From contig NZ_JAFQQZ010000045.1 in NCBI RefSeq assembly GCF_017410345.1, forward strand, positions 62,001-126,000: a DNA stretch of 64,000 bases. Direction: 5' to 3'. The stretch comes from Methanobrevibacter sp. GTDB taxonomy: Archaea; Methanobacteriota; Methanobacteria; Methanobacteriales; Methanobacteriaceae. The translations under genes were made by a program, and so were the position numbers. The notes under the pieces are model-generated. The model saw nothing but the letters and a program-made list of their open reading frames with translations, searched no databases and was not told the DNA's origin. Numbering within the stretch: position 1 is the first letter of the stretch; every line of letters starts with the position of its first letter. Below, in pieces: positions 1 to 64,000 of this stretch.

Positions 1-2
1 CT

Positions 3-857
3 AAACGTTTAGACTTAATCAATGATGAATATATTGAAGAATCCATTAAGGAATTGGGATTTGGAAAGACTGAACACATTACAAAGGAAAAGATTCTTGA
101 AAACCTTGAAACAGAAGAATTGGCCAAGGAAATCCTTTGTTTTAGAAAAGTGTTCTCCACCAATTCAATAGCTAAATTCCTGGCAAATCACGGTGCGGAA
201 GAAGGCACTGTGATGGTTTCTGAAATTCAAACAAATGCCAGAGGCAGATTAGGCAAGAAATGGGAAGCTCCTGAAGGGGGAATATGGATGTCTCTTTTAT
301 TAAGGCCTAAAGTTCCTCCTGCAAGAATCGGATTGATAACTTTGGCAACCGGAGTGGCAATAGCCAAATCAATAAGATCTTTAGGTGTTGACGCCAGAAT
401 CAAATGGCCAAATGACGTCTTGATTCATGGAAAGAAAATATCTGGAGTTCTAACTGAAGTGAATGCAACCTTCAATGAGATTGACTGGGTTGTAGTCGGT
501 ATAGGTATCGACAGCAACCTTAAATTGGAAGACTTCTCTGAAGACATTAGGATTGGTACAACTACCCTAACAGAGGAATTGCCTGCTAAAGTTGATGAGA
601 ATGAACTCATTGCAATTTTCCTGAATGAGTTTGAGGAAGTCTATCAATTATACAAGGATGGTGAGATTGAAACTATCCTCAAGGACTGGAGAGACCTTTC
701 AGACACCATTGGAAAATATGTGAACATTACTCAAACCGGTGGAAAGATCACCCAAGGTTACGTTGTTGGAATCAACAACGAAGGAAGCTTGATCATTGAA
801 AGACAAGACGGTGCACTTGAAAAGATCATTTCAGGTGAGCTTAGAACCGTCGAATAA
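3..857 (+). CDS. birA: Biotin--protein ligase BirA (5' end outside window)
   Basis: Activates biotin with ATP to biotinyl-AMP and transfers it to a lysine of biotin carboxyl carrier domains, here probably of pyruvate carboxylase. Seen: RGRLGKKW (biotinyl-AMP loop, family GRGRxGRxW), KWPND, and KISGVLTE, followed by a small C-terminal SH3-like domain. The frame is open from base 3 (KRLDLINDEYIEESIKELGF...) to the left edge, so the TTG at 54 is not the start. The upstream residues look like the linker after the winged-helix domain of regulatory BirA proteins, so an HTH domain probably lies outside the window. The stop at 857 is followed by A/T-rich DNA. Confident on family; DNA binding is inferred. 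Confidence 0.93.
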   Translation, partial: KRLDLINDEYIEESIKELGFGKTEHITKEKILENLETEELAKEILCFRKVFSTNSIAKFLANHGAEEGTVMVSEIQTNARGRLGKKWEAPEGGIWMSLLLRPKVPPARIGLITLATGVAIAKSIRSLGVDARIKWPNDVLIHGKKISGVLTEVNATFNEIDWVVVGIGIDSNLKLEDFSEDIRIGTTTLTEELPAKVDENELIAIFLNEFEEVYQLYKDGEIETILKDWRDLSDTIGKYVNITQTGGKITQGYVVGINNEGSLIIERQDGALEKIISGELRTVE

Positions 858-1022
858 ATAAAAAATAATTAATTTTTAATTTAATTAAAATAAACAAAAA
901 TAGTGCTTTAAATTGAAAATAAAATAAAATGAAAATTAATTTTTCATTTTATTACCTCTTTTTTTAAAATAAGAATATCAAAAATAAGTCTTTTTAAGAA
1001 CTATTAAAGAGTTCTTAATTGT

Positions 1023-2183
1023 TTAGTAAAATATAATCTCTTTTGACTTTTCTGCATCTTGTGAAATTTTGAGGAATTTCTCAAATGAACCATCTATTTT
1101 CTCATAGAATTCATTCAAGTCCATATCGATTACATCCTGTGTGGATAAATCAATGCGGATTGTAGCAGATGCACCAGGCATTCCCACTGCAGGTATTGTG
1201 ATGACACCATAATCCCTTAATAAAACCATAGCCCATAGGAAACAGCAATCCTTCTTTGATAGCTCTGTTTCAATATCCAATTTTTCCAACTGATCTTTTA
1301 AAGAATCCTCACTTACCATAACTCCAGTTGGTGTCTTTTCAAACATTTCATACTTTTTGCTAAGCAAATCAAAGAATTCATCCTTTCTGGAGATTGCCCT
1401 AATCAGGTTTTCTTCAGTATAATTCCTTATTCCATTTACCATAGCCAATATCAATGGAGGTTGAGCCTCAAGACCGAATTGATTGGCCTTGACCTTTATC
1501 TCGTCAATCCATTCCGCTTTACCTGCCATCAATCCTCCTCTTGGACCAGGCATCAGCTTGTCAGTGCTGGTGACAACCAAATCCGCCCCAAGCTCTGTGG
1601 CTTTCCTCTGATTGAAGACTGCAGTCCTAAGCCTTGCACCTGAAGCATCATCCACAAGGACTGGAATGTCCCTTTCATGAGCCATGTCAATGACTTTCTT
1701 GAACAATTCCTCATCAATCACCTTATGGTCCATTGTAGAGCCTGTTACAACAACTAAAGATGTATTATCAGGAATTGTAAACTTTTCAATGTCAATGAAC
1801 TCACTGTAGCTTGCTCCAACAATTGCACATGACCTTGGAATGGATGGATGTGCAGGAAATTCAGCTAAGAAATGACTGACATGGGAACCTTCCCCGACCA
1901 ATGCCAATATGCTTGCCAGGATTCCGGAGCTTGTCCTGTTTACTGCCAAGACCTTCTCCCCTCCAAGATGCTCCTTTCCCACAACTTGAAGCTCATCTTC
2001 AAAGATAGCCGGTCCGACATAGGTCTCCAAGAGATTCAACTCTTCATCGCTTGCTATGAATCCTCCGGAAAGGCCTGTGACATCATATAAGGAATCTCTG
2101 CCCTTATTGTTTATAATTTCCTTAATGATCTTTAAGGCTGATTCCCTTTTCCTAACTTCGTCCAATGAATTATTGACAATCAT
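1023..2183 (-). CDS. SelA-like pyridoxal phosphate enzyme, MJ0158 family (UPF0425)
   Basis: 386 aa fold-type I PLP enzyme related to bacterial selenocysteine synthase SelA. The archaeal MJ0158 group is known not to be a true selenocysteine synthase, and its substrate is undefined. Seen: the likely Schiff-base lysine about residue 209 in STDKLMPGPRGG, the preceding VLVDDASG (PLP-contacting Asp), and an N-terminal helical region like SelA. Length fits the family. Monocistronic on the minus strand, starting at ATG with AAAAGGTTTT as weak SD. No selenoprotein machinery is visible nearby. High confidence in family, low in reaction. Confidence 0.85.
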   Translation of the reverse strand: MIVNNSLDEVRKRESALKIIKEIINNKGRDSLYDVTGLSGGFIASDEELNLLETYVGPAIFEDELQVVGKEHLGGEKVLAVNRTSSGILASILALVGEGSHVSHFLAEFPAHPSIPRSCAIVGASYSEFIDIEKFTIPDNTSLVVVTGSTMDHKVIDEELFKKVIDMAHERDIPVLVDDASGARLRTAVFNQRKATELGADLVVTSTDKLMPGPRGGLMAGKAEWIDEIKVKANQFGLEAQPPLILAMVNGIRNYTEENLIRAISRKDEFFDLLSKKYEMFEKTPTGVMVSEDSLKDQLEKLDIETELSKKDCCFLWAMVLLRDYGVITIPAVGMPGASATIRIDLSTQDVIDMDLNEFYEKIDGSFEKFLKISQDAEKSKEIIFY

Positions 2184-2337
2184 GATAAAACCTTTTGATT
2201 ATAATTAATATCGGTTGAAAATATTGAAAATATTGAAAATATTAAAAAAATTAAATTAAAATAAGCAAATTTATCTATAAAAAATTAAAATAAAAAAAGA
2301 AAAAAATAATTCAAATGAATAGAATTATCTTATGAAA

Positions 2338-2655
2338 TTAGTCTAAAAGACTTAATTCGAAATCAGCGAATGACTCGATGATTACCTTCAAATCCTTTTC
2401 ATTGATGTCCATTTGGGTAAACTCTTCACCTTCGGAATATGCGTATTCCGCGTGAACGATGCTTCCGTCAGGACTAGTGTATAGCATGATGAAGTCTTCC
2501 TGTTTTTCAGGGTTTTTAGTTGGTAAACTGATAGTGAAGGAAAGACCTAATTGGTTGAAGAATTTTTCCTTTTCCTCTTCATCCTTATTGCATTTCTTTA
2601 ATTTTCTAATTCTTGATTTTAATTTCTTTTCAGCTGCTTCTGCAATATCTGCCAT
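2338..2655 (-). CDS. Hypothetical protein, charged, 105 aa
   Basis: Unrecognised. The N-terminal third is rich in Lys/Glu and probably a helix (AAEKKLKSRIRKLKKCNKDEEEKEKF). The rest looks like a small alpha/beta domain with an acidic tail ending FELSLLD. No signal peptide, membrane segment or metal motif. ATG start preceded by GGTGATACA, a good SD match. It stands alone between the MJ0158-type gene and fumarase beta. It is probably a small cytosolic protein restricted to related methanogens; function unknown. Confidence 0.7.
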   Translation of the reverse strand: MADIAEAAEKKLKSRIRKLKKCNKDEEEKEKFFNQLGLSFTISLPTKNPEKQEDFIMLYTSPDGSIVHAEYAYSEGEEFTQMDINEKDLKVIIESFADFELSLLD

Positions 2656-2780
2656 TGTATCACCAAAAAATCATAAATTTCTTATAAAAATAATCTGATT
2701 AAAATAAAATTAAAATAAACAAATTAAATTAATATAGATTATTATCATATTTAAAACAATTAGTATATAAATATTTACCA

Positions 2781-3332
2781 TCAGTCATAAAGACTGTTTC
2801 CTTCGCTGTCCATCGCAACGATCAAAGGGCCGAAGGAATCGACATCCAAGTCCCAGATTGCTTCAGGCATTCCAAGGTCCAGCCAATTGACTCCCTTTAT
2901 CTCATTGACCTTATCGACATACAATGCCGCACAGCCTCCAGTAGCTACAACATAAACCGCATTGTTTCTCTTTAGGGCTTCCCTGACAGAATCGTCCATT
3001 CCACCTTTGCCGATGATGATCTTTGCACCCATATCCAATACATCCGCTTCATATGGATTCATTCTCATGGAAGTTGTAGGACCTACAGCAACCATTTTAT
3101 ATTTAGGTTCGCAATCGGAATCTTCACCATTTTCCTCATCCTTTTCCTCTTGAATGATAGGTCCCGCATGAAATAGAACCGCTCCTTCAATATCAACTGG
3201 AGCTCCCTCTTCCAGGATTCTCTTATGGGCTTGGTCTCTTGCAGTCAATATTTGACCGGAGATTGCAATGACGTCTCCAGCCTTTAGCCTGTTAATGTCA
3301 TCATTAGTAATTGGTGTATTCAATTCTATCAT
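2781..3332 (-). CDS. fumB: Fumarate hydratase class I, beta subunit
   Basis: C-terminal-type subunit of two-subunit class I fumarase (fumarate + water to malate), in the reductive incomplete TCA branch of methanogens. Seen: the family signature [10 protein letters not shown] near residue 30, a GPTTSMRM substrate-binding stretch, GKGGM, and ATGGCAAL. Length 183 aa is normal, including an acidic insertion ([12 protein letters not shown]) in the middle. The Fe-S-carrying alpha subunit is not in this window, so the subunits are encoded apart, as is common in methanogens. Start ATG behind CGGTGA. Confidence 0.92.
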
Positions 3333-3522
3333 AAAGTCACCGAGAATTTTAATAAAAGATTATAATTAAATAGTATAAGTTTTATATAAAAACCATCATA
3401 TATTATAATATTAGTATTATATATTTTATTATTTTTAATATATAAGATTTTTATATGTGAGAATAATCTAAATATGATATTTCATTGATTTTATTTTTAT
3501 TGAATGGAAAGGTTGATTATTA

Positions 3523-5343
3523 ATGTCCAGTATGAGTAATGTAGCGGGATTGTCAAAATGGATTAGGACATTGCCTAATGCTAAAAGTTCCTTGCTAATG
3601 ATAATTATAACAAGTTTCATCATAGGTGTTATTCTATTTTTAGTTCAGCCGGTTAGCGTTGGAAGCGGATTGGAAAACTTCTTCTACGGTGGTGCATTCG
3701 GTTTTGTTGTTTTCGGACTTCCTGCAATCATAACAGGTTCCACTGATCAGCTATGGGTGGATTCACTTAAGGGAATCAACCTTAAGACAAAGCACTCCAT
3801 ATTCCTGGCATTGATTTCAATGACCCTTGCTGGAGTCGTAAGTATCATCGGAACAGCTGTCGGACACATTTTGCAGATGGACTTGTTCTTTAACTCCATT
3901 CTATTCGGCTGTGTCTTTGCATTCGGATTCAATATTCTAGTGATATTAGCCACAACCAGAATAAAGCTTTTCAATTCATTCATCATTTCAATCATCCAGC
4001 CATTGCTTATGATTGGACTGCTTATCATTACAAGTTTCCTGAACAATATTGAATATATATTTTCACTAGGATATATTGCAACAATATTCAAGGTAATTAT
4101 CGCAAGTTTAATCTTCCTTCTAGCAATCTATGCATTCATCAGCGTTGTAGAGTCTCCTATGAGAAAGAACTTGGGATTCGGAGCAATGGAAATCCTAAGT
4201 TATTTCATTTTGCATATGAATGAAGGGACAAATACAATTGAGGAATTGTTTGACAATGCCGGTGAAGCCATTGACACACTTGTGGGAGTTGCAAGCTTCA
4301 GAAGATTCGACGGCAGCATCAAGGCATTGCTAATAAGTCCTTGCGTTCACCCAGGACCTCTTGGAGACATCGGAGGTTCCAACATGCCAACCATATTGGC
4401 AAACAGTTTCGATGCCTTTACAATGGTTGCCCATGGCCCTTCCACCCATGACTTCAACCCGGTTTCAAGCAAGGAGATTGTCAAGATAGAGGAAGCCGTA
4501 AGAAAGGCCTTGTACAATATGGAATACTCCTCAAAGGCAAGCGAGTTCATAAGATATTCCCATGAAAAGGCAAATGTCGGCGTTCAGTTCTTTAATAATG
4601 GAACAGTTATGCTATCCACATTCGCCCCATCAGGCAGTGACGATATAGAATTTGCCGTAGGGCTTGCAGCAATGATAGAAAGCCAGAAGGAATTAGGCAC
4701 TGAAAACAATATCCTGGTTGATTGCCATAACTCATTCAACGCAGAAAAGGGAGAGGTCTTCCCTGGAAATCCTGAACTCTTCCAGTTGATCGATACAATC
4801 AAATTGATAGAGCCAAAGGACCTTGAGCATGACATCAAAATCGGCTGCTATTACACAGACCTTGGCGGATTCGACAAGCAACAGGGAATTGGTGAAAGCG
4901 GCATGAAGACCATGGTAATCGAGGTGAACGGACAGAAAACCGCTTATGTGCTATTTGACTCAAACAATATGGAACTTGGCTTTAGGGAAACAATATTCAA
5001 TGCTGTGGAAGAGTTGAATATCGTTGATGAGATTGAAGTCATGACAACCGACACCCATACTGTAAATACTCTCTCTGCTGGATACAATCCAGTGGGAACC
5101 GTTGAGAAGGAAAAGATCATCGATTATGTAAAGCTCTCAATAATGGAAGCCATTAACGATTTGGAGCCTGTGGAAGCCGGAACAAATATGGAAAGAATCT
5201 TGAACCTTAAGACATTCGGTCCAAACAATTCCACTGAACTCATCTCTACAATAAGTTCCATTGTAGCGGTGAGCAAGATCATTGCTCCTTTAACATTCAT
5301 TGTGGCAATTATCTTCGTAATCATTTGGATATTCGTATTGTAA
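3523..5343 (+). CDS. DUF2070 family integral membrane protein
   Basis: 606 aa archaeal membrane protein of unknown role. About seven hydrophobic segments occupy residues 25-230, then a large soluble domain, then one terminal transmembrane helix (IIAPLTFIVAIIFVIIWIFVL). The soluble part carries conserved His/Asp-rich motifs: SPCVHPGPLGDIGGSNMP, AHGPSTHDFNP, DCHNSF and TTDTHTVN. These look like a metal or phosphate centre and match the DUF2070 signature as I know it. Plus strand, divergent from fumB across about 190 bases; followed by a tiny zinc-ribbon gene. Enzymatic activity is inference. Confidence 0.88.
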   Translation: MSSMSNVAGLSKWIRTLPNAKSSLLMIIITSFIIGVILFLVQPVSVGSGLENFFYGGAFGFVVFGLPAIITGSTDQLWVDSLKGINLKTKHSIFLALISMTLAGVVSIIGTAVGHILQMDLFFNSILFGCVFAFGFNILVILATTRIKLFNSFIISIIQPLLMIGLLIITSFLNNIEYIFSLGYIATIFKVIIASLIFLLAIYAFISVVESPMRKNLGFGAMEILSYFILHMNEGTNTIEELFDNAGEAIDTLVGVASFRRFDGSIKALLISPCVHPGPLGDIGGSNMPTILANSFDAFTMVAHGPSTHDFNPVSSKEIVKIEEAVRKALYNMEYSSKASEFIRYSHEKANVGVQFFNNGTVMLSTFAPSGSDDIEFAVGLAAMIESQKELGTENNILVDCHNSFNAEKGEVFPGNPELFQLIDTIKLIEPKDLEHDIKIGCYYTDLGGFDKQQGIGESGMKTMVIEVNGQKTAYVLFDSNNMELGFRETIFNAVEELNIVDEIEVMTTDTHTVNTLSAGYNPVGTVEKEKIIDYVKLSIMEAINDLEPVEAGTNMERILNLKTFGPNNSTELISTISSIVAVSKIIAPLTFIVAIIFVIIWIFVL

Positions 5344-5409
5344 CAAAAGGATTAATTAGAATCTTATCAAAATTAATCAATTTATCAAAAATAAATTTGA
5401 GGTGAACAC

Positions 5410-5535
5410 ATGATTACATGCAATGTATGCGGACATCTGAATCCTGTCGGTGCACTGATATGTGAAAACTGCGGATCTGACCTTTCTGATAGCCCAGATT
5501 ATGGTGGATTCGATGAGGATGATGAATTTTATTAA
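5410..5535 (+). CDS. Small zinc-ribbon protein, 41 aa
   Basis: Short ORF behind a good SD (GAGGTGAACAC then ATG). The product starts MITCNVCGHLNPVGALICEN and has two CxxC knuckles (CNVC, CENC), so it should bind one zinc as a rubredoxin-like ribbon. The tail is acidic (DEDDEFY). It lies 66 bases after the DUF2070 gene on the same strand and is probably cotranscribed. Partner unknown; similar mini zinc ribbons occur at 35726-35976 in this window. Confidence 0.8.
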   Translation: MITCNVCGHLNPVGALICENCGSDLSDSPDYGGFDEDDEFY

Positions 5536-5845
5536 AGTTTTTTAATTTAAAATACTTTTTTCTTTTACTTCTTTTCTTTTTTAAAACAATAATATACTTT
5601 CTTTTTACGTATTTAATAATCTTATTTTTTAATTCAATCTATTTTATAAGCTATTTTTCATAAAGTAAACTATTTAAAAAAATATAAAAATTTAAAAGAA
5701 ATGTAAAAGTCAAAATTATAAAAATAGTTAAAATATTAAAAATAGTTAAAATTATAAAAAAAATTAAAATTTAAAAATAGTTAAAATATTAAAAAAAGTT
5801 AGAAAAAATTTAATAAAGAAAAATAAAAAAAAGAGAACTAATTAT
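5536..5845. other. Intergenic A/T desert with degenerate repeats
   Basis: No gene seen. The first 50 bases are T-rich (runs of 5-6 T), a likely terminator for the plus-strand DUF2070/zinc-ribbon unit. From about 5700 to 5810 the words AAAATAGTTAAAAT and ATTAAAA recur in imperfect tandem copies of roughly 20 bases, which looks like slippage-prone low complexity rather than a functional array. Confidence 0.5.
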
Positions 5846-6118
5846 CTATAAATAATTAGTTAAAATGGTCCATAAGATGAACCAGCAGAATCCGAAAGGA
5901 AGGATTCCATCCCATAGCCATGCGGAAAACCCTTCTATTTCTCCTTCAAACATTTTTTGACAGAACTGTCCTATGAAATAAAGAATCACCAAACCTACTA
6001 CAAAAGCGAATACATGATTTTTAAATCCTAACATTCCGGTTGTAAATGCAGTAGATATAAGAGCTGCAACTATTGCAGCAACAATATGAATTGATACGAT
6101 TTTAACAGTAGCATCCAT
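5846..6118 (-). CDS. Small membrane protein, DUF5379-like
   Basis: 90 aa protein beginning MDATVKIVSIHIVAAIVAAL with three predicted membrane helices (about residues 7-25, 33-50, 70-88) and a short polar loop (CQKMFEGEIEGF). The frame stays open 54 codons further upstream, but the internal ATG at 6118 has a perfect GGAGG six bases before it and the upstream translation is Phe/Ile/Tyr junk from A/T DNA. I recall similar proteins in Methanobacteriales as DUF5379, but the assignment is tentative. Monocistronic; function unknown. Confidence 0.75.
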   Translation of the reverse strand: MDATVKIVSIHIVAAIVAALISTAFTTGMLGFKNHVFAFVVGLVILYFIGQFCQKMFEGEIEGFSAWLWDGILPFGFCWFILWTILTNYL

Positions 6119-6316
6119 TAATTTTCCTCCAATAATAAAAAAAATAAATATAAATAAACTATAACTATAATTATATAAGTTGATATAATATATAAAATAT
6201 TGCATAAAAATATGAAAAATATGAAAAATTATCAATATAAAAGATTTTGGAAAAATCTTTTTAAATGAATTAAAAAACAAAATTAATTTAGATCATAATT
6301 ATTCAAGTGATAAAAT

Positions 6317-8329
6317 ATGAAATCAATGACAAATGTTGACATCTACACAATATGTCAGGAATTAAATGATCTGCTGGTTGGAGCAAGAGTGGACAAGTCA
6401 TTCCAACCTACCAAGGACACTGTGGTGATGAGATTCCACAAGGCAGGAACTGGAAGGTTGGACCTTGTAATACAAGCTGGAAAAAGAATCCATTTAAGCC
6501 AATATCCATTGACAAACCCTCAACAGCCACCAAGCTTCCCAATGCTTCTTAGAAAGATAGTGAGGGGAGCCAATGTAGTCAGCATAGAACAGCATAATTT
6601 TGACAGGGTTGTGGAAATCAAAATGAAAAAGGAAGAGACCTACACCCTTATCGTAGAACTGTTTTCACAGGGAAACATCATCCTTCTAAATGAATCAAAT
6701 GAAATCATGCTGCCTCTCAAGAGGAAGCATTGGAGCGACAGGGACATAAGTTCCAAAAAGGAATACATATTCCCTCAGGAAAACGGAATCAATCCAATCA
6801 CATTGACAATCGAAGAGTTCAAGGAGATTATAGCTGGCGGAGAGGATGAAGAGATAGTAAGAGTTCTTGCTACAAACGGTCTTGGAAGCTTATATGCTGA
6901 AGAGATAATGCTGAATACTGAAATAAGTAAGAAAACTGCATGTTCTGCATTGAGCGCAGAAGAGATCAGTATCATTTTCAATTCATTGAAGACTCTTTTT
7001 GAACCTTTGGAGAAAAAGGAATTCAAGCCTATGATTGTTAATAATCAAAAGGAGATTGAAAAGCTGCAGGAAGAGAATCCCGACAAGAAATACAAGGCTA
7101 AAGAAGATGTTATTTCAATAGAATTAAGCCAATATGAAGGATTTGAAGTGGAAAGCTTTGAAAGCTTCAATGAAGCCTGTGATGAGTTCTACTCATCCAA
7201 AGTCAAAAGTGAGATCACAGACATTCAGGAAGCCGCATGGAACAAGAAGGTATCCAAGTTCTCAAAAAGGCTTGAAAAGCAGGAAGAAACACTTCATAAC
7301 TTTGAAAAGACAATTGAAGATTCCCAAAGGAAAGGGGAACTATTATTCACAAATTATGTTCAAGTTGAAAACATTTTAAATGTCATCAAAGGCGCAAGGG
7401 AAAAGGACTACGGATGGAAGGAAATAGGAAAGACATTGAAGGATGCGAAGAAATCCGGAATGGCCGATGCACAGATATTCGAATCCATGGATCCATTAGG
7501 AAACATCACATTGAGGATTGATGATGTAAGCATTGCACTTGACTCCAAGAAGTCAATACCTGACAATGCGGAAGTCTACTATGAAAAAGCCAAAAAGGCA
7601 AAGCGAAAAATCAAAGGTGCCTTGATAGCCATTGAAAACACCAAAAGACAGCTTGCAGATATGGAAGCCAAAAAGGAAAAGGCGATGAGCAATATCATGG
7701 TTCCGCAGAAGAGAGTCAAGAAGAATCTCAAGTGGTATGAAAAGTTGAGATGGTTCGTATCAAGCGATGGAATTTTAGTGGTTTGTGGAAGGGATGCAGG
7801 TACCAATGAAGCGGTTGTGAAGAAATATTTAGAACAAAATGATATTTATTTGCATGCTGATATACATGGTGCTCCTTCAGTTGTAGCAAAAGTTCCATCC
7901 GATTCATTAAATGACAATTTGCTTAAAGAATTAGGAGAGTTCTCAGCTTCCTTTTCAAGTGCTTGGTCGAAAAACTTCACATCTCAAGACGTCTATTGGG
8001 TGGAGCCAGACCAAGTTTCAAAGACACCGGTTTCAGGTGAATTTGTGCCAAAAGGTGCATTTATAATTCGTGGACATAGAAACTATATTAGGGGATGCAA
8101 ACTTGAGATATCCATAGGCATTGTCGAATATGATGGCGACAGAAGGATCATGGCCGGACCGACCGATGCCATGAAAAAATATGCCGATAAGTTTGTGACC
8201 ATAAAACCTGGATATACCAAAAAGGAAAAAATAGCTAAAGAGATATTATCCAGAATCAATGAGGATGACCTATTGAGTCTGGATGATGTTGTAAGGGTAT
8301 TGCCTAGTGGAAAATGTGATTTTGTCTAA
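6317..8329 (+). CDS. rqcH: Ribosome rescue factor RqcH (Rqc2/NEMF, NFACT family)
   Basis: 670 aa. Binds stalled 60S/50S-peptidyl-tRNA complexes and directs template-free C-terminal tailing of nascent chains for degradation. Seen: NFACT-N domain (about 1-220) with the Asp-Arg pair at residues 96-97 (NFDRVVEI) needed for tRNA engagement in studied homologues, a helix-hairpin-helix region, a long coiled coil (about 290-470), and the C-terminal NFACT-R domain (GRDAGTNEAVVKKYL, ADIHGAPSVV). Complete length for archaea. SD is GTGAT upstream of ATG. The 3' end carries a 39-bp tandem duplication covering the stop codon. Confidence 0.93.
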   Translation: MKSMTNVDIYTICQELNDLLVGARVDKSFQPTKDTVVMRFHKAGTGRLDLVIQAGKRIHLSQYPLTNPQQPPSFPMLLRKIVRGANVVSIEQHNFDRVVEIKMKKEETYTLIVELFSQGNIILLNESNEIMLPLKRKHWSDRDISSKKEYIFPQENGINPITLTIEEFKEIIAGGEDEEIVRVLATNGLGSLYAEEIMLNTEISKKTACSALSAEEISIIFNSLKTLFEPLEKKEFKPMIVNNQKEIEKLQEENPDKKYKAKEDVISIELSQYEGFEVESFESFNEACDEFYSSKVKSEITDIQEAAWNKKVSKFSKRLEKQEETLHNFEKTIEDSQRKGELLFTNYVQVENILNVIKGAREKDYGWKEIGKTLKDAKKSGMADAQIFESMDPLGNITLRIDDVSIALDSKKSIPDNAEVYYEKAKKAKRKIKGALIAIENTKRQLADMEAKKEKAMSNIMVPQKRVKKNLKWYEKLRWFVSSDGILVVCGRDAGTNEAVVKKYLEQNDIYLHADIHGAPSVVAKVPSDSLNDNLLKELGEFSASFSSAWSKNFTSQDVYWVEPDQVSKTPVSGEFVPKGAFIIRGHRNYIRGCKLEISIGIVEYDGDRRIMAGPTDAMKKYADKFVTIKPGYTKKEKIAKEILSRINEDDLLSLDDVVRVLPSGKCDFV

Positions 8330-8398
8330 ATCCATTTTCTAATTCTTTTTTATAAAAATATTGTCTAAATCCATTTTCTATTCTTTTTTTATAAAAAT
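8322..8398 (+). repeat. 39-bp tandem direct duplication over the rqcH stop
   Basis: The segment starting TTGTCTAAATCCATTTTCT at 8322 recurs at 8361, with only one small shift in the following T-run. Copy one contains the last codon and stop of rqcH; copy two lies just downstream and keeps the same T-rich, terminator-like tail. The result is two successive T-tracts on the plus strand. Confidence 0.85.
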
Positions 8399-8508
8399 AG
8401 CTAAAAAAATTTAAATAAAAAACTCATTTTAAAAATAAATTAAAAATAAAGTAAATAATCAAAAATAGATAAAAAAATAAAATAATTAGAATTAATTATC
8501 TATTAATC

Positions 8509-9225
8509 CTAATCCTCTTTTTCAAAATCAGCCTTGTAATATTCCAAAGGATTCATGATTACAACATCAATAGCCGGATTGAGTTGCTTTACAAAATTGG
8601 AAAATACTGCTGGATTTTGCTCAATGACTGGGAAAGTGTTGTAATGCATTGGAATGACCACTTTTGGTGAAATCCACATGGCTGCCAAAGCCCCTTCAAA
8701 TGGGCCCATGGTAAACTTGTCTCCAATTGGAACCATCGCAACGTCCGGCTTGTAGATTCTACCTATGACATTTTCCATATCAGAGAACAGCCCAGTGTCT
8801 CCTGCATGGAAGACTTTAGTTCCATCTTCAAAAGTGAATAGGAAACTTCCAGGGTCTCCTGCAGGACGGATTTCCTCAGTGAAGTCAATTGAAGAGGAGT
8901 GCTTTGCATCCAACATGGTTATTCTGATTCCCTGAATGGAAACGGAACCGCCAGTGTTCATGCTTACACAGTCAAATCCTTGCTCTCCAAGGAATAATGA
9001 AATCTCATGGTTTGCAACAAGTGTGGCATTGGTTTTGTTGGCTATTTCCATTGCATCACCGAAGTGGTCAGAGTGACCATGAGTGATACAGATAATGTTT
9101 GCCTCCAATTCCTCAACAGGAAGTGGACAGGCAGGATTATTGCTAATAAATGGATCGACTAATATCTTTACTCCTTCATCACTGATTAATTCAAATGCAG
9201 AATGACCTAACCATCTAATTTCCAT
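8509..9225 (-). CDS. UPF0173 metal-dependent hydrolase (metallo-beta-lactamase fold)
   Basis: 238 aa. Probable cytosolic hydrolase of the UPF0173/YtkL group; natural substrate unknown. Metal ligands visible: THGHSDHFGD (HxHxDH), a mid-protein HAGDTGLF aspartate, and a late His in VIPMHYNTFP. The start MEIRWLGHSAF at 9225 is chosen because AAAGGTG precedes it; the longer frame begins at the GTG inside that SD. Monocistronic; T-rich downstream. Confidence 0.9.
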   Translation of the reverse strand: MEIRWLGHSAFELISDEGVKILVDPFISNNPACPLPVEELEANIICITHGHSDHFGDAMEIANKTNATLVANHEISLFLGEQGFDCVSMNTGGSVSIQGIRITMLDAKHSSSIDFTEEIRPAGDPGSFLFTFEDGTKVFHAGDTGLFSDMENVIGRIYKPDVAMVPIGDKFTMGPFEGALAAMWISPKVVIPMHYNTFPVIEQNPAVFSNFVKQLNPAIDVVIMNPLEYYKADFEKED

Positions 9226-9319
9226 AAATTTCACCTTTTTTAATTAGAATAAGAAAATAAAAATAAAAAATTTAATTTTGAAAAAAAATTATTTTAATAA
9301 TAAATTCTTTTGATAATAA

Positions 9320-11152
9320 TTAACTTTGACTATTCTCAAGAAGTGCATTGACATCCAAATCATTAGCCAAATTCCAGGAGGATTCAAATAATTCCTTAAT
9401 GCTTTCAACGGATTCCTCATCCTCATAAACAGCACCGTATTCGAAATTATCCTGATCTATGCTGTTTGATATCAACAATGCATGAGATGTGTCTCCAATC
9501 AGGTTAAATGAATCCACAGAATCCAAGGTCTTGATTTCAACTCCTTTCTTAATGAGGGAGCTTAATAGGAGAACATATGAAATGTCTTCCAAATCGAATT
9601 CCTCGATGATTACCCTTGATTTGGTCTTTGAAAGGCTTGACAGGAATCTGTCACCCATATCCTTAATGGTAGGCGCCTCCAACAATATCTCTTCTTTTGA
9701 ATGATTTGCAACCTCTTCAAAAGCCTCTTGGGAAGTAAGGATTCCCTTTTCACAAATGACATAGCTATTCAATAATTTTGGAATAGGTAGGGATTCCGGA
9801 TCATTAGGATCTATTGTAATGGTTTCCTCTGGAGAATCAACCAATTGTGATACGCTTGGAATCTCTGTATCCTCAACCAAGTCAGATTGTGGTGCCTTAG
9901 GAATAGGCCTTGGAATATCTTCAGCCTTAGGTTTAGGCTTAGGCATTTCCTCAGGCTTTGCCTTAGGTTTAGGAAGCTCACGAGTTTCAGCCTTCTTATG
10001 TGGCCTGGACAGATTTGCATGAACATCCTTTTTGGATGCTATTGGATTTGTAGATGCAATGGATGTTGGTCTTGGCAAGTTTTCAACATCAATAGCTATT
10101 TCTGGAGCAATATAGTCCAAGTCTTCTCCATCTTCAGGACCTGATGGAATCTCCTCTTCCTGATAATCATCGTAGGTTATGCCATGCTCCTCTCTGTATC
10201 CTTCATCAGCATAGATAGGAGTTATGAATTCCTCTTCACCGGATTCATCATAAATAACATTATTGTAAAGTGTATTTTCAGATTGGGATAAATTATAGAC
10301 CGGCTCCTCTTGAGGATCTAAATCTATCTCATCAATAGGCATGATGATTTCCTCATCGATGGTCTTAGGCATAAGGCTGTAGCTTTCATCAGACACTTCG
10401 TTATCATATACAGTCTCAGCATCTCCAACGCTAGCCAAAGCCTTTGAAATCTCTTCGGACCTTTTAGGGGCATCAGCCAGATTGATTGTTTCAGATTTCC
10501 TTCTTGGCCTGCGGGTAACTTTCATAGGCTTTTCATAATTAGGTGTGAAGTAAACAGTGTCAGGGCTAGATTCCTCCTGATCCTTTTCCAAATAACCGTA
10601 GCTTCTTTTCCTAGGCTTGTTGGATTTTCTTATGGTTGGAAGCTTGAATTTCGGCTTTTCTTCTTTTACTGGTTTGGTCTTAAGAACTTGCTTTGACTCA
10701 TCTATCGGTTCATCGAATTTCAATTTAGGCTCCTTTGCAGCATTATTGTTCAAGAACTCATCAAGAGTTGTGGAAGAAGCATCCAAATCATCGGAGTAAT
10801 ATCCATCATGAGTTTTCAATCTTGATTTGGAATTTGATTTTGAATTGGAACTGCCATCCAATTTGGAATTGACCAAGTCTTCAACCTCTTTAGCACTTTC
10901 AACTACACGTGATAAAGTGTCGTTTTTAGACCTTTGATTCAATCTGTTGCGTCTTGAATTCCTATTGAAGCTTCTTGAATTCAATAATCTTAAAATGAAT
11001 GCAGAAAGCAATTTGTATAAACCGAAAATGGTAATTAGAACACCTATAATTAGAATCAAGTCTATCAGGCGATAAATAATGCTCCCATAAACCAGAACCA
11101 ATCCTATGACTGTCAGTAAAATACCAGTAAATATATCTAACGAATCTGCCAC
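9320..11152 (-). CDS. Membrane-anchored protein with disordered linker and PLD-like C-terminal domain
   Basis: 610 aa. Two N-terminal membrane helices (about 5-26 and 32-55), a long charged low-complexity region (about 60-430) with Pro/Lys/Glu repeats (KPKAKPEEMPKPKPKAED), then a folded C-terminal domain (about 455-600: SYVICEKGILTSQEAFEEV, KEEILLEAP, IKKGVEIKTLDSVDSF). That domain resembles the phospholipase D-like fold used as a sensor in TrmB-type regulators, but I see no HxK catalytic motif, so it is probably non-enzymatic. GTG start behind AGGTG. Probably a membrane-tethered cytosolic sensor or scaffold; family not recognised. Confidence 0.65.
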   Translation of the reverse strand: MADSLDIFTGILLTVIGLVLVYGSIIYRLIDLILIIGVLITIFGLYKLLSAFILRLLNSRSFNRNSRRNRLNQRSKNDTLSRVVESAKEVEDLVNSKLDGSSNSKSNSKSRLKTHDGYYSDDLDASSTTLDEFLNNNAAKEPKLKFDEPIDESKQVLKTKPVKEEKPKFKLPTIRKSNKPRKRSYGYLEKDQEESSPDTVYFTPNYEKPMKVTRRPRRKSETINLADAPKRSEEISKALASVGDAETVYDNEVSDESYSLMPKTIDEEIIMPIDEIDLDPQEEPVYNLSQSENTLYNNVIYDESGEEEFITPIYADEGYREEHGITYDDYQEEEIPSGPEDGEDLDYIAPEIAIDVENLPRPTSIASTNPIASKKDVHANLSRPHKKAETRELPKPKAKPEEMPKPKPKAEDIPRPIPKAPQSDLVEDTEIPSVSQLVDSPEETITIDPNDPESLPIPKLLNSYVICEKGILTSQEAFEEVANHSKEEILLEAPTIKDMGDRFLSSLSKTKSRVIIEEFDLEDISYVLLLSSLIKKGVEIKTLDSVDSFNLIGDTSHALLISNSIDQDNFEYGAVYEDEESVESIKELFESSWNLANDLDVNALLENSQS

Positions 11153-11162
11153 GAATACACAC

Positions 11163-11716
11163 CTATGAAAATATTAAGTAATTTAATCAAATAAAAATGG
11201 CCAATTAAGCATATAATTAATAAATTAACCATTATTAATATTTATTTATAATATTAATCATTTATATAATTTTGTTTTTAAAATTGAAAAAAAGACCTAA
11301 AAATTAGTAAAAAATCTAAAATATAATAAAAAATCTATTAAACTAAAAAAATAATCATAATTTTTTCCTCAAAAATAAATAAAAAGAAAATTGAATAAAA
11401 TCTGAAAGAATAGGCAATTTAAATTAAAAATTTTTAAGTGAAAAGGAATCTGAGATGAAATTTCAAGAATTCAAGATTGATTCAATCCTGAAAAATTATA
11501 AGATGAATGAAAAAATGAATCGAAATCATAAATTTCAAAATGATTATAATATCTTAAAAAGAATAAAAAATTAATTATAATTATTAAATTTACATAAAAC
11601 AATCAAATTACACTTTATTTAGAATATTAACCTCAAATTGTTATTTAAATTAGAAAAAAAGCCAATATTTAAATAATAAGCCATTAAAAATATTAACAAA
11701 CAATTGAGGTGAAACC
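11163..11716. other. Long A/T-rich intergenic region
   Basis: Divergent gap between the PLD-like membrane protein (minus) and the pilin-like gene (plus). No ORF with SD or family match seen, no RNA gene recognised. It must hold promoters for both; several TATA-like words occur (for example near 11235-11270 and 11665-11690) but none is distinctive. Confidence 0.45.
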
Positions 11717-11971
11717 ATGATTTTTGAAAAATATGAAAAGAAAAATGAGATTTTGAACTTGAGAAAAACTGTAAAGAACAATCTTAAAGCCATTTCAAAA
11801 GACAATTCAGGCCAAGGCGCTGCAGAGTATATCCTATTGTTTGGAGGAGTGATAGTGATAGCTTTGGCAGGACTGCTGATTTACAGGTCTTACTTCAGCA
11901 ATAATGCAAGCGGTTTGAATGCCACACAGGACATAAGTTCAATCAGAAATAATGTGACCAGCATTTATTAG
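11717..11971 (+). CDS. Class III signal-peptide protein (archaeal pilin-like)
   Basis: 84 aa. Near residue 35 sits [20 protein letters not shown]: a Gln at the +1 region and Glu at +5 before a hydrophobic segment, as in archaeal type IV pilins processed by EppA-type peptidase (class III signal peptide). The roughly 35-residue charged leader is long. Good SD (GAGGTGAAACC) before ATG. Followed 50 bases later by a second protein of the same design, suggesting a minor-pilin pair assembling a surface filament. No assembly ATPase or peptidase is in this window. Confidence 0.85.
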
Positions 11972-12021
11972 ATTTGCAATGCATTAAATAGATTTAAATA
12001 TATTTTTAATGGTAAATAAAA

Positions 12022-12216
12022 ATGAAAAAGTTAGAAAGTTTTAAAGAGGACAATAGAGGACAGACAAGCGTTGAAGTAATCTTATTGATAGGATCCATTT
12101 TAGTCATTTCAATCATCTGTGGAACTTATATCTATAAGATCAATTTAGAGATAAATGACCTATTCAATCAGACGCTTGTTAAGGGAAGGCTGTTTTTGTT
12201 TAATAAATTAGATTAA
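12022..12216 (+). CDS. Class III signal-peptide protein, second copy
   Basis: 64 aa. RGQTSVEVILLIGSILVISI repeats the layout of the preceding gene: a short basic leader, Gln at the cleavage junction, Glu at +5, and an alpha-helical hydrophobic core. The mature part after the helix is very short (about 30 residues), so it is likely a minor pilin or initiator. Cotranscribed with 11717-11971. Confidence 0.8.
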   Translation: MKKLESFKEDNRGQTSVEVILLIGSILVISIICGTYIYKINLEINDLFNQTLVKGRLFLFNKLD

Positions 12217-12300
12217 ACAATAGATAATAATTCAAATCAAAAAAGAAAACTGGTAAAAATCCTAAAAATTAATATTAAAACTCTAATAAAAACAATGATT

Positions 12301-12346
12301 AAAAAAGTAAAAAAAGAAAAAATAATAAATCTATTTTAACAAATAG
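12301..12346 (-). terminator. Hairpin plus T-tract terminator for the polyferredoxin gene
   Basis: On the minus strand a CTATTT/AAATAG stem (12331-12346, 4-base loop) is followed by a T-rich run (12301-12330 complement). It lies about 105 bases past the stop of the polyferredoxin gene. A short G/C island including CCCCCGCAAAC (12351-12361) sits between them. Confidence 0.5.
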
Positions 12347-12451
12347 AAAACCCCCGCAAACTATAGGTTAAGGAGATTTATTATTTTATAAATATGATAA
12401 TTGATAAAACAAAAAAAATTAAGAATAAAAAAATTAAATGATTAAGCTTAT

Positions 12452-13420
12452 TTAATCAATTAATCTTTCTAAAGTTGCTTTCCAAGAAGCTGATGAAACA
12501 TTAGTTAATTTCATATCAGTTCTCTTGACAACAATTCTTTCTTGAGGACATACTTTAGCACATGCACCACATAATACACAGTATTCTTCATTGAATTTGG
12601 AAACTCCATCTTCAAGCACAACTGCATTACATGCACAAAGGTCTACGCAAGAACCGCAACCTACACAATCTTCTTCAGTAGTGGTTATTTCACCATCAAA
12701 TGGTTTTGTGACTTCAGCTGCATCTACAGGACAGATTTCCTTACACCATCCACAGTTAATGCAGTCAGATCCAATGAATATGTCACCGGTGATTTTAGGT
12801 TTTTCAATTTCATCACTGTGCATACAGGTAACACATACAGTTCTGATTGCCTCTTGAGGACATACCCTTTTACATACTCCACAGTAGACACACTTATCCT
12901 CATCAACTTCAATGGAACATGCCTCTGGAGTATTTACAACAGTGATTGCGTCTGCAGGACATAATTCCGCACAAGCGCTACAGTAGATACATTCTTCATC
13001 ATTGATAGAAATTTCACCTTTCAACAAGTCGTTTCTATCTGGCAATTCCCTTTTGAACAAGATTGCATCTTGAGGGCATGCCACAGTACATCTTCCACAG
13101 AATTCACATGCTTCCTCATCAATTGCAGATTCATGAGTCCAAGTTGGATAATTAGCCAAGTCTTTAGAACTTTCTCCATTAATTTCAAAGTCTAAAGCTC
13201 CAAACGGACAGGCAGATGCACATAAACCACAGATTACACAAGTGTCCTCATCAATTGCCAGCTTGTTTCCATCTGCTTGGCCTCTTGCAATACCCAAAAC
13301 ATCCCCTAAAGCCAAGGAGCTGGTTGGACAAGAGTCAGCACATATTCCACATGCTAAACATACATTATTATCATAAGATAATTTTCTTGATTCACTTCCA
13401 TCTCTTTGAATAAAAATCAT
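12452..13420 (-). CDS. fwdF: Polyferredoxin, formylmethanofuran dehydrogenase subunit F type
   Basis: 322 aa with eight CxxCxxCxxxC(P) motifs (CLACGICADSC, CVICGLCASAC, CEFCGRCTVAC, CIYCSACAELC, CVYCGVCKRVC, CINCGWCKEIC, CVGCGSCVDLC, CVLCGACAKVC), so eight [4Fe-4S] clusters in four ferredoxin-like domains, plus an extra CVTC pair. This is the layout of FwdF, the electron-wire subunit of the CO2-reducing complex that makes formylmethanofuran. The N-terminus FIQRDGSESRKL also fits FwdF. It is alone, without fwdACBDG, so it may be a second FwdF copy or a polyferredoxin for another oxidoreductase. Confidence 0.75.
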   Translation of the reverse strand: MIFIQRDGSESRKLSYDNNVCLACGICADSCPTSSLALGDVLGIARGQADGNKLAIDEDTCVICGLCASACPFGALDFEINGESSKDLANYPTWTHESAIDEEACEFCGRCTVACPQDAILFKRELPDRNDLLKGEISINDEECIYCSACAELCPADAITVVNTPEACSIEVDEDKCVYCGVCKRVCPQEAIRTVCVTCMHSDEIEKPKITGDIFIGSDCINCGWCKEICPVDAAEVTKPFDGEITTTEEDCVGCGSCVDLCACNAVVLEDGVSKFNEEYCVLCGACAKVCPQERIVVKRTDMKLTNVSSASWKATLERLID

Positions 13421-13770
13421 AACAATCCCACACTTAAATAGATATATAATTTTTATATAATATAAAGTATACTAAATAATTTTAATATATTTAATACTAT
13501 ATTTGGCGATATGTATATATAAACATAACGATTTTATTTTAAGAAATTCCAAAAAATTTATTAAAATTTTCAGATTTTTTAAAAAATACCTAATTTAAAT
13601 AATTTAAATCCAGAACACAATAAAAATAATGAGTTACATTAAAAATAAAGGATATTCCCTTAAGAAAATAAGTAATAAAAAAAGAATAAAAAATAATAAG
13701 AATTAATACTTATCAAAAAAGTAATAAAAACAAAAAAGATAATTTTTTCAAACTTTCAAAACAAGCTTGA
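13421..13770. other. Intergenic region upstream of fwdF
   Basis: A/T-rich, no gene seen. TATA-like elements for the minus-strand polyferredoxin gene occur at about 13445-13465 and 13510-13525. The part next to coaD is A-rich without further structure. Confidence 0.4.
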
Positions 13771-14226
13771 TTAAATAAGCTCCCCTTTTTGATTGATTTT
13801 CCCTTGGCGTATGCGAGTGGAAGAAATAGGTATGCCATCATCAGCCAATACAAAGCTTACAACAACAATATCCAATGGCTTCATGCCTTTGCTGACCCTG
13901 ATTTCATTAATTTTCACAGCAGTAGGTTCTGTTTCTTCACTTACGACAATTGCATCATAGTTTTCATCATGAATTGTAGGACCATAAGGATCATCCAAAC
14001 GTGAAATATGAAAATTATCATATTTAGTACCTAGGAATTCATTCAGATTAGCCATACGAACATCACAAGAATCTATGTCCCCTTCCTTTTTGCATGCAAA
14101 AACATTGGAGGTGACTCCAATCTCCACATTTTCACCAATTTCAAAAGCCTTGGCAATCAAGCTTCTATGGCCATAATGAAATTTGTCGAATGTTCCTCCA
14201 ACAGCTACTCGTTTATATTTTGCCAT
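13771..14226 (-). CDS. coaD: Phosphopantetheine adenylyltransferase, archaeal type
   Basis: 151 aa. Transfers AMP from ATP to 4'-phosphopantetheine giving dephospho-CoA, the penultimate CoA step. Nucleotidyltransferase motifs: VAVGGTFDKFHYGHRSL (HxGH) at the N-terminus and ISSTRIRQG near the C-terminus (archaeal form of the ISSTxxR motif). The MAKYKR start at 14226 fits the family better than the ATG three codons upstream; neither has a clear SD. Confidence 0.92.
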   Translation of the reverse strand: MAKYKRVAVGGTFDKFHYGHRSLIAKAFEIGENVEIGVTSNVFACKKEGDIDSCDVRMANLNEFLGTKYDNFHISRLDDPYGPTIHDENYDAIVVSEETEPTAVKINEIRVSKGMKPLDIVVVSFVLADDGIPISSTRIRQGKINQKGELI

Positions 14227-14235
14227 AATGATCAT

Positions 14236-14507
14236 TAAAAAATTTTAACTTTTAAAAATAACTATAAAGTAAATATTGAATCTACAATAATGATTTTAAT
14301 TTAAAATTATTTAAACTTAATGAAATACTAATGAGTTTGGAAAATAAAATTAGATAATTTGGGAAAAATCAAAATGAAAATTGAAAATAAAATATAAAAT
14401 AAAAATAGAATAAATGAATTAAAAAATAAAATAAAATGATAGAATAAAACTATAAAAATTTTATTCTAATTTATATCAAATAATAAATTAATCTCTTTAT
14501 CCATTAG
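14236..14507. other. A/T-rich gap
   Basis: No gene or structured element recognised. Minus-strand T-runs may terminate the secreted transglutaminase gene upstream. Confidence 0.35.
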
Positions 14508-16862
14508 CTAGAATGGTATAAGCACATAATTCTTAGGCTCATTATAGGATTTGGTGTTCCAATTATTGATTTGACCCAAATTGTTTCTGCGGCTTGTTGC
14601 ATCGGCAGTATACCAAGTTTGGGATATTGGATCATAAACCTGAGCCCATACATGTCCAGTATTCAATCCACTAGCGAACTTACAGTTCTTTGCATGGGAA
14701 TATCTTGCATAAATACCTACAGACCTGCACATTGCTACAATCAAGTTAGCCTTGTCACAGCAATTACCCTTTCTAGAGCTTAAGGTACCTGATGCACCTT
14801 TTAATGAATTTGTATAGAAACTGTATCTGATATCATCCCTTACAAATTCAAAGATAGCATTTGCCTTAGCCTTAGGACTGGACAATCCTGCGGTTAATTC
14901 CTTAGCTTTCTTTTTAATTGCATCATTGAGTGCAGACTTACCGCCTGTTTTCAAGTATTTTGCAAATTCATCTGAATCAAATATCTGCCTATAGTTCAAA
15001 ATCTTACCATTTTGACTAATGGAAATGGAATATCCTCCTCTAACATAACTGGTTTTAACTGTTACGTAAGAAGGCAATTTTTTATTTCTGCCGTAATAAT
15101 CCAATGCGGCAGTGAAAGCATAAACATAAAGGTTTGCTTCCATTTTTCCTAAACTAGTTGGCTTATAATTAGGAATACGCTTATTGGCATTAACAAAATC
15201 TGTAACATTTTTTGCTAAATTAAGGTATTCTGTCTTATTTAATTTACCACTAATTTTACTTCCAGAGGAATTATAATTATTTGATAGATCCTTAATAACC
15301 ACATTTGCATTTGAACCTTTTTTAATATTGGTTAAAGCTCCTGCCATAAGGTATGCAAATTCATCAATTGTGTATTTCTTATTGTCAATAGTGACACTAT
15401 AAGATTTATTCAGTATATTAATGTATTCTACACGGATTTTTAAATCCCTGGCTGCAGTGATAATTTTTGATATACTGACTGAAGGGTCAACTATTTTAAT
15501 GGTTTTACTCAATTTAGATGAATTATAATATTTATTTCCAGCATAACTTACTACAATTGGATAAGAACCTTTTTTTAGGCTCATAGTTAAACTAACTCTT
15601 CCTTTGGAATCAGTAGTTTTATTATATGTTTTATTGTTAAGTTTTATAACAACTTTTTTATTTGCTAAAACTTTACCTGCAGAATTCTTTAAAGTAATTA
15701 CATATTTAGATCCTTGACCTATATTAGTACCAGAATCTTTTAGGGAAGTAGTTCCTTTTTTAACTGTAAGATTAGTGCTTGCTGAAGATTTGATGAACAT
15801 ATCATCACCAGCAAAACTAATTTTTATTTTTGCAGTTCCTAAAAAATTAATAGGAATGGCTACTTTTCCTTTAGAATTGGTTTTTTTAGTATAAGTTTTA
15901 TTTTTATCAGTTATTTTCACAACAACTGTCCTATTTTTTACAGCACCATTATTTGGTATCTTCCTAAGGGACACTATAAAATCTTCTCCAAACTTAAGAT
16001 TTGAAGTAGCAGTTATTTTAGTTCCACATTTAATAGGTTTTACAGTTGTTTTAGTGGAAGATTTATTTAAATTATCATTTCCAGCATAACTAATTATAAT
16101 GTAAAAACTCTCTTTAGAATTTATCACAAGTTTTGCTTGACCTTTAGAGTCTGTAACTTTTTTATAAGTTTCATTATTCCTTTTAGGGATAACAAATTTA
16201 ATTGTTTTCCCACGAATAACAGAACCGCTATTCTTATTCTTTAATGTGACAATTAAAGAAGTTGATCTAGGAACAGTACTATTAGTAACTTTTAAACTAG
16301 TAGCACTTTTTAAAACTTTAATGCTTGAACTTAATCTAGAAGCATTGTAAGAATTATCTCCTGCAAAACTAAATTTAATTTTATAGATTTTAGCACTATT
16401 TAAAATAAGTTTTGCTTGACCTATTGAGTTAGTAGTCTTAACATAAACTTTATTATCAATAGTGAAAGAAATCTTCTTACCACTTAATACTTTACCATTC
16501 TCATCTTTTAATGTAACAACAACAGGATTTCCAGCATATAAAGTAGTTCCGGATACTTTTAAAGTTGTAGCAACTTTATTAGTATTTCCACTATTTTGTG
16601 TTGGCTGAGAGTCATCGAAAATAGCTTCGTGACTATCATCACCCTCACCTGAAATTAGGCTGGAATCTTCTTCATTAGATAATTGATTAGCATCAAAATT
16701 ACCAACTGACTCTTCAGATTCGGAATCGATAGAATCACTAACAAGATTATTGTTATCTGGATTATCTGACATATCCATGGCATCACTTGCAGATACTCCA
16801 CCTATTACAATAAAGAATAAGCAGAATATTGCCAAAAGCAATGCTCTTTTCTCTAACGAAAT
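14508..16862 (-). CDS. Secreted Ig-repeat / pseudomurein-binding / transglutaminase-fold peptidase
   Basis: 784 aa if started at ATT 16862. Signal peptide (ISLEKRALLLAIFCLFFIV...SAS), a Ser/Asp/Asn-rich spacer, four Ig-like repeats of about 90 aa (each ending near FAGDNSYNASRL-type motifs), two pseudomurein-binding-like repeats (about 480-620), and a C-terminal transglutaminase-like domain with Cys701 (KGNCC), His737 (GHVWAQ) and Asp754 (ADATSRRN). This matches pseudomurein endoisopeptidase/autolysin design (Pei, peptidase C71-like) and predicts cell-wall anchoring and cleavage. No ATG/GTG/TTG lies between the upstream in-frame TGA and TTG 16841, whereas GAGGTG sits five bases before ATT 16862. 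Paralogue at 22216-24024. Confidence 0.85.
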   Translation of the reverse strand: MSLEKRALLLAIFCLFFIVIGGVSASDAMDMSDNPDNNNLVSDSIDSESEESVGNFDANQLSNEEDSSLISGEGDDSHEAIFDDSQPTQNSGNTNKVATTLKVSGTTLYAGNPVVVTLKDENGKVLSGKKISFTIDNKVYVKTTNSIGQAKLILNSAKIYKIKFSFAGDNSYNASRLSSSIKVLKSATSLKVTNSTVPRSTSLIVTLKNKNSGSVIRGKTIKFVIPKRNNETYKKVTDSKGQAKLVINSKESFYIIISYAGNDNLNKSSTKTTVKPIKCGTKITATSNLKFGEDFIVSLRKIPNNGAVKNRTVVVKITDKNKTYTKKTNSKGKVAIPINFLGTAKIKISFAGDDMFIKSSASTNLTVKKGTTSLKDSGTNIGQGSKYVITLKNSAGKVLANKKVVIKLNNKTYNKTTDSKGRVSLTMSLKKGSYPIVVSYAGNKYYNSSKLSKTIKIVDPSVSISKIITAARDLKIRVEYINILNKSYSVTIDNKKYTIDEFAYLMAGALTNIKKGSNANVVIKDLSNNYNSSGSKISGKLNKTEYLNLAKNVTDFVNANKRIPNYKPTSLGKMEANLYVYAFTAALDYYGRNKKLPSYVTVKTSYVRGGYSISISQNGKILNYRQIFDSDEFAKYLKTGGKSALNDAIKKKAKELTAGLSSPKAKANAIFEFVRDDIRYSFYTNSLKGASGTLSSRKGNCCDKANLIVAMCRSVGIYARYSHAKNCKFASGLNTGHVWAQVYDPISQTWYTADATSRRNNLGQINNWNTKSYNEPKNYVLIPF

Positions 16863-16935
16863 TTTTTCACCTCAATACACCAAAAAAATACAAATTTAAA
16901 AGTTTTAAAAAAATAACTCTTAAAATTAAAATATC

Positions 16936-16951
16936 TTTAAATATATTTTCT
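16936..16951 (-). promoter_or_regulatory. BRE/TATA core shared with the 22216 gene
   Basis: Minus strand reads AGAAAATATATTTAAA, identical over 16 bases to the plus-strand element at 22094-22109 upstream of the paralogous gene. It is 74 bases from the proposed ATT start, leaving a leader of about 45-50 bases. Confidence 0.6.
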
Positions 16952-17759
16952 TAAGGTACTAATGCAATAAAAAAATATGAGTTCCTTAATAAAAATTAGA
17001 AAAATTTTAATTATTATTAGACTTGCTAAAATATTAAAATCTATTAAAAAATCTTTATTAAATGAAACAAAAACTCCTAGTATTTTATTAAAAATTTATT
17101 CAATAAAATAATAGAAATAAAGATAATTCAACTAATTTTAGATAATATTTTTTTAATGTTATGTATAATTAAATGTTTAATAGCATATAAATCTTTCCCA
17201 TGAAAATTTTAAAAAATAAGAACTATATACTCTTTAAATTAACTTATTACCCTTAAAATAACTTTTTTCCATTTTAAAAAATAAAAAAATTATTTAAAAT
17301 ACTTTTTATAATGAATTTGAAAGTTATAGATAAAAACATGGTTTAAGAATAAATAAAAATAAAAAGCGATTAATAAATCGAATTAAGATAAATAAATGGC
17401 TAAAATTAATTATTTTATTAAAATTTAATAGGATAATAATTGAATAATCAAAATATAAACAAATATTTGTTATTTAACCTTTAAAAGAACAATAAATAAA
17501 CTTACTAAATAAATTAATCCAAATTTAATAAAGTTATATAAAAAATCAATAAAAATCAATTAAATAATGAAAAAAACTGATAATATTTATCCTTTATATT
17601 ATTTATAAGCTATTTATTAAAGTTTATTTAAAAAAATAACCGTATAAAAGCGATTTAGATTAAATAATGAAAAAAATTAAATAATTTTAGAAAATAAGAA
17701 GAATTTTATGAAAATTCTTAAAGAAAAGATAAAAAATTTTGGAATTGATTTTGACAAAA
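16952..17759. other. Long A/T desert
   Basis: About 800 bases of A/T-rich DNA between the secreted protein (minus, leaving leftward) and the CDF transporter 3' end (minus). No ORF with SD, RNA gene, or repeat array recognised. One of the longest apparently empty stretches in the window. Confidence 0.45.
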
Positions 17760-18668
17760 TTATTCGTCAAGCTGTTGGTCATGGTCATATTCCAAGCCAA
17801 CCGGACATGCATGAACGGTTGCGCCGTGAATGACATCTATCTCATCAACAACCTTGTTCTGAACCAAGTGAACAATCTTGTGAGACTCATCCAGGCTCAT
17901 GTCCGGAGGAAGCTCAACATGGAGGGATACGGTAGCGTAAGAGCCTAAATAGTTCACCCTTACATCATGTGTGCCGCAAACCTTGTCGACCGAATTGGAA
18001 ACATTTATGATCTTATCGACCAGGTCCTGGGACGGAACCTTTCCCATGATGTTGTTCAGGTTCTCACGGGCAACATCAAAGGCAGTCTTGAAAATCAGCA
18101 GACCGATTACAAACCCAATGAATGGGTCCAATTGAGGATATCCGTATTGTGCAATCATCACACCAAAGAGAATGGCCAATGAAGCGAAAATGTCAACCCT
18201 TTGATGCTTTCCATCCGCTATGATTGCAGGACTGTTTACACGCTGGCCTAACTTAATGATGTATTGGCTCAAGCTGAAATGGGTAATCACCCCAATGATT
18301 GCCATCACAACTGCCAATGGGCTTGGGATTGTAGTTGTGCCTCCAAAGAACAGTCTGTCAATGGCACCGGTTATGATCTCATATGCAACAATTGCCAGAA
18401 ATATCACAATCAGCAAACCTGCAATCGCTTCAGCCCTTCCATGTCCTAATGGATGCTCCTCATCTGCAGGCCTGCTTCCAATCCTGAATCCTATATAAGC
18501 TATAATTGAAGTGGTTATATCTGAAAATGTATGTGCCCCTTCGGATATAAGGGCATAACTTCCAGACATTATCCCTACAGCAATGTTGAATATGGTCAGG
18601 AATAGATTTCCTGCAATGGCTACATAAAGGGCCCATTTTCCTATCCTTTCTCTATCTTCCCTTTCCAT
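17760..18668 (-). CDS. Cation diffusion facilitator (CDF) metal exporter
   Basis: 302 aa. Proton-coupled efflux of divalent metals (Zn/Fe/Mn/Co type). Six membrane helices in the first 200 residues; transport-site motifs ISEGAHTFSDI (helix 2, HxxxD) and a helix 5 with IIADGKHQRVDI (HxxxD), giving the two-helix metal site, and HPLGHGRAEAIAG in the loop. The C-terminal cytoplasmic domain carries His residues (THDVRVN, HVELPPD, HKIVH, VHACPVG) and ends YDHDQQLDE. Complete. Monocistronic; metal specificity cannot be read from sequence. Confidence 0.93.
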   Translation of the reverse strand: MEREDRERIGKWALYVAIAGNLFLTIFNIAVGIMSGSYALISEGAHTFSDITTSIIAYIGFRIGSRPADEEHPLGHGRAEAIAGLLIVIFLAIVAYEIITGAIDRLFFGGTTTIPSPLAVVMAIIGVITHFSLSQYIIKLGQRVNSPAIIADGKHQRVDIFASLAILFGVMIAQYGYPQLDPFIGFVIGLLIFKTAFDVARENLNNIMGKVPSQDLVDKIINVSNSVDKVCGTHDVRVNYLGSYATVSLHVELPPDMSLDESHKIVHLVQNKVVDEIDVIHGATVHACPVGLEYDHDQQLDE

Positions 18669-18910
18669 TTTATCTCATCAATAATTTATTTAATTTATAA
18701 TTCTTTCAATTTAATAATATAAAAATATTACTTTTCTGAATAAAAATAAGCGAATATTAATACTTATATAAATATTTTTATTATTTATAAGTATTTTATA
18801 ATTTTTAATATATATCTTTTATTAAAATGAAGCTTGAAAATAAAAAAAGAATCTAAAAGATTTTAATATCCAAACCTTTTAGAACATTATGAAATTGAAC
18901 ATCCGATTAT

Positions 18911-20026
18911 CTAGTAATCAAGATCCTTTAGGATATCCATTGCCCTTTCAATGTTTTCATATGAGTTTGCATAGGACATTCTCACATGCTCCTCTCCAAG
19001 ACTTCCGAATGGAGCTCCAGGGACTGAGATGACTCCTGCCTCTGCAGCTGCCTTGACGAAATCCATAGGCCTTTCCACTTTAGGGAAAACGTAAAATGCA
19101 CCTTGGCAGTCCACGGTTTCATATCCCATGTCATTCAAGCTTGAAACAATGAGGTCACGTCTTCTTGAAAACTCATTCACCATCATTTCTACAGAGTCTT
19201 GAGGTCCGGTAAGTGCTTCAATAGCTCCAACTTGAGCAATGGAACTTGCATTAGCAGTACAATATTGATGAACCTTAAGCAGGTTTTCAGTCACCTCATC
19301 ATTTGCAACCATATAACCTATTCTAAGGCCAGTCATTGCATAGGTTTTTGAAAATCCGTTGATTGTCACCACATTGTCACAGTATTCCGCTGGAGAGTGA
19401 TTTTTTGTGCCATAAATGATCTTTTCATAAATCTCATCTGAAATGATATAGAAATCATGGTCTGTTGCCAAGTCTGCTATCCCCTTGATGTCCTCCTTAT
19501 CCATAACCGCACCGGTTGGATTGGAAGGGGAATTGATTATCAATCCTTTTGTATTCCTATCGATCTTTTCCTGAACATCCTCCACTTTCATCTTGAATTC
19601 GTTTTCCATAGGGGTTGTAACTTCCACAACATTGGCTTCAGCCAATTGGACACAAGTGTAATATGATAAGAATCCTGGATTTGGAACCAATACATTATCT
19701 CCCTTTTCAAACAATGCCTGTGCAGCATCGTATAATGCCTCGCTTGCACCGGAAGTCACTATGATGTTTTCAGCATCTGTCTTGATCTTGTTGTCTTTGG
19801 CAAGCTTGTCTACGATAGCTTCCCTAAGTTCAATCAATCCCTTGTTTGAAGTGTATTTTGTAACTCCCTCATCAATAGCTTCTTTCATGGCCTCTTTAAT
19901 GTTTTCCGGGACATCAAAGTCAGGCTCTCCAATTCCCAAATTGATTGCATCTGGATTTGTGACTTCAAACATTTTTCTAATTAGAGATAATTCTATGGTT
20001 TCAACTCTTTTAGCAGAATTTAACAT
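18911..20026 (-). CDS. Class I/II aminotransferase, aspartate-aminotransferase family
   Basis: 371 aa PLP enzyme. The lysine lies in NGFSKTYAMTGLRIGY (SKT motif); NSPSNPTGAV and SDEIYEKIIY (PLP-ring Asp and phosphate-region motifs) are intact, and the C-terminal substrate Arg is in EEHVRMSYA. Length is normal for the I-gamma aspartate/aromatic aminotransferase group in archaea. Start ATG behind AAAGGTGTTATC. Likely amino acid biosynthesis; the exact amino donor is undetermined. Confidence 0.9.
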   Translation of the reverse strand: MLNSAKRVETIELSLIRKMFEVTNPDAINLGIGEPDFDVPENIKEAMKEAIDEGVTKYTSNKGLIELREAIVDKLAKDNKIKTDAENIIVTSGASEALYDAAQALFEKGDNVLVPNPGFLSYYTCVQLAEANVVEVTTPMENEFKMKVEDVQEKIDRNTKGLIINSPSNPTGAVMDKEDIKGIADLATDHDFYIISDEIYEKIIYGTKNHSPAEYCDNVVTINGFSKTYAMTGLRIGYMVANDEVTENLLKVHQYCTANASSIAQVGAIEALTGPQDSVEMMVNEFSRRRDLIVSSLNDMGYETVDCQGAFYVFPKVERPMDFVKAAAEAGVISVPGAPFGSLGEEHVRMSYANSYENIERAMDILKDLDY

Positions 20027-20147
20027 GATAACACCTTTTAAAATAAAAATAAAAAATTTCTTTGATAATAATCATAATACAATTAATATATTATAAGTAA
20101 TATTTAATATATTTTTAATCAAATTTTAATTTGTTTTTAATGAAACT

Positions 20148-21848
20148 TTAATTGCATGCACCACAATTATAGCATGGCCCATCCTCACACCATGGAGTCT
20201 GCTCGCTTGTCCCTATCTTTTCATATTCAGACTTCAAGAACTCCTTGCTTACGCTGACATCAATGCAGTCCCACGGTAATTCATCTTCCAAATCATAGCT
20301 TGGAGCATTTTCACCCCATTCCCTAATGCTTATCTTCTCATTCAAGGACCTTTCAATCAGATTTCCAATCTCCCTATCTCCACAGGACAGGACATATTGC
20401 ATCAGTCCCATCTTGGCGCTGTCAAACTTGATATCCAATCCCTTCAGATTCTTTTTGAGATATCTTATCTTTGACTTGATCTCCTTCATGTCATAGTTTT
20501 CCCATTGAAGTGGGGTATGAGGTTTCGGTATGACCGGATTGACACTGAAGCTGATTGAAACTTTGGATTTCTTGCCTTTTTTGATGGATGAAATGGCTTC
20601 AGTTTTTGATTGTGAATTTGATGTTGATTTAATTGAATTGTCGATTGATTTGCTTGAAGATTTTGAATTTGAATCAATATTATGCTTCATGGAATCAATT
20701 TGCTTCATCATGTCTGCAAGTTCTTCAATATCTTCCTGGGACTCGTAGGGCAAACCGATTAAAAAATACAATTTAATATTAAAACCCAGTCCAATTGCAT
20801 CGCTTATCACCCTGAAGACATCCTCATCGCTGATGTCCTTATTGATTCTCCGCCTCAGCGAATAGATTGATTCCGGAGCTATTGTCAATGTCTTCAATCC
20901 GCTTGACTTGAGAGCAGTCAGTGTTTCCCTTGTAATGGACTCAATCCTCATCGAAGGGGTTGATACCTGAAATCCCCTTTCCCTTAATCCTTCTGTCAAT
21001 TCATTTATTTTGGAATAGTCAGATACAGCTGCACCAATTAGGGATATTTTGTTCAATCCGGTGTTTTCCCTTGCTTCCTCTGCAATAGAAAAAAGGTCTT
21101 CCAGTCCTGTTTCCCTAAGAGGCCTATACATGTAACTTGACATGCAGAACCTGCATCCTCTTGTACAGGCTCTTGAAACATTCAATAGGATGGAATTGGA
21201 AAATGCGGGAATGAAATCCTTATCATCGGTTTCGGTGACAATCGGATAGGTCAGATGATATATGCTTTGCATATCATCTGAAAGGGCTATCCTTGTTTTA
21301 TTGTTGAACTGGGATATGTATAGTCCTTCAATGTCCAAGAATTGAGACAAATCTCTTTTACTATCTGTTCCGTTCTTTCTATTCCCTTTAGGAAGTTGTG
21401 ATGAAGAATACAAATCCAAAAAGTCGTATAGGACAGCTTCAGCCTCTCCAACAACAAAGATGTCTATGAAATCTGACAAAGGCAGAGGATTGGAGCTTGC
21501 ACAAGGCCCCCCTGCAATGATCAAGGGGTCCTTTTCTGTCCTATCTTCCCTTCTTAAAGGGATATCGGCCTCCCTCAAGATTTCCAATACATGGAAATAG
21601 TCCTGCTCGTATTGAAGTGAGAATGAGACAATGTCAAAATCAGATAATGGACTGTTGGTTTCAAGAGAGCGGACGGAAGGGTAGATTATCCTCTCACAGT
21701 AAGTGTCCTCCCTTTCATTGATATAATTATAAATTATCTGATAGCCCAAAGAACTCATTGCAGTCTTATAGACATTCGGATAGACCAATCCAAACCTTAT
21801 GTCTGCCTTCAATGGATTCTTTATAATTATATTCTTTTCTTCAAACAT
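20148..21848 (-). CDS. Radical SAM protein with B12-binding-like N-terminus (TIGR03960-like)
   Basis: 566 aa. N-terminal Rossmann-like region (GLVYPNVYKTAMSSLGYQII, DFDIVSFSLQYEQDY, IIAGGPCASSNP) resembles the B12-binding-like domain of the uncharacterised family I know as TIGR03960. The radical SAM cluster motif is CTRGCRFCMSS, followed by a TIM-barrel with the IAPES strand. The C-terminus has an extra Cys set (WCEDGPCYNCGACN), perhaps a second cluster. A roughly 35-residue Ser/Asn/Lys insertion near residue 395 is unusual and low complexity. SD GAAAGGA. Substrate unknown. Confidence 0.85.
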   Translation of the reverse strand: MFEEKNIIIKNPLKADIRFGLVYPNVYKTAMSSLGYQIIYNYINEREDTYCERIIYPSVRSLETNSPLSDFDIVSFSLQYEQDYFHVLEILREADIPLRREDRTEKDPLIIAGGPCASSNPLPLSDFIDIFVVGEAEAVLYDFLDLYSSSQLPKGNRKNGTDSKRDLSQFLDIEGLYISQFNNKTRIALSDDMQSIYHLTYPIVTETDDKDFIPAFSNSILLNVSRACTRGCRFCMSSYMYRPLRETGLEDLFSIAEEARENTGLNKISLIGAAVSDYSKINELTEGLRERGFQVSTPSMRIESITRETLTALKSSGLKTLTIAPESIYSLRRRINKDISDEDVFRVISDAIGLGFNIKLYFLIGLPYESQEDIEELADMMKQIDSMKHNIDSNSKSSSKSIDNSIKSTSNSQSKTEAISSIKKGKKSKVSISFSVNPVIPKPHTPLQWENYDMKEIKSKIRYLKKNLKGLDIKFDSAKMGLMQYVLSCGDREIGNLIERSLNEKISIREWGENAPSYDLEDELPWDCIDVSVSKEFLKSEYEKIGTSEQTPWCEDGPCYNCGACN

Positions 21849-22093
21849 GCTACAGTCCTTTCATTAGTTCTTTTTATTGAAATCAATATAGAATTTGTTT
21901 TTACGAATATAATAAATTTTACTATGCTTTTTGTTTGAAAATCTTATTTCTTGATGATGAAATTTACGAAATAAAATCAATATAATAACTATAATGTAAA
22001 TTATAATCTCATTTTAATATTGATATCAAAATATGAGTAATATATAAGCTTTTTTATTTAATTAAGGCTGTGTTTTTGCACAAAATCACAATT
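21849..22093. other. Divergent intergenic region
   Basis: Left part of a 366-base gap between the radical SAM gene (minus) and the secreted transglutaminase gene (plus). A/T-rich; no gene seen. The plus-strand promoter core follows at 22094. Confidence 0.4.
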
Positions 22094-22109
22094 AGAAAAT
22101 ATATTTAAA
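22094..22109 (+). promoter_or_regulatory. BRE/TATA core shared with the 14508-16862 gene
   Basis: AGAAAATATATTTAAA, the same 16 bases as found on the minus strand at 16936-16951. It predicts transcription start near 22130-22135 and a leader of about 80 bases that contains a strong SD (GGAGGAG, 22186-22192) serving only a three-codon ORF (ATG AGG TGT TAA, 22203-22214), then GAGGTG and ATT. Confidence 0.6.
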
Positions 22110-22215
22110 TCAAGAAAGCCAAATATGAATTAACTAATCTTTAAAATGAAAAATAATCATTTTAAGGATAGTTTTGAAAATGAAAGGAGGAGAATAATTA
22201 AAATGAGGTGTTAAG

Positions 22216-24024
22216 ATTAGAAATAAAGCAATAGTCTTGACTTTATTGGTAGTGCTGTTCTTCAGCATAAGCAGCATTAGCGCACAGAGCCTAAACGCTG
22301 ATGATGTTTATGATGGGGGTAAAATTCTTAAATCAGATTCCTCATCAGGAAAATTAAGTGCAGCAACTGAAGTCAAGGCGAATTCAACAAAGAAAACAAA
22401 GAAGACAAGCACAACAAAAACTGCAAATGCAAGAAAGAAAAATACTACAAGCGTTAAAAAAGCTACAAATACAACAAAGAAAACTACTACAAGCGTTAAA
22501 AAAGCTACAAATACAACAAAGAAAACTACTACAAGCGTTAAAAAAGCTAAAGCAAAAGAGAATACAACAACAGTAAACAAGAAGACTTTGGCAAAGACAT
22601 CAACAAGCTTTATGAACTATGTGGAAAAGAATGGAAAGTTCCCTAAAGTCAAGATCAGCAATAAGAACTATTCCAATACAGAATACCTGTATCTCATGAC
22701 AAAGGCTGTTGAGAACAATTCCAATTCAAAGATTGAAATAAATAGGAAGCTGGTTAAAAAACACAACAATACAAATTCCAAATCAGTGAAGGGCACATTG
22801 AATAAGACAGAGTATGTTAAAATAGCTGGAAAAACCAGAAAATTCATTGAAAAGAACAGAAGGGCTCCTAATTGGGTTTCTTCCTCTAAGGGAAACATTC
22901 CTTACAATCAATTGATTCTTTCATACAGCAAATGTTTGGATTTCTTCAATAAGAACAATAGGATGCCCAATTCAATAAGGCTTGATGACTTGGATTTGGA
23001 TAAGATCAATTCAAAGATCAATAAGAACAAGACCAAATCCTCTTCAAATGCTAGCGTAAAGTCAACTAATAAAACAGCAACTAAGAGCGTTAAAGCCAAT
23101 GCAAGCAAAAACAAGACCACAAGCAATAGTGTAAAGACAAATACAAGCAAGGCAAAGAACACTACAGCAAATACTGCATCCAATAAAGATGACAATGGAG
23201 CTGAAAACGGCAGCTTGGTTGAAAGGACTCTGAATAATATCCATAACATATTGAATAATATTTTAGACCGATTGGATCCCAGCAAATATACCGTGGATGT
23301 GACCAAATCTGATGAAGGCAACGTTAAATTGAATACAAGCAAGATCAATGTGGACATAAATGGAAAGTCATCTGTAAATGTGCAAGTCTCTGCAAAGAAT
23401 ACGACCAAGAAAACCAATACAAGCAGCACCAAAAAGACAAACACAACAAAAACAAGCACCAAGAAAACCAATACAAGCAGCACCAAAAAGACAAACACAA
23501 CTAAAGCAAGCGTTTCCAAATCTGCATCCAAGACTGTGAGTGCGAACAAGACTTCAATCAATGAGGCATTGAAGAAATACCTGAAAAGCACCAAAAACTG
23601 TCAGGTGAAGAATAAGGCAATTCAGAATCTTGCAAAAACATTGACTTCCAGTCTTAAATCCGATTATGAGAAAGGGAAAAAGATATTCAATTGGGTTCGT
23701 GACAATATCCAATACAAGAAATATCGAAACACCAGAAGAGGGGCTGTAAAGACTCTTCAGACCAAAAAGGGAAACTGCGTTGACCAAAGCCACTTGCTGA
23801 TTGCATTGTCAAGGGCCTCTGGAATTCCTGCAAGATATGTGAAAGGAGGCAACTGCAAGTTCACTACTGGCTATGTTTCCGGACATATCTGGACTCAAAT
23901 GTACATAAACAACAAATGGGTGGTTGCAGATACAACAAGCTCCAGAAACACCTTGGGAAAAATTAGAAATTGGAATACAAAAAACTATAAGCTTTATGGA
24001 GAATTCAGTTCCATAAGCTTCTAA
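22216..24024 (+). CDS. Secreted pseudomurein-binding / transglutaminase-fold peptidase
   Basis: 602 aa from ATT 22216 (signal peptide IRNKAIVLTLLVVLFFSISS...AQS). Then a Thr/Lys/Asn low-complexity spacer with 14-residue repeats (TSVKKATNTTKKTT), two pseudomurein-binding-like repeats (FMNYVEKNGKFPKV..., KTRKFIEKNRRAPNW...CLDFFNKNNRMPN), a second Ser/Thr/Lys-rich spacer with an 18-residue repeat, and the catalytic domain with Cys521 (KGNCVDQ), His557 (GHIWTQ) and Asp572 (ADTTSSRN). Same catalytic end as the 14508 gene (NWNTK...ISF vs NWNTK...IPF). Predicted pseudomurein isopeptidase/autolysin. No ATG/GTG/TTG between the in-frame TGA at 22204 and TTG 22237; GAGGTG is five bases before ATT. Confidence 0.85.
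   Translation: MRNKAIVLTLLVVLFFSISSISAQSLNADDVYDGGKILKSDSSSGKLSAATEVKANSTKKTKKTSTTKTANARKKNTTSVKKATNTTKKTTTSVKKATNTTKKTTTSVKKAKAKENTTTVNKKTLAKTSTSFMNYVEKNGKFPKVKISNKNYSNTEYLYLMTKAVENNSNSKIEINRKLVKKHNNTNSKSVKGTLNKTEYVKIAGKTRKFIEKNRRAPNWVSSSKGNIPYNQLILSYSKCLDFFNKNNRMPNSIRLDDLDLDKINSKINKNKTKSSSNASVKSTNKTATKSVKANASKNKTTSNSVKTNTSKAKNTTANTASNKDDNGAENGSLVERTLNNIHNILNNILDRLDPSKYTVDVTKSDEGNVKLNTSKINVDINGKSSVNVQVSAKNTTKKTNTSSTKKTNTTKTSTKKTNTSSTKKTNTTKASVSKSASKTVSANKTSINEALKKYLKSTKNCQVKNKAIQNLAKTLTSSLKSDYEKGKKIFNWVRDNIQYKKYRNTRRGAVKTLQTKKGNCVDQSHLLIALSRASGIPARYVKGGNCKFTTGYVSGHIWTQMYINNKWVVADTTSSRNTLGKIRNWNTKNYKLYGEFSSISF
22444..22549 (+). repeat. 42-bp tandem repeat in the secreted peptidase gene
   Basis: Unit starts ACTACAAGCGTTAAAAAAGC at 22444, 22486 and 22528, two and a half near-perfect copies with period 42 (14 codons). 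In frame, so copy changes would lengthen or shorten the wall-spanning spacer. Confidence 0.9.
23404..23511 (+). repeat. 54-bp tandem repeat in the secreted peptidase gene
   Basis: Unit starts ACCAAGAAAACCAATACAAG at 23404 and 23458; two copies, period 54 (18 codons, TKKTNTSSTKKTNTTKTS-like). In frame within the second Ser/Thr/Lys-rich spacer. Confidence 0.9.
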
Positions 24025-24169
24025 AGAGATTCCAATAATTTCATAAATAACCTATTATTCAGTTTTAATTAATTATTGATGCTATAGAAAAATAATTAAT
24101 TAAAACTCTTATTTTTTTAAAATAGTTGAAATAAATAGAAATTAAATAAAAATAGAAATATTAGAAAAG

Positions 24170-24253
24170 CGCCGGGACGGGGATTTGAACCCCGGAGGTC
24201 TATTGACCATCGGATTAGCAGTCCGACGCCGTACCAGGCTGGGCCATCCCGAC
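24170..24253 (-). tRNA. tRNA-Ser (GCT anticodon)
   Basis: Minus strand: acceptor GTCGGGA pairs with TCCCGGC (one G-U), discriminator G, T-arm GGGGTTCAAATCCCC, anticodon stem TCGGA/TCCGA with loop CTGCTAA, so anticodon GCT reading AGC/AGU. The long variable arm confirms the class II serine tRNA. CCA is not encoded; no intron. A T-run follows the 3' end. Confidence 0.95.
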
Positions 24254-24387
24254 TGAAAATAAAAAAAAGTAATTTAATCTTGTGTATTAAATACAACATT
24301 ACTATTTTATATTTACTTATTATATAAACTTTTTCTTTTTAGGAATTAGGGCATTTTATCTTATTTATTACTCGTTTTTTGGATTTG

Positions 24388-25503
24388 TTATTTGGCTCCA
24401 ATCCAATCCTTTACATAAGGAATCCTTGACAAAAGACTCATTACAATCACTGAAATGATCACATCCAAAATGAATAGTGTGATGAAATAGCTTGTATAAT
24501 TAAAGTAGCTAATGCTTATGGATCTGAAAATAATGGACAATATAGCAGTGTGGATGAGATATATTCCATAGCTGTACCTTGCCAAAGTGAATGTGAATCT
24601 CTTGAAAATGCTATCCTTATCGACAAATAATCTGTAAAGATAGGATTTCTCATCTGTTAAGAAACCAATGCTGAATTTGTTGAAGTTCTTATATAGGATG
24701 AACACTCCAATGACTTCAATGGCTGTCAGGAATGAATATCTGTCAAAATTATAAAAGCTATGGTCTGTGGAAAACATATAGCTGAATGCAAGCATTGAAA
24801 GACTTGATAGAACAATTAATAATATTCCAAAATAAGGATTGTTCAACAGTTTCCTTTCAGTGTACCTCAAATAATATCCTAAAACAACAAGGCCGATTGG
24901 ACTGAAGAAGTATATGAGCTTGACTGGAAAATCTGTCTTTAAAGTGAATGTGAAAAGGCAAGTCAAAAGCCAGATTGCGAGGAAGTATTCCAATTCCTTC
25001 AAATCACTATGGAGAATCCACTTATTGAATATAGGCATAATCAGATAGGTTCCAAGAATCATCCAGAAGAACCAATATGGAGCAAATCCCAATGATTTTG
25101 CCATGAATGCATTATATACAAATGTTAAAATGCTCATTAAACTAAAGGAACTTACATACGGATAATTCAAGAAATATGATAATGAAATCAGAATTATGCT
25201 TAATATGATTCCCCAGAACAGGAATGGAGAGATTATTCTAGGCAATCTCTTTGATAAAAATGATTTTATTGTCCAATCTCTTCCAAGGGACAGAGCACCA
25301 GACAATACCAAAAACAAGTCTACACCAATCCTAAAGCTGTTTCCTATAAACTGGGTATAGATCCACTCGAATGATGGAATGGTGCCATATCCAGATAGAA
25401 CATATCCTCTAGTTACGGTATAGATATGTATCAATATGACTGAAATAATTGCAAGTGCCCTTAAGGCATCAAAATAGAAAATTCTTTTAGATTTGGTCGC
25501 CAT
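24388..25503 (-). CDS. Acyltransferase 3 family membrane protein
   Basis: 371 aa, about ten membrane helices. N-terminal FYFDALRALAIISVILIHI is the family signature (Arg and His of the active site). Such enzymes O-acetylate or O-acylate surface glycans or lipids on the membrane. It stands alone between tRNA-Ser and the SRP RNA, not in a glycan cluster, so the substrate is open. ATG start, weak SD. Confidence 0.9.
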   Translation of the reverse strand: MATKSKRIFYFDALRALAIISVILIHIYTVTRGYVLSGYGTIPSFEWIYTQFIGNSFRIGVDLFLVLSGALSLGRDWTIKSFLSKRLPRIISPFLFWGIILSIILISLSYFLNYPYVSSFSLMSILTFVYNAFMAKSLGFAPYWFFWMILGTYLIMPIFNKWILHSDLKELEYFLAIWLLTCLFTFTLKTDFPVKLIYFFSPIGLVVLGYYLRYTERKLLNNPYFGILLIVLSSLSMLAFSYMFSTDHSFYNFDRYSFLTAIEVIGVFILYKNFNKFSIGFLTDEKSYLYRLFVDKDSIFKRFTFTLARYSYGIYLIHTAILSIIFRSISISYFNYTSYFITLFILDVIISVIVMSLLSRIPYVKDWIGAK

Positions 25504-25661
25504 AGTAACAATCCTGTATTTACATATTAAATTATCTAATTATAGATATAAATAGTTAATATAGAAAAGTAAGGATTTTAAGAAAATGCTAAAAGAAATA
25601 TATTTATTTGAAAGATAATTGATAATCCTAAAAAACAATATTAAAAAAAGAAGTCATTTAA

Positions 25662-25967
25662 GTGGCACATAGAGAAGTGGACACCCTTCATCAACCAAAG
25701 TTATCTGAAAAACTAACTCCACCCCGCGGTTCTACAAGCATCAGCTGTAAGCGGTAGAGCTGCTCCTTTCCAGGCCTGACACGTTCCCACAATAAAGCCA
25801 ATTGAATATTACCCTCCAGTAATATCCTTGACACCATTGATCCTGCAGGACGGGGCTTCGACATCAGCTTCACAGGCCCTGATTGAATCCAAATGCCGCC
25901 TCCTCTATTTCGACCGCACCGAAGGAGATTTGTGCTTACAGAGGACTCCTAACCCTCCAGTCTAGCC
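25662..25967 (-). ncRNA. Signal recognition particle RNA (archaeal 7S RNA)
   Basis: Minus-strand RNA of about 306 bases. Helix 8 core for SRP54 reads GTCAGGCCTGGAAAGGAGCA (25761-25780), with the complementary side (GCAGCTCTACCGC...) after it. The 5' domain has the Alu-like GGAGGGTTAGGAGTCCTC and TGTAAGC. 5' GGC..TAGA pairs with the 3' TCTATGTGCC as helix 1. A TATA box lies 24-34 bases upstream of the 5' end and a T7 run follows the 3' end. A 60-codon frame runs through it but is a shadow. Confidence 0.93.
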
Positions 25968-25990
25968 AATTATAATATATTATATTAATC

Positions 25991-26001
25991 TTATATAAAG
26001 T
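25991..26001 (-). promoter_or_regulatory. TATA box of the SRP RNA gene
   Basis: Minus strand ACTTTATATAA, centred about 28 bases before the inferred RNA 5' end at 25967, the normal archaeal spacing. Confidence 0.7.
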
Positions 26002-26193
26002 TTATTAATGAAAAAATATTTTAACTAAAATGGCTTTATTTCTAAAAATAAGGCGTGAAAAATCGAATTTAGAAAAAATATAATAAATTTAAAAATTAAG
26101 AAAAATAGTTAAAAAATAGATTAAAATAATTGAATTAAGAATTAAAAATAATTAAGAAATAGAAAGAAATGGAAATAAAATTAAGAAAAAGAA

Positions 26194-26595
26194 TTATAAG
26201 TATTCTTTTAATATTTTAATGATATCTCCATCAGATATGATACCTACAAGCTCACCATCGTCAACAACAGGCAATTGGTTGATGATGCTGTCTCCAGGAG
26301 CATTGTCAAACATTACAGAAACTGCATCTTTAATGGTGTCTTCGGAAGATACACATGCAACGTCCTTAACCATAGCGGATTTCACTTTGGTACCATATTG
26401 ATAATTGTCTAAAATCAAGTTGTGACCTAAATCGGTAGCGGTTACGATACCGACCATCTTTCCATCGTCAACAACAGGCATTGCACTTATCTTATGCTTC
26501 ATTAATTTTTCAAAAGCAAAAACAGTTGCCTCTTCACAGTCAACTGTCAAGACGTCTTTTGTCATCAAGTCTTTAACTTTAGTCTTCTCTAACAT
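26194..26595 (-). CDS. Two-CBS-domain protein
   Basis: 133 aa made of a CBS pair: VKDLMTKDVLTVDCEEAT...ISAMPVVDDGKMVGIVTATDL and VKSAMVKDVACVSSEDT...INQLPVVDDGELVGIISDGDI. CBS pairs bind adenosine nucleotides and sense energy state; here there is no attached enzyme, so it acts in trans or alone. SD TTGGAGG before ATG. Next minus-strand gene is a phosphoesterase 64 bases upstream. Confidence 0.93.
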   Translation of the reverse strand: MLEKTKVKDLMTKDVLTVDCEEATVFAFEKLMKHKISAMPVVDDGKMVGIVTATDLGHNLILDNYQYGTKVKSAMVKDVACVSSEDTIKDAVSVMFDNAPGDSIINQLPVVDDGELVGIISDGDIIKILKEYL

Positions 26596-26659
26596 TGTCT
26601 AAACCTCCAAAAATTCATCGGTTAATCATAAGGAAACAATTCCTAATCTGTAAAATTAA

Positions 26660-27376
26660 TTATAAGGAAACAATTCCTATGGTATACATAGCATTTTCAT
26701 CTACTTCAATCAAAATGGCATGACCGTCTTCAAGTCTTCCAGGGTTTGCAACAGTGGTGTTTCCCACCATGTCAATGGAACATGCTTCGTGCACATGACC
26801 GCAGATGTTTATATTAGGCTGGAATTCGTGAATAGGCTTTTTAACCCCTTGGCTTCCTACATGAGCGCCGCTTTCAATTGTGTCTGCCTTGGTGTCATAT
26901 GGAGGGGCATGAGTAAGCAATATGGTTACTCTAGGAACTTCATCGTTTCCAATGTAATCATACTCAGCCAATAGCTCATATACATGGAGATAGATCTTAT
27001 CGTCATCAATCTCTCCAGGAGTATTGAATGGAGTAGGATTGGATCCCCCATAGCCCATAATGACCACATTCTCATAAGCGATCAATTGATTATGCAAACA
27101 GAACGCAGGCTTTTCATCAGGACCGCTTTCCTTGATTGCATTGCAGATTCCTGCAGGGTCACAGTTACCTGGAATTGCAAAAACATCCACGTCACATTCC
27201 TCAACGAGTTCGTCAATGAATGGCTTTACAAAGCTTAGCGGTTCAAATTCAGTAATACTGAAATCAGTAATGTCTCCAGCAATCAATACTAGAGAAATAT
27301 CATCATTTTGTTTTAGGTAATTTATCAAGCTTTCGCTTTTCTTACCGTGCACATCACTAATTGCTAAAATTTTCAT
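26660..27376 (-). CDS. Calcineurin-like metallophosphoesterase
   Basis: 238 aa with all dinuclear-metal motifs: ISDVHG (DxH), IAGDITDF (GD), PGNCDP (GNxD), LTHAPPY and CGHVHEA (GHxH). Complete; cytosolic. Similar archaeal proteins are broad-specificity phosphodiesterases. It precedes the CBS gene on the same strand and may be cotranscribed with it. SD AAGGTTG. Confidence 0.92.
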   Translation of the reverse strand: MKILAISDVHGKKSESLINYLKQNDDISLVLIAGDITDFSITEFEPLSFVKPFIDELVEECDVDVFAIPGNCDPAGICNAIKESGPDEKPAFCLHNQLIAYENVVIMGYGGSNPTPFNTPGEIDDDKIYLHVYELLAEYDYIGNDEVPRVTILLTHAPPYDTKADTIESGAHVGSQGVKKPIHEFQPNINICGHVHEACSIDMVGNTTVANPGRLEDGHAILIEVDENAMYTIGIVSL

Positions 27377-27477
27377 TATAAAACAACCTTAAAACTTTAA
27401 AATTCATATTAAATTGACTATAATAAAATAATTTAAAAATAATTAGAAAAAAAGAATAATCCTTTTATTCATTATGT

Positions 27478-28005
27478 TTATTCTGCGAAAAATGGAGCCA
27501 TTTCCTTTAAGGCCAATTGGATTTTCGGTTTTTCACCATACAATGCAATTGTCAAGTCACTGTCAAACTCCATTATAAGACCATAATATTCAGCTATTTC
27601 CTGTATTCTATCTTCTGAAATTGGATTTCTTAAAGTAATCTTTGCATAGGATAATCCTGGAGGAACATTCAAAATGAATCTGGATTGGGTGTCTGAAAGC
27701 TTGAAGATCTCTTCACCCCTGTTTGCCCTTTGAAGCTTGTCTAACCATTCCTCATAGAATTCCTTGTCATACTCCTCAGCAAGGGAAAGCAATATTCCCT
27801 GGATTTCATTCAAGGACATGTCTGCCTTAGCCATCTCATTGATCATATCCGGATGGGAAGGATCCTTCTTATAAAATCCAATCTGGGATTTGACCAAGCC
27901 CAAGTCCTTATTCAATTCATTTGGAATTGGAATGCCTTTCTTGTGAAGCTCTGATGAAAGGTTAGCAATAACCAGCCAAGATTGTTCTATAGGCAATGTA
28001 CTCAT
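27478..28005 (-). CDS. DUF2096 family protein
   Basis: 175 aa archaeal protein of unknown function. Starts MSTLPIEQSWLVIANLSSEL (helical) and has a C-terminal alpha/beta half (AKITLRNPISEDRIQEIAEYYG...LTIALYGEK). The layout matches DUF2096 as I know it. Its ATG overlaps the stop of the gene before it (ATGA overlap at 28002-28005), so the two are translationally coupled. Confidence 0.75.
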   Translation of the reverse strand: MSTLPIEQSWLVIANLSSELHKKGIPIPNELNKDLGLVKSQIGFYKKDPSHPDMINEMAKADMSLNEIQGILLSLAEEYDKEFYEEWLDKLQRANRGEEIFKLSDTQSRFILNVPPGLSYAKITLRNPISEDRIQEIAEYYGLIMEFDSDLTIALYGEKPKIQLALKEMAPFFAE

Positions 28006-28271
28006 AAATGTCCTTCCAATATTTTTAAGGTAGTGACATTGACTTTTGCGTCAGCTTCTCTCAATTCTCTTTTGATCTCATTGAGATTGTTGTATTTGTC
28101 TAGGAAGAGAACATGGTGACTACCAGTGCCGGTAATGTCTAGAATAGCGATTTCATCTTGATCCTTAATCTCATCTCTACCTTCAATAGCTGCTTTAAAT
28201 TGTACATAAGGCCCATATTCTTCAGGAAGGTCCTTGAATCTAAATATTCCACCTAAAATTGCAATAAACAT
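28002..28271 (-). CDS. DUF749-like small protein
   Basis: 89 aa starting MFIAILGGIFRFKDLPEEYG. The start at 28271 is set by AGGAG eight bases before ATG; the open frame continues 18 codons upstream without SD. Middle contains IEGRDEIKDQDEIAILDIT and GTGSHHVLFLDKY. I recall this layout as DUF749; function unknown. Coupled to the DUF2096 gene by a 4-base overlap, so the products probably act together. Confidence 0.65.
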   Translation of the reverse strand: MFIAILGGIFRFKDLPEEYGPYVQFKAAIEGRDEIKDQDEIAILDITGTGSHHVLFLDKYNNLNEIKRELREADAKVNVTTLKILEGHL

Positions 28272-28579
28272 ATTATTTCTCCTAATTCTTAATTCATAAA
28301 ATTCAATGCTGGCAAGACCAGTCATTATCCCAGTAAAGCCAGTTAATTATTATCCAAATCTATATAATTTTATATAATAATAAATTATATGAATATATTT
28401 TTAGTTATAGTAATTAATATAGTTTATTATTATACTAATAATTTTTATACATTGTAATTATTCAATTTCATTAAATCAATTTAGCATCATACAAATAATT
28501 CCATACAATATTGACAATCATGATCCATTTTTTAATATTGGAAATCCAAAAATAGTTGATTAATATACGAACTAAAAAA
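28272..28579. other. A/T-rich gap between DUF749 operon and hdrCB terminator
   Basis: No gene seen. TATA-like ATTTATTATATAAAATT (minus) around 28365-28390 is the likely promoter of the DUF749-DUF2096 pair. The rest is featureless. Confidence 0.4.
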
Positions 28580-28626
28580 AATTGTTTAAAAAAAAGAAAA
28601 AATACTTATCACATAAAGTGATAAGA
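28580..28626 (-). terminator. Terminator of hdrCB
   Basis: Minus strand: stem CTTATCAC/GTGATAAG (28605-28625, 5-base loop) followed by T-rich DNA with runs of six and eight T. It lies about 45 bases after the hdrB stop and just after a second hairpin. Confidence 0.7.
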
Positions 28627-28639
28627 ATTTTGGTCAAGG

Positions 28640-28660
28640 TTTTGAGCCGTAGGCTCAAAA
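28640..28660 (-). terminator. Perfect hairpin directly after hdrB
   Basis: TTTTGAGCC/GGCTCAAAA, nine base pairs around a 3-base loop, 10 bases past the hdrB stop. With no T-run of its own it could be a 3' stabiliser rather than the terminator, which follows at 28580-28626. Confidence 0.6.
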
Positions 28661-28670
28661 GCTTGTCTGC

Positions 28671-29555
28671 TTATTCGAGTTTTGCAAGTACAGGAGCTGC
28701 GTCGATTAATTGTGCGTCGAAAGTTAATTCGTCTGCGCTTAATCCCATAGCTAATCCGTATAATTGAGCTAAGTGCATTACAGGGAATGCGAAGTCAGTT
28801 CCGTATTTTGCGTTAACTTCAGTTTGACCTACATCGAATTGTAAGTGACAGAATGGGCAAACTTCTACAATAGCGTCTACACCAGCTTCAGCCATAGCGT
28901 CGAGTTTTTCTTTGGTGTAACTTAAGGTTACATCAATGTCTCTTGCTCTTAAACCTCCACCTGCACCACAGCACATCATTTTGTTTTTGTATGGTACGGA
29001 TTTAGCACCAGTGATTTCTACTAATTCATCTAAGATGGTTGGGTTTTCTGCGGATTCTTCAATTCCTACTTCAGCAGTAGGTTTTAAGAAGTGGCATCCG
29101 TAGTGTACTGCTACATTAATACCTAAGTCTTTGGTGAACATTTCAGAAAGTTTGTCAAGACCTACGTCGTTGTATAAGATTTCTGCAAAGTGTCTTACTT
29201 TGATTTCACCTTTGTATTGTTTGTCAGTGGTTTCAGCTAAGATAGCGTTGATTTCGTCTTTTTTAGCTGGGTTTTCTTTTAATAAGTGGTCACATTCACG
29301 TAAGGAACCGAAACATCCGTTACATTCGGTCATGATGTCTGCACCCATTTCTTCTGCAATTGCGAGGTTACGTGCTGCAATGGTAGCCCAGGTGGTTTGG
29401 TCAAAGGATCCGAATACACCAGGTGCAGGACAACAGGAAGCTCCTTCCATGTCTTTTAATTCAATGTCTAATTTATCGAATAAGATTCTAGTTGCTTTTT
29501 CGATACCAGGGTAACGGTTGTTCATGATACAACCTAAGAAATATGCAATCTCCAT
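28671..29555 (-). CDS. hdrB: CoB-CoM heterodisulfide reductase subunit B
   Basis: 294 aa. Catalytic subunit that splits CoM-S-S-CoB at two non-cubane [4Fe-4S] clusters held by CCG domains. Seen: CIMNNRYPG and SCCPAPGVFG, CNGCFGSLREC, then HYGCHF, MMCCGAGGGLR and VCPFCHLQFD, the complete cysteine sets. Works with HdrC and HdrA (not here) in the electron-bifurcating Hdr/Mvh complex. Codon use is visibly smoother (fewer rare codons, repeated GGT/GTT/GCT) than neighbours, fitting high expression. It lies 21 bases after hdrC; SD AAGGAG. Confidence 0.96.
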   Translation of the reverse strand: MEIAYFLGCIMNNRYPGIEKATRILFDKLDIELKDMEGASCCPAPGVFGSFDQTTWATIAARNLAIAEEMGADIMTECNGCFGSLRECDHLLKENPAKKDEINAILAETTDKQYKGEIKVRHFAEILYNDVGLDKLSEMFTKDLGINVAVHYGCHFLKPTAEVGIEESAENPTILDELVEITGAKSVPYKNKMMCCGAGGGLRARDIDVTLSYTKEKLDAMAEAGVDAIVEVCPFCHLQFDVGQTEVNAKYGTDFAFPVMHLAQLYGLAMGLSADELTFDAQLIDAAPVLAKLE

Positions 29556-29576
29556 AATAATAACTCCTTAATCAAT

Positions 29577-30500
29577 CTATTCTAATTCACCGGTTTCCAT
29601 GTTGTAACCGATTAATTTATCAAATTCACATGCTGCACAGATTTTTTGGACTTCTTCTAATGCTTCAGGGAATGAATGTACTGTTGGAGGTAATTCATCA
29701 AGTCCAATAGCTTTTCTTAAATCTTTGGTTTTGTCGTTGATTGGTACACCGTGACCAAATTTGATTACGTAGGAACCAGTTGCTTTGTGAGCATCTGCCA
29801 TGTAACCAGCTTTAGCTGCTTCGTTACGTGCCATTTTGATGATGTCTACGATCTTTACGCTTCTAGGACATCTTTCTTGACAGGTGTAACAGGTGGTACA
29901 CATCCATAATGCAGGATCAGATACTACTTCTTCTCTGAGTCCTAATAAACATTTTCTTACAATTTGTCTTACTCTGTAAGGAGTTCTTCTACCAGAAGGA
30001 CATCCTCCACCACAGGTACCGCATTGGAAACAGTGGTCTACAGTTTCAATTCCAGCATCAACGAATTTTTGAGTAAATTCTTTATCAATATCATCCATTG
30101 AATATATATCATTTTCTTTTAATAAAGTCATATTATCGCTCTCTTCATTTTCTTCTGAAGCTTCTTCTTCAACAGCCTCTTCAGCAGCCGCTTCCAAAGA
30201 CTCTTCATCTTCTGAAAGTTTATCATCTAATGATTCTTCCGCATTATCTAAAGAAACTTCCTCTTCAGGAACCTCTTCAACTGCTTCTTCAACAGCTTCT
30301 TCTTCAACAGGAGCTTCTTCTTCTGCTTCAGCTACTTCTTCAATAGCTTCAGAATCAGATTTAGTTTCAATTTCCTCTTCGGAAGATGTCTGTATAGCAT
30401 CAGCAGCTTCTTCAACAGATTCTGCTTCTTTAGATAAATTCTCTTCTATATCTTTTTCTGCCCTACCAATGAGGGATTTAAGAGTATCTAACACAGACAT
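29577..30500 (-). CDS. hdrC: CoB-CoM heterodisulfide reductase subunit C with acidic N-terminal extension
   Basis: 307 aa. Two cubane clusters in CFQCGTCGGGCPSG and CTTCYTCQERCP carry electrons from HdrA to HdrB. The catalytic part starts near MTLLKENDIYSMDDIDKEF; before it lie about 120 residues of Glu/Ala/Ser-rich sequence (EEAPVEEEAVEEAVEEVPEE), making it far longer than the usual roughly 185-190 aa. N-terminus MSVLDTLKSLIGRAEKDIEE may form an amphipathic helix. Start at ATG 30500 behind AGGTG; the frame can also be read from GTG 30512. Stop is 21 bases before hdrB. Confidence 0.93.
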   Translation of the reverse strand: MSVLDTLKSLIGRAEKDIEENLSKEAESVEEAADAIQTSSEEEIETKSDSEAIEEVAEAEEEAPVEEEAVEEAVEEVPEEEVSLDNAEESLDDKLSEDEESLEAAAEEAVEEEASEENEESDNMTLLKENDIYSMDDIDKEFTQKFVDAGIETVDHCFQCGTCGGGCPSGRRTPYRVRQIVRKCLLGLREEVVSDPALWMCTTCYTCQERCPRSVKIVDIIKMARNEAAKAGYMADAHKATGSYVIKFGHGVPINDKTKDLRKAIGLDELPPTVHSFPEALEEVQKICAACEFDKLIGYNMETGELE

Positions 30501-30509
30501 TGAAAAACA

Positions 30510-30623
30510 CACCTAGGACAATCATAGGTTTACCTCACGTCCTTAATTATAATTATATTAGAATAGTATATAAAGGTTTTGAAAAATTTTGAAAGTGTAA
30601 CCTAAAAGGTGACACCCTTTAGG
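30510..30623 (-). promoter_or_regulatory. hdrCB promoter, upstream inverted repeat and leader hairpin
   Basis: Minus strand, in order: inverted repeat CCTAAAGGGTG/CACCTTTTAGG (30601-30623, one mismatch, 1-base centre), TATA box TTTATATAC (30567-30575), and near the predicted transcript start a nested dyad: AGGAC/GTCCT (30515-30519, 30539-30543) enclosing AGGT/ACCT (30526-30535). The dyad abuts the SD of hdrC (30510-30514), so folding could affect translation. Confidence 0.55.
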
Positions 30624-30738
30624 CAGACCTTAAATGAATGGAAAATGGGATGAAAAAAATAAAAAAAGAAGATTCAGTTACATTAATAAAAAATATGATA
30701 AAAAAATAGAATAAAAAAAGTAAAAAAAGCAATGGAGA

Positions 30739-31182
30739 TTAATCCATTGAACTGACTGAATTCTCGGAAAGCTTTTTCAAAGTATCTGCAAAGGTATATA
30801 ATTCTTCTGATGGAAGATTCCCTTTTATTGCATCCTTCCACTCTTCAAAGATGTCAAGCAATATGTGGCAGGCTTCCTTTCCCTCTTCAGTCAACAGCAA
30901 TATTTTCTTTGTGTTGTTTTCAGCATCGATTGTCTTGGTAATCAGACCTTTGACCAATAGGTTCTTGGTGGTCTTGCTTATGTTTGCTTCAGTCACATGG
31001 AACTGTCTTACAAGGTCTATCTGATTAAGGCCTTCATTAGAATAAATCTCTAATAGGATTGGTATTTCACCGATGTTTATATCCATGGTGTCCATATTCT
31101 TTCTAAAGAACATTTCATAGCTTTTTAACAAGTTCATTAAGTAATTTACATGTTCTGGGATCATAGTCTCTTTTTTAGTCAT
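30739..31182 (-). CDS. MarR family transcriptional regulator
   Basis: 147 aa winged-helix regulator. DNA-binding part: LLEIYSNEGLNQIDLVRQFHVTEANISKTTKNLLVKGLITKTIDAENNTKKILLLTEEG, a typical MarR helix-turn-helix and wing. Dimerising helices flank it. SD GGGAGGG before ATG. Divergent from the ArcS-like gene across about 200 bases that contain a palindrome at 31308-31326, a probable autoregulatory site. Ligand unknown; hdrCB lies just downstream. Confidence 0.92.
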   Translation of the reverse strand: MTKKETMIPEHVNYLMNLLKSYEMFFRKNMDTMDINIGEIPILLEIYSNEGLNQIDLVRQFHVTEANISKTTKNLLVKGLITKTIDAENNTKKILLLTEEGKEACHILLDIFEEWKDAIKGNLPSEELYTFADTLKKLSENSVSSMD

Positions 31183-31307
31183 AAAAAATCCCTCCCTTTA
31201 TTGAAAGGAAAAATTTTTCAAATTGAACATTTGATAAAAATTTTGTAATCATCATTATACAGTATATCTAATTCTATATTTTTTAATATATAAAAAGTTA
31301 TTTAACT

Positions 31308-31326
31308 TACTTAAGTTAATTAAGTA
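31308..31326. promoter_or_regulatory. Palindromic operator candidate between marR-type and ArcS-like genes
   Basis: TACTTAA-GTTAA-TTAAGTA, perfect 7-base arms. It lies about 20-40 bases downstream of the plus-strand TATA (AATATATAAAA, about 31284-31294), over the expected start of the 31386 gene, and upstream of the regulator's own promoter. Plausible MarR dimer site. Confidence 0.5.
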
Positions 31327-31385
31327 TGTTTAAAAATGAATTTTAATTGCAAAAATATTAATTAATAAGAGGAATAGATAATTAA

Positions 31386-32153
31386 ATGAATCATAAAAAG
31401 GAAGGAATTTTAGATAAAATGAAACAGTTTGAAATCAAAAGCCATGACGGCCCCGGTAGATATGGAAAGCTTGGAGATATGGAAACTCCATTGATAATAG
31501 ACAAGGATGATTTTAATATAGCTGATGACGAGTCTTCAGCCTATGATGTTGAAAGGGAAATAGCCGAGTGGAGCGTAAGAGAGACCATTGAAAAGGCAAA
31601 AGATGTCGAAGATAAGGAAATAGCTGTAATCCAAGGAAGCAAATACATTGATTTAAGAATCAAATGCCTGAAGGAACTTGAAGAGCTCGGATACAACGGA
31701 TTCATCATAGCGAATGCAGATGACCTTCTCCTTCACCCAAGGGACTTGGTTGACCTGATTGTTGCATTAAGGCAAAACATGAAATCATCAAGCTATCTCA
31801 TATTCCCATTTGCAGAGGCCCAGTTCATTCCGCTTCTTGCATACATGGGAGTGGACGCATTCTTCGATGACATTGGAGAGTACTACAGCTATATCAATGT
31901 GCTCATGAGCCCAACCAAGAACTATGATCTTGAAACTTATAAAGTCTATGAAATGACTAGGGAGGAACTTGAAGCATATAATAAGAACACTATTGACTTC
32001 GTCTTAAGGGAAGTCAGGGAACACATGAAAAACAGCAGTCTAAGGAACCTTGTAGAGGAAAGGTCTGCCACAAGCCCACAGTATGCTTCCGCACTTAGGA
32101 TACTTGATAAAAATTATTCTGAGTATTTATTGGAGTATACTCAAGTTTATTAA
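31386..32153 (+). CDS. Archaeosine synthase / tRNA-guanine transglycosylase-like protein
   Basis: 255 aa. N-terminus FEIKSHDGPGRYGKLGDMETP resembles the opening of TGT/ArcS proteins; the C-terminal REHMKNSSLRNLVEERSATSPQYASALRILDK matches the segment that follows the TGT-like core in archaeosine enzymes. It lacks a PUA domain and an evident zinc site, so it is probably a split or reduced COG1549-type protein in the G15-archaeosine tRNA pathway. Whether it is catalytic is uncertain. ATG with AGAGGAAT SD; divergent from the MarR gene. Confidence 0.6.
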   Translation: MNHKKEGILDKMKQFEIKSHDGPGRYGKLGDMETPLIIDKDDFNIADDESSAYDVEREIAEWSVRETIEKAKDVEDKEIAVIQGSKYIDLRIKCLKELEELGYNGFIIANADDLLLHPRDLVDLIVALRQNMKSSSYLIFPFAEAQFIPLLAYMGVDAFFDDIGEYYSYINVLMSPTKNYDLETYKVYEMTREELEAYNKNTIDFVLREVREHMKNSSLRNLVEERSATSPQYASALRILDKNYSEYLLEYTQVY

Positions 32154-32214
32154 TTAAAAAAAGTTAAAATAAAGAAGAATTAATCTTCTTTATACTATTT
32201 TTGAATAGATAAAT

Positions 32215-32445
32215 CTATTCCACATCAAAATCGACTACATCTTTATTGTCTTTTACTATTTTTGCAATGGCTTCTTCAGCAGCATTTAATTTTTCATCAC
32301 ATTCCTTTACCAATACCATAGCTTTTTTAAACTCTTCTATTGCATCATCCAAAGGAACTTCACCTGATTCCAATCTTGCTACGATTCTTTCCAATTCTGC
32401 TAAATTCTCTTCAAAACTAAAATTTTTCTCATTTTCTTCAACCAT
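32215..32445 (-). CDS. xseB: Exodeoxyribonuclease VII small subunit
   Basis: 76 aa. NFSFEENLAELERIVARLES followed by GEVPLDDAIEEFKKAMVLVKEC is the XseB signature helix pair. Forms the XseA-XseB enzyme that degrades single-stranded DNA to oligonucleotides. Start at the second ATG of ATATGATG because AGGTG is then five bases away; the frame itself extends into xseA. 28 bases after xseA. Confidence 0.9.
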   Translation of the reverse strand: MVEENEKNFSFEENLAELERIVARLESGEVPLDDAIEEFKKAMVLVKECDEKLNAAEEAIAKIVKDNKDVVDFDVE

Positions 32446-32473
32446 CATATCACCTTTAATTAATTTAAAATTA

Positions 32474-33730
32474 TTATAAAACTCTTGTATTGACTCTACC
32501 ATCTTCAAATTCCAGTTCAACTATATCATCCTTTTCCAAATCCTTAGCATAAGACACTACCTTCCCTCCTGTCCTTGCTACAGAATAACCTCTCTTTAGA
32601 GTTAACAAAGGATTTAAAATCTCCAATTTATCCATATTCCTTACTAAATTATTGTTTTTTCTTTCCAATATCGATTGCGGATTTCTAAAAACATTTGAAC
32701 TTTTTGCATTAGATAGACGTATTTGACTATCTCGAATCAACTTGTTGGAAGATGATTCCAATTTTCCTCTTATGTTCTCCAAATCCAAAATTTTCTCCTG
32801 ATAAATCCTTAAAGGATTTTTTATCCTAGGCCTTTGCTTGATCTTTTCAAGTTTTTCCCTGTTATCAGATACCTGTTTTGCAATGGTCTTATTTGCTCTT
32901 GAATTAAAATTATTCAAATTTGACTTTATTTCATTAATATCTGGAACTGCAAGTTCTGCAGCTGCAGTTGGAGTGGCCGCCCTTAAGTCTGCCACATAAT
33001 CTGCAATGGTCCAATCGGTTTCATGCCCCACTGCACTTATTACAGGAGTTTCACACCCTAAAATAGCTTTTGCAACGATTCTTTCATTGAAGGCCCATAA
33101 ATCTTCTATGCTTCCTCCCCCTCTGCCTACAATAAGGGTGTCCAAGTCAAATTCCCTATCTGCTATGTATATCTGCTTTACAATATTGTTGGCCGCCAAT
33201 TTTCCTTGAACAAGAGATGGGAACAGAATGATTTGACACAAAGGCCATCTTCGTTTTATTGTAATCACAATATCCCTGATTGCCGCACCGGTAGGAGCTG
33301 TGACAACACCAACCCTTTTGGGAAAATTTGGTATTGGCTTTTTTAGTGAGTCATCGAAATAACCTGCTTCTTTCAGCTCTTTCTTCAATTGTTCAAAAGC
33401 GATGTATAATTCACCTTTTCCATCTTCTGTTAACTTATTAACAAATAATTGATACCTTCCATAAGGATTATAAACATCCACATATCCGCTTACCAAAACC
33501 TTCATACCATCTTCAGGCTCAAATTTTAGAAATTGGGCATTGCCACGAAACATTACCGCAGGAATGACACTGCCTTTATCTTTTAAACTGAAATAATAAT
33601 GTCCTGGTGAGGAACGCCTAAAATTAGATATTTCTCCCCTTACATAGACTCGCTTCAAATTCGAATCGGAACTTATCAAACTCTTTATATACTCTGTAAG
33701 TTGAGATACTGACATATATTCATCTTTCAT
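32474..33730 (-). CDS. xseA: Exodeoxyribonuclease VII large subunit
   Basis: 418 aa. N-terminal OB fold (LKRVYVRGEISNFRRSSPGHYYFSLKDK), catalytic core with APTGAAIRDI, GRGGGSIEDLWAFNE and ISAVGHETDWTIADYVADLRAATPTAAAE, then a long coiled coil and a C-terminal RGYSVART...VELEFEDGRVNT motif. All are family hallmarks; complete. Exonuclease VII is essentially a bacterial enzyme, so this pair was probably acquired by a gut-methanogen ancestor. Operon with xseB. Confidence 0.94.
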   Translation of the reverse strand: MKDEYMSVSQLTEYIKSLISSDSNLKRVYVRGEISNFRRSSPGHYYFSLKDKGSVIPAVMFRGNAQFLKFEPEDGMKVLVSGYVDVYNPYGRYQLFVNKLTEDGKGELYIAFEQLKKELKEAGYFDDSLKKPIPNFPKRVGVVTAPTGAAIRDIVITIKRRWPLCQIILFPSLVQGKLAANNIVKQIYIADREFDLDTLIVGRGGGSIEDLWAFNERIVAKAILGCETPVISAVGHETDWTIADYVADLRAATPTAAAELAVPDINEIKSNLNNFNSRANKTIAKQVSDNREKLEKIKQRPRIKNPLRIYQEKILDLENIRGKLESSSNKLIRDSQIRLSNAKSSNVFRNPQSILERKNNNLVRNMDKLEILNPLLTLKRGYSVARTGGKVVSYAKDLEKDDIVELEFEDGRVNTRVL

Positions 33731-33785
33731 TACATAACCCCAATACTTTTATACAAAGTTTATATGTTTGCTTATTTATAAGACT

Positions 33786-34349
33786 TTACTTTACGAATAT
33801 CTCCAAGAACTCGATATTCTCCTTACCAATATGATTTTCAATGCTTTCCAGAATGTTATAAATGGTACCATCAAAAATGGCATATGAAAGCGGCATGTGC
33901 TCATAATCCCAATAATCGGATCTTTGAATGAAACTGAGCAAGCTAAGTGCTTCAAGAAGATCCAAATCCTTCTTAGACAATATTTTCTCCCAATCAGCCT
34001 TAAGCTCAACATCGTACTTTTCCTTAAGGAGATTCACATATTCGTTATAATCTTCGATAAAAAGCTTGTATTTGAATATGATATTCACAAGAAGATAGTT
34101 CAATCCATCCAAATTGTAGTCCTTGCTTAAGACTTCCTTCTTGAAGTCATATTCCAAGATATATTTTTCTTCCAGGTCATTTTCATTTTCTATTTTTTCT
34201 AAAAAATCAGTATAAGTTTTGTTGTATGAGTCATAATACTCCTTAAGGTAAGACCTGAACTTGATTAGTTCATTCAACCTATCCTCCCATGACAGGTTTT
34301 CATCTGGAGCTTTTGCAATCTCATTTGCTATCTTGTGAAAATCTTTCAT
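33786..34349 (-). CDS. Hypothetical helical protein, 187 aa
   Basis: Unrecognised. Rich in Asp/Glu/Lys/Tyr and almost wholly helical (LREYYDS-like segments such as KFRSYLKEYYDSYNKTYTDFLEK); no membrane segment, cysteine pair or catalytic motif. Begins ATG behind TAGGAG. Separate from xseA by 55 bases on the same strand and about 130 bases from the K+ channel gene. It marks the left edge of the accessory region. Confidence 0.7.
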   Translation of the reverse strand: MKDFHKIANEIAKAPDENLSWEDRLNELIKFRSYLKEYYDSYNKTYTDFLEKIENENDLEEKYILEYDFKKEVLSKDYNLDGLNYLLVNIIFKYKLFIEDYNEYVNLLKEKYDVELKADWEKILSKKDLDLLEALSLLSFIQRSDYWDYEHMPLSYAIFDGTIYNILESIENHIGKENIEFLEIFVK

Positions 34350-34483
34350 CTTATGACTCCTAAATCATCATCTTAAAATGGTGAAAGAAATTGATACCAA
34401 ATAATTAAAATAATGAATAATTAAATAATAGCTTATAATTAGATTATTATTTTTAATTGAAAGAATCTTTAATTTAAATAAGC

Positions 34484-35314
34484 TTATTCCTTTTTCTCAA
34501 CAATGTCAATTAGGTAATCTATACGCTCGGACAGATTATTGATAGTTTCTTTCATTTCAGCCAATTCATCCTCATTTAAAATTGTCTTCCTCTTGATCTC
34601 ATCGATTGATGATTTGGTCTCATTCAAGTTGTCCTTAAGTGTGTTCATCTTCTGATTGAACTCTTCATTTTCCTTCTTGAAGACCTTGTCATTGAAGATG
34701 TAGGCAAAGCATGCTGTAAATACTGAAAACATCATCACTCCCGCTATAAGGACTATCAGTCCAATGAACCTTCCTATAGGGCTTGTAGGAATCATATCCC
34801 CATATCCGACTGTAGTGATTGTCTGGAATACGAACCAGACCGCATCAAAGATGGTCTTGATGTTCGGATCGAAGCAATACAATGCAATAATGGAACCTAG
34901 GATGATGACTATGAAAACAGCTATTATCCTGTCCAGATAAGTGGCATCCAATATCCTTTCAACAAATTTTGAAAATATTCTAAAGAGCAGAATCAATCTT
35001 AAAAGCCGGACCAGAACAATTGCAGGATAAGCATATAATGTGCTTAACATAAAAGGCAAAACAAGGAGGGCAATTGGAAATGATGCGAACAAATCCAGCC
35101 AATACTTATTGAAGAAGGCTTTCCTATCCCTTGATTTCTTAAGCTTCATTATGAAATTGATTATCAGGATTATACATAGAACCGTATCAAACAATAGGAT
35201 GAAATTTATGTATTCTGAGCTTAAGTTAAATAAAAGGGATCCTAGAATAAGCAGAATATCCAATATGACCAGTATTGTAAGGATTATGTCAAGTTTCTTA
35301 AAGTAGTCTTTCAA
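34484..35314 (-). CDS. Voltage-sensor-type potassium channel with C-terminal coiled coil
   Basis: 276 aa. Six membrane helices: S1-S3, an S4-like helix VRLLRLILLFRIFSKFVERI with regularly spaced Arg/Lys, and the pore with selectivity filter TITTVGYGDM. After S6 comes a roughly 65-residue coiled coil (about 212-276, NTLKDNLNETKSSIDEIKRK). No RCK domain. TTG start preceded by AAGGTGA. A second channel of the same plan is at 37522-38370. Likely a tetrameric K+ channel that senses voltage or a bound partner through the coiled coil. Confidence 0.9.
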   Translation of the reverse strand: MKDYFKKLDIILTILVILDILLILGSLLFNLSSEYINFILLFDTVLCIILIINFIMKLKKSRDRKAFFNKYWLDLFASFPIALLVLPFMLSTLYAYPAIVLVRLLRLILLFRIFSKFVERILDATYLDRIIAVFIVIILGSIIALYCFDPNIKTIFDAVWFVFQTITTVGYGDMIPTSPIGRFIGLIVLIAGVMMFSVFTACFAYIFNDKVFKKENEEFNQKMNTLKDNLNETKSSIDEIKRKTILNEDELAEMKETINNLSERIDYLIDIVEKKE

Positions 35315-35360
35315 TCTTTCACCTTCCTGCTTATTATTCTCTTTTTACCAATAAATAAAT

Positions 35361-35612
35361 CTATATTAAAATTTCAAAGAATTCCTTGTTCAAGTAGTTG
35401 ATATGGGTGATAAGTCGTCTTCTCTTTTGTTGAAGCACCTTGTGATTGTACATCAGGTCTTCATATCTGTCTTTATCGTATTCATGCCCCATATCCTTTT
35501 TACATTGAAGCTTCCAGAGCTCTTTGAATTGCTTGCTCATTTGATCTTTGATATCTTGTAATTGTATAGTGGATTCATTGATTTCTGAAGTTAATTCATC
35601 TATTCTTCTCAT
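35361..35612 (-). CDS. Short coiled-coil protein, 83 aa
   Basis: MRRIDELTSEINESTIQLQD... then KDMGHEYDKDRYEDLMYNHK: two helices probably forming an antiparallel coiled coil, no other motif. The start at 35612 is fixed by GAGGT seven bases upstream; the frame reads 17 codons further without SD. Lies 47 bases upstream of the K+ channel gene on the same strand, so cotranscription is likely; might pair with the channel's coiled-coil tail (inference). Confidence 0.7.
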   Translation of the reverse strand: MRRIDELTSEINESTIQLQDIKDQMSKQFKELWKLQCKKDMGHEYDKDRYEDLMYNHKVLQQKRRRLITHINYLNKEFFEILI

Positions 35613-35725
35613 GGTAAGACCTCTAAATAAATTAACCCATGATTTAAAAAAAGCGTTTACCATATGTAAAATAAGATTGGTTTTGATTGTTTATAAATAA
35701 AGAACAAGAGCATTTGGAAAGTAAT

Positions 35726-35836
35726 TTAATAATCTTCCTCATCAGGATAAAAATACCATCCCACATTTCCACCACAATAAGGACAGATAAGCTCTATAGG
35801 ATTTATAAGCTTGCCACAATAAGGACATTCTTCCAT
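35726..35836 (-). CDS. Mini zinc-ribbon protein, 36 aa
   Basis: Product begins MEECPYCGKLINPIELICPY and has CPYC...CPYC, one zinc ribbon, with an aromatic-acidic tail (WYFYPDEEDY). Start ATG 35836 overlaps the TGA of the upstream mini zinc ribbon (TGATG), with GGGGGTGAT as SD. Translationally coupled pair between a coiled-coil gene and the PH-like zinc-ribbon genes. Probably a zinc-dependent protein-interaction module. Confidence 0.78.
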   Translation of the reverse strand: MEECPYCGKLINPIELICPYCGGNVGWYFYPDEEDY

Positions 35837-35976
35837 CATATCACCCCCATTAACCAGATGCCATTGTCATCTTGGTTCTCTTCGTACTCATCGTAGTAGG
35901 AGCTTAGATCCGCTCCACAATGTGGGCAGATTAAGTCTCCATTGTTTATGTATTCTCCACAGAATGGACAATTCAT
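35836..35976 (-). CDS. Mini zinc-ribbon protein, 46 aa
   Basis: MNCPFCGEYINNGDLICPHC with CPFC...CPHC knuckles and an acidic Tyr-rich tail (SSYYDEYEENQDDN). SD GGAGG seven bases before ATG. Its last codons overlap the start of the next zinc ribbon. Too small to be an enzyme; resembles the 41-aa protein at 5410. Confidence 0.8.
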   Translation of the reverse strand: MNCPFCGEYINNGDLICPHCGADLSSYYDEYEENQDDNGIWLMGVI

Positions 35977-36093
35977 GATAGTTCCTCCCTTTACTTAATA
36001 GTAGTATTATAGTGGGAGTTTATAAAAGTTTTTGAAAAAAGAAAAAAAGAAAAATAATTGTTATTAAAAAGAGAAAATAAATTGAAAAAATTA

Positions 36094-36522
36094 TTAAAGT
36101 TTTCTAGTTTTAGCCCCACAATTTGGGCAGAAGTTTTCATTGGCCTCTAATTTTTGACCGCAGCTGCCACAAAAAGAGGCTGTATTTGAATCTTCGTTAG
36201 CATCTGCTGGAATATTTTGTGGTGCTTTTTGTTGATTCATCTTTTCAATTATTTCTGCATACAGCTCAGCGGTTTTATCTCTAGCCCCTCTTATTCTTTT
36301 AGGATTTAATTGGTATTTGTCAGTTATTGTTTTTATTTCAATACTGGTAAGTTTATTCTCTACTTTTTGAATATCCTTGTAGAAAATATTAACTTCTTTA
36401 CCACCAGTCTTCAAATGAATATAACTATCTTCTATTGTGATTAATGCTGGTGCGATTCCTAATTTCCATTCATAGTTTTTTCCAATTTCTGATGCTTCTT
36501 TAAGACCGTCAAATAATCCCAT
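36094..36522 (-). CDS. PH-like domain protein with C-terminal zinc ribbon
   Basis: 142 aa. MGLFDGLKEASEIGKNYEWK leads into a small beta-rich domain (ITIEDSYIHLKTGGKEVNIFYKDIQKVENK...) that looks like a bacterial PH/GRAM-type domain, then a linker and the zinc ribbon ASFCGSCGQKLEANENFCPN. Start at the second ATG of ATATGATG, five bases after GGAGGGG. It lies directly after 36558-37505, which combines the same two modules in the reverse order, so the two are related partners. Possibly a membrane- or protein-binding adaptor. Confidence 0.75.
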   Translation of the reverse strand: MGLFDGLKEASEIGKNYEWKLGIAPALITIEDSYIHLKTGGKEVNIFYKDIQKVENKLTSIEIKTITDKYQLNPKRIRGARDKTAELYAEIIEKMNQQKAPQNIPADANEDSNTASFCGSCGQKLEANENFCPNCGAKTRKL

Positions 36523-36557
36523 CATATCCCCTCCATATGTCAAATGAAATTTTAGTT

Positions 36558-37505
36558 TTAATTATTGAACAACTCCTTTTTCTTAATTTCAAATTCCTCT
36601 TTGGTTAATAATCCTTTTTCATATAATTCTGCAATTTTTACAAGATCGTCAACATTACTGTTACTTTTATTTCCCATATCATCATTACTGTAATTAGTTT
36701 TATTCTCCATATACTCATTAAATTTGCCATTTATTAAATTTACCATTTCATCATTAACATATTTCAATTGAACTTTGCCAGATGACTTTAAATGTATATC
36801 TATACTATTACTTAAATTAAGCAATCCTTGGGCATCATAGTCAATTCCCGCAATGTTGTCATAAAAAATTTTTATATTCCCCATTTTTGATTTCAGGAAC
36901 ATGGATTCCTTGACAACCAACATATAGGTATCTTCCAAAATAATATAACAATCCATAAGATCTCTTTCATTGGTATTTGAGAAAGTGGAATGCCTGATCT
37001 CTTCTATTGAACATTTAAACCAAAGCCTGTTTTGAAATGGAACTCCAAATTTCTGTTCCAATTTTATTTCCTTGGCAATTCTCTCTTGCTGTTTGGCTTG
37101 ATTGATTCTTTCATTAGCCTCTTCCTGGCTTACTGGTGTCCCATATTTTTCAGTAAAGAGTTCATGAATTCTTGGTTCTATACCTTCTATTCCTAATCCC
37201 TCATTTTTGATTTCCTTTTTAATTATCTTCATAACCTTGTCGAAATATCTGGCATCTACAGCATTCATGGTTAAAAGACCATATCTTGGAATGATTCTTC
37301 TAAATTTTTGATAATTATTATCTTTATAGGTTTTGATTTCCTTTAATGCCAGTTTTTCTCTCTCTTTTTGGTCCGTTGGTTTCTTATTAAACAATCCTCC
37401 AGAAGATTTTACATTTTCTTTAGTATATTCTCTTACTGCAGTCCCACAGTTTGTGCAAAAATTAACATTATCCTCTAATTCACAGCCACAATTAGTGCAA
37501 AATAT
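36558..37505 (-). CDS. Zinc-ribbon / PH-like / SHOCT protein, apparent ATA start
   Basis: 315 aa if begun at ATA 37505. N-terminal zinc ribbon IFCTNCGCELEDNVNFCTNC, a charged helical middle (about 45-150), a PH/GRAM-like beta domain (CYIILEDTYMLVVKES...GNIKIFYDNIAGIDYD), and a C-terminal SHOCT motif (DDLVKIAELYEKGLLTKEEF). The conventional first start is TTG 37394, which would delete the ribbon, although the ribbon is plainly coding. An in-frame TAA lies two codons before the ATA, with GGGGGT as SD seven bases upstream. So ATA initiation, or an ATG lost by mutation. Last gene before the second K+ channel. Confidence 0.75.
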   Translation of the reverse strand: MFCTNCGCELEDNVNFCTNCGTAVREYTKENVKSSGGLFNKKPTDQKEREKLALKEIKTYKDNNYQKFRRIIPRYGLLTMNAVDARYFDKVMKIIKKEIKNEGLGIEGIEPRIHELFTEKYGTPVSQEEANERINQAKQQERIAKEIKLEQKFGVPFQNRLWFKCSIEEIRHSTFSNTNERDLMDCYIILEDTYMLVVKESMFLKSKMGNIKIFYDNIAGIDYDAQGLLNLSNSIDIHLKSSGKVQLKYVNDEMVNLINGKFNEYMENKTNYSNDDMGNKSNSNVDDLVKIAELYEKGLLTKEEFEIKKKELFNN

Positions 37506-37521
37506 TGTTTAACCCCCTTTT

Positions 37522-38370
37522 TCAATTATTTTCTTTAATTAAGTCTTTTAATTCAGATAACTGCTGTTTCAATTCCTCATTAAGTTCATTGGATTTTTCC
37601 AATTCCTCTTTAACTTTAGTCAATTCCTTTCTGTTCTTTTCAAGTTCCCTCTCATGAAAATTCAATTTTTGATTTATAAAGTGCAAATTATCATCAATGC
37701 TGATTCCCTCTTCCAATAACCTGTCTGTAAAGACTGAAGATACTGTACCTGTGATTACACTGAACACCAACACTCCAAGTAGAATCAAGAATAATGTAAT
37801 AAATCTAGATAAAGGATCATTGAACCCATCACTGCCATAACCAACAGTGGTCAATGTTATCAAAACAAAATAAAGACTGTCAGATATGTTTTTAGTAGAG
37901 CCTGTATATGTTAATAAAACTGTGAATACAACTACCAATACACCTACAACAAGAAAAATCTTATCTACACCTGTACGTCTGATGACCTTTTCCAAATTAT
38001 ATTTTTTTACAATATTTACAGCCCTAAACACTCTGATAACCCTTATCAACCTTAAGAAACGAGTTACATTCAAGAATTTAGAGCTTGTTCCTATTAGTGC
38101 AATAGCCACTATATCAAATGGTATTGAAGCTATTAAATCTAAGAAATGTTCCTTGAAATATTTGGCTTTGGTTTCTGTTTTGAATAATCCATAGAAAAAT
38201 TCAATGAGTAAAAGAGCACAGATTGTTAGGTCAAAATACTTTACAAAACCAGCATAATCAACCAAATGAAGACCCCTTATCGGTAAGGAAATGACAATTA
38301 GAATTAAATCTATGATTACTAAAATATCAAATATAACTTCCAGATAAGGTTTAATGTCTTTTATATTCAT
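37522..38370 (-). CDS. Voltage-sensor-type potassium channel, second paralogue
   Basis: 282 aa. S4-like helix VTRFLRLIRVIRVFRAVNIV has seven regularly spaced Arg/Lys, a stronger voltage sensor than in the 34484 channel. Pore filter LTTVGYGSDGF (GYGS rather than GYGD). C-terminal coiled coil (about 222-280, NQKLNFHERELEKNRKELTK). Complete. First gene of the minus-strand group that runs down through the zinc-ribbon proteins to the other channel; 16 bases separate it from the next gene's ATA start, so cotranscription is almost certain. Promoter at 38433-38452. Confidence 0.9.
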   Translation of the reverse strand: MNIKDIKPYLEVIFDILVIIDLILIVISLPIRGLHLVDYAGFVKYFDLTICALLLIEFFYGLFKTETKAKYFKEHFLDLIASIPFDIVAIALIGTSSKFLNVTRFLRLIRVIRVFRAVNIVKKYNLEKVIRRTGVDKIFLVVGVLVVVFTVLLTYTGSTKNISDSLYFVLITLTTVGYGSDGFNDPLSRFITLFLILLGVLVFSVITGTVSSVFTDRLLEEGISIDDNLHFINQKLNFHERELEKNRKELTKVKEELEKSNELNEELKQQLSELKDLIKENN

Positions 38371-38432
38371 ATAAACAATCCATAGTTTAAATTATTTAAA
38401 AATAAGTTAAATAAAAGTTTATTAATATAAAT

Positions 38433-38452
38433 ATTTATAAGTTGTGATTTAA
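38433..38452 (-). promoter_or_regulatory. 20-base promoter element shared with 46792-46811
   Basis: Minus strand TTAAATCACAACTTATAAAT; the copy upstream of the secreted PsbP-like gene has G instead of C at base 12. It includes a TATA-like TTATAAAT and an upstream ATCACAA, 63 bases from the channel ATG. Confidence 0.5.
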
Positions 38453-38655
38453 CTGAAAAAATTAGAAAAATTTTCTACTATGTTTATGAGAAAATCGCAT
38501 TTACAGAAATCCCAAAAAATCGATATATCTACTTTTAAGCACTTTATTCCCTGCCTTATGAAATAATTAATGGATATGATAAAATGGCTTAATAAATAAG
38601 GTTATGTGAAGAGCAGAATTATTAAAAAATTATGGGTTAGAAATGCCAAATAGAA

Positions 38656-39309
38656 TCAAGGATAACAACGTTGGCAAGGGGAATAACCCCTATTTATCGC
38701 TTCATCACGACTTGAGAAATAAACTTTATTTGAAGGTTTCATCTTATCAACACTATCACAGCCTGGAGCATGGAATTTTCCAGTATTACCATTTCCTACA
38801 TAACTGTTAGAAGTACCACTATGGTAAGTGGTTGTACTGCCACTGCTTGATGATCCGACAGTTCCTCTTGATGAATAATCGGATAAATCAAAATCTCCAA
38901 AAGTTTGATTTCCACTATCAATTAATAAAGTTTCATTTCGTGAATCAATTAAATAACCATTAGAATCATATAAATTAATTTCTGCAAAATCAGGGAAATA
39001 TTTAAATGCATTTGCACTTCGAACTTCAATGCAACCAAAATCATCAACAGTTTTTTGAACCTTATTTCCAGGATTTAATTGAGAACCATCTCGAGAATAA
39101 AAAATTTGTATGAGAACATCGGCACCAGAATATTCTTCTCCGACATAGATAATTGCATAAGTTTTATCTTCTAATCCTCCCCCTGTTGAAATACAACCTC
39201 CTTCAATTTCCATCAAATCAATATCATAAGCTGAAACAATATTCAGTGCAGAAATAAGAAGTAAAATTAAAATAAACCCCATAAAAAAATTTTTAAAATT
39301 AATTTTCAT
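38656..39309 (-). CDS. Secreted protein with C-terminal Ada-like zinc-binding domain
   Basis: 217 aa. Signal peptide (KINFKNFFMGFILILLLISA...SAYD), a beta-rich domain of about 110 residues of unknown type, a Ser/Gly/Thr linker, and a C-terminal KFHAPGCDSVDKMKPSNKVY ... SRDEAINRGYSPCQRCYP module. That C-terminal module is the one seen on secreted nucleases and related proteins of Gram-positive bacteria (Ada metal-binding-like, Cys3/His zinc site). Catalytic domain not present. SD AGAGGATC. Possible transfer from bacteria. Confidence 0.8.
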   Translation of the reverse strand: MKINFKNFFMGFILILLLISALNIVSAYDIDLMEIEGGCISTGGGLEDKTYAIIYVGEEYSGADVLIQIFYSRDGSQLNPGNKVQKTVDDFGCIEVRSANAFKYFPDFAEINLYDSNGYLIDSRNETLLIDSGNQTFGDFDLSDYSSRGTVGSSSSGSTTTYHSGTSNSYVGNGNTGKFHAPGCDSVDKMKPSNKVYFSSRDEAINRGYSPCQRCYP

Positions 39310-39444
39310 AATGATCCTCTTAAAAAATAATCAGTAATTAATGATTTAAAAAAAGACATATTTATAAATTTGGGCATAATTAAATATTAATCCAAGATTT
39401 TTTTAAGTTAATGTCTTTTTGAAAAAATTACTTTTATGAGAGAA

Positions 39445-40938
39445 TTAGATTTGCAATACTTCTCTAAATTTCTCCCAAATTTTTACCATAGCAAGAGAGT
39501 CAAGTTCACAATATCTAAGCAATCCTTCCCTAATTATCTCTTGCTCTTTTTTTGATTTTTCACTTAATTTCAGAAATGCTTCTGCTGCCTCTCCTCCCTG
39601 ATGCACCACAGGAAGGTTATGGTAATCAAGCTCAGGACAATTCGGATATAATGCTGGAAGAACATATTTCAACGAATGGGATCCTTTCATTTCCTTCACA
39701 TAATAGTTTCTGTTCTTGAATGGTATCATAAGATCAACCATATTTCCATTGATTCTTCCCATTTCATCTTTCAAATCAGGATATAATCTTCCGATTTCCT
39801 TATTTCGTCCGGCTTCAGCGGCCTTATTATAGACAATTACGCTACCATTGTCCCTTATATCATCTATTAGACTTTCTGCAAAGTGTCTGATGATGTTTTC
39901 ATCATCTGCCTGTGCCAGAAATTCCCTATGTTCAAGTGGGGCTCCCTCTTCTCTTATTATATGCAATGAGTATTGGAAAGGTATCTGCTGATATGCCCTT
40001 GTTCCTTCAAGTTGCGGTATTGCATGCTGGCAGAACTCATAGTCAATGAAATACAACGGATAGTTGAGAGAATCTAAAAACTCCTTTATCGCATCTTTTT
40101 CTATCTTAGGATCTCTATCGTTGAGCTCGAAATCTATCTGCTCCAAGTATCTTGGGTTGATGTCATCATCCTTCAAGTCTTCAAATGATATCTTTCCCTC
40201 ATTGTATTTCTTGAACTTCTCTTCAGTGTTCATGCCCTTTATGTCAAAGACATTAGGTCTTGGCAAGTCTCTAGTGCAATAGTTCCAGAAATCACAGTGA
40301 TATGGCTCAAAGCAATATTCTCCTAATTCTTTGGTCGGTTCATTGTCTTCATCATGAGCGTCCATGAACTTATTGATCTTATCTATATTGTTTATAATCT
40401 CATTCTGTTTCTGCTTTGCAATATCTGTTATGTCCTTTATGGTGAACAATTGGCTTAAATCCAGTTCCCCTTCTTTGATGTATTTATTGTTTATGTGAAC
40501 AATAGCTACCTTTTTCACATTAAGACCAAAATTTGACAATACATAATATTGATAAGAAGCATCATCCAGGTAAATGGGCCTGATTCCTGTGGAGCTTTTC
40601 ACTTCATAGATCTCCACTCCATCCTCATCATTCTTAAGGATGTCTACACTGCAGAAATTGTTGTCATAGGTAAATGAAGCTTCTGTGATTATATTTGGCT
40701 TGTTTGGAAGTAGTTCATTTGTCTTTTCTATCATATTAGAAAGATTTATGTCAAATTCTATGTCTTCATAATCTCCAAACAATCCTTTTGCAAGTTCCCC
40801 TACTTTTCTTCCATTTTCAAAAAGTACTGTCTTGTCTTCACCTGCTTCCTCATCCGGTTTGTATTTGCTTAACCAAAAAATCTTTTCACATTGCACACAT
40901 TGACAATACTTGGATTTTGATAAATATACTTTATTCAT
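39445..40938 (-). CDS. DUF2779 nuclease (Cas4-like N-terminus plus DnaQ-like exonuclease)
   Basis: 497 aa. N-terminal Cys set (CQCVQC, residues 12-17) and CDFWNYC near 215, with a PD-(D/E)XK core between (CSVDILKNDEDGVEIYEVKS): a Cas4/RecB-like Fe-S nuclease layout. The second half carries DYEFCQHAIPQLEG and MVDLMIPFKNRNYY, the DUF2779 region with a DEDD/RNase H-like exonuclease look. Directly downstream of the UvrD helicase-nuclease (25 bases), so the two are an operon and probably one DNA-processing machine. SD AAGGAG. Confidence 0.82.
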   Translation of the reverse strand: MNKVYLSKSKYCQCVQCEKIFWLSKYKPDEEAGEDKTVLFENGRKVGELAKGLFGDYEDIEFDINLSNMIEKTNELLPNKPNIITEASFTYDNNFCSVDILKNDEDGVEIYEVKSSTGIRPIYLDDASYQYYVLSNFGLNVKKVAIVHINNKYIKEGELDLSQLFTIKDITDIAKQKQNEIINNIDKINKFMDAHDEDNEPTKELGEYCFEPYHCDFWNYCTRDLPRPNVFDIKGMNTEEKFKKYNEGKISFEDLKDDDINPRYLEQIDFELNDRDPKIEKDAIKEFLDSLNYPLYFIDYEFCQHAIPQLEGTRAYQQIPFQYSLHIIREEGAPLEHREFLAQADDENIIRHFAESLIDDIRDNGSVIVYNKAAEAGRNKEIGRLYPDLKDEMGRINGNMVDLMIPFKNRNYYVKEMKGSHSLKYVLPALYPNCPELDYHNLPVVHQGGEAAEAFLKLSEKSKKEQEIIREGLLRYCELDSLAMVKIWEKFREVLQI

Positions 40939-40963
40939 AATTGACTCCTTATCTAAGTTTTAA

Positions 40964-43900
40964 TTAATCATACAACTCATGAGCAAATTCTTTTGGTTTG
41001 CAAAAGGTCCTATATGCACATTTTTCACAATTTTTAATCTTTTCAGGCTCTTTTTTAAATTCCTCATCCTTAATTTTATTTGCTACAACAGACAAATTCT
41101 CCTTTTCCTTTTCCATCAACTCTTCATCAATATTGACTACATGCTGATAATCGCTTTTGACAAAATGAATGATTGCCTTTTTGATATCATACTTCTGATA
41201 CTCTGGAATTTCCCTAAGGGCTGAAGTGTAAATGTAAGATTGCTTTTCATATCCCCCAATATGATTTTCATCATATTCCGCATATTTATAATCCAAAATC
41301 ACTACTTCCCCATTAGATTCCTTATAAACCAAATCAATTGCACCATTTAGAAGGTAATTATCTCTAAATAGCTCAAATTTGAATTCTGATTCTAAAACTT
41401 CCCTATTTACAGAGTAGTTATTATAATATTCTTTAACATGATTTTTAAATTCCTCAAATGCATCATCATCTTTCTTAATGTCAAACATTGGCTTATAATA
41501 TTTTATTATGATTTCCTCTAGTTCCTCACCATCAACAACTTTTCCATCCAAAAGCTTTAGATTAAGGTCTTCCATAATCTCATGGAAAACAGTTCCCATA
41601 TTTGCTGCCTTTGCTGAACCAGTACGTCTGAATCCTAAATTGAAACTTAAATCAAATTTGAACGGGCAGGAAAGATATTGGGTGTATTTTGAGTAATTGA
41701 GTACAACCGGCTCTTCAAGACCTTCAAGCTCATCTTCATATCCCTCTTCCTTTTCATCTTCTTCTTCAAATTCTACTTGACTTAATTCCTCAAGACTTAA
41801 AGGAATGGTATGATTTCTAATCCAGTTTACTTGGTCTGGAACCTCACCAATGGTTGATAATATCAATACATCTTTTGCCCTTGTCATCGCAACATAGAGA
41901 ACCCTGTCTTCCTCTTCCACATTCAACCTATTTTCCTCATCAATTGAAAGGGTTTTGTGAACCCACTCGCCATTCTGATTTTCCTTCAAGATTGTTTTAT
42001 ATTCCAAACAGTCATTTGGAGTGTAATAGGTGTCGCTTGGGAAGATATAGTCCTTTTCACGATAAGGATCTTTAACGGCTGGAGGGAATTTTTCCTTTTG
42101 AAGTGAAGTTATGATAGTTACAGGAAACTCCAAACCTTTGGCTGCATGGATTGTCATTAATTGAACACCACTACCTTCCTTCTGATAGGAATCATAATCT
42201 CCAATGGCTCTCCTTAAGAAGAATAGGGCTCCTCTAAAGTCAGTTTCATATATGAATAACTCATAATTGGATAATGTTTGAGACAATATGGCAAGATTTG
42301 CAATTTCCTTATAGGAAAGTTCATAACCATACAGATTGCTTAATGCGACTAATTTATAAAATGCCTTTAAGATTGTTAGCGGTTCTTCCTTTTCTTTACT
42401 TTCATCATCGGAAGAATCAACTTCGCTTTGATCATCTGATTCTTCTTGATTCTCTTTTGGATTTATTTCATCCCTAATGATTTCCAATTGCCTGAAGAAT
42501 TCCTTATCTGTTGGGTTAGTGATTTCTTCAATGTCAACAATAGGCATTTGGAGATTTTCAAATATTTTATATAGAGTGTCTTGATCTTCCCTGTTTTTAA
42601 TATTATGAATTACTCCTCTTTTATTTGCAACTTCCTCTTCCATTCCAATAACATCTTCATAATAAGAATCCTGCAAGTTGCAAAGATATTCTTTAGTTGA
42701 ATCATCAAGTGAGAAAAGTGATGTTTCAAAGTATTCGCCACAAAATGCCTTAAGGTTTAACTCTTTTAATTCATCCTTTGATGGAATATGCCCAATATCA
42801 GTATTTCTGGCAATATACCACAACAAGATCATGATGGATTTTACCTCCGCTTGGTCGGATAAGTCACTTTGACCCTTAATTGAAAAGTCGATGCCCCCAT
42901 CATTGAATCTTTCAACCAACTCGGCAATGGTTTTATCACTATGCTTCCTATATAAAACAGCGATATCTGATTCTTTAACCCCATTGTCAATTAAAGTGCT
43001 GATGATTTGATAGACCTTAGAAGCCTCTTCGGAACTGTTTGCACTTTCAACTAAAAAATTAGGATTGTTATAAGGCTTTCCATTGCTTACCATTTCTTTT
43101 TCGGCTGTTTCCTTTCTTTGAGGGTCTATGAATGCTTCTGTTAATTTAACAATATTCTCAGTAGAACGGAAATTGACATCCAAAGGTATAGGTTTAAGAT
43201 TTTCCAATCTGATTAATTCATCAAAGAAATCATTGAAAGAACTTCTGAATGCATAGATATGCTGATCAACATCCCCTACTGCTGTAAAGTAATCGCAATT
43301 TTTCCTTAATTCCTGAAAGATCCTGAATTGGAGAGGATCAGTATCTTGAAACTCGTCAACAAAAATGGTTTTGAAAGGAGTTTCCGGGTCTTCTTCCAGT
43401 TCTTTCAAGGCTTTTTTCTGCAATGTATCATAATCTACATAATGATACTCATCCAATAGCTCCAAGTAGGTAGGGTATGCTTCAATGATCTTCAAGAACC
43501 TTGCATTATACCAAGATTTGCTGAATAATCTAGTTTCATCAAATTCTTCAGGGTTTCTCCTCCTTTCATTTTTAAGTGGTTTATCATAATCATCAATGCG
43601 CTTTTTTAAAAAATAGTCCATTGATTCTACAAAATCAATGTAATCCTGTGTAATCACTCTTGAATCTGAAATAGTACTTAATAATTTTTGACTATCAACA
43701 TTAAAGCAGGTATATTCGCCAAATTTTTTCAAAACATCTGAAATCTGATAATCAAAGATAGTGGAATAACCTTTAAAACCAAGCTTTCCCTTAAATTTTT
43801 GAATGAATAATGACTTTCTTTCTGAAGTGTCATCATCAATTAAGGTCAATGATGAGTAGTCTTCCTTATTGCTGCAATAGTTCTTGAGATACTCAAGACA

Positions 43901-44158
43901 AAATGAATGAATTGTGGAAATCTGCATTTTCAGAACATCTTCACTTGAAAGCTCTTTTCTCAATTTAAATTTTAAATTATCTGCAGCCTTATTTGTAAAA
44001 GTAATGACTAAAAAAGATTCAGGCTTGACGCCTTCATTAATTAGATGCTTGATTCTCTCAACAATGACAGTGGTCTTCCCGGAACCAGGTCCTGCCTCAA
44101 CCAATAAAGTTCCCTTACCATATTCAATTACATCTCTCTGATTTCCAACAAATTCCAT
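40964..44158 (-). CDS. UvrD/Rep-family helicase fused to a RecB-like Fe-S nuclease
   Basis: 1064 aa. Superfamily 1 helicase motifs in order: EAGPGSGKTTVIVERI (Walker A, residues 21-36), ISTIHSFCLEYL, DEFQDTDPLQFR (Walker B), GDVDQHIYAFRSS, LDVNFRSTENIV, LMTIHAAKGLEFPVT, and YVAMTRAKDVLIL (motif VI). C-terminal nuclease: GTVFHEIMEDL, GAIDLVYKESNGEVVILDYK (catalytic Asp...DxK), with Cys in YLSCPFKF and CEKCAYRTFC to hold a [4Fe-4S] cluster, as in AddAB. So AddA-like end-resection machine, without an AddB; DUF2779 partner downstream. An acidic insertion near 590 is low complexity. Confidence 0.93.
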   Translation of the reverse strand: MEFVGNQRDVIEYGKGTLLVEAGPGSGKTTVIVERIKHLINEGVKPESFLVITFTNKAADNLKFKLRKELSSEDVLKMQISTIHSFCLEYLKNYCSNKEDYSSLTLIDDDTSERKSLFIQKFKGKLGFKGYSTIFDYQISDVLKKFGEYTCFNVDSQKLLSTISDSRVITQDYIDFVESMDYFLKKRIDDYDKPLKNERRRNPEEFDETRLFSKSWYNARFLKIIEAYPTYLELLDEYHYVDYDTLQKKALKELEEDPETPFKTIFVDEFQDTDPLQFRIFQELRKNCDYFTAVGDVDQHIYAFRSSFNDFFDELIRLENLKPIPLDVNFRSTENIVKLTEAFIDPQRKETAEKEMVSNGKPYNNPNFLVESANSSEEASKVYQIISTLIDNGVKESDIAVLYRKHSDKTIAELVERFNDGGIDFSIKGQSDLSDQAEVKSIMILLWYIARNTDIGHIPSKDELKELNLKAFCGEYFETSLFSLDDSTKEYLCNLQDSYYEDVIGMEEEVANKRGVIHNIKNREDQDTLYKIFENLQMPIVDIEEITNPTDKEFFRQLEIIRDEINPKENQEESDDQSEVDSSDDESKEKEEPLTILKAFYKLVALSNLYGYELSYKEIANLAILSQTLSNYELFIYETDFRGALFFLRRAIGDYDSYQKEGSGVQLMTIHAAKGLEFPVTIITSLQKEKFPPAVKDPYREKDYIFPSDTYYTPNDCLEYKTILKENQNGEWVHKTLSIDEENRLNVEEEDRVLYVAMTRAKDVLILSTIGEVPDQVNWIRNHTIPLSLEELSQVEFEEEDEKEEGYEDELEGLEEPVVLNYSKYTQYLSCPFKFDLSFNLGFRRTGSAKAANMGTVFHEIMEDLNLKLLDGKVVDGEELEEIIIKYYKPMFDIKKDDDAFEEFKNHVKEYYNNYSVNREVLESEFKFELFRDNYLLNGAIDLVYKESNGEVVILDYKYAEYDENHIGGYEKQSYIYTSALREIPEYQKYDIKKAIIHFVKSDYQHVVNIDEELMEKEKENLSVVANKIKDEEFKKEPEKIKNCEKCAYRTFCKPKEFAHELYD

Positions 44159-44674
44159 AAAATTCCCCTTAAACTTTATAATTAAGATTATGTCATGGTT
44201 TTTAATAAATTTTATTATTTGAATTCACAGCCGAGAAATGCCTAAAAATAGGAAAATAAAGAAAAATAGAAAAAAATAATTTTGTAATACTTAATAATAA
44301 CTGTTTTTTAATTAAAAAAATAACTATAAATAAATATTATTAATAAAAATTAATTATTTATACTTTATAACAAAATTAAAATAAAAATAATTATTTTTAA
44401 ATAAAAATAATTAATTTAAGAATATATAAATCTTAAATAATAATAAAAAAATTAATTTTGTAATAATTTAAAGAAAACTTTATATATAACTTATTACAAA
44501 TGTAATTTTACAAAAATGTAAAGGGGAATTTTAAAAAAAAACATATCCGCCATCCAAAAAATTATTCACCATACATCAATCAGAAACACTAAAGTAGATT
44601 AATATATTTTCAATTGGAGTTCAGTTTTTTTAAGAAAATTTGATTTTTCTCTCTTTAAAAAAAATGGAGGAGAT
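44159..44674. other. 516-base gap upstream of the helicase operon
   Basis: Very A/T-rich; no gene seen. Holds the promoters of the helicase operon (minus) and of the 105-aa-type gene (plus). Distinct feature: the paired dyads at 44494-44522 listed separately. Confidence 0.45.
44479..44522 (+). promoter_or_regulatory. TATA box with two adjacent TTACA/TGTAA dyads
   Basis: TTTATATATAAC (about 44480-44490) is a TATA-like box. Right after it lie TTACA-AA-TGTAA (44494-44505) and TTTACA-AAAA-TGTAAA (44507-44522), two dyads covering the predicted transcription start. Looks like a tandem repressor operator for the downstream small gene; the leader to the ATG is about 155 bases. Confidence 0.5.
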
Positions 44675-44677
44675 ATG

Positions 44678-44992
44678 ATGTTAAAAGAAAATGATTATCC
44701 GTTGACTTATGAAGAATTTAAAGAGAAAGTATTGGAATTATTATTCGAATATCATAGCTATGAATTTATAAAAACATTAAAGAAAAGATTAGCTGTTTTA
44801 GAAAAAGAAGACCCAAATTATATGTTGGGGTTATATAAGGAATGTTGTTTTATTTATGATAGTCCCCATATCTATGGAGACAACTGTAAAAGGGCATTTG
44901 AAAGAAATCTTTTAAGGAATACTCCTGTACGCCTATTGGAAGAATCCCTTGGATTGGGAATGATTCCATGGGAGGATTTGACTAAAAAATAA
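44678..44992 (+). CDS. Hypothetical protein, 104 aa
   Basis: Unrecognised, helical, charged (MLKENDYPLTYEEFKEKVLE, LLRNTPVRLLEESLGLGMIP). Two adjacent cysteines (KECCF) and one in the middle. Start at the second ATG of ATATGATG with GGAGGAG five bases before. It is the only plus-strand gene between the helicase operon and the SseB group, with its own dyad-containing promoter. No toxin or antitoxin signature seen. Confidence 0.65.
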   Translation: MLKENDYPLTYEEFKEKVLELLFEYHSYEFIKTLKKRLAVLEKEDPNYMLGLYKECCFIYDSPHIYGDNCKRAFERNLLRNTPVRLLEESLGLGMIPWEDLTKK

Positions 44993-45027
44993 AGGGGAAT
45001 GGGATAAGGAAGAAAAAAAGAAAAATA

Positions 45028-45366
45028 TCATTGATGTTTCTTGTGGGAAAACTCAAGGAACTCAATTCTATTCTCTTTTTTTGAAAATGAATAATATAAC
45101 CTGAATGAATCTGCAACATAAACTTCTTGCTGACCCTTTCGGTTGCAAGACAAATGTTTGCCTACATTCGGATTTAGAAAGATTTGTTTGATCTTCTTCA
45201 GCAATTGAGATAAAACGGTTTTATCCAATTTCTTTAGAGACTTGAAGAAATCCTTCCCATATATCCATTCGATTATTGACTCGCCTAAAATCTCTTGAAG
45301 CACAGCATTGAGCTGACTTTCACTTTTGATCCTATTAGGGCAAGATGCATAGATCTTGATAATCAC
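45028..45366 (-). CDS. RelE/ParE-like toxin with unusual N-terminal extension
   Basis: 112 aa. From about residue 32 the sequence is RelE-like: IEWIYGKDFFKSLKKLDKTV, ILKKIKQ-type helix, PNVGKHLSCNRKGQQEVYVA, then DSFRLYYSFSKKENRIEFLEFSHKK (RelE fold; late Lys/His would be catalytic). Typical RelE starts close to the IEWIYG segment; here an extra roughly 30 residues (IIKIYASCPNRIKSESQLNAVLQEILGES) precede it. Only GTG 45366, after an in-frame TAG and without SD, can open the frame. It may be fused to an antitoxin remnant, misannotated, or degenerating. No clear antitoxin gene follows. Confidence 0.6.
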   Translation of the reverse strand: MIIKIYASCPNRIKSESQLNAVLQEILGESIIEWIYGKDFFKSLKKLDKTVLSQLLKKIKQIFLNPNVGKHLSCNRKGQQEVYVADSFRLYYSFSKKENRIEFLEFSHKKHQ

Positions 45367-45383
45367 CTAAGAAAATCAAGACT

Positions 45384-45485
45384 TTAAGTCTTTCTTCCTC
45401 CTAAAATATCGCATAGGCAGTATATGCCCTTATCTAATTCAACCACTTTGTACTCTTTAATAGTTCTTGTGTTTAAAATAGACAT
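45384..45485 (-). CDS. Candidate 33-aa peptide upstream of the toxin
   Basis: ATG 45485 with GGAG seven bases before; the peptide starts MSILNTRTIKEYKVVELDKG and ends DILGGRKT. Its stop is 17 bases before the toxin GTG. It may be a truncated antitoxin, with the next frame holding the rest, or an independent small gene. I do not recognise it. Confidence 0.45.
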   Translation of the reverse strand: MSILNTRTIKEYKVVELDKGIYCLCDILGGRKT

Positions 45486-45678
45486 GATAAACTCCGATAT
45501 TTCTGTGGCTTTAAAAAACCACATATAATACTTATTTTATAAATATAAAAAAGTTTCTAATTTTAATTTGTAAAAAATAGAATAGAAAAAATTAAAAAAG
45601 TTTTCAAAATTATTTCAAAAAATAAAAAATAGAATAGAAAAAATAAAAAAATATTCAAAAAATTAATATTATTCAGGT

Positions 45679-46209
45679 TTATAAATCTTGGTCAATATGG
45701 CCAATGCAAAGTTCAGTGCCGTTTGTTTGATCGACCACGATTTCCCCTTTTATATGAGTAGCGCTATTGCAAGCCTCCTCCACATCATCTTGAGGAATTT
45801 TCAATGAACCCCTAAAGGCATATTCGTGTGTAGAGAGAAGAGTGCTGTCACAATCAAAATCTGCGCCTTCAGCAATCTTATCGACAGTTCCATTGGAATA
45901 AGTCAATTCAACATTGGATAATTTAATTCCGGAAACATCCTCAATGTCTTCCTTAGGACTGAATGCAAAACCAATCTGTGCAGTATAAATATCATCAACT
46001 GTTGAAGTTGGAACAGAAACAGGCGGACTGTTGAAACTATAAGATACTGCATTCAAATCAACATGCTTCACATCCGCAAGGTCTCCATTGTCTCCAATTC
46101 CACCAAATAGGGACAATCCTACAATGACTAACAACAAGACGATTATTGCTGCAGCAATGATCTTCATGTTTAATTTGTCCTTTATTGAACTCAAGAAATC
46201 ACCACCCAT
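45679..46209 (-). CDS. Membrane-anchored extracytoplasmic protein, 176 aa
   Basis: N-terminal anchor (KLNMKIIAAAIIVLLLVIVGLSLF) and an outside domain of about 140 residues, beta-rich, with two cysteines (DFDCDST, EEACNSA) that may form a disulfide and a third (ELCIGH). No family recognised. The start is uncertain: ATG 46209 (AAAGGA two bases before) or TTG five codons later with GGTGGTGAT as SD. Next minus-strand gene upstream is the secreted PsbP-like protein 19 bases away, so they form an operon. Confidence 0.65.
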   Translation of the reverse strand: MGGDFLSSIKDKLNMKIIAAAIIVLLLVIVGLSLFGGIGDNGDLADVKHVDLNAVSYSFNSPPVSVPTSTVDDIYTAQIGFAFSPKEDIEDVSGIKLSNVELTYSNGTVDKIAEGADFDCDSTLLSTHEYAFRGSLKIPQDDVEEACNSATHIKGEIVVDQTNGTELCIGHIDQDL

Positions 46210-46228
46210 TATCCTTTAAAGCATCTCA

Positions 46229-46705
46229 TTAGGATTCTGGAATGATATCCTCCAACATTGTTTCATTAGTCACATAAACAACTGCCAACTTACCGTCTTG
46301 TTGGAAGGCATACAAATATTCATCAAGATCTGACATGTATTTCAAGGCCCCTTTATGGCCATTTACTGTTTTAGGGTCATAGCCTGCTGAATATAAATTT
46401 GAAATTTTACCGTTTTTGCTGTCAGACACCATTATTGTGATATTTCCTTTTTCAGACCTATAGACTTTAACGTCCCCATTGTTTTCTTTGAAAGTATCAT
46501 CAGTAAATGCATACATCAAATCTGAAGAAGTTTCATTGAATTCATATTCCCCTGGAATGGTGAATTCAATTCCATCAACGGTCACATTCTGAACAGGGTC
46601 TTCAAACAATCCAAAGAAAGCGGCGCTTGCCGGATTCATTGCTACAATAAAAATCAAGAATATTGCAAAAACAAAACCTAATTTCAATTTAGAACTTTTT
46701 TCCAT
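46229..46705 (-). CDS. Secreted PsbP/DcrB-like protein
   Basis: 158 aa with signal peptide (MEKSSKLKLGFVFAIFLIFI...ASA). Mature part: VDGIEFTIPGEYEFNETSSD..., a domain like the cytosolic proteins at 51089, 51607 and 55200 (small beta-rich, PsbP/DUF1795-type: F-x-x-P-x-x-W/Y near the N-terminus, then KVYRSEKGNITIMV). First gene of a two-gene operon with 45679-46209; SD GAGGTGAC. Promoter element at 46792-46811. Role unknown; might bind a surface or secreted substrate. Confidence 0.65.
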   Translation of the reverse strand: MEKSSKLKLGFVFAIFLIFIVAMNPASAAFFGLFEDPVQNVTVDGIEFTIPGEYEFNETSSDLMYAFTDDTFKENNGDVKVYRSEKGNITIMVSDSKNGKISNLYSAGYDPKTVNGHKGALKYMSDLDEYLYAFQQDGKLAVVYVTNETMLEDIIPES

Positions 46706-46791
46706 TGTGTCACCTCAATACAAAAAATAATAGTTTATAAAATTTTTAACTTTTATAAACAAGCTATAAAGATAGTTCTATAAATCTATAC

Positions 46792-46811
46792 ATTTATAAC
46801 TTGTGATTTAA
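46792..46811 (-). promoter_or_regulatory. 20-base promoter element shared with 38433-38452
   Basis: Minus strand TTAAATCACAAGTTATAAAT, 19 of 20 identical to the element upstream of the K+ channel at 37522-38370. It lies 87 bases before the ATG of the secreted PsbP-like gene. Confidence 0.5.
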
Positions 46812-46913
46812 TTAATTAATTTAAGAATTAAACTAAAAAAAATCAGAAGAATTTAACAAACATTATTTAATTAAAAATACAAAATAATAAATAGATATGC
46901 GAAGGTGAATGCA

Positions 46914-47783
46914 ATGAATGAGATTATAGACAACTACAACGTCAATGATGAAACTTTAGAAATAGACAACAGCGAGCTTGAAGACATAATGCTAATAGAA
47001 CCTGGCATGATGACCATTGCAGATGAAGAGGAATTCTTCAGGCTATTGAAGGAAGCAAAGCTTTTCATTCCAATCCAAATGGAAAAGGAAGAGGTCTTTG
47101 ACATTGAAAACCAAAGCGTCATAGATGTTATAAAGCCTATACCTCCACTTGGGTTCAATTTCATTTCCCTTAACATGAATGACGGGGAAAGGGCACTTGT
47201 GGCATTCACCAGGAAGGAGATAATGAAGGAAATCAAGCTTAAGAAGGACCACATTGTGATGAATATGAGAGACCTTGCCAAGATATTGTATGGATTCGGA
47301 GATGTCTTCTCATCAATCATCATAAACCCTCAAACCGAACATTCCATAATGGTCAAGGCTTCCACCTTAATAGACCTGTTCAAGGAAAAGGCAAAGAATC
47401 CCTTCATAGGATCTCTTGAACAGACATTGGCAACACTAAAGACCAAATCCGTCGAGCTTGACAACCATTACATGTTCTTCATCCGCTCCGAATATGAATT
47501 TATGGAAAATGAGGCCAAGGAGGGAATATTTACAGCAAAGATGCCTCTAAGGGCAAGCACCGACCCGAACTTCCAAAGCAACCTTCCAATCCTTCACAAG
47601 ATAATGATGATTCAAGGCCAAAAGATATATTATACCGGAAAAAGCGATGATACAAGCGATTTCAATGTTTTGATAGCTCCTGGAAGCCAATTCCAAAAGT
47701 TCTATGATGAGGATGGAGACACTTCCGTATGGAGATGCATAAACCAGCCATTCTATGATGACGATGAGATGGATGATGAATAA
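46914..47783 (+). CDS. SseB-family protein, long form
   Basis: 289 aa with an SseB-like N-terminal domain (EFFRLLKEAKLFIPIQMEKEEVFD...NDGERALVAFTRKEIMKEIKL...IIINPQTEHSIMVK), and a C-terminal half of different origin (YMFFIRSEYEFMENEAKEG...). Start at ATG 46914, six bases after AAGGTG; the open frame could begin three codons earlier at GTG. SseB-fold domains are found next to secretion and immunity genes in bacteria; here three copies stand in line. Cytosolic, acidic. Confidence 0.72.
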   Translation: MNEIIDNYNVNDETLEIDNSELEDIMLIEPGMMTIADEEEFFRLLKEAKLFIPIQMEKEEVFDIENQSVIDVIKPIPPLGFNFISLNMNDGERALVAFTRKEIMKEIKLKKDHIVMNMRDLAKILYGFGDVFSSIIINPQTEHSIMVKASTLIDLFKEKAKNPFIGSLEQTLATLKTKSVELDNHYMFFIRSEYEFMENEAKEGIFTAKMPLRASTDPNFQSNLPILHKIMMIQGQKIYYTGKSDDTSDFNVLIAPGSQFQKFYDEDGDTSVWRCINQPFYDDDEMDDE

Positions 47784-48322
47784 AAATAAAAATAGATACA
47801 TGAAATATCAATTTCAAACTGATAGAAATCCGTAAAAAAAGAAATAAATTAAAAGGGAGGGAGGAAAAATAAGAACCAACCCTAAAAACAATGAAGGGTT
47901 GAGAATATGCATATTTGGATCAGTTCTGTAAAATGAATAAAAAAGCATATCAGGAAAAAGAATTGAATAATTCCTTTTCCCAATTTCTATACTTTTAGAA
48001 TAAAAAGATTATAATTATATGAGTAAGCCCTTTAGTTTATTGAGACTGATTTTGTTATTTTGTAGAAAATTTAAAGAAAACTATTATGAATTAATGCCAT
48101 TTTATTCATTTGATTTTTTCCCCTTTTTAGGTTTTTGGGATAATTTCTTATTCCCAATCATTAATCTGTTAAAGACCATATATAAAGTTTTTCGCGTGCA
48201 AGTGCTTACTTGCACCTTTAAATTAGAAAATAAAGACAAATATAAGATTATTTTAAAAAATAATCATTATTTACCAGTTAAAATAATAGAAAAAAGAAAA
48301 TTCAAAGGAATTGTTGATTGAA
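47784..48322. other. Gap between SseB copies 1 and 2 with two hairpins
   Basis: No credible gene. A plus-strand frame at 48019-48321 (100 codons) is hydrophobic and A/T-driven without SD and is left out. Two dyads: CAACCCT/AGGGTTG (47877-47901) shortly after the first SseB gene, and GTGCAAGT/ACTTGCAC around a GCTT loop (48196-48215). Confidence 0.45.
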
Positions 48323-48730
48323 ATGACAAGCCTGAACAATAAGAAACTTAAAAAGCTATTGAAATCCAAATCAAGAGTGAAGATAAAGCAGAATCCGGAT
48401 CTGTTCTATAGGGAATTTCTGAAATCAGAAGTCTTCGTTCCAGTCATTGCAATGGCAGATGAGGATTCATTGAATGATGGAGACACTCTTGACCTGCAGA
48501 TAGGCTTCTTTGATGAGGAAAACGGAGACCGCAACATTTACCTCTTTACAGATACAAACGAATTGGAAAAGGCAGGATACCAAATAAAGTCAATAGCTGT
48601 AAATGTGATGGAACTCTCACTAATACTGGCACAGTTCGACATTGATTTCAATAACATTGTCATCAATCCATACAGCGTTGACTCATATAAAATAGACTTC
48701 AATGAATTTTTAGAGAAGAACAACTTTTAG
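48323..48730 (+). CDS. SseB-family protein, short form
   Basis: 135 aa. Repeats the SseB-domain elements of the 46914 gene: EFLKSEVFVPVIAMADEDSL, RNIYLFTDTNELEKAGYQIK, VMELSLILAQFDIDFNNIVINP. Begins MTSLNNKKLKKLLKSKSRVK (basic). Start is uncertain: AAAGGAA fits TTG 48314 better by spacing, ATG 48323 by codon. Cytosolic. Confidence 0.68.
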   Translation: MTSLNNKKLKKLLKSKSRVKIKQNPDLFYREFLKSEVFVPVIAMADEDSLNDGDTLDLQIGFFDEENGDRNIYLFTDTNELEKAGYQIKSIAVNVMELSLILAQFDIDFNNIVINPYSVDSYKIDFNEFLEKNNF

Positions 48731-48771
48731 AAAAAGATAATTCTAGAGAAAAATAACTTTTAGGGATTTGA

Positions 48772-49272
48772 ATGAGCGTACTTTATAATGACAGACTTGA
48801 ATCATTGATGAAGATAAGGTCAGAAATGACCGAAGAGGAAAACGAGCATTTCCTGAATGAACTGAGGAAATCCGAATTATTGGTTCCCCTTCAGATAGAA
48901 CTTGATTCACTGGACCTTGAAAACATTAACCTTAATGGATTGAATGAAATCAACAAGGAAGTCAAGTTTCACTTAAAGTCATTCATAGGCCCAAATGGAA
49001 TCAAGGTCATCCCTATCTTTACAGATGAGGAATACATCCATGACGTCAAATTGAATACAACTGTAGGTTCCCTATTCATGAGGGACTTATATGAGTCCAT
49101 TCTTCCAATACAAGAAAACTTTGACCAGATCATCATCAATCCAAGTGCAGAGAATGAATATAAGATAAGCATAGATGACTTCATGAATCTCTTTGATGAA
49201 GAGCGAGAGTTTGAAGACCTGATGAAAGAGATTGAAGAGGAAATGATGGAAGAGGATATAGAAGAAAAATAG
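48772..49272 (+). CDS. SseB-family protein, third copy
   Basis: 166 aa. LRKSELLVPLQIELDSLDLE, IKVIPIFTDEEYIHD, LYESILPIQENFDQIIINPS match the same domain, followed by a very acidic tail (EREFEDLMKEIEEEMMEEDI). 41 bases after the second copy on the plus strand, so all three are probably one cluster formed by duplication. Function unknown. Confidence 0.7.
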   Translation: MSVLYNDRLESLMKIRSEMTEEENEHFLNELRKSELLVPLQIELDSLDLENINLNGLNEINKEVKFHLKSFIGPNGIKVIPIFTDEEYIHDVKLNTTVGSLFMRDLYESILPIQENFDQIIINPSAENEYKISIDDFMNLFDEEREFEDLMKEIEEEMMEEDIEEK

Positions 49273-49409
49273 ATAAAAATTTGCATATGAAATAATTAAA
49301 AAGACGATTGATTAAAATACTACTTATTTTAAAAAGACATTTATTGGTTAAATGGTTAGTCCATTATTTTGAATCAATTACATAATCTAATCTTTAGTAA
49401 TTACTTTGT
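49273..49409. other. Convergent gap
   Basis: Region between the third SseB gene and a small minus-strand membrane gene; A/T-rich, no structure recognised. Confidence 0.35.
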
Positions 49410-49568
49410 CTAGATATAACCACTATAAAACAATACGAAAAATAGAATTGTCAATAAAACCACTATAAAAATTAAAAATAAAATCCCCTCTTTTGAAAAA
49501 GGACTGACCGGTGCACAAGTACCGCTTGAACAATTATCTCCCATTTGACAATTATCCTCTTTAGACAC
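49410..49568 (-). CDS. Small Cys-containing single-pass membrane protein, 52 aa
   Basis: GTG 49568 preceded by GGTGATAAA. Product: VSKEDNCQMGDNCSSGTCAP, then one strongly hydrophobic segment (ILFLIFIVVLLTILFFVLFY) and GYI. Three cysteines in CX5CX4C spacing precede the helix, suggesting a metal or Fe-S contact at the membrane face. Lies between the SseB group and rubrerythrin. Unrecognised. Confidence 0.65.
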   Translation of the reverse strand: MSKEDNCQMGDNCSSGTCAPVSPFSKEGILFLIFIVVLLTILFFVLFYSGYI

Positions 49569-49694
49569 TTTATCACCAAAAAAATAGAATAATAATTCTG
49601 TTTGATTTGTAAAAATTAGAAATACAAATTAAAAATAGTTAAAAAAATAAAAAATTGCTATTAATGAAAATCATTAATAGCTAAAATAGTCAAC

Positions 49695-50240
49695 TTATTT
49701 GAAGTTGAGTGCTCTTTCTTCGAAGTAAGATTGAGGATGTTTACATACTGGGCAAATAACAGGAGCATCGGTTCCTTTAATTATGTGACCACAGTTGATA
49801 CATTTCCATTCAATTTCTTCTGCTTTCTTGAAGACGGTTTCGCCTTCAACATTTGCGAGTAAAGCTCTGTATCTTTCTTCGTGTTCTTTTTCGATGTTAC
49901 CTACCATGGTGAATAAACCTGCGATTTCATCGAAACCTTCTTCGATTGCGGTTTCTGCGAATTCTTTGTACATTGCAGTCCATTCTTCGTTTTCACCATC
50001 TGCTGCTGCGTTTAAGTTAGCAATAGTGTCTGGAACATCTCCATCGTGTAAAAGTTTGAACCAAATTTTAGCATGTTCTTTTTCGTTTTTGGAAGTTTCC
50101 ATAAAGATATCGTGGATTTGTACGTATCCTTCTTTTTTAGCTTTACTTGCGAAATATTGGTATTTAGCATGAGCTTGGGACTCACCAGCAAAAGCTGCTG
50201 CTAAGTTAGCTTCGGTTTTAGTACCTTTTAAATCTGCCAT
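49695..50240 (-). CDS. Rubrerythrin
   Basis: 181 aa. Peroxide reductase of anaerobes: four-helix diiron domain with EExxH-type ligands ([33 protein letters not shown]) and C-terminal rubredoxin-like iron site (CINCGHII...CPVCKHP). Uses electrons from rubredoxin-type donors. ATG 50240 lies behind AGGTGATTATA; the open frame begins at the GTG within it. Codon use resembles hdrB, fitting high expression. Monocistronic. Confidence 0.95.
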
Positions 50241-50405
50241 TATAATCACCTAAATTTTTTTAACACATGTGTTAATTCTTAAATAAATAAGAATTCAGTA
50301 GTAGTTTAAACTACTTAAAACTATTTTAGTTTTGAATGTTAATAAATATTTCTAAAATTTTTTTATATGCAAGATTTAATTGTAAAAATAGAATGGATAA
50401 AAGTA

Positions 50406-51035
50406 TTAAATCCTGATGATTTCATCCGTTGTGACAATCATATTCAATTTCCTGTCATGGCTTTCCATTGGAACATACTCAACTAATTGAAATGGGTGAA
50501 TGGTAGTGACTAAAGGAGTCTCTTCACTGATTAGATTCCTATTGAAAAGATCTTCGATTTCCCTATCTGCAAATCCCTTTCCCTTACCAATGCGGTTTCC
50601 AAGCCTGTCCACACCAACAGAACCTTCAACGACCATATCAATAGCCATATCAAAAGAATCCCCACCGAAATCGAAGAATTTGGAACAGTGCTCAAAAGCT
50701 CCTTCTTTAGTGGAAGCCTCTTTTTCTTTTCCAACCAATTTGTTTCCTTCAAGATACAGATAGCCATGTTCAAGATTAGGGCTTGCCATGACAATGTTCT
50801 TATTTTCCTTTAAAGCAATGTATCTAACTGGAATTTGAGCGGAATCAGGGCTGCAGAAAACAGTTTTTGAATTTTTCCATTCATCAGTGCTTGCCAAGAG
50901 CTCAGCTGCAATATCAAATCCTTTAAAGTTAGGAATCTTACCATAATCCCCATTAGGTCTAAGTGACTGGCATTCATTAAACAATTTATCATAAATTGAT
51001 TTCCTTATATGCTCTTTTTCTTCTTTTAGGGACAT
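50406..51035 (-). CDS. 5-formyltetrahydrofolate cyclo-ligase family protein
   Basis: 209 aa. MTHFS fold: N-terminal LKEEKEHIRKSIYDKL, and C-terminal GVDRLGNRIGKGKGFADREI, the phosphate/substrate loop (GxRxGxGxG). Classic role is ATP-dependent conversion of 5-formyl-THF to methenyl-THF. In methanogens it may act on folate or on a methanopterin-related formyl compound; unproven. Complete; downstream of a PsbP-like gene on the same strand (53 bases). Confidence 0.82.
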   Translation of the reverse strand: MSLKEEKEHIRKSIYDKLFNECQSLRPNGDYGKIPNFKGFDIAAELLASTDEWKNSKTVFCSPDSAQIPVRYIALKENKNIVMASPNLEHGYLYLEGNKLVGKEKEASTKEGAFEHCSKFFDFGGDSFDMAIDMVVEGSVGVDRLGNRIGKGKGFADREIEDLFNRNLISEETPLVTTIHPFQLVEYVPMESHDRKLNMIVTTDEIIRI

Positions 51036-51088
51036 GATATCAAAAAATAAAATTAAATAAAATAAATTAAAAATAGCTAAGAATTCGA

Positions 51089-51511
51089 TTATTTAAATTC
51101 TAAAGTCTTATACATCATCATAAATCCGTCCTTGTCTGGAGTGTCCTCTCCAAAGGCCAGGAAATTGAAGCTGAATGCATCCCTATTATTAATTGTTGAT
51201 AGGGAATGGGTATTCAAGATAGGATTATGACTGGTATCCTTGGCAATCAGTTCATGAGTTTCCTTATTACCGATAATGGTCAAATGGGAATCCTCCACAA
51301 TCAAGCTGCTCTCCCTTGGAATGTCCTCAATGGCACTTTTAAGATAATCCATGGACAATCCTTCCTCAGGATACTTGAAGACCATGACTCTGCTGAATTT
51401 GCTGTCACAGTCAAGCACAGCCATGCAATTTTCAATGTCTTTTGCTTCAACCAATTTCCAATTGTTCGGATATTTGAAACTCAATTCATCATTTTGAAAT
51501 ATATTAGACAT
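51089..51511 (-). CDS. PsbP/DcrB-like cytosolic protein (copy 1)
   Basis: 140 aa. LSFKYPNNWKLVEAKDIENC is the family opening (FxxPxxW), then a beta-rich body and C-terminal FGEDTPDKDGFMMMYKTLEF. No signal peptide. SD AAAGGAG. In a line of genes with the same fold at 51607-52044 and 55200-55625. PsbP/DUF1795-type domains are small scaffold or chaperone-like proteins; role here unknown. Confidence 0.65.
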   Translation of the reverse strand: MSNIFQNDELSFKYPNNWKLVEAKDIENCMAVLDCDSKFSRVMVFKYPEEGLSMDYLKSAIEDIPRESSLIVEDSHLTIIGNKETHELIAKDTSHNPILNTHSLSTINNRDAFSFNFLAFGEDTPDKDGFMMMYKTLEFK

Positions 51512-51606
51512 GTGAAACTCCTTTAAAAATAATGAAATAAAGAAAAAAAATAAAATTAAATAAAAAAAGAAAGAATTTTAATCAAACTTTTTTAACAAAA
51601 GTTTGA

Positions 51607-52044
51607 CTATTCGAATTCAATGGAATCCATAATGGCCAAATAGTCATTGTAGGCATATGGGAATTCCTTGAAGTGCATCAATTCAAACACATACATGTTT
51701 CCATCATTGAGCAATGCGGAAGTGTTGTTTTCCAAAGTCTTTCCACCTTCCTCAGCGCTTGCAACAATATGATAAACAGGCATGTCATTAAGGTTTAATA
51801 TTTTGGATTCTACAATATTCCAACCTTGCTTTTGGAAGTTTTCCTTGAATGGCTCTTCAAGCTGTGCAACAGCTTCAACATCACCAGCATCATTCTTATA
51901 GACAGTGATTGTAGACGGATTTCCTTCCACAACCTTCACTAAAGCTTTTATACAATTTGGAGCAATCATTTCCTTATTCTGCTCTTTCCAGTTACTTAGA
52001 TATCTGAATTTGATACCTTCTTCATCGAATTGGACTTCTTCCAT
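51607..52044 (-). CDS. PsbP/DcrB-like cytosolic protein (copy 2)
   Basis: 145 aa. IKFRYLSNWKEQNKEMIAPN, a middle TVYKNDAGDVEAVAQLEEPF, and FPYAYNDYLAIMDSIEFE at the end. Same layout as the neighbours with low identity, so an old duplication. SD AGGTGATTCT. The upstream gap has a CATGAA/TTCATG dyad (52153-52177). Confidence 0.65.
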   Translation of the reverse strand: MEEVQFDEEGIKFRYLSNWKEQNKEMIAPNCIKALVKVVEGNPSTITVYKNDAGDVEAVAQLEEPFKENFQKQGWNIVESKILNLNDMPVYHIVASAEEGGKTLENNTSALLNDGNMYVFELMHFKEFPYAYNDYLAIMDSIEFE

Positions 52045-52185
52045 AGAATCACCTAATTAATTAAACCCAATAAACTATATAATTATGAAAAATTTTGATT
52101 AAATAGACTGAAAAATATATTTTTTATTAAAAAACTTCGATAAAGTAATCTACATGAACATTTAAAAACATTTCATGAAAATAAA

Positions 52186-52986
52186 TTATTCCCCACTTTC
52201 AAGCAAATATTCGTCTGGAATGAGCTCTTCCAGCTGATCATAAGCCTTGCTGGAAATGGCTGACTTATGAATTTCAGGTTCCTTGACAATGGTGAGTCCC
52301 CTGATTCTTCTTATGATGCTGGTTTCACCTAATTCCTTATTTATCTCATTGATGGTAGCGGTCAATGTCTTGTTTACGACCTCATCAAGCATGTTCTTGT
52401 TTGTTCTAAGGATTATTTCAAAGATTTCCCTATGCTTCTCCTCTCTTTCACGGAGTCTTGACAGTTCTCCTGCATCAAAGCTCATCTTGGTCTTTAGAAC
52501 ATTCATGTCCTGCAACAATTCTATCCTTTCCTCATTTGATTCATTCAAATCCTTATTCAATTGCTTGATTTCACTATTCAAATCATCAATGTCTCCATTT
52601 AGCTTCTTGACTTCATCAATGAGGGAATTGGATTCCGCATCGGTTAAGACACTGCCATTGATATAATTTGCCTTTTCAAGTTGGGACAATTTAGTGGTAA
52701 GTTCCAAATTGATGTTCTCCAATTCTTCCACTTTAGAGAAAAGAATCTTTTCCTTGGATTTGGCTTCCTTGAGATCATACTCCAGTTTCACAACAGCTTC
52801 ATCATCTGGGACAACTTCCAAAGTGGAAACTTCAATTTCGGAAGAGGTCTTCAATTCCTCATATTCCTCAGGGGTCAGAATTACAAAATCTCCCTCTTCA
52901 AGATTATGTTTTTTCACATCTTCCTTACCGATTGTGAGACTAATGTTACCTCTTGATTTGTTAATTTTCCCAGTCTTGATAATCAT
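52186..52986 (-). CDS. Coiled-coil protein with AbrB-like N-terminus
   Basis: 266 aa. The first 45 residues (IIKTGKINKSRGNISLTIGKEDVKKHNLEEGDFVIL) resemble a swapped-hairpin AbrB/MazE-like fold (beta-strands then a 'GD' turn), followed by a long coiled coil (about 70-215) and a short C-terminal helical part. ATG 52986 has no clear SD, so it may be leaderless. The upstream region carries the CATGAAATTTCATG palindrome. DNA binding is possible but not shown. Confidence 0.6.
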   Translation of the reverse strand: MIIKTGKINKSRGNISLTIGKEDVKKHNLEEGDFVILTPEEYEELKTSSEIEVSTLEVVPDDEAVVKLEYDLKEAKSKEKILFSKVEELENINLELTTKLSQLEKANYINGSVLTDAESNSLIDEVKKLNGDIDDLNSEIKQLNKDLNESNEERIELLQDMNVLKTKMSFDAGELSRLREREEKHREIFEIILRTNKNMLDEVVNKTLTATINEINKELGETSIIRRIRGLTIVKEPEIHKSAISSKAYDQLEELIPDEYLLESGE

Positions 52987-53317
52987 ATTTAATAATATGT
53001 TTTATGCCTTTATAAACCTTATTATTTAATTATAAAAAATTATATAAAAATTAAAGCATTTTTAGAATAAAAATGAAAAAATAAAAAGAAATTTGTAAAA
53101 AATAGCTAAAAACAAATAAATTTAAAATGGATACATGAAGACAACATGAAATTTCATGCAATAAATTCATGTAATGAAAATTGGGAAAAAAGAAACCTAA
53201 AAATTTTATGAAAAATAGAGAAAAGATAGATGAAAAATTAAAAAAAAATTAGAAAAAGAATAAAAAAATTAATAAAAAAAAATAATTTTAAAAAAATAAA
53301 AAAATTAAATTTAAGAA
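52987..53317. other. A-rich gap with CATGAA/TTCATG palindrome cluster
   Basis: No gene seen. From 53134 to 53178 there are repeated CATGAA/TTCATG half sites, including the perfect 14-base palindrome CATGAAATTTCATG (53145-53158). The A-rich stretch next to the tannase-like gene probably terminates it. Confidence 0.5.
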
Positions 53318-55123
53318 TTATTTAAACAGATTGAATAAAAAGAATTCAGATTCCTTGCTTAGGCATTCATTGACCCAATTGATGAAGTTGCCTTCTGCAG
53401 ACCCTTTTCTTTCCGCCTGAACATGTCCTTGACCCCATACCTCATTGAACTCAACGCTCTTTACATCACCATCCTGTATTAAGGCAAGAGCCAAATTGGT
53501 CTCAACGGTGAATGAAGTGTCCTCCTGCTCAATACCAGAGTTTATTCTCCAATACTTTGCAGGATGTGAGGATCCGATTCCATCATAATGGCCGGAAATG
53601 TAATACAATGGATTATACATATTTGAACGATACTCAATGGATTTATTCAATTTATCCCTTTTATTCAAATCCTTCGCATATGCATTAACCTTAGAGGAAT
53701 CATAATCTGAGTACTGTGAGTATTTCTCTGAATTTTCCTTTAGGACATTTGCCATGATGCTGTCAAAGTGCAATGATTCGGACTCATCAGTGCCGAACAA
53801 TTCGTTTTCAGCCTGGTCCCTTCCCAAATCGTCAAATGCCCCGACGTCCTTGGACGGGGATTTGCAATGATTTACAAAGGCTTCAATGCTGGTGACCTTT
53901 GCAGTGTTTGTTGAGCTGTTATAGATTATCCATTCCTCATCGCCATTCAATGAATCAATATAGTCCTGCGGAGTCCTATATGTTCTGCCGCTTGAATCCT
54001 CAAGCACATCACTGGAAAGGCTCACCCCTTCAGGTAGAGAGTCCATGCCCATGCCACCACTGGAACTTGGAGTGTATGGGAAACTGGTATCATTCAGGAA
54101 ATTGTTCAAGGAAGTTTCCACAACCTTAAGCATGTAATTATAAAAGGATCCATTGGTGTAGATTCCTTCATCAGACTCTGAAAGACTTAAAGGTTTGCCA
54201 TTAGGACTTCTAAGACCTAAATCGTTAATGTATTGGGCATATTCAACCGCCAAATCATCAGACAATGCACCGGTCCAAGTGCCATTTCCACGTGTTCCCT
54301 GAGTGCTGTACTGGCCCATGGTCCATTCATAAGCCTCATCTGCAGTGTCGAGAGATGTTATCGGGCACCAGCACATCGCTCCGCAGATGCTGTCAGACAA
54401 TTTGTTTCCATTTCTATTTACAAGAGCCGCCCCAATGGATTCAAGATATGGGGTGTACAATTCACTGCCACCGCTTGCACCTAAAATGGCACTTTGGGCT
54501 CCGCCACCACTGTGGCCGAAGGAGAATATCCTATCACAATCCCCTGGAAGTGTGTCATCATTGAATCTCAAATAAAGCACTGCCGCCTTCAAGTCAGTCA
54601 CTCCCCAAGGTGCTCCGCCAGAATAATCATTGCCGTTTTCCCTGCCTCTGCAACCGGCATCAACATAGATGAAACCTACATCTGTGTAATCCTTTACATC
54701 CTTTGCATCATATTTTGTAGGGGCCTTGTGTGCAGAATATCCTGGTGTATCGATAGGCATTACAATCGGTGCGTTTGAAGCGGAATAATTTCCAACATTT
54801 CCATTGATCACTGTACATGTATATGTTCCATTGGAATTCTCTTCACTCTTGAAGTATTCTCCTGGAACATAGATTGCCAATGATTCATACTCAGTTGATT
54901 CGGGATCAGTACAGTATGGAAGGCCCAATTGATAGTAAATGTTGTTTTCCTCATCATAACTCCAATTGGACATGTCAATGGTCAATTCATCAGTTAATTC
55001 AGCAAGATCAACGTTATAATCGTCACTGTCACTTAATAATCCCATTTCGCTTGCAGCTATCAGTAATGTCAGGATTGCAATTACAATAGCTATAAGCAAA
55101 ATAAGTTTATTTGTTCTTTTCAT
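53318..55123 (-). CDS. Secreted alpha/beta-hydrolase, tannase/feruloyl-esterase-like
   Basis: 601 aa. N-terminal membrane anchor or signal (LILLIAIVIAILTLLIAASE), then an esterase with nucleophile elbow FSFGHSGGGAQSAILGASGG (GHSGG), acid in the HYDGIGSSHPAKYW/ED region and late His in WGQGHVQAERK. Cysteines in CGAMCWCP and CRGRENG suggest disulfides. The GHSGGGAQSAILGASG/CWCPIT neighbourhood is what I recall from bacterial subtype B tannases. Such enzymes hydrolyse phenolic esters of plant material; in a methanogen this points to acquisition from gut Firmicutes. Substrate is inference. Confidence 0.75.
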   Translation of the reverse strand: MKRTNKLILLIAIVIAILTLLIAASEMGLLSDSDDYNVDLAELTDELTIDMSNWSYDEENNIYYQLGLPYCTDPESTEYESLAIYVPGEYFKSEENSNGTYTCTVINGNVGNYSASNAPIVMPIDTPGYSAHKAPTKYDAKDVKDYTDVGFIYVDAGCRGRENGNDYSGGAPWGVTDLKAAVLYLRFNDDTLPGDCDRIFSFGHSGGGAQSAILGASGGSELYTPYLESIGAALVNRNGNKLSDSICGAMCWCPITSLDTADEAYEWTMGQYSTQGTRGNGTWTGALSDDLAVEYAQYINDLGLRSPNGKPLSLSESDEGIYTNGSFYNYMLKVVETSLNNFLNDTSFPYTPSSSGGMGMDSLPEGVSLSSDVLEDSSGRTYRTPQDYIDSLNGDEEWIIYNSSTNTAKVTSIEAFVNHCKSPSKDVGAFDDLGRDQAENELFGTDESESLHFDSIMANVLKENSEKYSQYSDYDSSKVNAYAKDLNKRDKLNKSIEYRSNMYNPLYYISGHYDGIGSSHPAKYWRINSGIEQEDTSFTVETNLALALIQDGDVKSVEFNEVWGQGHVQAERKGSAEGNFINWVNECLSKESEFFLFNLFK

Positions 55124-55199
55124 GATTACACCAACATTATAATATGAATATTTTTTAAAAATTCAAAAGTTCCAACAATCTCAATAAAAAAAATGAATA

Positions 55200-55625
55200 T
55201 CATTCTAAAATCTCAAAAGTTCCAACAATCTCCATGAATTTGGAAACTATGTCGCTGACTGTCCTAAGTTCAAAGATATAGACAAAGCCGTCCTCCAGAA
55301 ACACCACTGAAAACATTTCAAAGTCAATCTCTGGAATTGAAATCCTTGAATGTGTCTGAATGCTTGACCTTTTGCCGACATTTGCAATCTCAGAGGATAC
55401 TATCTGGGCATTGTCATTCAACAGGCTCTCTTCAATTATTTCCTTGAAATCCTCCAGGGAAGGCATTTCAGATTGAAATGCAATCACATTCAATAGACTG
55501 CCATCCTCATAGCTTAAGGTGGCTATGCAATCGGGATTGTTCTCTAAAGGGACTTCCTCCAATTCCCATTCATCGCTGTATTTGAATGAAAGCTTCTCAT
55601 TTGAACATGTGTTTAAATCAGACAT
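55200..55625 (-). CDS. PsbP/DcrB-like cytosolic protein (copy 3)
   Basis: 141 aa. LSFKYSDEWELEEVPLENNP matches the opening of the 51089 protein (LSFKYPNNWKLVEA), the body is beta-rich, and it ends SKFMEIVGTFEILE. ATG 55625 is preferred; the frame can be opened at GTG 55634 without better SD. Its own upstream region contains the candidate RNA at 55880-56045. Confidence 0.65.
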   Translation of the reverse strand: MSDLNTCSNEKLSFKYSDEWELEEVPLENNPDCIATLSYEDGSLLNVIAFQSEMPSLEDFKEIIEESLLNDNAQIVSSEIANVGKRSSIQTHSRISIPEIDFEMFSVVFLEDGFVYIFELRTVSDIVSKFMEIVGTFEILE

Positions 55626-55634
55626 AAAAAGCAC

Positions 55635-55879
55635 TCTTGAATTATTGAATCGTAATATATATTCTTTTATAACTATATTAAATATATAAATTTTATTAAA
55701 TCATTTTTTTTACGAAATGAAATCAAGATAATAATCAAAATATAGATAACGAAATAAAATCAATATGATAGTTAAAATGGAAATAACAAGTTAAAAACAA
55801 TTTTTACATTAAAATAAGAAATTATAATCGTTTAGAAATCAAATAGAAAGATTTAAATGAGAATAAGTACAAAATAAGG
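55635..55879. other. A/T-rich gap before the candidate RNA
   Basis: No gene seen. Near 55850 a TATA-like ATTTAAAT precedes the structured element by about 25-30 bases on the plus strand. Confidence 0.35.
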
Positions 55880-56045
55880 TATGGGATTAACATTTATAAA
55901 TACCTTTAAAGAATTTAACTAAATAGTTTCATATGCATTTTCACTCAATGAATCAAACTCTATAATTACATATTCAACACAAAAACCCTAAACTCAATAT
56001 ATTTGTTAATCCCACACCCCCTACTAAGTGGGAATGACTTTTTTA
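55880..56045 (+). ncRNA. Candidate small or leader RNA with mutually exclusive stems
   Basis: A 10-base inverted repeat GGGATTAACA (55883-55892) / TGTTAATCCC (56003-56012) encloses about 110 bases. The CCC end of the second arm also forms a terminator-like hairpin CCCAC/GTGGG (56010-56031) followed by T6 (56038-56043), so the two stems compete, as in a transcription-attenuation switch. TATA-like ATTTAAAT lies about 25-30 bases before the 5' arm. No coding frame fits. Read in reverse, it would be the leader of the minus-strand PsbP-like gene. Not a known family that I recognise. Confidence 0.4.
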
Positions 56046-56178
56046 TTGAAAAATATTAACTTTAAGAAATAGCTTAGATTGATAAAAAGTTAAAAAATAG
56101 TCTCTAAAAAATAAGAGTTAAAATAGAAAAATAAAATTCAAAAGGAAAATAGAATAAAAAAAGTAAAAAGAGAAAAAC
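56046..56178. other. Gap after the candidate RNA
   Basis: A/T-rich, no gene. Minus-strand T-runs here likely terminate the aRF1-DUF655 operon. Confidence 0.35.
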
Positions 56179-56826
56179 TTACCTTATACGTTTTCCCTCT
56201 TTTTCAAGAAGCCCTTTTTCTTTGATCATTTCAATGAAACGACTGTCATCGGTTACGAATTCGTCGTATTCAGGAACTTCCTTCTTATTGGACCTTTTAA
56301 CTACAGTGAAGAGATAGGAAGGTCTTCCCTTTTTCTCCTTAGGAAGTTCAATCAATTCGTAAAGAACCCTCTTTACAATCAAATCCTTAGAGCTTTCAAT
56401 GAAACTGATTCTATTGTCAATGTCTTCAAAACTTTCAAAGTCACCGTTAAGCTCCTTTTCAGTCAATATCTTGGAACCTAATTTTCTGCTGATTCCATCC
56501 AGGAAGTGCAATTTGCTTGCTTCCTTGCTTTGGTCATTGAAGAATTTAACATATTTAGGCTCATTTGCAATTACAATGCTGTTGATGGCCTTCTCTGTTT
56601 CAAATTCCTGGTCCTTGCTTAAGTCATCATAACTTAAATGGGCTCTTTCCTGCTTGACAAAATCACTGTCCTTTCCAAGAGGGATCTTGTCCTGAACCCT
56701 GACTTGAACATCATCATTCAAGTCCAAATCCATCAATATGAAGTAATCTGTTCCAATGACTCGTGCAGTCTTCTTATCATCAGCATCCTTAACGCTTAAT
56801 ACAAGAGCGAAATTTTCATTTTTCAT
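56179..56826 (-). CDS. DUF655 family protein (RNA-binding-like)
   Basis: 215 aa. Matches the archaeal DUF655 layout: VGTDYFILMDL-type N-terminus (here RVIGTDYFILMDLDLNDDVQ), KIPLGKDSDFVKQERAHLSY, INSIVIANEPKYVKFFND, LHFLDGISRKLGSKILTEKE and FESFEDIDNRI (helix-hairpin-helix-like). The C-terminal about 50 residues (KKEVPEYDEFVTDDSRFIEM) are an extension. Start ATG 56826, 15 bases after the aRF1 stop; the two are cotranscribed. In other archaea DUF655 sits near translation genes; a role in ribosome or tRNA biology is plausible. Confidence 0.8.
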   Translation of the reverse strand: MKNENFALVLSVKDADDKKTARVIGTDYFILMDLDLNDDVQVRVQDKIPLGKDSDFVKQERAHLSYDDLSKDQEFETEKAINSIVIANEPKYVKFFNDQSKEASKLHFLDGISRKLGSKILTEKELNGDFESFEDIDNRISFIESSKDLIVKRVLYELIELPKEKKGRPSYLFTVVKRSNKKEVPEYDEFVTDDSRFIEMIKEKGLLEKEGKRIR

Positions 56827-56840
56827 AGAAAACACCACAC

Positions 56841-58085
56841 TTATCTTACATTATATCTTAAGATTGCACCTATTCCACCGAATGCCCTATACAGTTGGCT
56901 TCCCTCTTCGGTTTCAGTGGAAATGATCTCAACAGATGAACCTAAATCCTCAGCGATATTTGCCAAGTCTTCAATCAAGTCTTCCTCATTGGTGATCTTC
57001 ATCTTCTCATTGCATTGAGGACAGGTCAAGTCTTCCACCTTCTGGCCTTCTTTCTGGGTAACTTCAGCATGGAATCCGCAAGCCTGGCAATCAATGGTCA
57101 GCCTTTTGGATTTCAAGTCCTCTGAAAGCAGAAGAATATCAACTGCACCCATTTCCAAATTGGTTCTGACTTCCTTTTCACCGTATGAGTATAGACCATG
57201 GTCATCCCTTAGCTCAGCAAGGAACCTTTGAACCAGTTTCTTCTCTTGGATAACTCCCAATTCCTCAAGAGCTCCAGATGCCTTGTCTATGGTTTCCCTA
57301 ATACCGAACTCACCGGTATATGAAGTGTCTACAGTTGTAATGACCTTATCCTTAAGCTCATAATGCATATAATCTCCATTGTAGAAGTCCTCTTTAGTAC
57401 CTCCAGGTCCGCCTAAAACGATTCCCTTCAATTCATCCTTGATTGGAAGGAACTCATCATCCATATGTGAACCGATCCTTTTTAAAAACTCGTGAGCCAA
57501 TTGGTCAATGACCCTGTCAAACCTTCTTTGGGATTGTCCCCCTGCCTTATGCTTTCCAGGAACACCACTGGTCAAATTGGATACCACATTGATTCTTTTA
57601 CCTTTCAAGGTAGCGATTGTAGCTTCGTTTCTGTCAATGACAGCAATACCATAGACCTCTTTTGAAGCGATCATGTCTTCCAAAGGCTCAAGGTAAAATG
57701 TGCTGTCACAAATGTATCTGTAAGTCTGAATCTCTTCAGGTGGCTCGATTACAACAGTTTCCATCTTCTCAGTGCCGGGACCTCCTTTAGGAATCATACC
57801 AACGAACAATACAAAACCGTTTGGCAATTCCTTATTGTCATTTGTAATCATACGGATTCTTTGCATGATTACCTCAATAGCTGACTGGACATTCTTACGG
57901 GTTGTCTTGCTCTTGATGTTGGCACTTTGTCCCAATTCATCCCTCATCTGCTTGATGATGTCACTTAATTGCTTTGTTGGAGGGACATACATGGAAACAA
58001 GCTCTGTTCCTTTTCCCCTCTTTTCAGCCAATTCCTTTAATGATTTCTTAAATTCATATAATTCCTTTGAGGATACCTCACTCAT
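56841..58085 (-). CDS. prf1: Peptide chain release factor aRF1
   Basis: 414 aa. Decodes all three stop codons and triggers peptide release. NIKS motif in [11 protein letters not shown] (decoding domain), GGQ in [14 protein letters not shown] (peptidyl-tRNA hydrolysis), and a C-terminal zinc-ribbon-like minidomain ([10 protein letters not shown]...[10 protein letters not shown]). Complete; typical archaeal length. Operon with DUF655 downstream. Start ATG 58085; SD AGGTG upstream. Confidence 0.97.
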
Positions 58086-58476
58086 TCATAACACCTAATA
58101 AAATTGATAAATAAATTTTTTTAATAATGTAATCAGCATAAAAAATTAAAATAAAACAATATAATTCAAGATTATTCAAAACTTTTAAAAATAAAACTTA
58201 TCTCATTTGAAAATTTATTTGAAACAATAATTTTCCAATGAAACCTCACTAAAATAGAAATTTTTGTCAAACCATAGAAATAACCTTAAATTGATATAAT
58301 ATATTATATATTGGTATAAGTTATTTATATAAGTAATGATGAAAATTAAAAATTTTTAAGAAAAAAAACAATGAAAGATGAGAAATCAGACAAAGTTTTA
58401 AGAAAATATTAATAACTGAAAAAATATAAGATTATTTAAAAAGACTCTTTTTATATAAGTTGAAGGAGGGAAGAAA
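58086..58476. other. Divergent intergenic region
   Basis: A/T-rich, no gene. TATA-like ATAATATATTATATATTGG about 58298-58316 may serve the aRF1 operon or the plus-strand membrane gene. Confidence 0.4.
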
Positions 58477-59427
58477 TTGTTTGGCTTAAAGGACATCAAT
58501 ACGGAAAACAAGTATGATGAAACAGATGAAAGGAAGATTAAGATAGCTGATACAATCTCCATTTTCACAAATCCTCCTATCATTACCATTCCATTATTCT
58601 TAATCATCTGTATTGTCCTTGCATGTGATGGAACTCCCTTTACAAGCAATTTCACATTTAACTGGACCCAATTCATCATAACGGAACTGATTTCACTTAT
58701 CTTTGCATCCATCCTGCCGATGGCCATAATTCTCCATTGGGCAAGGAAACTGGATACAGACAAGGACATTTCAAATAGGGAAGACCGTTTCGTTCCGCTT
58801 ATTGTAGGAGTGGTGTCTTATCTTATCGGCTTTATAATCTCTTTGATTCTTGGAGTCTCAAATTTCATTACAGTTCTGATTCTTTGTTATACTGTAAACA
58901 CATTCATTGTAATGCTGATTACATATAAATGGAAAATCAGCATCCATACAACTGGACTGACAGGACCTGTAGCTGCATTGATCATGCTTCTTGGACCGAT
59001 TGGAGCAATATTCGGACTGCTCTATCCATTGCTTATCTGGAGCAGATTCACTCTTAAGAAGCACACCATGGCCCAGGCAATAGCTGGAGGAGTCTTCGGT
59101 TTGATAATGACAGTTCTGGAGGCTTATCTTTACATGAACCTATTGAATCTGCCGGTTAGCAATCTGGTTCCAATAGGGGAATGCCTATGGATCATACTTG
59201 GACTTATCATTCCTCCAATAGTTTTAGGAATTCTAACAATATTAAAGGATAATGGAAACGGTAACACCAAGAAAATATTCTATCTATTATGCATTTTGGC
59301 AATTATATTCTTCATGATATTTGCTCCAAGCTCTGCACTCATAACCTTGATTCTTGAAATAATCGCATCAATACTTGTAAGCCATTTTGGTGGAGAGAAT
59401 TTCAGTTGGTTCAGAGCTATCCAATAG
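58477..59427 (+). CDS. PAP2-like integral membrane protein
   Basis: 316 aa, about nine helices. Between helices: ARKLDTDKDISNREDRFVPL, SIHTTGLTGPVAALIML and SRFTLKKHTMAQAIAGG, echoing the KxxxxxxRP / PSGH / SRxxxxxH motifs of PAP2 lipid phosphatases, though the middle motif lacks the usual PSGH. It may therefore be a divergent phosphatase or a prenyl-lipid enzyme. TTG start six bases after GGAGGG. Monocistronic. Confidence 0.7.
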   Translation: MFGLKDINTENKYDETDERKIKIADTISIFTNPPIITIPLFLIICIVLACDGTPFTSNFTFNWTQFIITELISLIFASILPMAIILHWARKLDTDKDISNREDRFVPLIVGVVSYLIGFIISLILGVSNFITVLILCYTVNTFIVMLITYKWKISIHTTGLTGPVAALIMLLGPIGAIFGLLYPLLIWSRFTLKKHTMAQAIAGGVFGLIMTVLEAYLYMNLLNLPVSNLVPIGECLWIILGLIIPPIVLGILTILKDNGNGNTKKIFYLLCILAIIFFMIFAPSSALITLILEIIASILVSHFGGENFSWFRAIQ

Positions 59428-59601
59428 CAAATTCAAATACAATTAAAATTTCTAGTTTTAGAGTTATCCGATAGTAAATTTAAATATAATTAAATAGATA
59501 AATTATAACAATAAATCAAGTAATTATTTAAAATCAAAACTAATTATTTGATAATTAAAACTACTTAAAAACTATAAGAATATTTAATGAAAGGTGAATT
59601 T

Positions 59602-60279
59602 ATGAGAATTGTAGCTGCCATTGGAGGATCAATACTATTACAGGATTACAACGCTGAAAGGTTTAAGAAATATGCTGAGCTCTTGATTGAACAGAACGAA
59701 AAGCATGAGATATTCGTTGTTGTAGGTGGAGGAAAACCTGCAAGGGAGTATATTGGAGTTGTAAGAGACCTTGGTGTTGGAGAAGCCTTATGTGATGACA
59801 TTGGAATAGAAGTTACCAGAATCAATGCAAAGCTCCTATTGCTTGCCCTTGGGGATGCAGCATATCAAAGAGTGCCTCATAATTTCCAGGAAGCTTTGGA
59901 ATTCTCTGCAAGCGGAAAGATAGTTGTCATGGGCGGAACCGAACCTGCACACAGTACCGATGCGGTATCTGCAATATTGGCGGAATATGTGCAAGCAGAC
60001 CTTTTGGTTAACCTGACAGCTGTAGACGGATTATACACCAAAGACCCTAAGAAATTCGATGACGCAGAACTCATTGAAGAGATCACAGCTTCCGACATGA
60101 TGGAAATCATCAGTGGAAATGAGGTGAAGGCAGGAACATATGAATTCATTGACACAACTGCAATTCAAATGATAAAGCGTTCCAACTTGGAAACCGTAAT
60201 CGCCAACGGCAATGAACCTGAAAACCTTATCAAGGCAATTAAAGGTGAAAAGATAGGAACCCGTGTTATTTCTGAGTAA
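59602..60279 (+). CDS. pyrH: Uridylate kinase, archaeal type
   Basis: 225 aa. Phosphorylates UMP to UDP with ATP. Amino-acid-kinase fold: VAAIGGSIL (P-loop-like), [43 protein letters not shown] and [12 protein letters not shown] (ATP site). Start at MRIVAA (59602) because AAAGGTGA lies just before; the frame opens five codons earlier. Complete. Confidence 0.94.
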
Positions 60280-60391
60280 ATAACACATTTTACTTTTTTT
60301 TAAATATTTTTAAATGTTTTAAAACTAATTAATTTTTATTAAATTAAATCAAAATTTATTTTTAATTTATTTCTAATTCTAAGTGATTATA

Positions 60392-61186
60392 ATGAATGGA
60401 TTAATAGATATTGGGCTTAATCTAATGCATAAGTCCTTTGACAAGAATAGGGAAGAGATCATAAGAAATGCAAATGCAGTGGGAGTCAGCCAATTTGTCA
60501 TCACAGGAACAAATATCCTCTCAAGTGAGACTGCACTTAATTATGCAAAGCAAGAGCAATTTAAGGATATCTTATTTTCAACTGCCGGCGTTCATCCCCA
60601 TGATGCTAAGACATGCAACGACACAACTATGGAAACACTAAGGGAATTTGCCAAAGAGGACTGTGTGGTTGCCATTGGGGAATGCGGTCTTGACTACAAC
60701 AGAAACTATTCCCCACAGGATGTTCAAAGAAAATGGTTTGAAGAGCAAGTGAATCTGGCAGATGAACTTGACATGCCTTTATTTTTACATGAACGTGAAG
60801 CACATGAAGATTTGGTGAAGATATTATCCGAATATCCTGATATGTGTGAGAAAGCTTGTGTCCACTGCTTTACAGGAACCAAAGAGGAAGCTGAAAAGTA
60901 CCTTGAACTAGGCTGTTACATTGGAGTGACAGGTTGGATCTGTGATGAGAGAAGAGGCCAATCACTACAGGAAGCGGTTACTGTGATTCCTTCGGAGAAG
61001 ATGATGATTGAAACAGATGCACCTTTCCTGATTCCAAGAAACTTCCCTAAGAAGCCTAAATCAAACAAGAACAAGCCGGAATATCTTCCACATATACTGA
61101 ATACAATAGCTGAATATAAGGAATGTGATGCAGAAGAGCTTGGAAAAGAGGTAAGCGAAACAACAAGAAAATTCTTCAATATCTAA
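60392..61186 (+). CDS. tatD: TatD-family metal-dependent DNase/hydrolase
   Basis: 264 aa TIM-barrel hydrolase. Metal and catalytic motifs: LIDIGLNLMHKSFD, GVHPHDAK, IGECGLDYNRN, LHEREAHED, VHCFTGT, and IETDAPFL. Complete. TatD proteins are 3'-exonucleases or deoxyribonucleases active in DNA repair and RNA quality control. ATG 60392 follows AGTGATTATA. It lies about 110 bases after pyrH on the plus strand. Confidence 0.94.
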   Translation: MNGLIDIGLNLMHKSFDKNREEIIRNANAVGVSQFVITGTNILSSETALNYAKQEQFKDILFSTAGVHPHDAKTCNDTTMETLREFAKEDCVVAIGECGLDYNRNYSPQDVQRKWFEEQVNLADELDMPLFLHEREAHEDLVKILSEYPDMCEKACVHCFTGTKEEAEKYLELGCYIGVTGWICDERRGQSLQEAVTVIPSEKMMIETDAPFLIPRNFPKKPKSNKNKPEYLPHILNTIAEYKECDAEELGKEVSETTRKFFNI

Positions 61187-61280
61187 TAATCAATCTTTAA
61201 ATCTCTATTAAATCAACATTAATTTAATATAATATTAAATAAATAAAATAAATTAGTTAAAAAATAAAAAAGGTGAGAAT

Positions 61281-61469
61281 ATGGTAGAACCACATAAACA
61301 TTGCCCTGTATGCGGCAGCCCAATACCAATGAAAGAAAGAGTTTGCTCTGCAGATTGTCAAAAAGTATTAGAACAACAGCAAAAGAACATTAAGAAAAGC
61401 AGAATGATGCTATTTGCTGTAATCGTAATATTCATTCTCGTATGGGCATATTTCATGTTCTTTAAATAA
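61281..61469 (+). CDS. DUF2116 zinc-ribbon membrane protein
   Basis: 62 aa. N-terminal zinc ribbon KHCPVCGSPIPMKERVCSAD (CxxC...CxxxC: the last pair is CSADC) and one C-terminal helix (LFAVIVIFILVWAYFMFF) with a positively charged stretch before it. Matches DUF2116. Tail- or C-terminally anchored; function unknown. SD AAGGTGAG. Confidence 0.9.
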   Translation: MVEPHKHCPVCGSPIPMKERVCSADCQKVLEQQQKNIKKSRMMLFAVIVIFILVWAYFMFFK

Positions 61470-61598
61470 ATTAGAGAATATTATATATTAAAATTCAAAA
61501 TTAGCTATTAATTAATTTTAATAGCTAAACATATCTTTAGTAAAAAAAATCAATCAAATCATAATTATTTTTTAAAGAGACTATTTTTAAGTGATAAA

Positions 61599-61922
61599 AT
61601 GTTATTATCCTCAACAAGCACTTTGGAAAACAAAACCATAAAGAAATATCATGGATTAGTCAATGGGGAATCATTGATTGGATCCAACATCTATAAAGAT
61701 TTATTCTCTGGAGTCAGGGATGTTGTGGAAGGAAGAACAAGCACTTACGCTGAAGAGCTTGAAAATGCAAGGAATGAAGCCATTAAAGCTATGGAATCAA
61801 AGGCAAAGGAACTTGGTGCCAATGGAATCATAGGATTGAAGATATCCTACAATAACCTTGGAGGCACCATGGGAAACACAATTTTAGTAACTGTATATGG
61901 AACTGCAGTAACCTACGAATAA
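61599..61922 (+). CDS. YbjQ/UPF0145 family protein
   Basis: 107 aa. [40 protein letters not shown] and [15 protein letters not shown] are the YbjQ fold signature (pentameric heavy-metal-binding-like domain). Complete, cytosolic. It stands 43 bases before a membrane protein whose C-terminal half has the same fold, so they probably form an operon. SD AAGTGAT. Confidence 0.88.
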
Positions 61923-61965
61923 TCTTCCAAAACTTTTTTTAAATGAACTTTCAATGAGTGAATAA

Positions 61966-62892
61966 ATGCTGAATCGAATCAAAACCAAAATAAATAACTT
62001 GACTATCTCAAAACGTCTGCATGACGAAGAGGAAAGAAAGAAGTTATTCAAAGAGATAGGATGCATTGCCTTAGGAACAATAATAGGGATATTCACTTAT
62101 GCCTTTTGCCTTTACACCAATCTTGCAATCTTTGGATGGAATCTCGGTTTGGCCCTATCCCCTCTTGCCGCAGGTTATGTTGAAAGCATGGCCGCAAGAA
62201 ACCATCTTCAAGAAAGTACAGGTGCAGTCAGTGCATTCATTCTTTTTTTAATCACAGTCATCTATGGATTCATCATAGCAAACCCGACTTTAGGATTCAA
62301 TGTGATCACAGCGGGAAGCATAATTGTAATCCTTCAGGCCGCATTCCCTACCGCAGTGAACTATTTCCTCATTGCAATGGGATTGGGTATCATCTCCCAC
62401 GTCACCGGTGTCTTCAAGAAAATCACTAATTTCATATGGGATGCATATCAGAAAATCTTTAATAAAGAGCCAAAGCTGAAGGAAATCTATAATGAAAAGC
62501 AAATCAACAGCAGATACAATTTTTATGACAGGGAACTGGAGATGAACGATTTAGGAATCCTAATATTGACTGTAGAGGATTCTCCTAAAGGATTGGACAT
62601 ACTTGAATATAAGGGAATATATGAATCCAGACACATATTTTCTTTAAATCAAAGAAAAGAAATAAGATCAGGAATTGAAGACTCCTTGGAAGAGGACATA
62701 CTTTTCAATACAAAACTCGCCCATGACAAGGCATTGCTAAAATTGATTAAGGAATTAAAGGCTGATGGATGCAATGGAATATTAAATCTAAACGCTGCAT
62801 TTGAGACTCTGGGGGCAAACAAGGGTGAAAACATGTCCCAAGTTGTCATGAGAGGAACCGGAATAGTATACAAAAAAGAGGATGAGATCTGA
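61966..62892 (+). CDS. Membrane protein with C-terminal YbjQ-like domain
   Basis: 308 aa. Four to five membrane helices (about 30-150) with conserved Gly/Ala, then a cytosolic YbjQ-like domain (about 200-305: LILTVEDSPKGLDILEYKGI, NTKLAHDKALLKLIKELKAD, GCNGILNLNAAFETLG). A membrane-attached version of the 61599 protein; the pair may form mixed rings. SD weak (GAGTGAATAA then ATG). Function unknown. Confidence 0.75.
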   Translation: MLNRIKTKINNLTISKRLHDEEERKKLFKEIGCIALGTIIGIFTYAFCLYTNLAIFGWNLGLALSPLAAGYVESMAARNHLQESTGAVSAFILFLITVIYGFIIANPTLGFNVITAGSIIVILQAAFPTAVNYFLIAMGLGIISHVTGVFKKITNFIWDAYQKIFNKEPKLKEIYNEKQINSRYNFYDRELEMNDLGILILTVEDSPKGLDILEYKGIYESRHIFSLNQRKEIRSGIEDSLEEDILFNTKLAHDKALLKLIKELKADGCNGILNLNAAFETLGANKGENMSQVVMRGTGIVYKKEDEI

Positions 62893-62959
62893 TTTCTCAT
62901 CAAAAAACCATTTTTACAACTAATAGAATACTACTTAAGTCTAATAAAAAAAACTATTT

Positions 62960-63790
62960 TTACAAACCCAACAGGATGCTGATTGGATCAAATCCAATCA
63001 TCTTAATAGCCATATAGATCAATATTACGGCAAATATCTGTTTCAATCTCTTTTCAGGCATCTTATAAACTAATTTTGCACCGATTGTTGCCATTGGAAC
63101 TGAAAACAATACAATGAGAACAAAGTTTACCAAACTTATATAGCCTAATGAATAGGGCATTGGGTTTACTCCCCATCCGGTATAGATATAAGAGATAAGT
63201 CCTCCAATGGCGGTAAGTGCAATGAAAACGGAAGATGTTCCAATAGCTTGAATCAAGCTGAAACCGAACAATATGCATAGGGCTGGAATTAGGAACACTC
63301 CTCCTCCAACACCTAGAAGACCGGAGATAATTCCTATTGAAAAACCTACAATGGCTGCATTCAGTATATTGAAATCCACCAATGCCTTCTCACCATCGGC
63401 TCTGGAACCGAATAGCATATCCATTGCCACAATGAACAATAGGCAGGCAAAGATCATCTGCAAGATTCTTGTAGGAACCACATTTGCAAGTAGTCCTCCG
63501 CAAAATCCTCCGATGATACCAAAGACAGCTAATCTTATAGCTGGCTTTACAATGGATTTATTCTTTTTCTGATGCTGATAAGCCCCTGATGAAGCGGTCG
63601 GTATGATAATTGCCAAGCTGGTTCCCAAAGACACCATCATAGCCAAAGATGGGTCCACTCCAACTGAAGTGAATAGGAAGAACTGCAAAGGAACCATAAG
63701 GAATCCTCCACCTACTCCAAGCAATCCTGATGCGAATCCTGCAAAGATTCCTATTAGAATCAAACCTATATAAAAGCCAATTGGAAACAT
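62960..63790 (-). CDS. TauE/SafE family sulfite/anion permease
   Basis: 276 aa, eight membrane helices in two repeats, each with a GLLGVGGG-type motif (ASGLLGVGGGFLMVPLQFFL; SGLLGVGGGVFLIPALCILF), the TSUP signature. Exports or imports sulfite, sulfonates or other organic anions. Complete; convergent with the YbjQ-like genes. SD not strong. Confidence 0.92.
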   Translation of the reverse strand: MFPIGFYIGLILIGIFAGFASGLLGVGGGFLMVPLQFFLFTSVGVDPSLAMMVSLGTSLAIIIPTASSGAYQHQKKNKSIVKPAIRLAVFGIIGGFCGGLLANVVPTRILQMIFACLLFIVAMDMLFGSRADGEKALVDFNILNAAIVGFSIGIISGLLGVGGGVFLIPALCILFGFSLIQAIGTSSVFIALTAIGGLISYIYTGWGVNPMPYSLGYISLVNFVLIVLFSVPMATIGAKLVYKMPEKRLKQIFAVILIYMAIKMIGFDPISILLGL

Positions 63791-63950
63791 AATTTCACTA
63801 AAAGAATTTAATTTATAAATGTTTTATATTAATACTTTCTAAAAACTTATATTTAAAATAAAATATAAATAGTTATTTAATTATATTATAAATAAAATTA
63901 AAAATTTAATTAGATTTTAATGTCTTAAAACAATTGATGAGGATGTCTTA

Positions 63951-64000
63951 TGAGTTTTAAAAACAATAAATACGTTCCATTTGGAATAATATTAATCATT
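63951..64000 (+). CDS. Membrane protein, N-terminus only (cut by right edge)
   Basis: ATG 63951 behind GAGGATGT. First 16 residues MSFKNNKYVPFGIILI lead into a hydrophobic stretch that continues past the window, so an N-terminal transmembrane or signal segment. Too short to name. Confidence 0.5.

Follow-up and report, generated by a model that had tools for sequence, protein, structure and literature searches.

Where do the two secreted pseudomurein-active proteins encoded in this part of a Methanobrevibacter sp. genome begin? The window, a 64,000-nt stretch of DNA, holds two genes, A and B, for which a preliminary description had proposed ATT start codons. It had noted that no ATG, GTG or TTG lies in frame between the last stop (TGA) and a TTG inside the signal peptide, that GAGGTG stands exactly 5 nt 5′ of an in-frame ATT in each gene, and that only the ATT start gives a basic n-region (ISLEKR... 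and IRNKA...). All three details are borne out by the sequence. Around the proposed start, gene A reads ...TTGAGGTGAAAAA-ATT-TCGTTAGAG, and from the stop on TGA GGT GAA AAA ATT TCG; the corresponding stretches of gene B are ...ATGAGGTGTTAAG-ATT-AGAAAT and TGA GGT GTT AAG ATT AGA. The two paralogues were also called unlinked, a loose term given that they lie only ~5.4 kb apart. Coordinates for these genes, and for three further genes discussed below, are given in Table 1.

Table 1. Features of genes A and B in the window, and other genes with ATT starts.
Feature	Position	Strand	Remarks
Gene A	14508..16862	-	784 aa counted from ATT; signal peptide, Big_3_5/Big_1 Ig-like domains, 2 pseudomurein-binding repeats, C-terminal transglutaminase-like domain
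Gene A ATT initiation codon	16862-16860	-	next codon is the rare TCG (16859-16857)
Gene A Shine-Dalgarno GAGGTG	16873-16868	-	5-nt spacer to ATT; overlaps in-frame TGA
Gene A in-frame stop TGA	16874-16872	-	
Gene A first canonical in-frame codon TTG	16841-16839	-	7 codons 3′ of ATT; in signal-peptide hydrophobic core; rejected as start
Gene A leader block, ~30 nt (T-run, AGTGTATTGAGGTGAAAAAATTTCG)	16857..16887	-	ends at AUU UCG; spans leader, Shine-Dalgarno and start
Gene B	22216..24024	+	602 aa counted from ATT; signal peptide, linkers rich in Lys and Thr, a pseudomurein-binding repeat, and a transglutaminase-like domain at the C-terminus
Gene B ATT initiation codon	22216-22218	+	column reads ATG in G006
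Gene B Shine-Dalgarno GAGGTG	22205-22210	+	5-nt spacer to ATT; overlaps in-frame TGA
Gene B in-frame stop TGA	22204-22206	+	
Gene B first canonical in-frame codon TTG	22237	+	7 codons 3′ of ATT
Gene B transglutaminase-like domain	23590..24021	+	Cys-His-Asp in 13/13 aligned homologues
DUF89/ARMT1-like phosphatase	L108:7688-6831 (G000 C9)	-	ATT start
CbiO-type cobalt transporter ATPase	L134:8806 (G000 C33)	+	ATT behind GGAGG
Secreted CobN/Mg-chelatase-like protein, 1527 aa	L139:4638-58 (G000 C39)	-	ATT behind GGAGGT

In Pfam, the two products have Transglut_core and pseudomurein-binding repeats (PF09373) in common, and the transglutaminase-like Cys-His-Asp triad (C63, H99, D114) is invariant among the homologues (n = 13). 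The Pfam family of the pseudomurein endoisopeptidases (Pei, Peptidase_C71), PF12386, has no match in gene A or B at E ≤ 0.001; its match in a homologue from a class-level relative (G037) is weak.

An ATT behind a Shine-Dalgarno sequence might arise by chance, which the preliminary description had judged unlikely for two paralogues. Genome-wide rates, calculated on 964 kb of the 1.84-Mb genome, agree with that judgement. Canonical starts behind GGAGGTG are most numerous at a distance of exactly 5 nt (125 cases in the 964 kb), as is ATG taken by itself, and the GAGGTG with its 5-nt spacer in genes A and B is the genome's own ATG optimum. We then surveyed non-canonical codons in long ORFs (n = 687) that had no canonical codon upstream or within the next three codons. 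At spacing 5, ATT, ATA or ATC accounted for 11/566, against 2/2860 for other non-canonical codons (Fisher P = 1.3e-7). This excess is absent at spacings of 1-4 and 6-12, as well as in the two other reading frames. A survey of the outgroup G039 yielded few Shine-Dalgarno-led genes.

Across all 1.84 Mb of the genome, the full motif GAGGTG-N5-ATT is present at 17 sites, versus 4 for a reversed control. Four of the 17 sites head long ORFs no more than 4 codons from an in-frame stop, and all 4 belong to transglutaminase/pseudomurein-binding repeat (PMBR) genes. One of these, on C37, has an ATG directly 5′ of the ATT. The paralogues at G000 C37:23750-23763 and L080 read GAGGTGAA-ATG-ATT, with the ATG 2 nt after the Shine-Dalgarno sequence and adjoining the ATT.

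Aligning the 5′ ends of orthologues, a check proposed in the preliminary description, gave ATT at the start column in 12/12 orthologues of gene A and in 12/14 of gene B. Gene B has ATG in G006 and G011, in G006 exactly at the ATT column, so AUG is tolerated. Across three orthologue groups, third codon positions are the most diverged 3′ of the ATT, a pattern that is absent 5′ of it. Each of the 62 transglutaminase starts called as ATT or ATC by rule yields an n-region containing K or R (62/62), compared with 9/62 when the next canonical codon is taken instead.

Two cytosolic proteins extend the comparison. The DUF89 (ARMT1-like) gene carries GTGATNNTATTAAAGT or a close variant, with an ATT start, in 11 genomes of the same genus, and the same column is ATG in 16 genomes from ten other genera; of the cases compared, it demonstrates most clearly that a start codon has switched. 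CbiO has ATT behind GGAGG (GGAGA in one case) in 13 same-genus genomes and in one other genus, and in families f2 and f3 and two further genera an in-frame ATG stands one or two codons 5′ of the ATT. The N-termini predicted from ATT for DUF89 or CbiO are (M)KVYYECGACFLR or (M)LEAR.

These alignments bear on three other accounts of how the genes are read. If translation started at a downstream TTG or ATG, in or past the signal peptide, the ATT region would be a conserved untranslated element; a TTG does follow 7 codons on in both genes, and gene A has a leader block that hardly varies. We consider this very improbable. The next canonical codon shifts among orthologues, and in 8 family members the hydrophobic core is over before any canonical codon appears, up to 215 codons on. 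Triplet periodicity runs from the ATT, the TTG has no Shine-Dalgarno sequence in front of it, and CbiO and DUF89 would lose 24 and 47 conserved residues, respectively.

Initiation could instead occur at the GTG within GAGGTG, followed by a −1 frameshift into the main frame, and in gene A the sequence GTG AAA AAA T could indeed slip to ATT TCG. Gene B (GTG TTA AGA TTA) lacks a slippery site, however, and members from f2/f3 and UBA587 read GGAGGCGGTAAAATTTCG, with no GTG. Because of these homologues and of gene B, and with G006 having ATG in place of ATT, we reject the frameshift as extremely improbable. Errors of assembly or sequencing that mask upstream ATG or GTG starts are conceivable in a source genome fragmented into 63 contigs, but the identical ATT recurs in 12 orthologues whose genomes are separate and include a closed chromosome of 2.94 Mb, and two isolates, M. 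cuticularis DSM 11139 and M. filiformis DSM 11501, likewise have ATT or ATC starts. We regard the probability of such errors as negligible. A TTG start and an upstream ATG put in another frame by sequencing error, the outcomes that the preliminary description had set against its own proposal, thus both fail. Three independent tests, on orthologues, on the coding signature, and on signal peptides, give the same answer. The proposal of ATT as the start of both genes is strongly upheld by the conserved column, by ATG at the identical column in one gene B orthologue and in the DUF89 outgroups, and by the periodicity from ATT on; judged on this comparative evidence, AUU initiation of genes A and B is almost certainly real.

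How widely the family shares such starts was examined in a tree with 106 different copies of genes encoding the transglutaminase domain, in which a few ATT/ATC starts were assigned by hand from context. ATT or ATC is found in 69 of the 106 (65 ATT and 4 ATC), and the rest comprise 25 copies with ATTTTG, 10 with ATG or TTG, and 2 with ATG-ATT. Families f1, f2, and f3 all contain lineages with ATT/ATC starts, and canonical starts lie mainly on scattered tips. Named records of Methanobrevibacter, Methanorudis, Methanoflexus, and UBA587 have ATT/ATC as well, and the class-level relative G037 has a family member with ATT behind a Shine-Dalgarno sequence. The 16-mer GAGGTGGAAAAATTTC is present in one copy each in 37/80 family genomes, and the family's ATT is kept across lineages of about 30-47% GC. 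The 25 copies of the ATTTTG subclass (L289-L351) read like GGAGGTAAAATATTTTGAAC, with the ATT at spacing 4 and the TTG at spacing 7. This subclass may start at the TTG, and it may represent a transition between AUU and UUG.

In named Methanobacteriaceae loci, the transglutaminase genes gave 38/125 for ATH versus 1/519. In the other genes of those loci ATT is not in excess (3/394 versus 13/2306, P = 0.42), and outside the genus the feature is therefore nearly confined to the transglutaminase family. Three viral relatives have the canonical starts ATG, ATG, and TTG, as might be expected if viruses need the enzyme in larger amounts, though the cases number only three. In Methanobacteriales, AUU, or less often AUC, is the conserved start of the secreted transglutaminase/pseudomurein-binding family, and probably the ancestral one.

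The codon after the start is also unusual. UCG is codon 2 after AUU or AUC in 31/62 of the rule-called family starts, compared with 1/387 of canonical Shine-Dalgarno-led starts. It is the rarest serine codon, making up 0.5% of the serine codons in gene bodies of the source genome and 0.4-4.8% in other sets. Homology alone explains this poorly, since drift would be expected at a synonymous site when genomes are AT-rich; the presence of UCG after half of the rule-called AUU/AUC starts implies selection on the nucleotides. Computational support thus covers the position of the start, its spacing and conservation, the enrichment within the family, and the conservation of UCG.

Upstream of gene A, the ~30-nt leader block is nearly invariant in 12 orthologues (the source genome has one difference), and the DNA further 5′ is diverged. 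The block is largely common to the C11 paralogue and is a possible translational operator. The leaders of genes A and B fold no better than shuffled sequences (z = −0.07 and 0.45), which gives no sign of a hairpin over the start, and among known RNA elements Rfam matches only a neighbouring tRNA. Translational coupling to a gene further 5′ finds no support: the nearest same-strand upstream gene is ~0.9 kb from gene A, the nearest one upstream of gene B is on the opposite strand, and a short ORF in the leader of gene B has no conserved length.

Two peculiarities of the translation apparatus were also considered as causes and rejected. All but 2 of 33 tRNA hits could be typed. Those typed are ordinary, CAU being the sole anticodon for Met and GAU the sole one for Ile, which speaks against a special initiator tRNA. 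The gene for aIF1 (SUI1), the archaeal gatekeeper, is present, so its absence is not the cause.

Our best reading, and one we hold to be likely, is that translation does initiate at AUU, helped by a strong Shine-Dalgarno sequence, and that this start is retained to throttle wall-acting enzymes. The strong GAGGUG, lying exactly 5 nt 5′ at a spacing normal for AUG in this genome, would position the ribosome at the AUU, which the ordinary initiator Met-tRNA presumably reads with a third-position mismatch. AUU would then act as a fixed brake, combining full binding of the mRNA with poor acceptance of the start codon. The rare second codon UCG perhaps deepens the low initiation, and the brake would keep the wall-acting enzymes scarce. 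Reduced initiation, selection for low dose, and any regulation via aIF1 are what we infer from these patterns in the sequence, from which retention of AUU by selection for low output seems reasonably probable.

Alternatively, AUU may be a true start without any regulatory purpose, if the ribosomes of Methanobacteriales accept AUU or AUA behind a strong Shine-Dalgarno sequence and ATG simply drifts to ATT. Within this genus, AUU or AUA starts (some of them ATA) are also found on the genes for CbiO, the DUF89 phosphatase, a glycosyltransferase, a CobN-like protein, and other secreted proteins, and they have become the starts of some ordinary genes; the ATG of gene B in G006 and G011 fits the same account. 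We nevertheless think it rather unlikely. ATT is not in excess outside the transglutaminase genes of the named loci, the family holds on to it over its whole range of GC content, and UCG stays at codon 2 despite its rarity. Moreover, a study of 36 prokaryotic genome groups recorded a single switch to AUU among 61,358 ancestral AUG starts (PMC5622118). Other non-canonical codons were seen in adhesin-like proteins. Two secreted ones have an apparent ATA 5 nt past GGAGGTG (L153:7994 and L100:12129, both on the minus strand; G000 C54 and C3), and one of 1497 aa from G011 has an apparent ACG start 5 nt past GGAGGTG (L189:6355-1865, minus strand).

The preliminary description had held that ATT would limit autolysin-like proteins. 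The concentration and age of AUU in a secreted wall-enzyme family agree with this. The presence of AUU on ordinary genes within the genus makes the link to autolysins incomplete, so AUU alone is no marker of a wall enzyme, and a limiting role is only suggested. Low initiation would suit enzymes acting on the wall of the cell that makes them, and the lytic activity of these enzymes is putative. Transglutaminases have been proposed to build wall cross-links (Leahy et al., PMC2812497). Cleavage of Ala-ε-Lys by the products of genes A and B is likewise putative, as they could equally be cross-linking enzymes (PMC2812497), and either activity could be dose-sensitive.

Several described proteins resemble those of genes A and B. 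The phage enzymes PeiW, PeiP, and PeiR (PMC4592898, PMC6189367) share the pseudomurein-binding repeats and a transglutaminase-like Cys-His-Asp domain; genes A and B differ in being chromosomal, in having signal peptides, and in starting with AUU, where the three viral relatives examined have ATG or TTG. Adhesin-like proteins of the TG type (group III) in M. smithii and Methanosphaera are similarly secreted, with Ig-like domains, a pseudomurein-binding repeat and a C-terminal transglutaminase domain (PMC11532034), and their start codons are unmentioned in that paper.

Among known weak starts, infC, which encodes IF3, begins with ATT in E. coli and ATC in Streptomyces under the control of IF3, and the GTC start of Streptomyces sigR is repressed by IF3 (PMC5472188). 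Genes A and B share the AUU of E. coli infC, where it is retained for lowering and regulating output. Unlike infC, which encodes the discriminating factor itself, they encode transglutaminase/PMBR proteins outside the autoregulated class, in an archaeal secreted wall-enzyme family that often has UCG as codon 2. IF3 is a bacterial factor, and with aIF1 as the archaeal gatekeeper here the analogy is indirect. The resemblance to infC that the preliminary description invoked holds for the AUU and the strong Shine-Dalgarno sequence at optimal spacing, and not for the product, which is no fidelity factor. By analogy, the family would work like infC-type weak starts. With sigR it shares a non-canonical start, which in sigR limits a dose-sensitive protein; sigR differs in using GTC, in being a bacterial sigma factor, and in that its limitation was shown experimentally, whereas limitation in this family is proposed from sequence. 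Tentatively, SD-N5-AUU-UCG could be a dedicated low-output element of Methanobacteriales, selected at the nucleotide level ever since the order arose, if not longer. Such an element would hold down pseudomurein-active enzymes and may be read by the level of aIF1 or by another translational regulator, as an archaeal counterpart to IF3-controlled AUU.

A literature search, with subscription journals mostly outside its reach, found no report of AUU starts in Methanobrevibacter, in pseudomurein proteins, or in archaea. The conserved AUU starts known so far belong largely to a handful of bacterial genes, infC among them; here, throughout an archaeal order, an entire enzyme family has this rare start as its norm. 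Gene callers restricted to ATG, GTG, and TTG will mis-start these surface proteins or truncate their signal peptides, which bears on methanogen surface proteins as targets for methane reduction. The family also offers a natural test of how strict archaeal ribosomes are about start codons and of how wall enzymes are dosed. The conserved AUU suggests that the cells deliberately hold back proteins that act on their wall.
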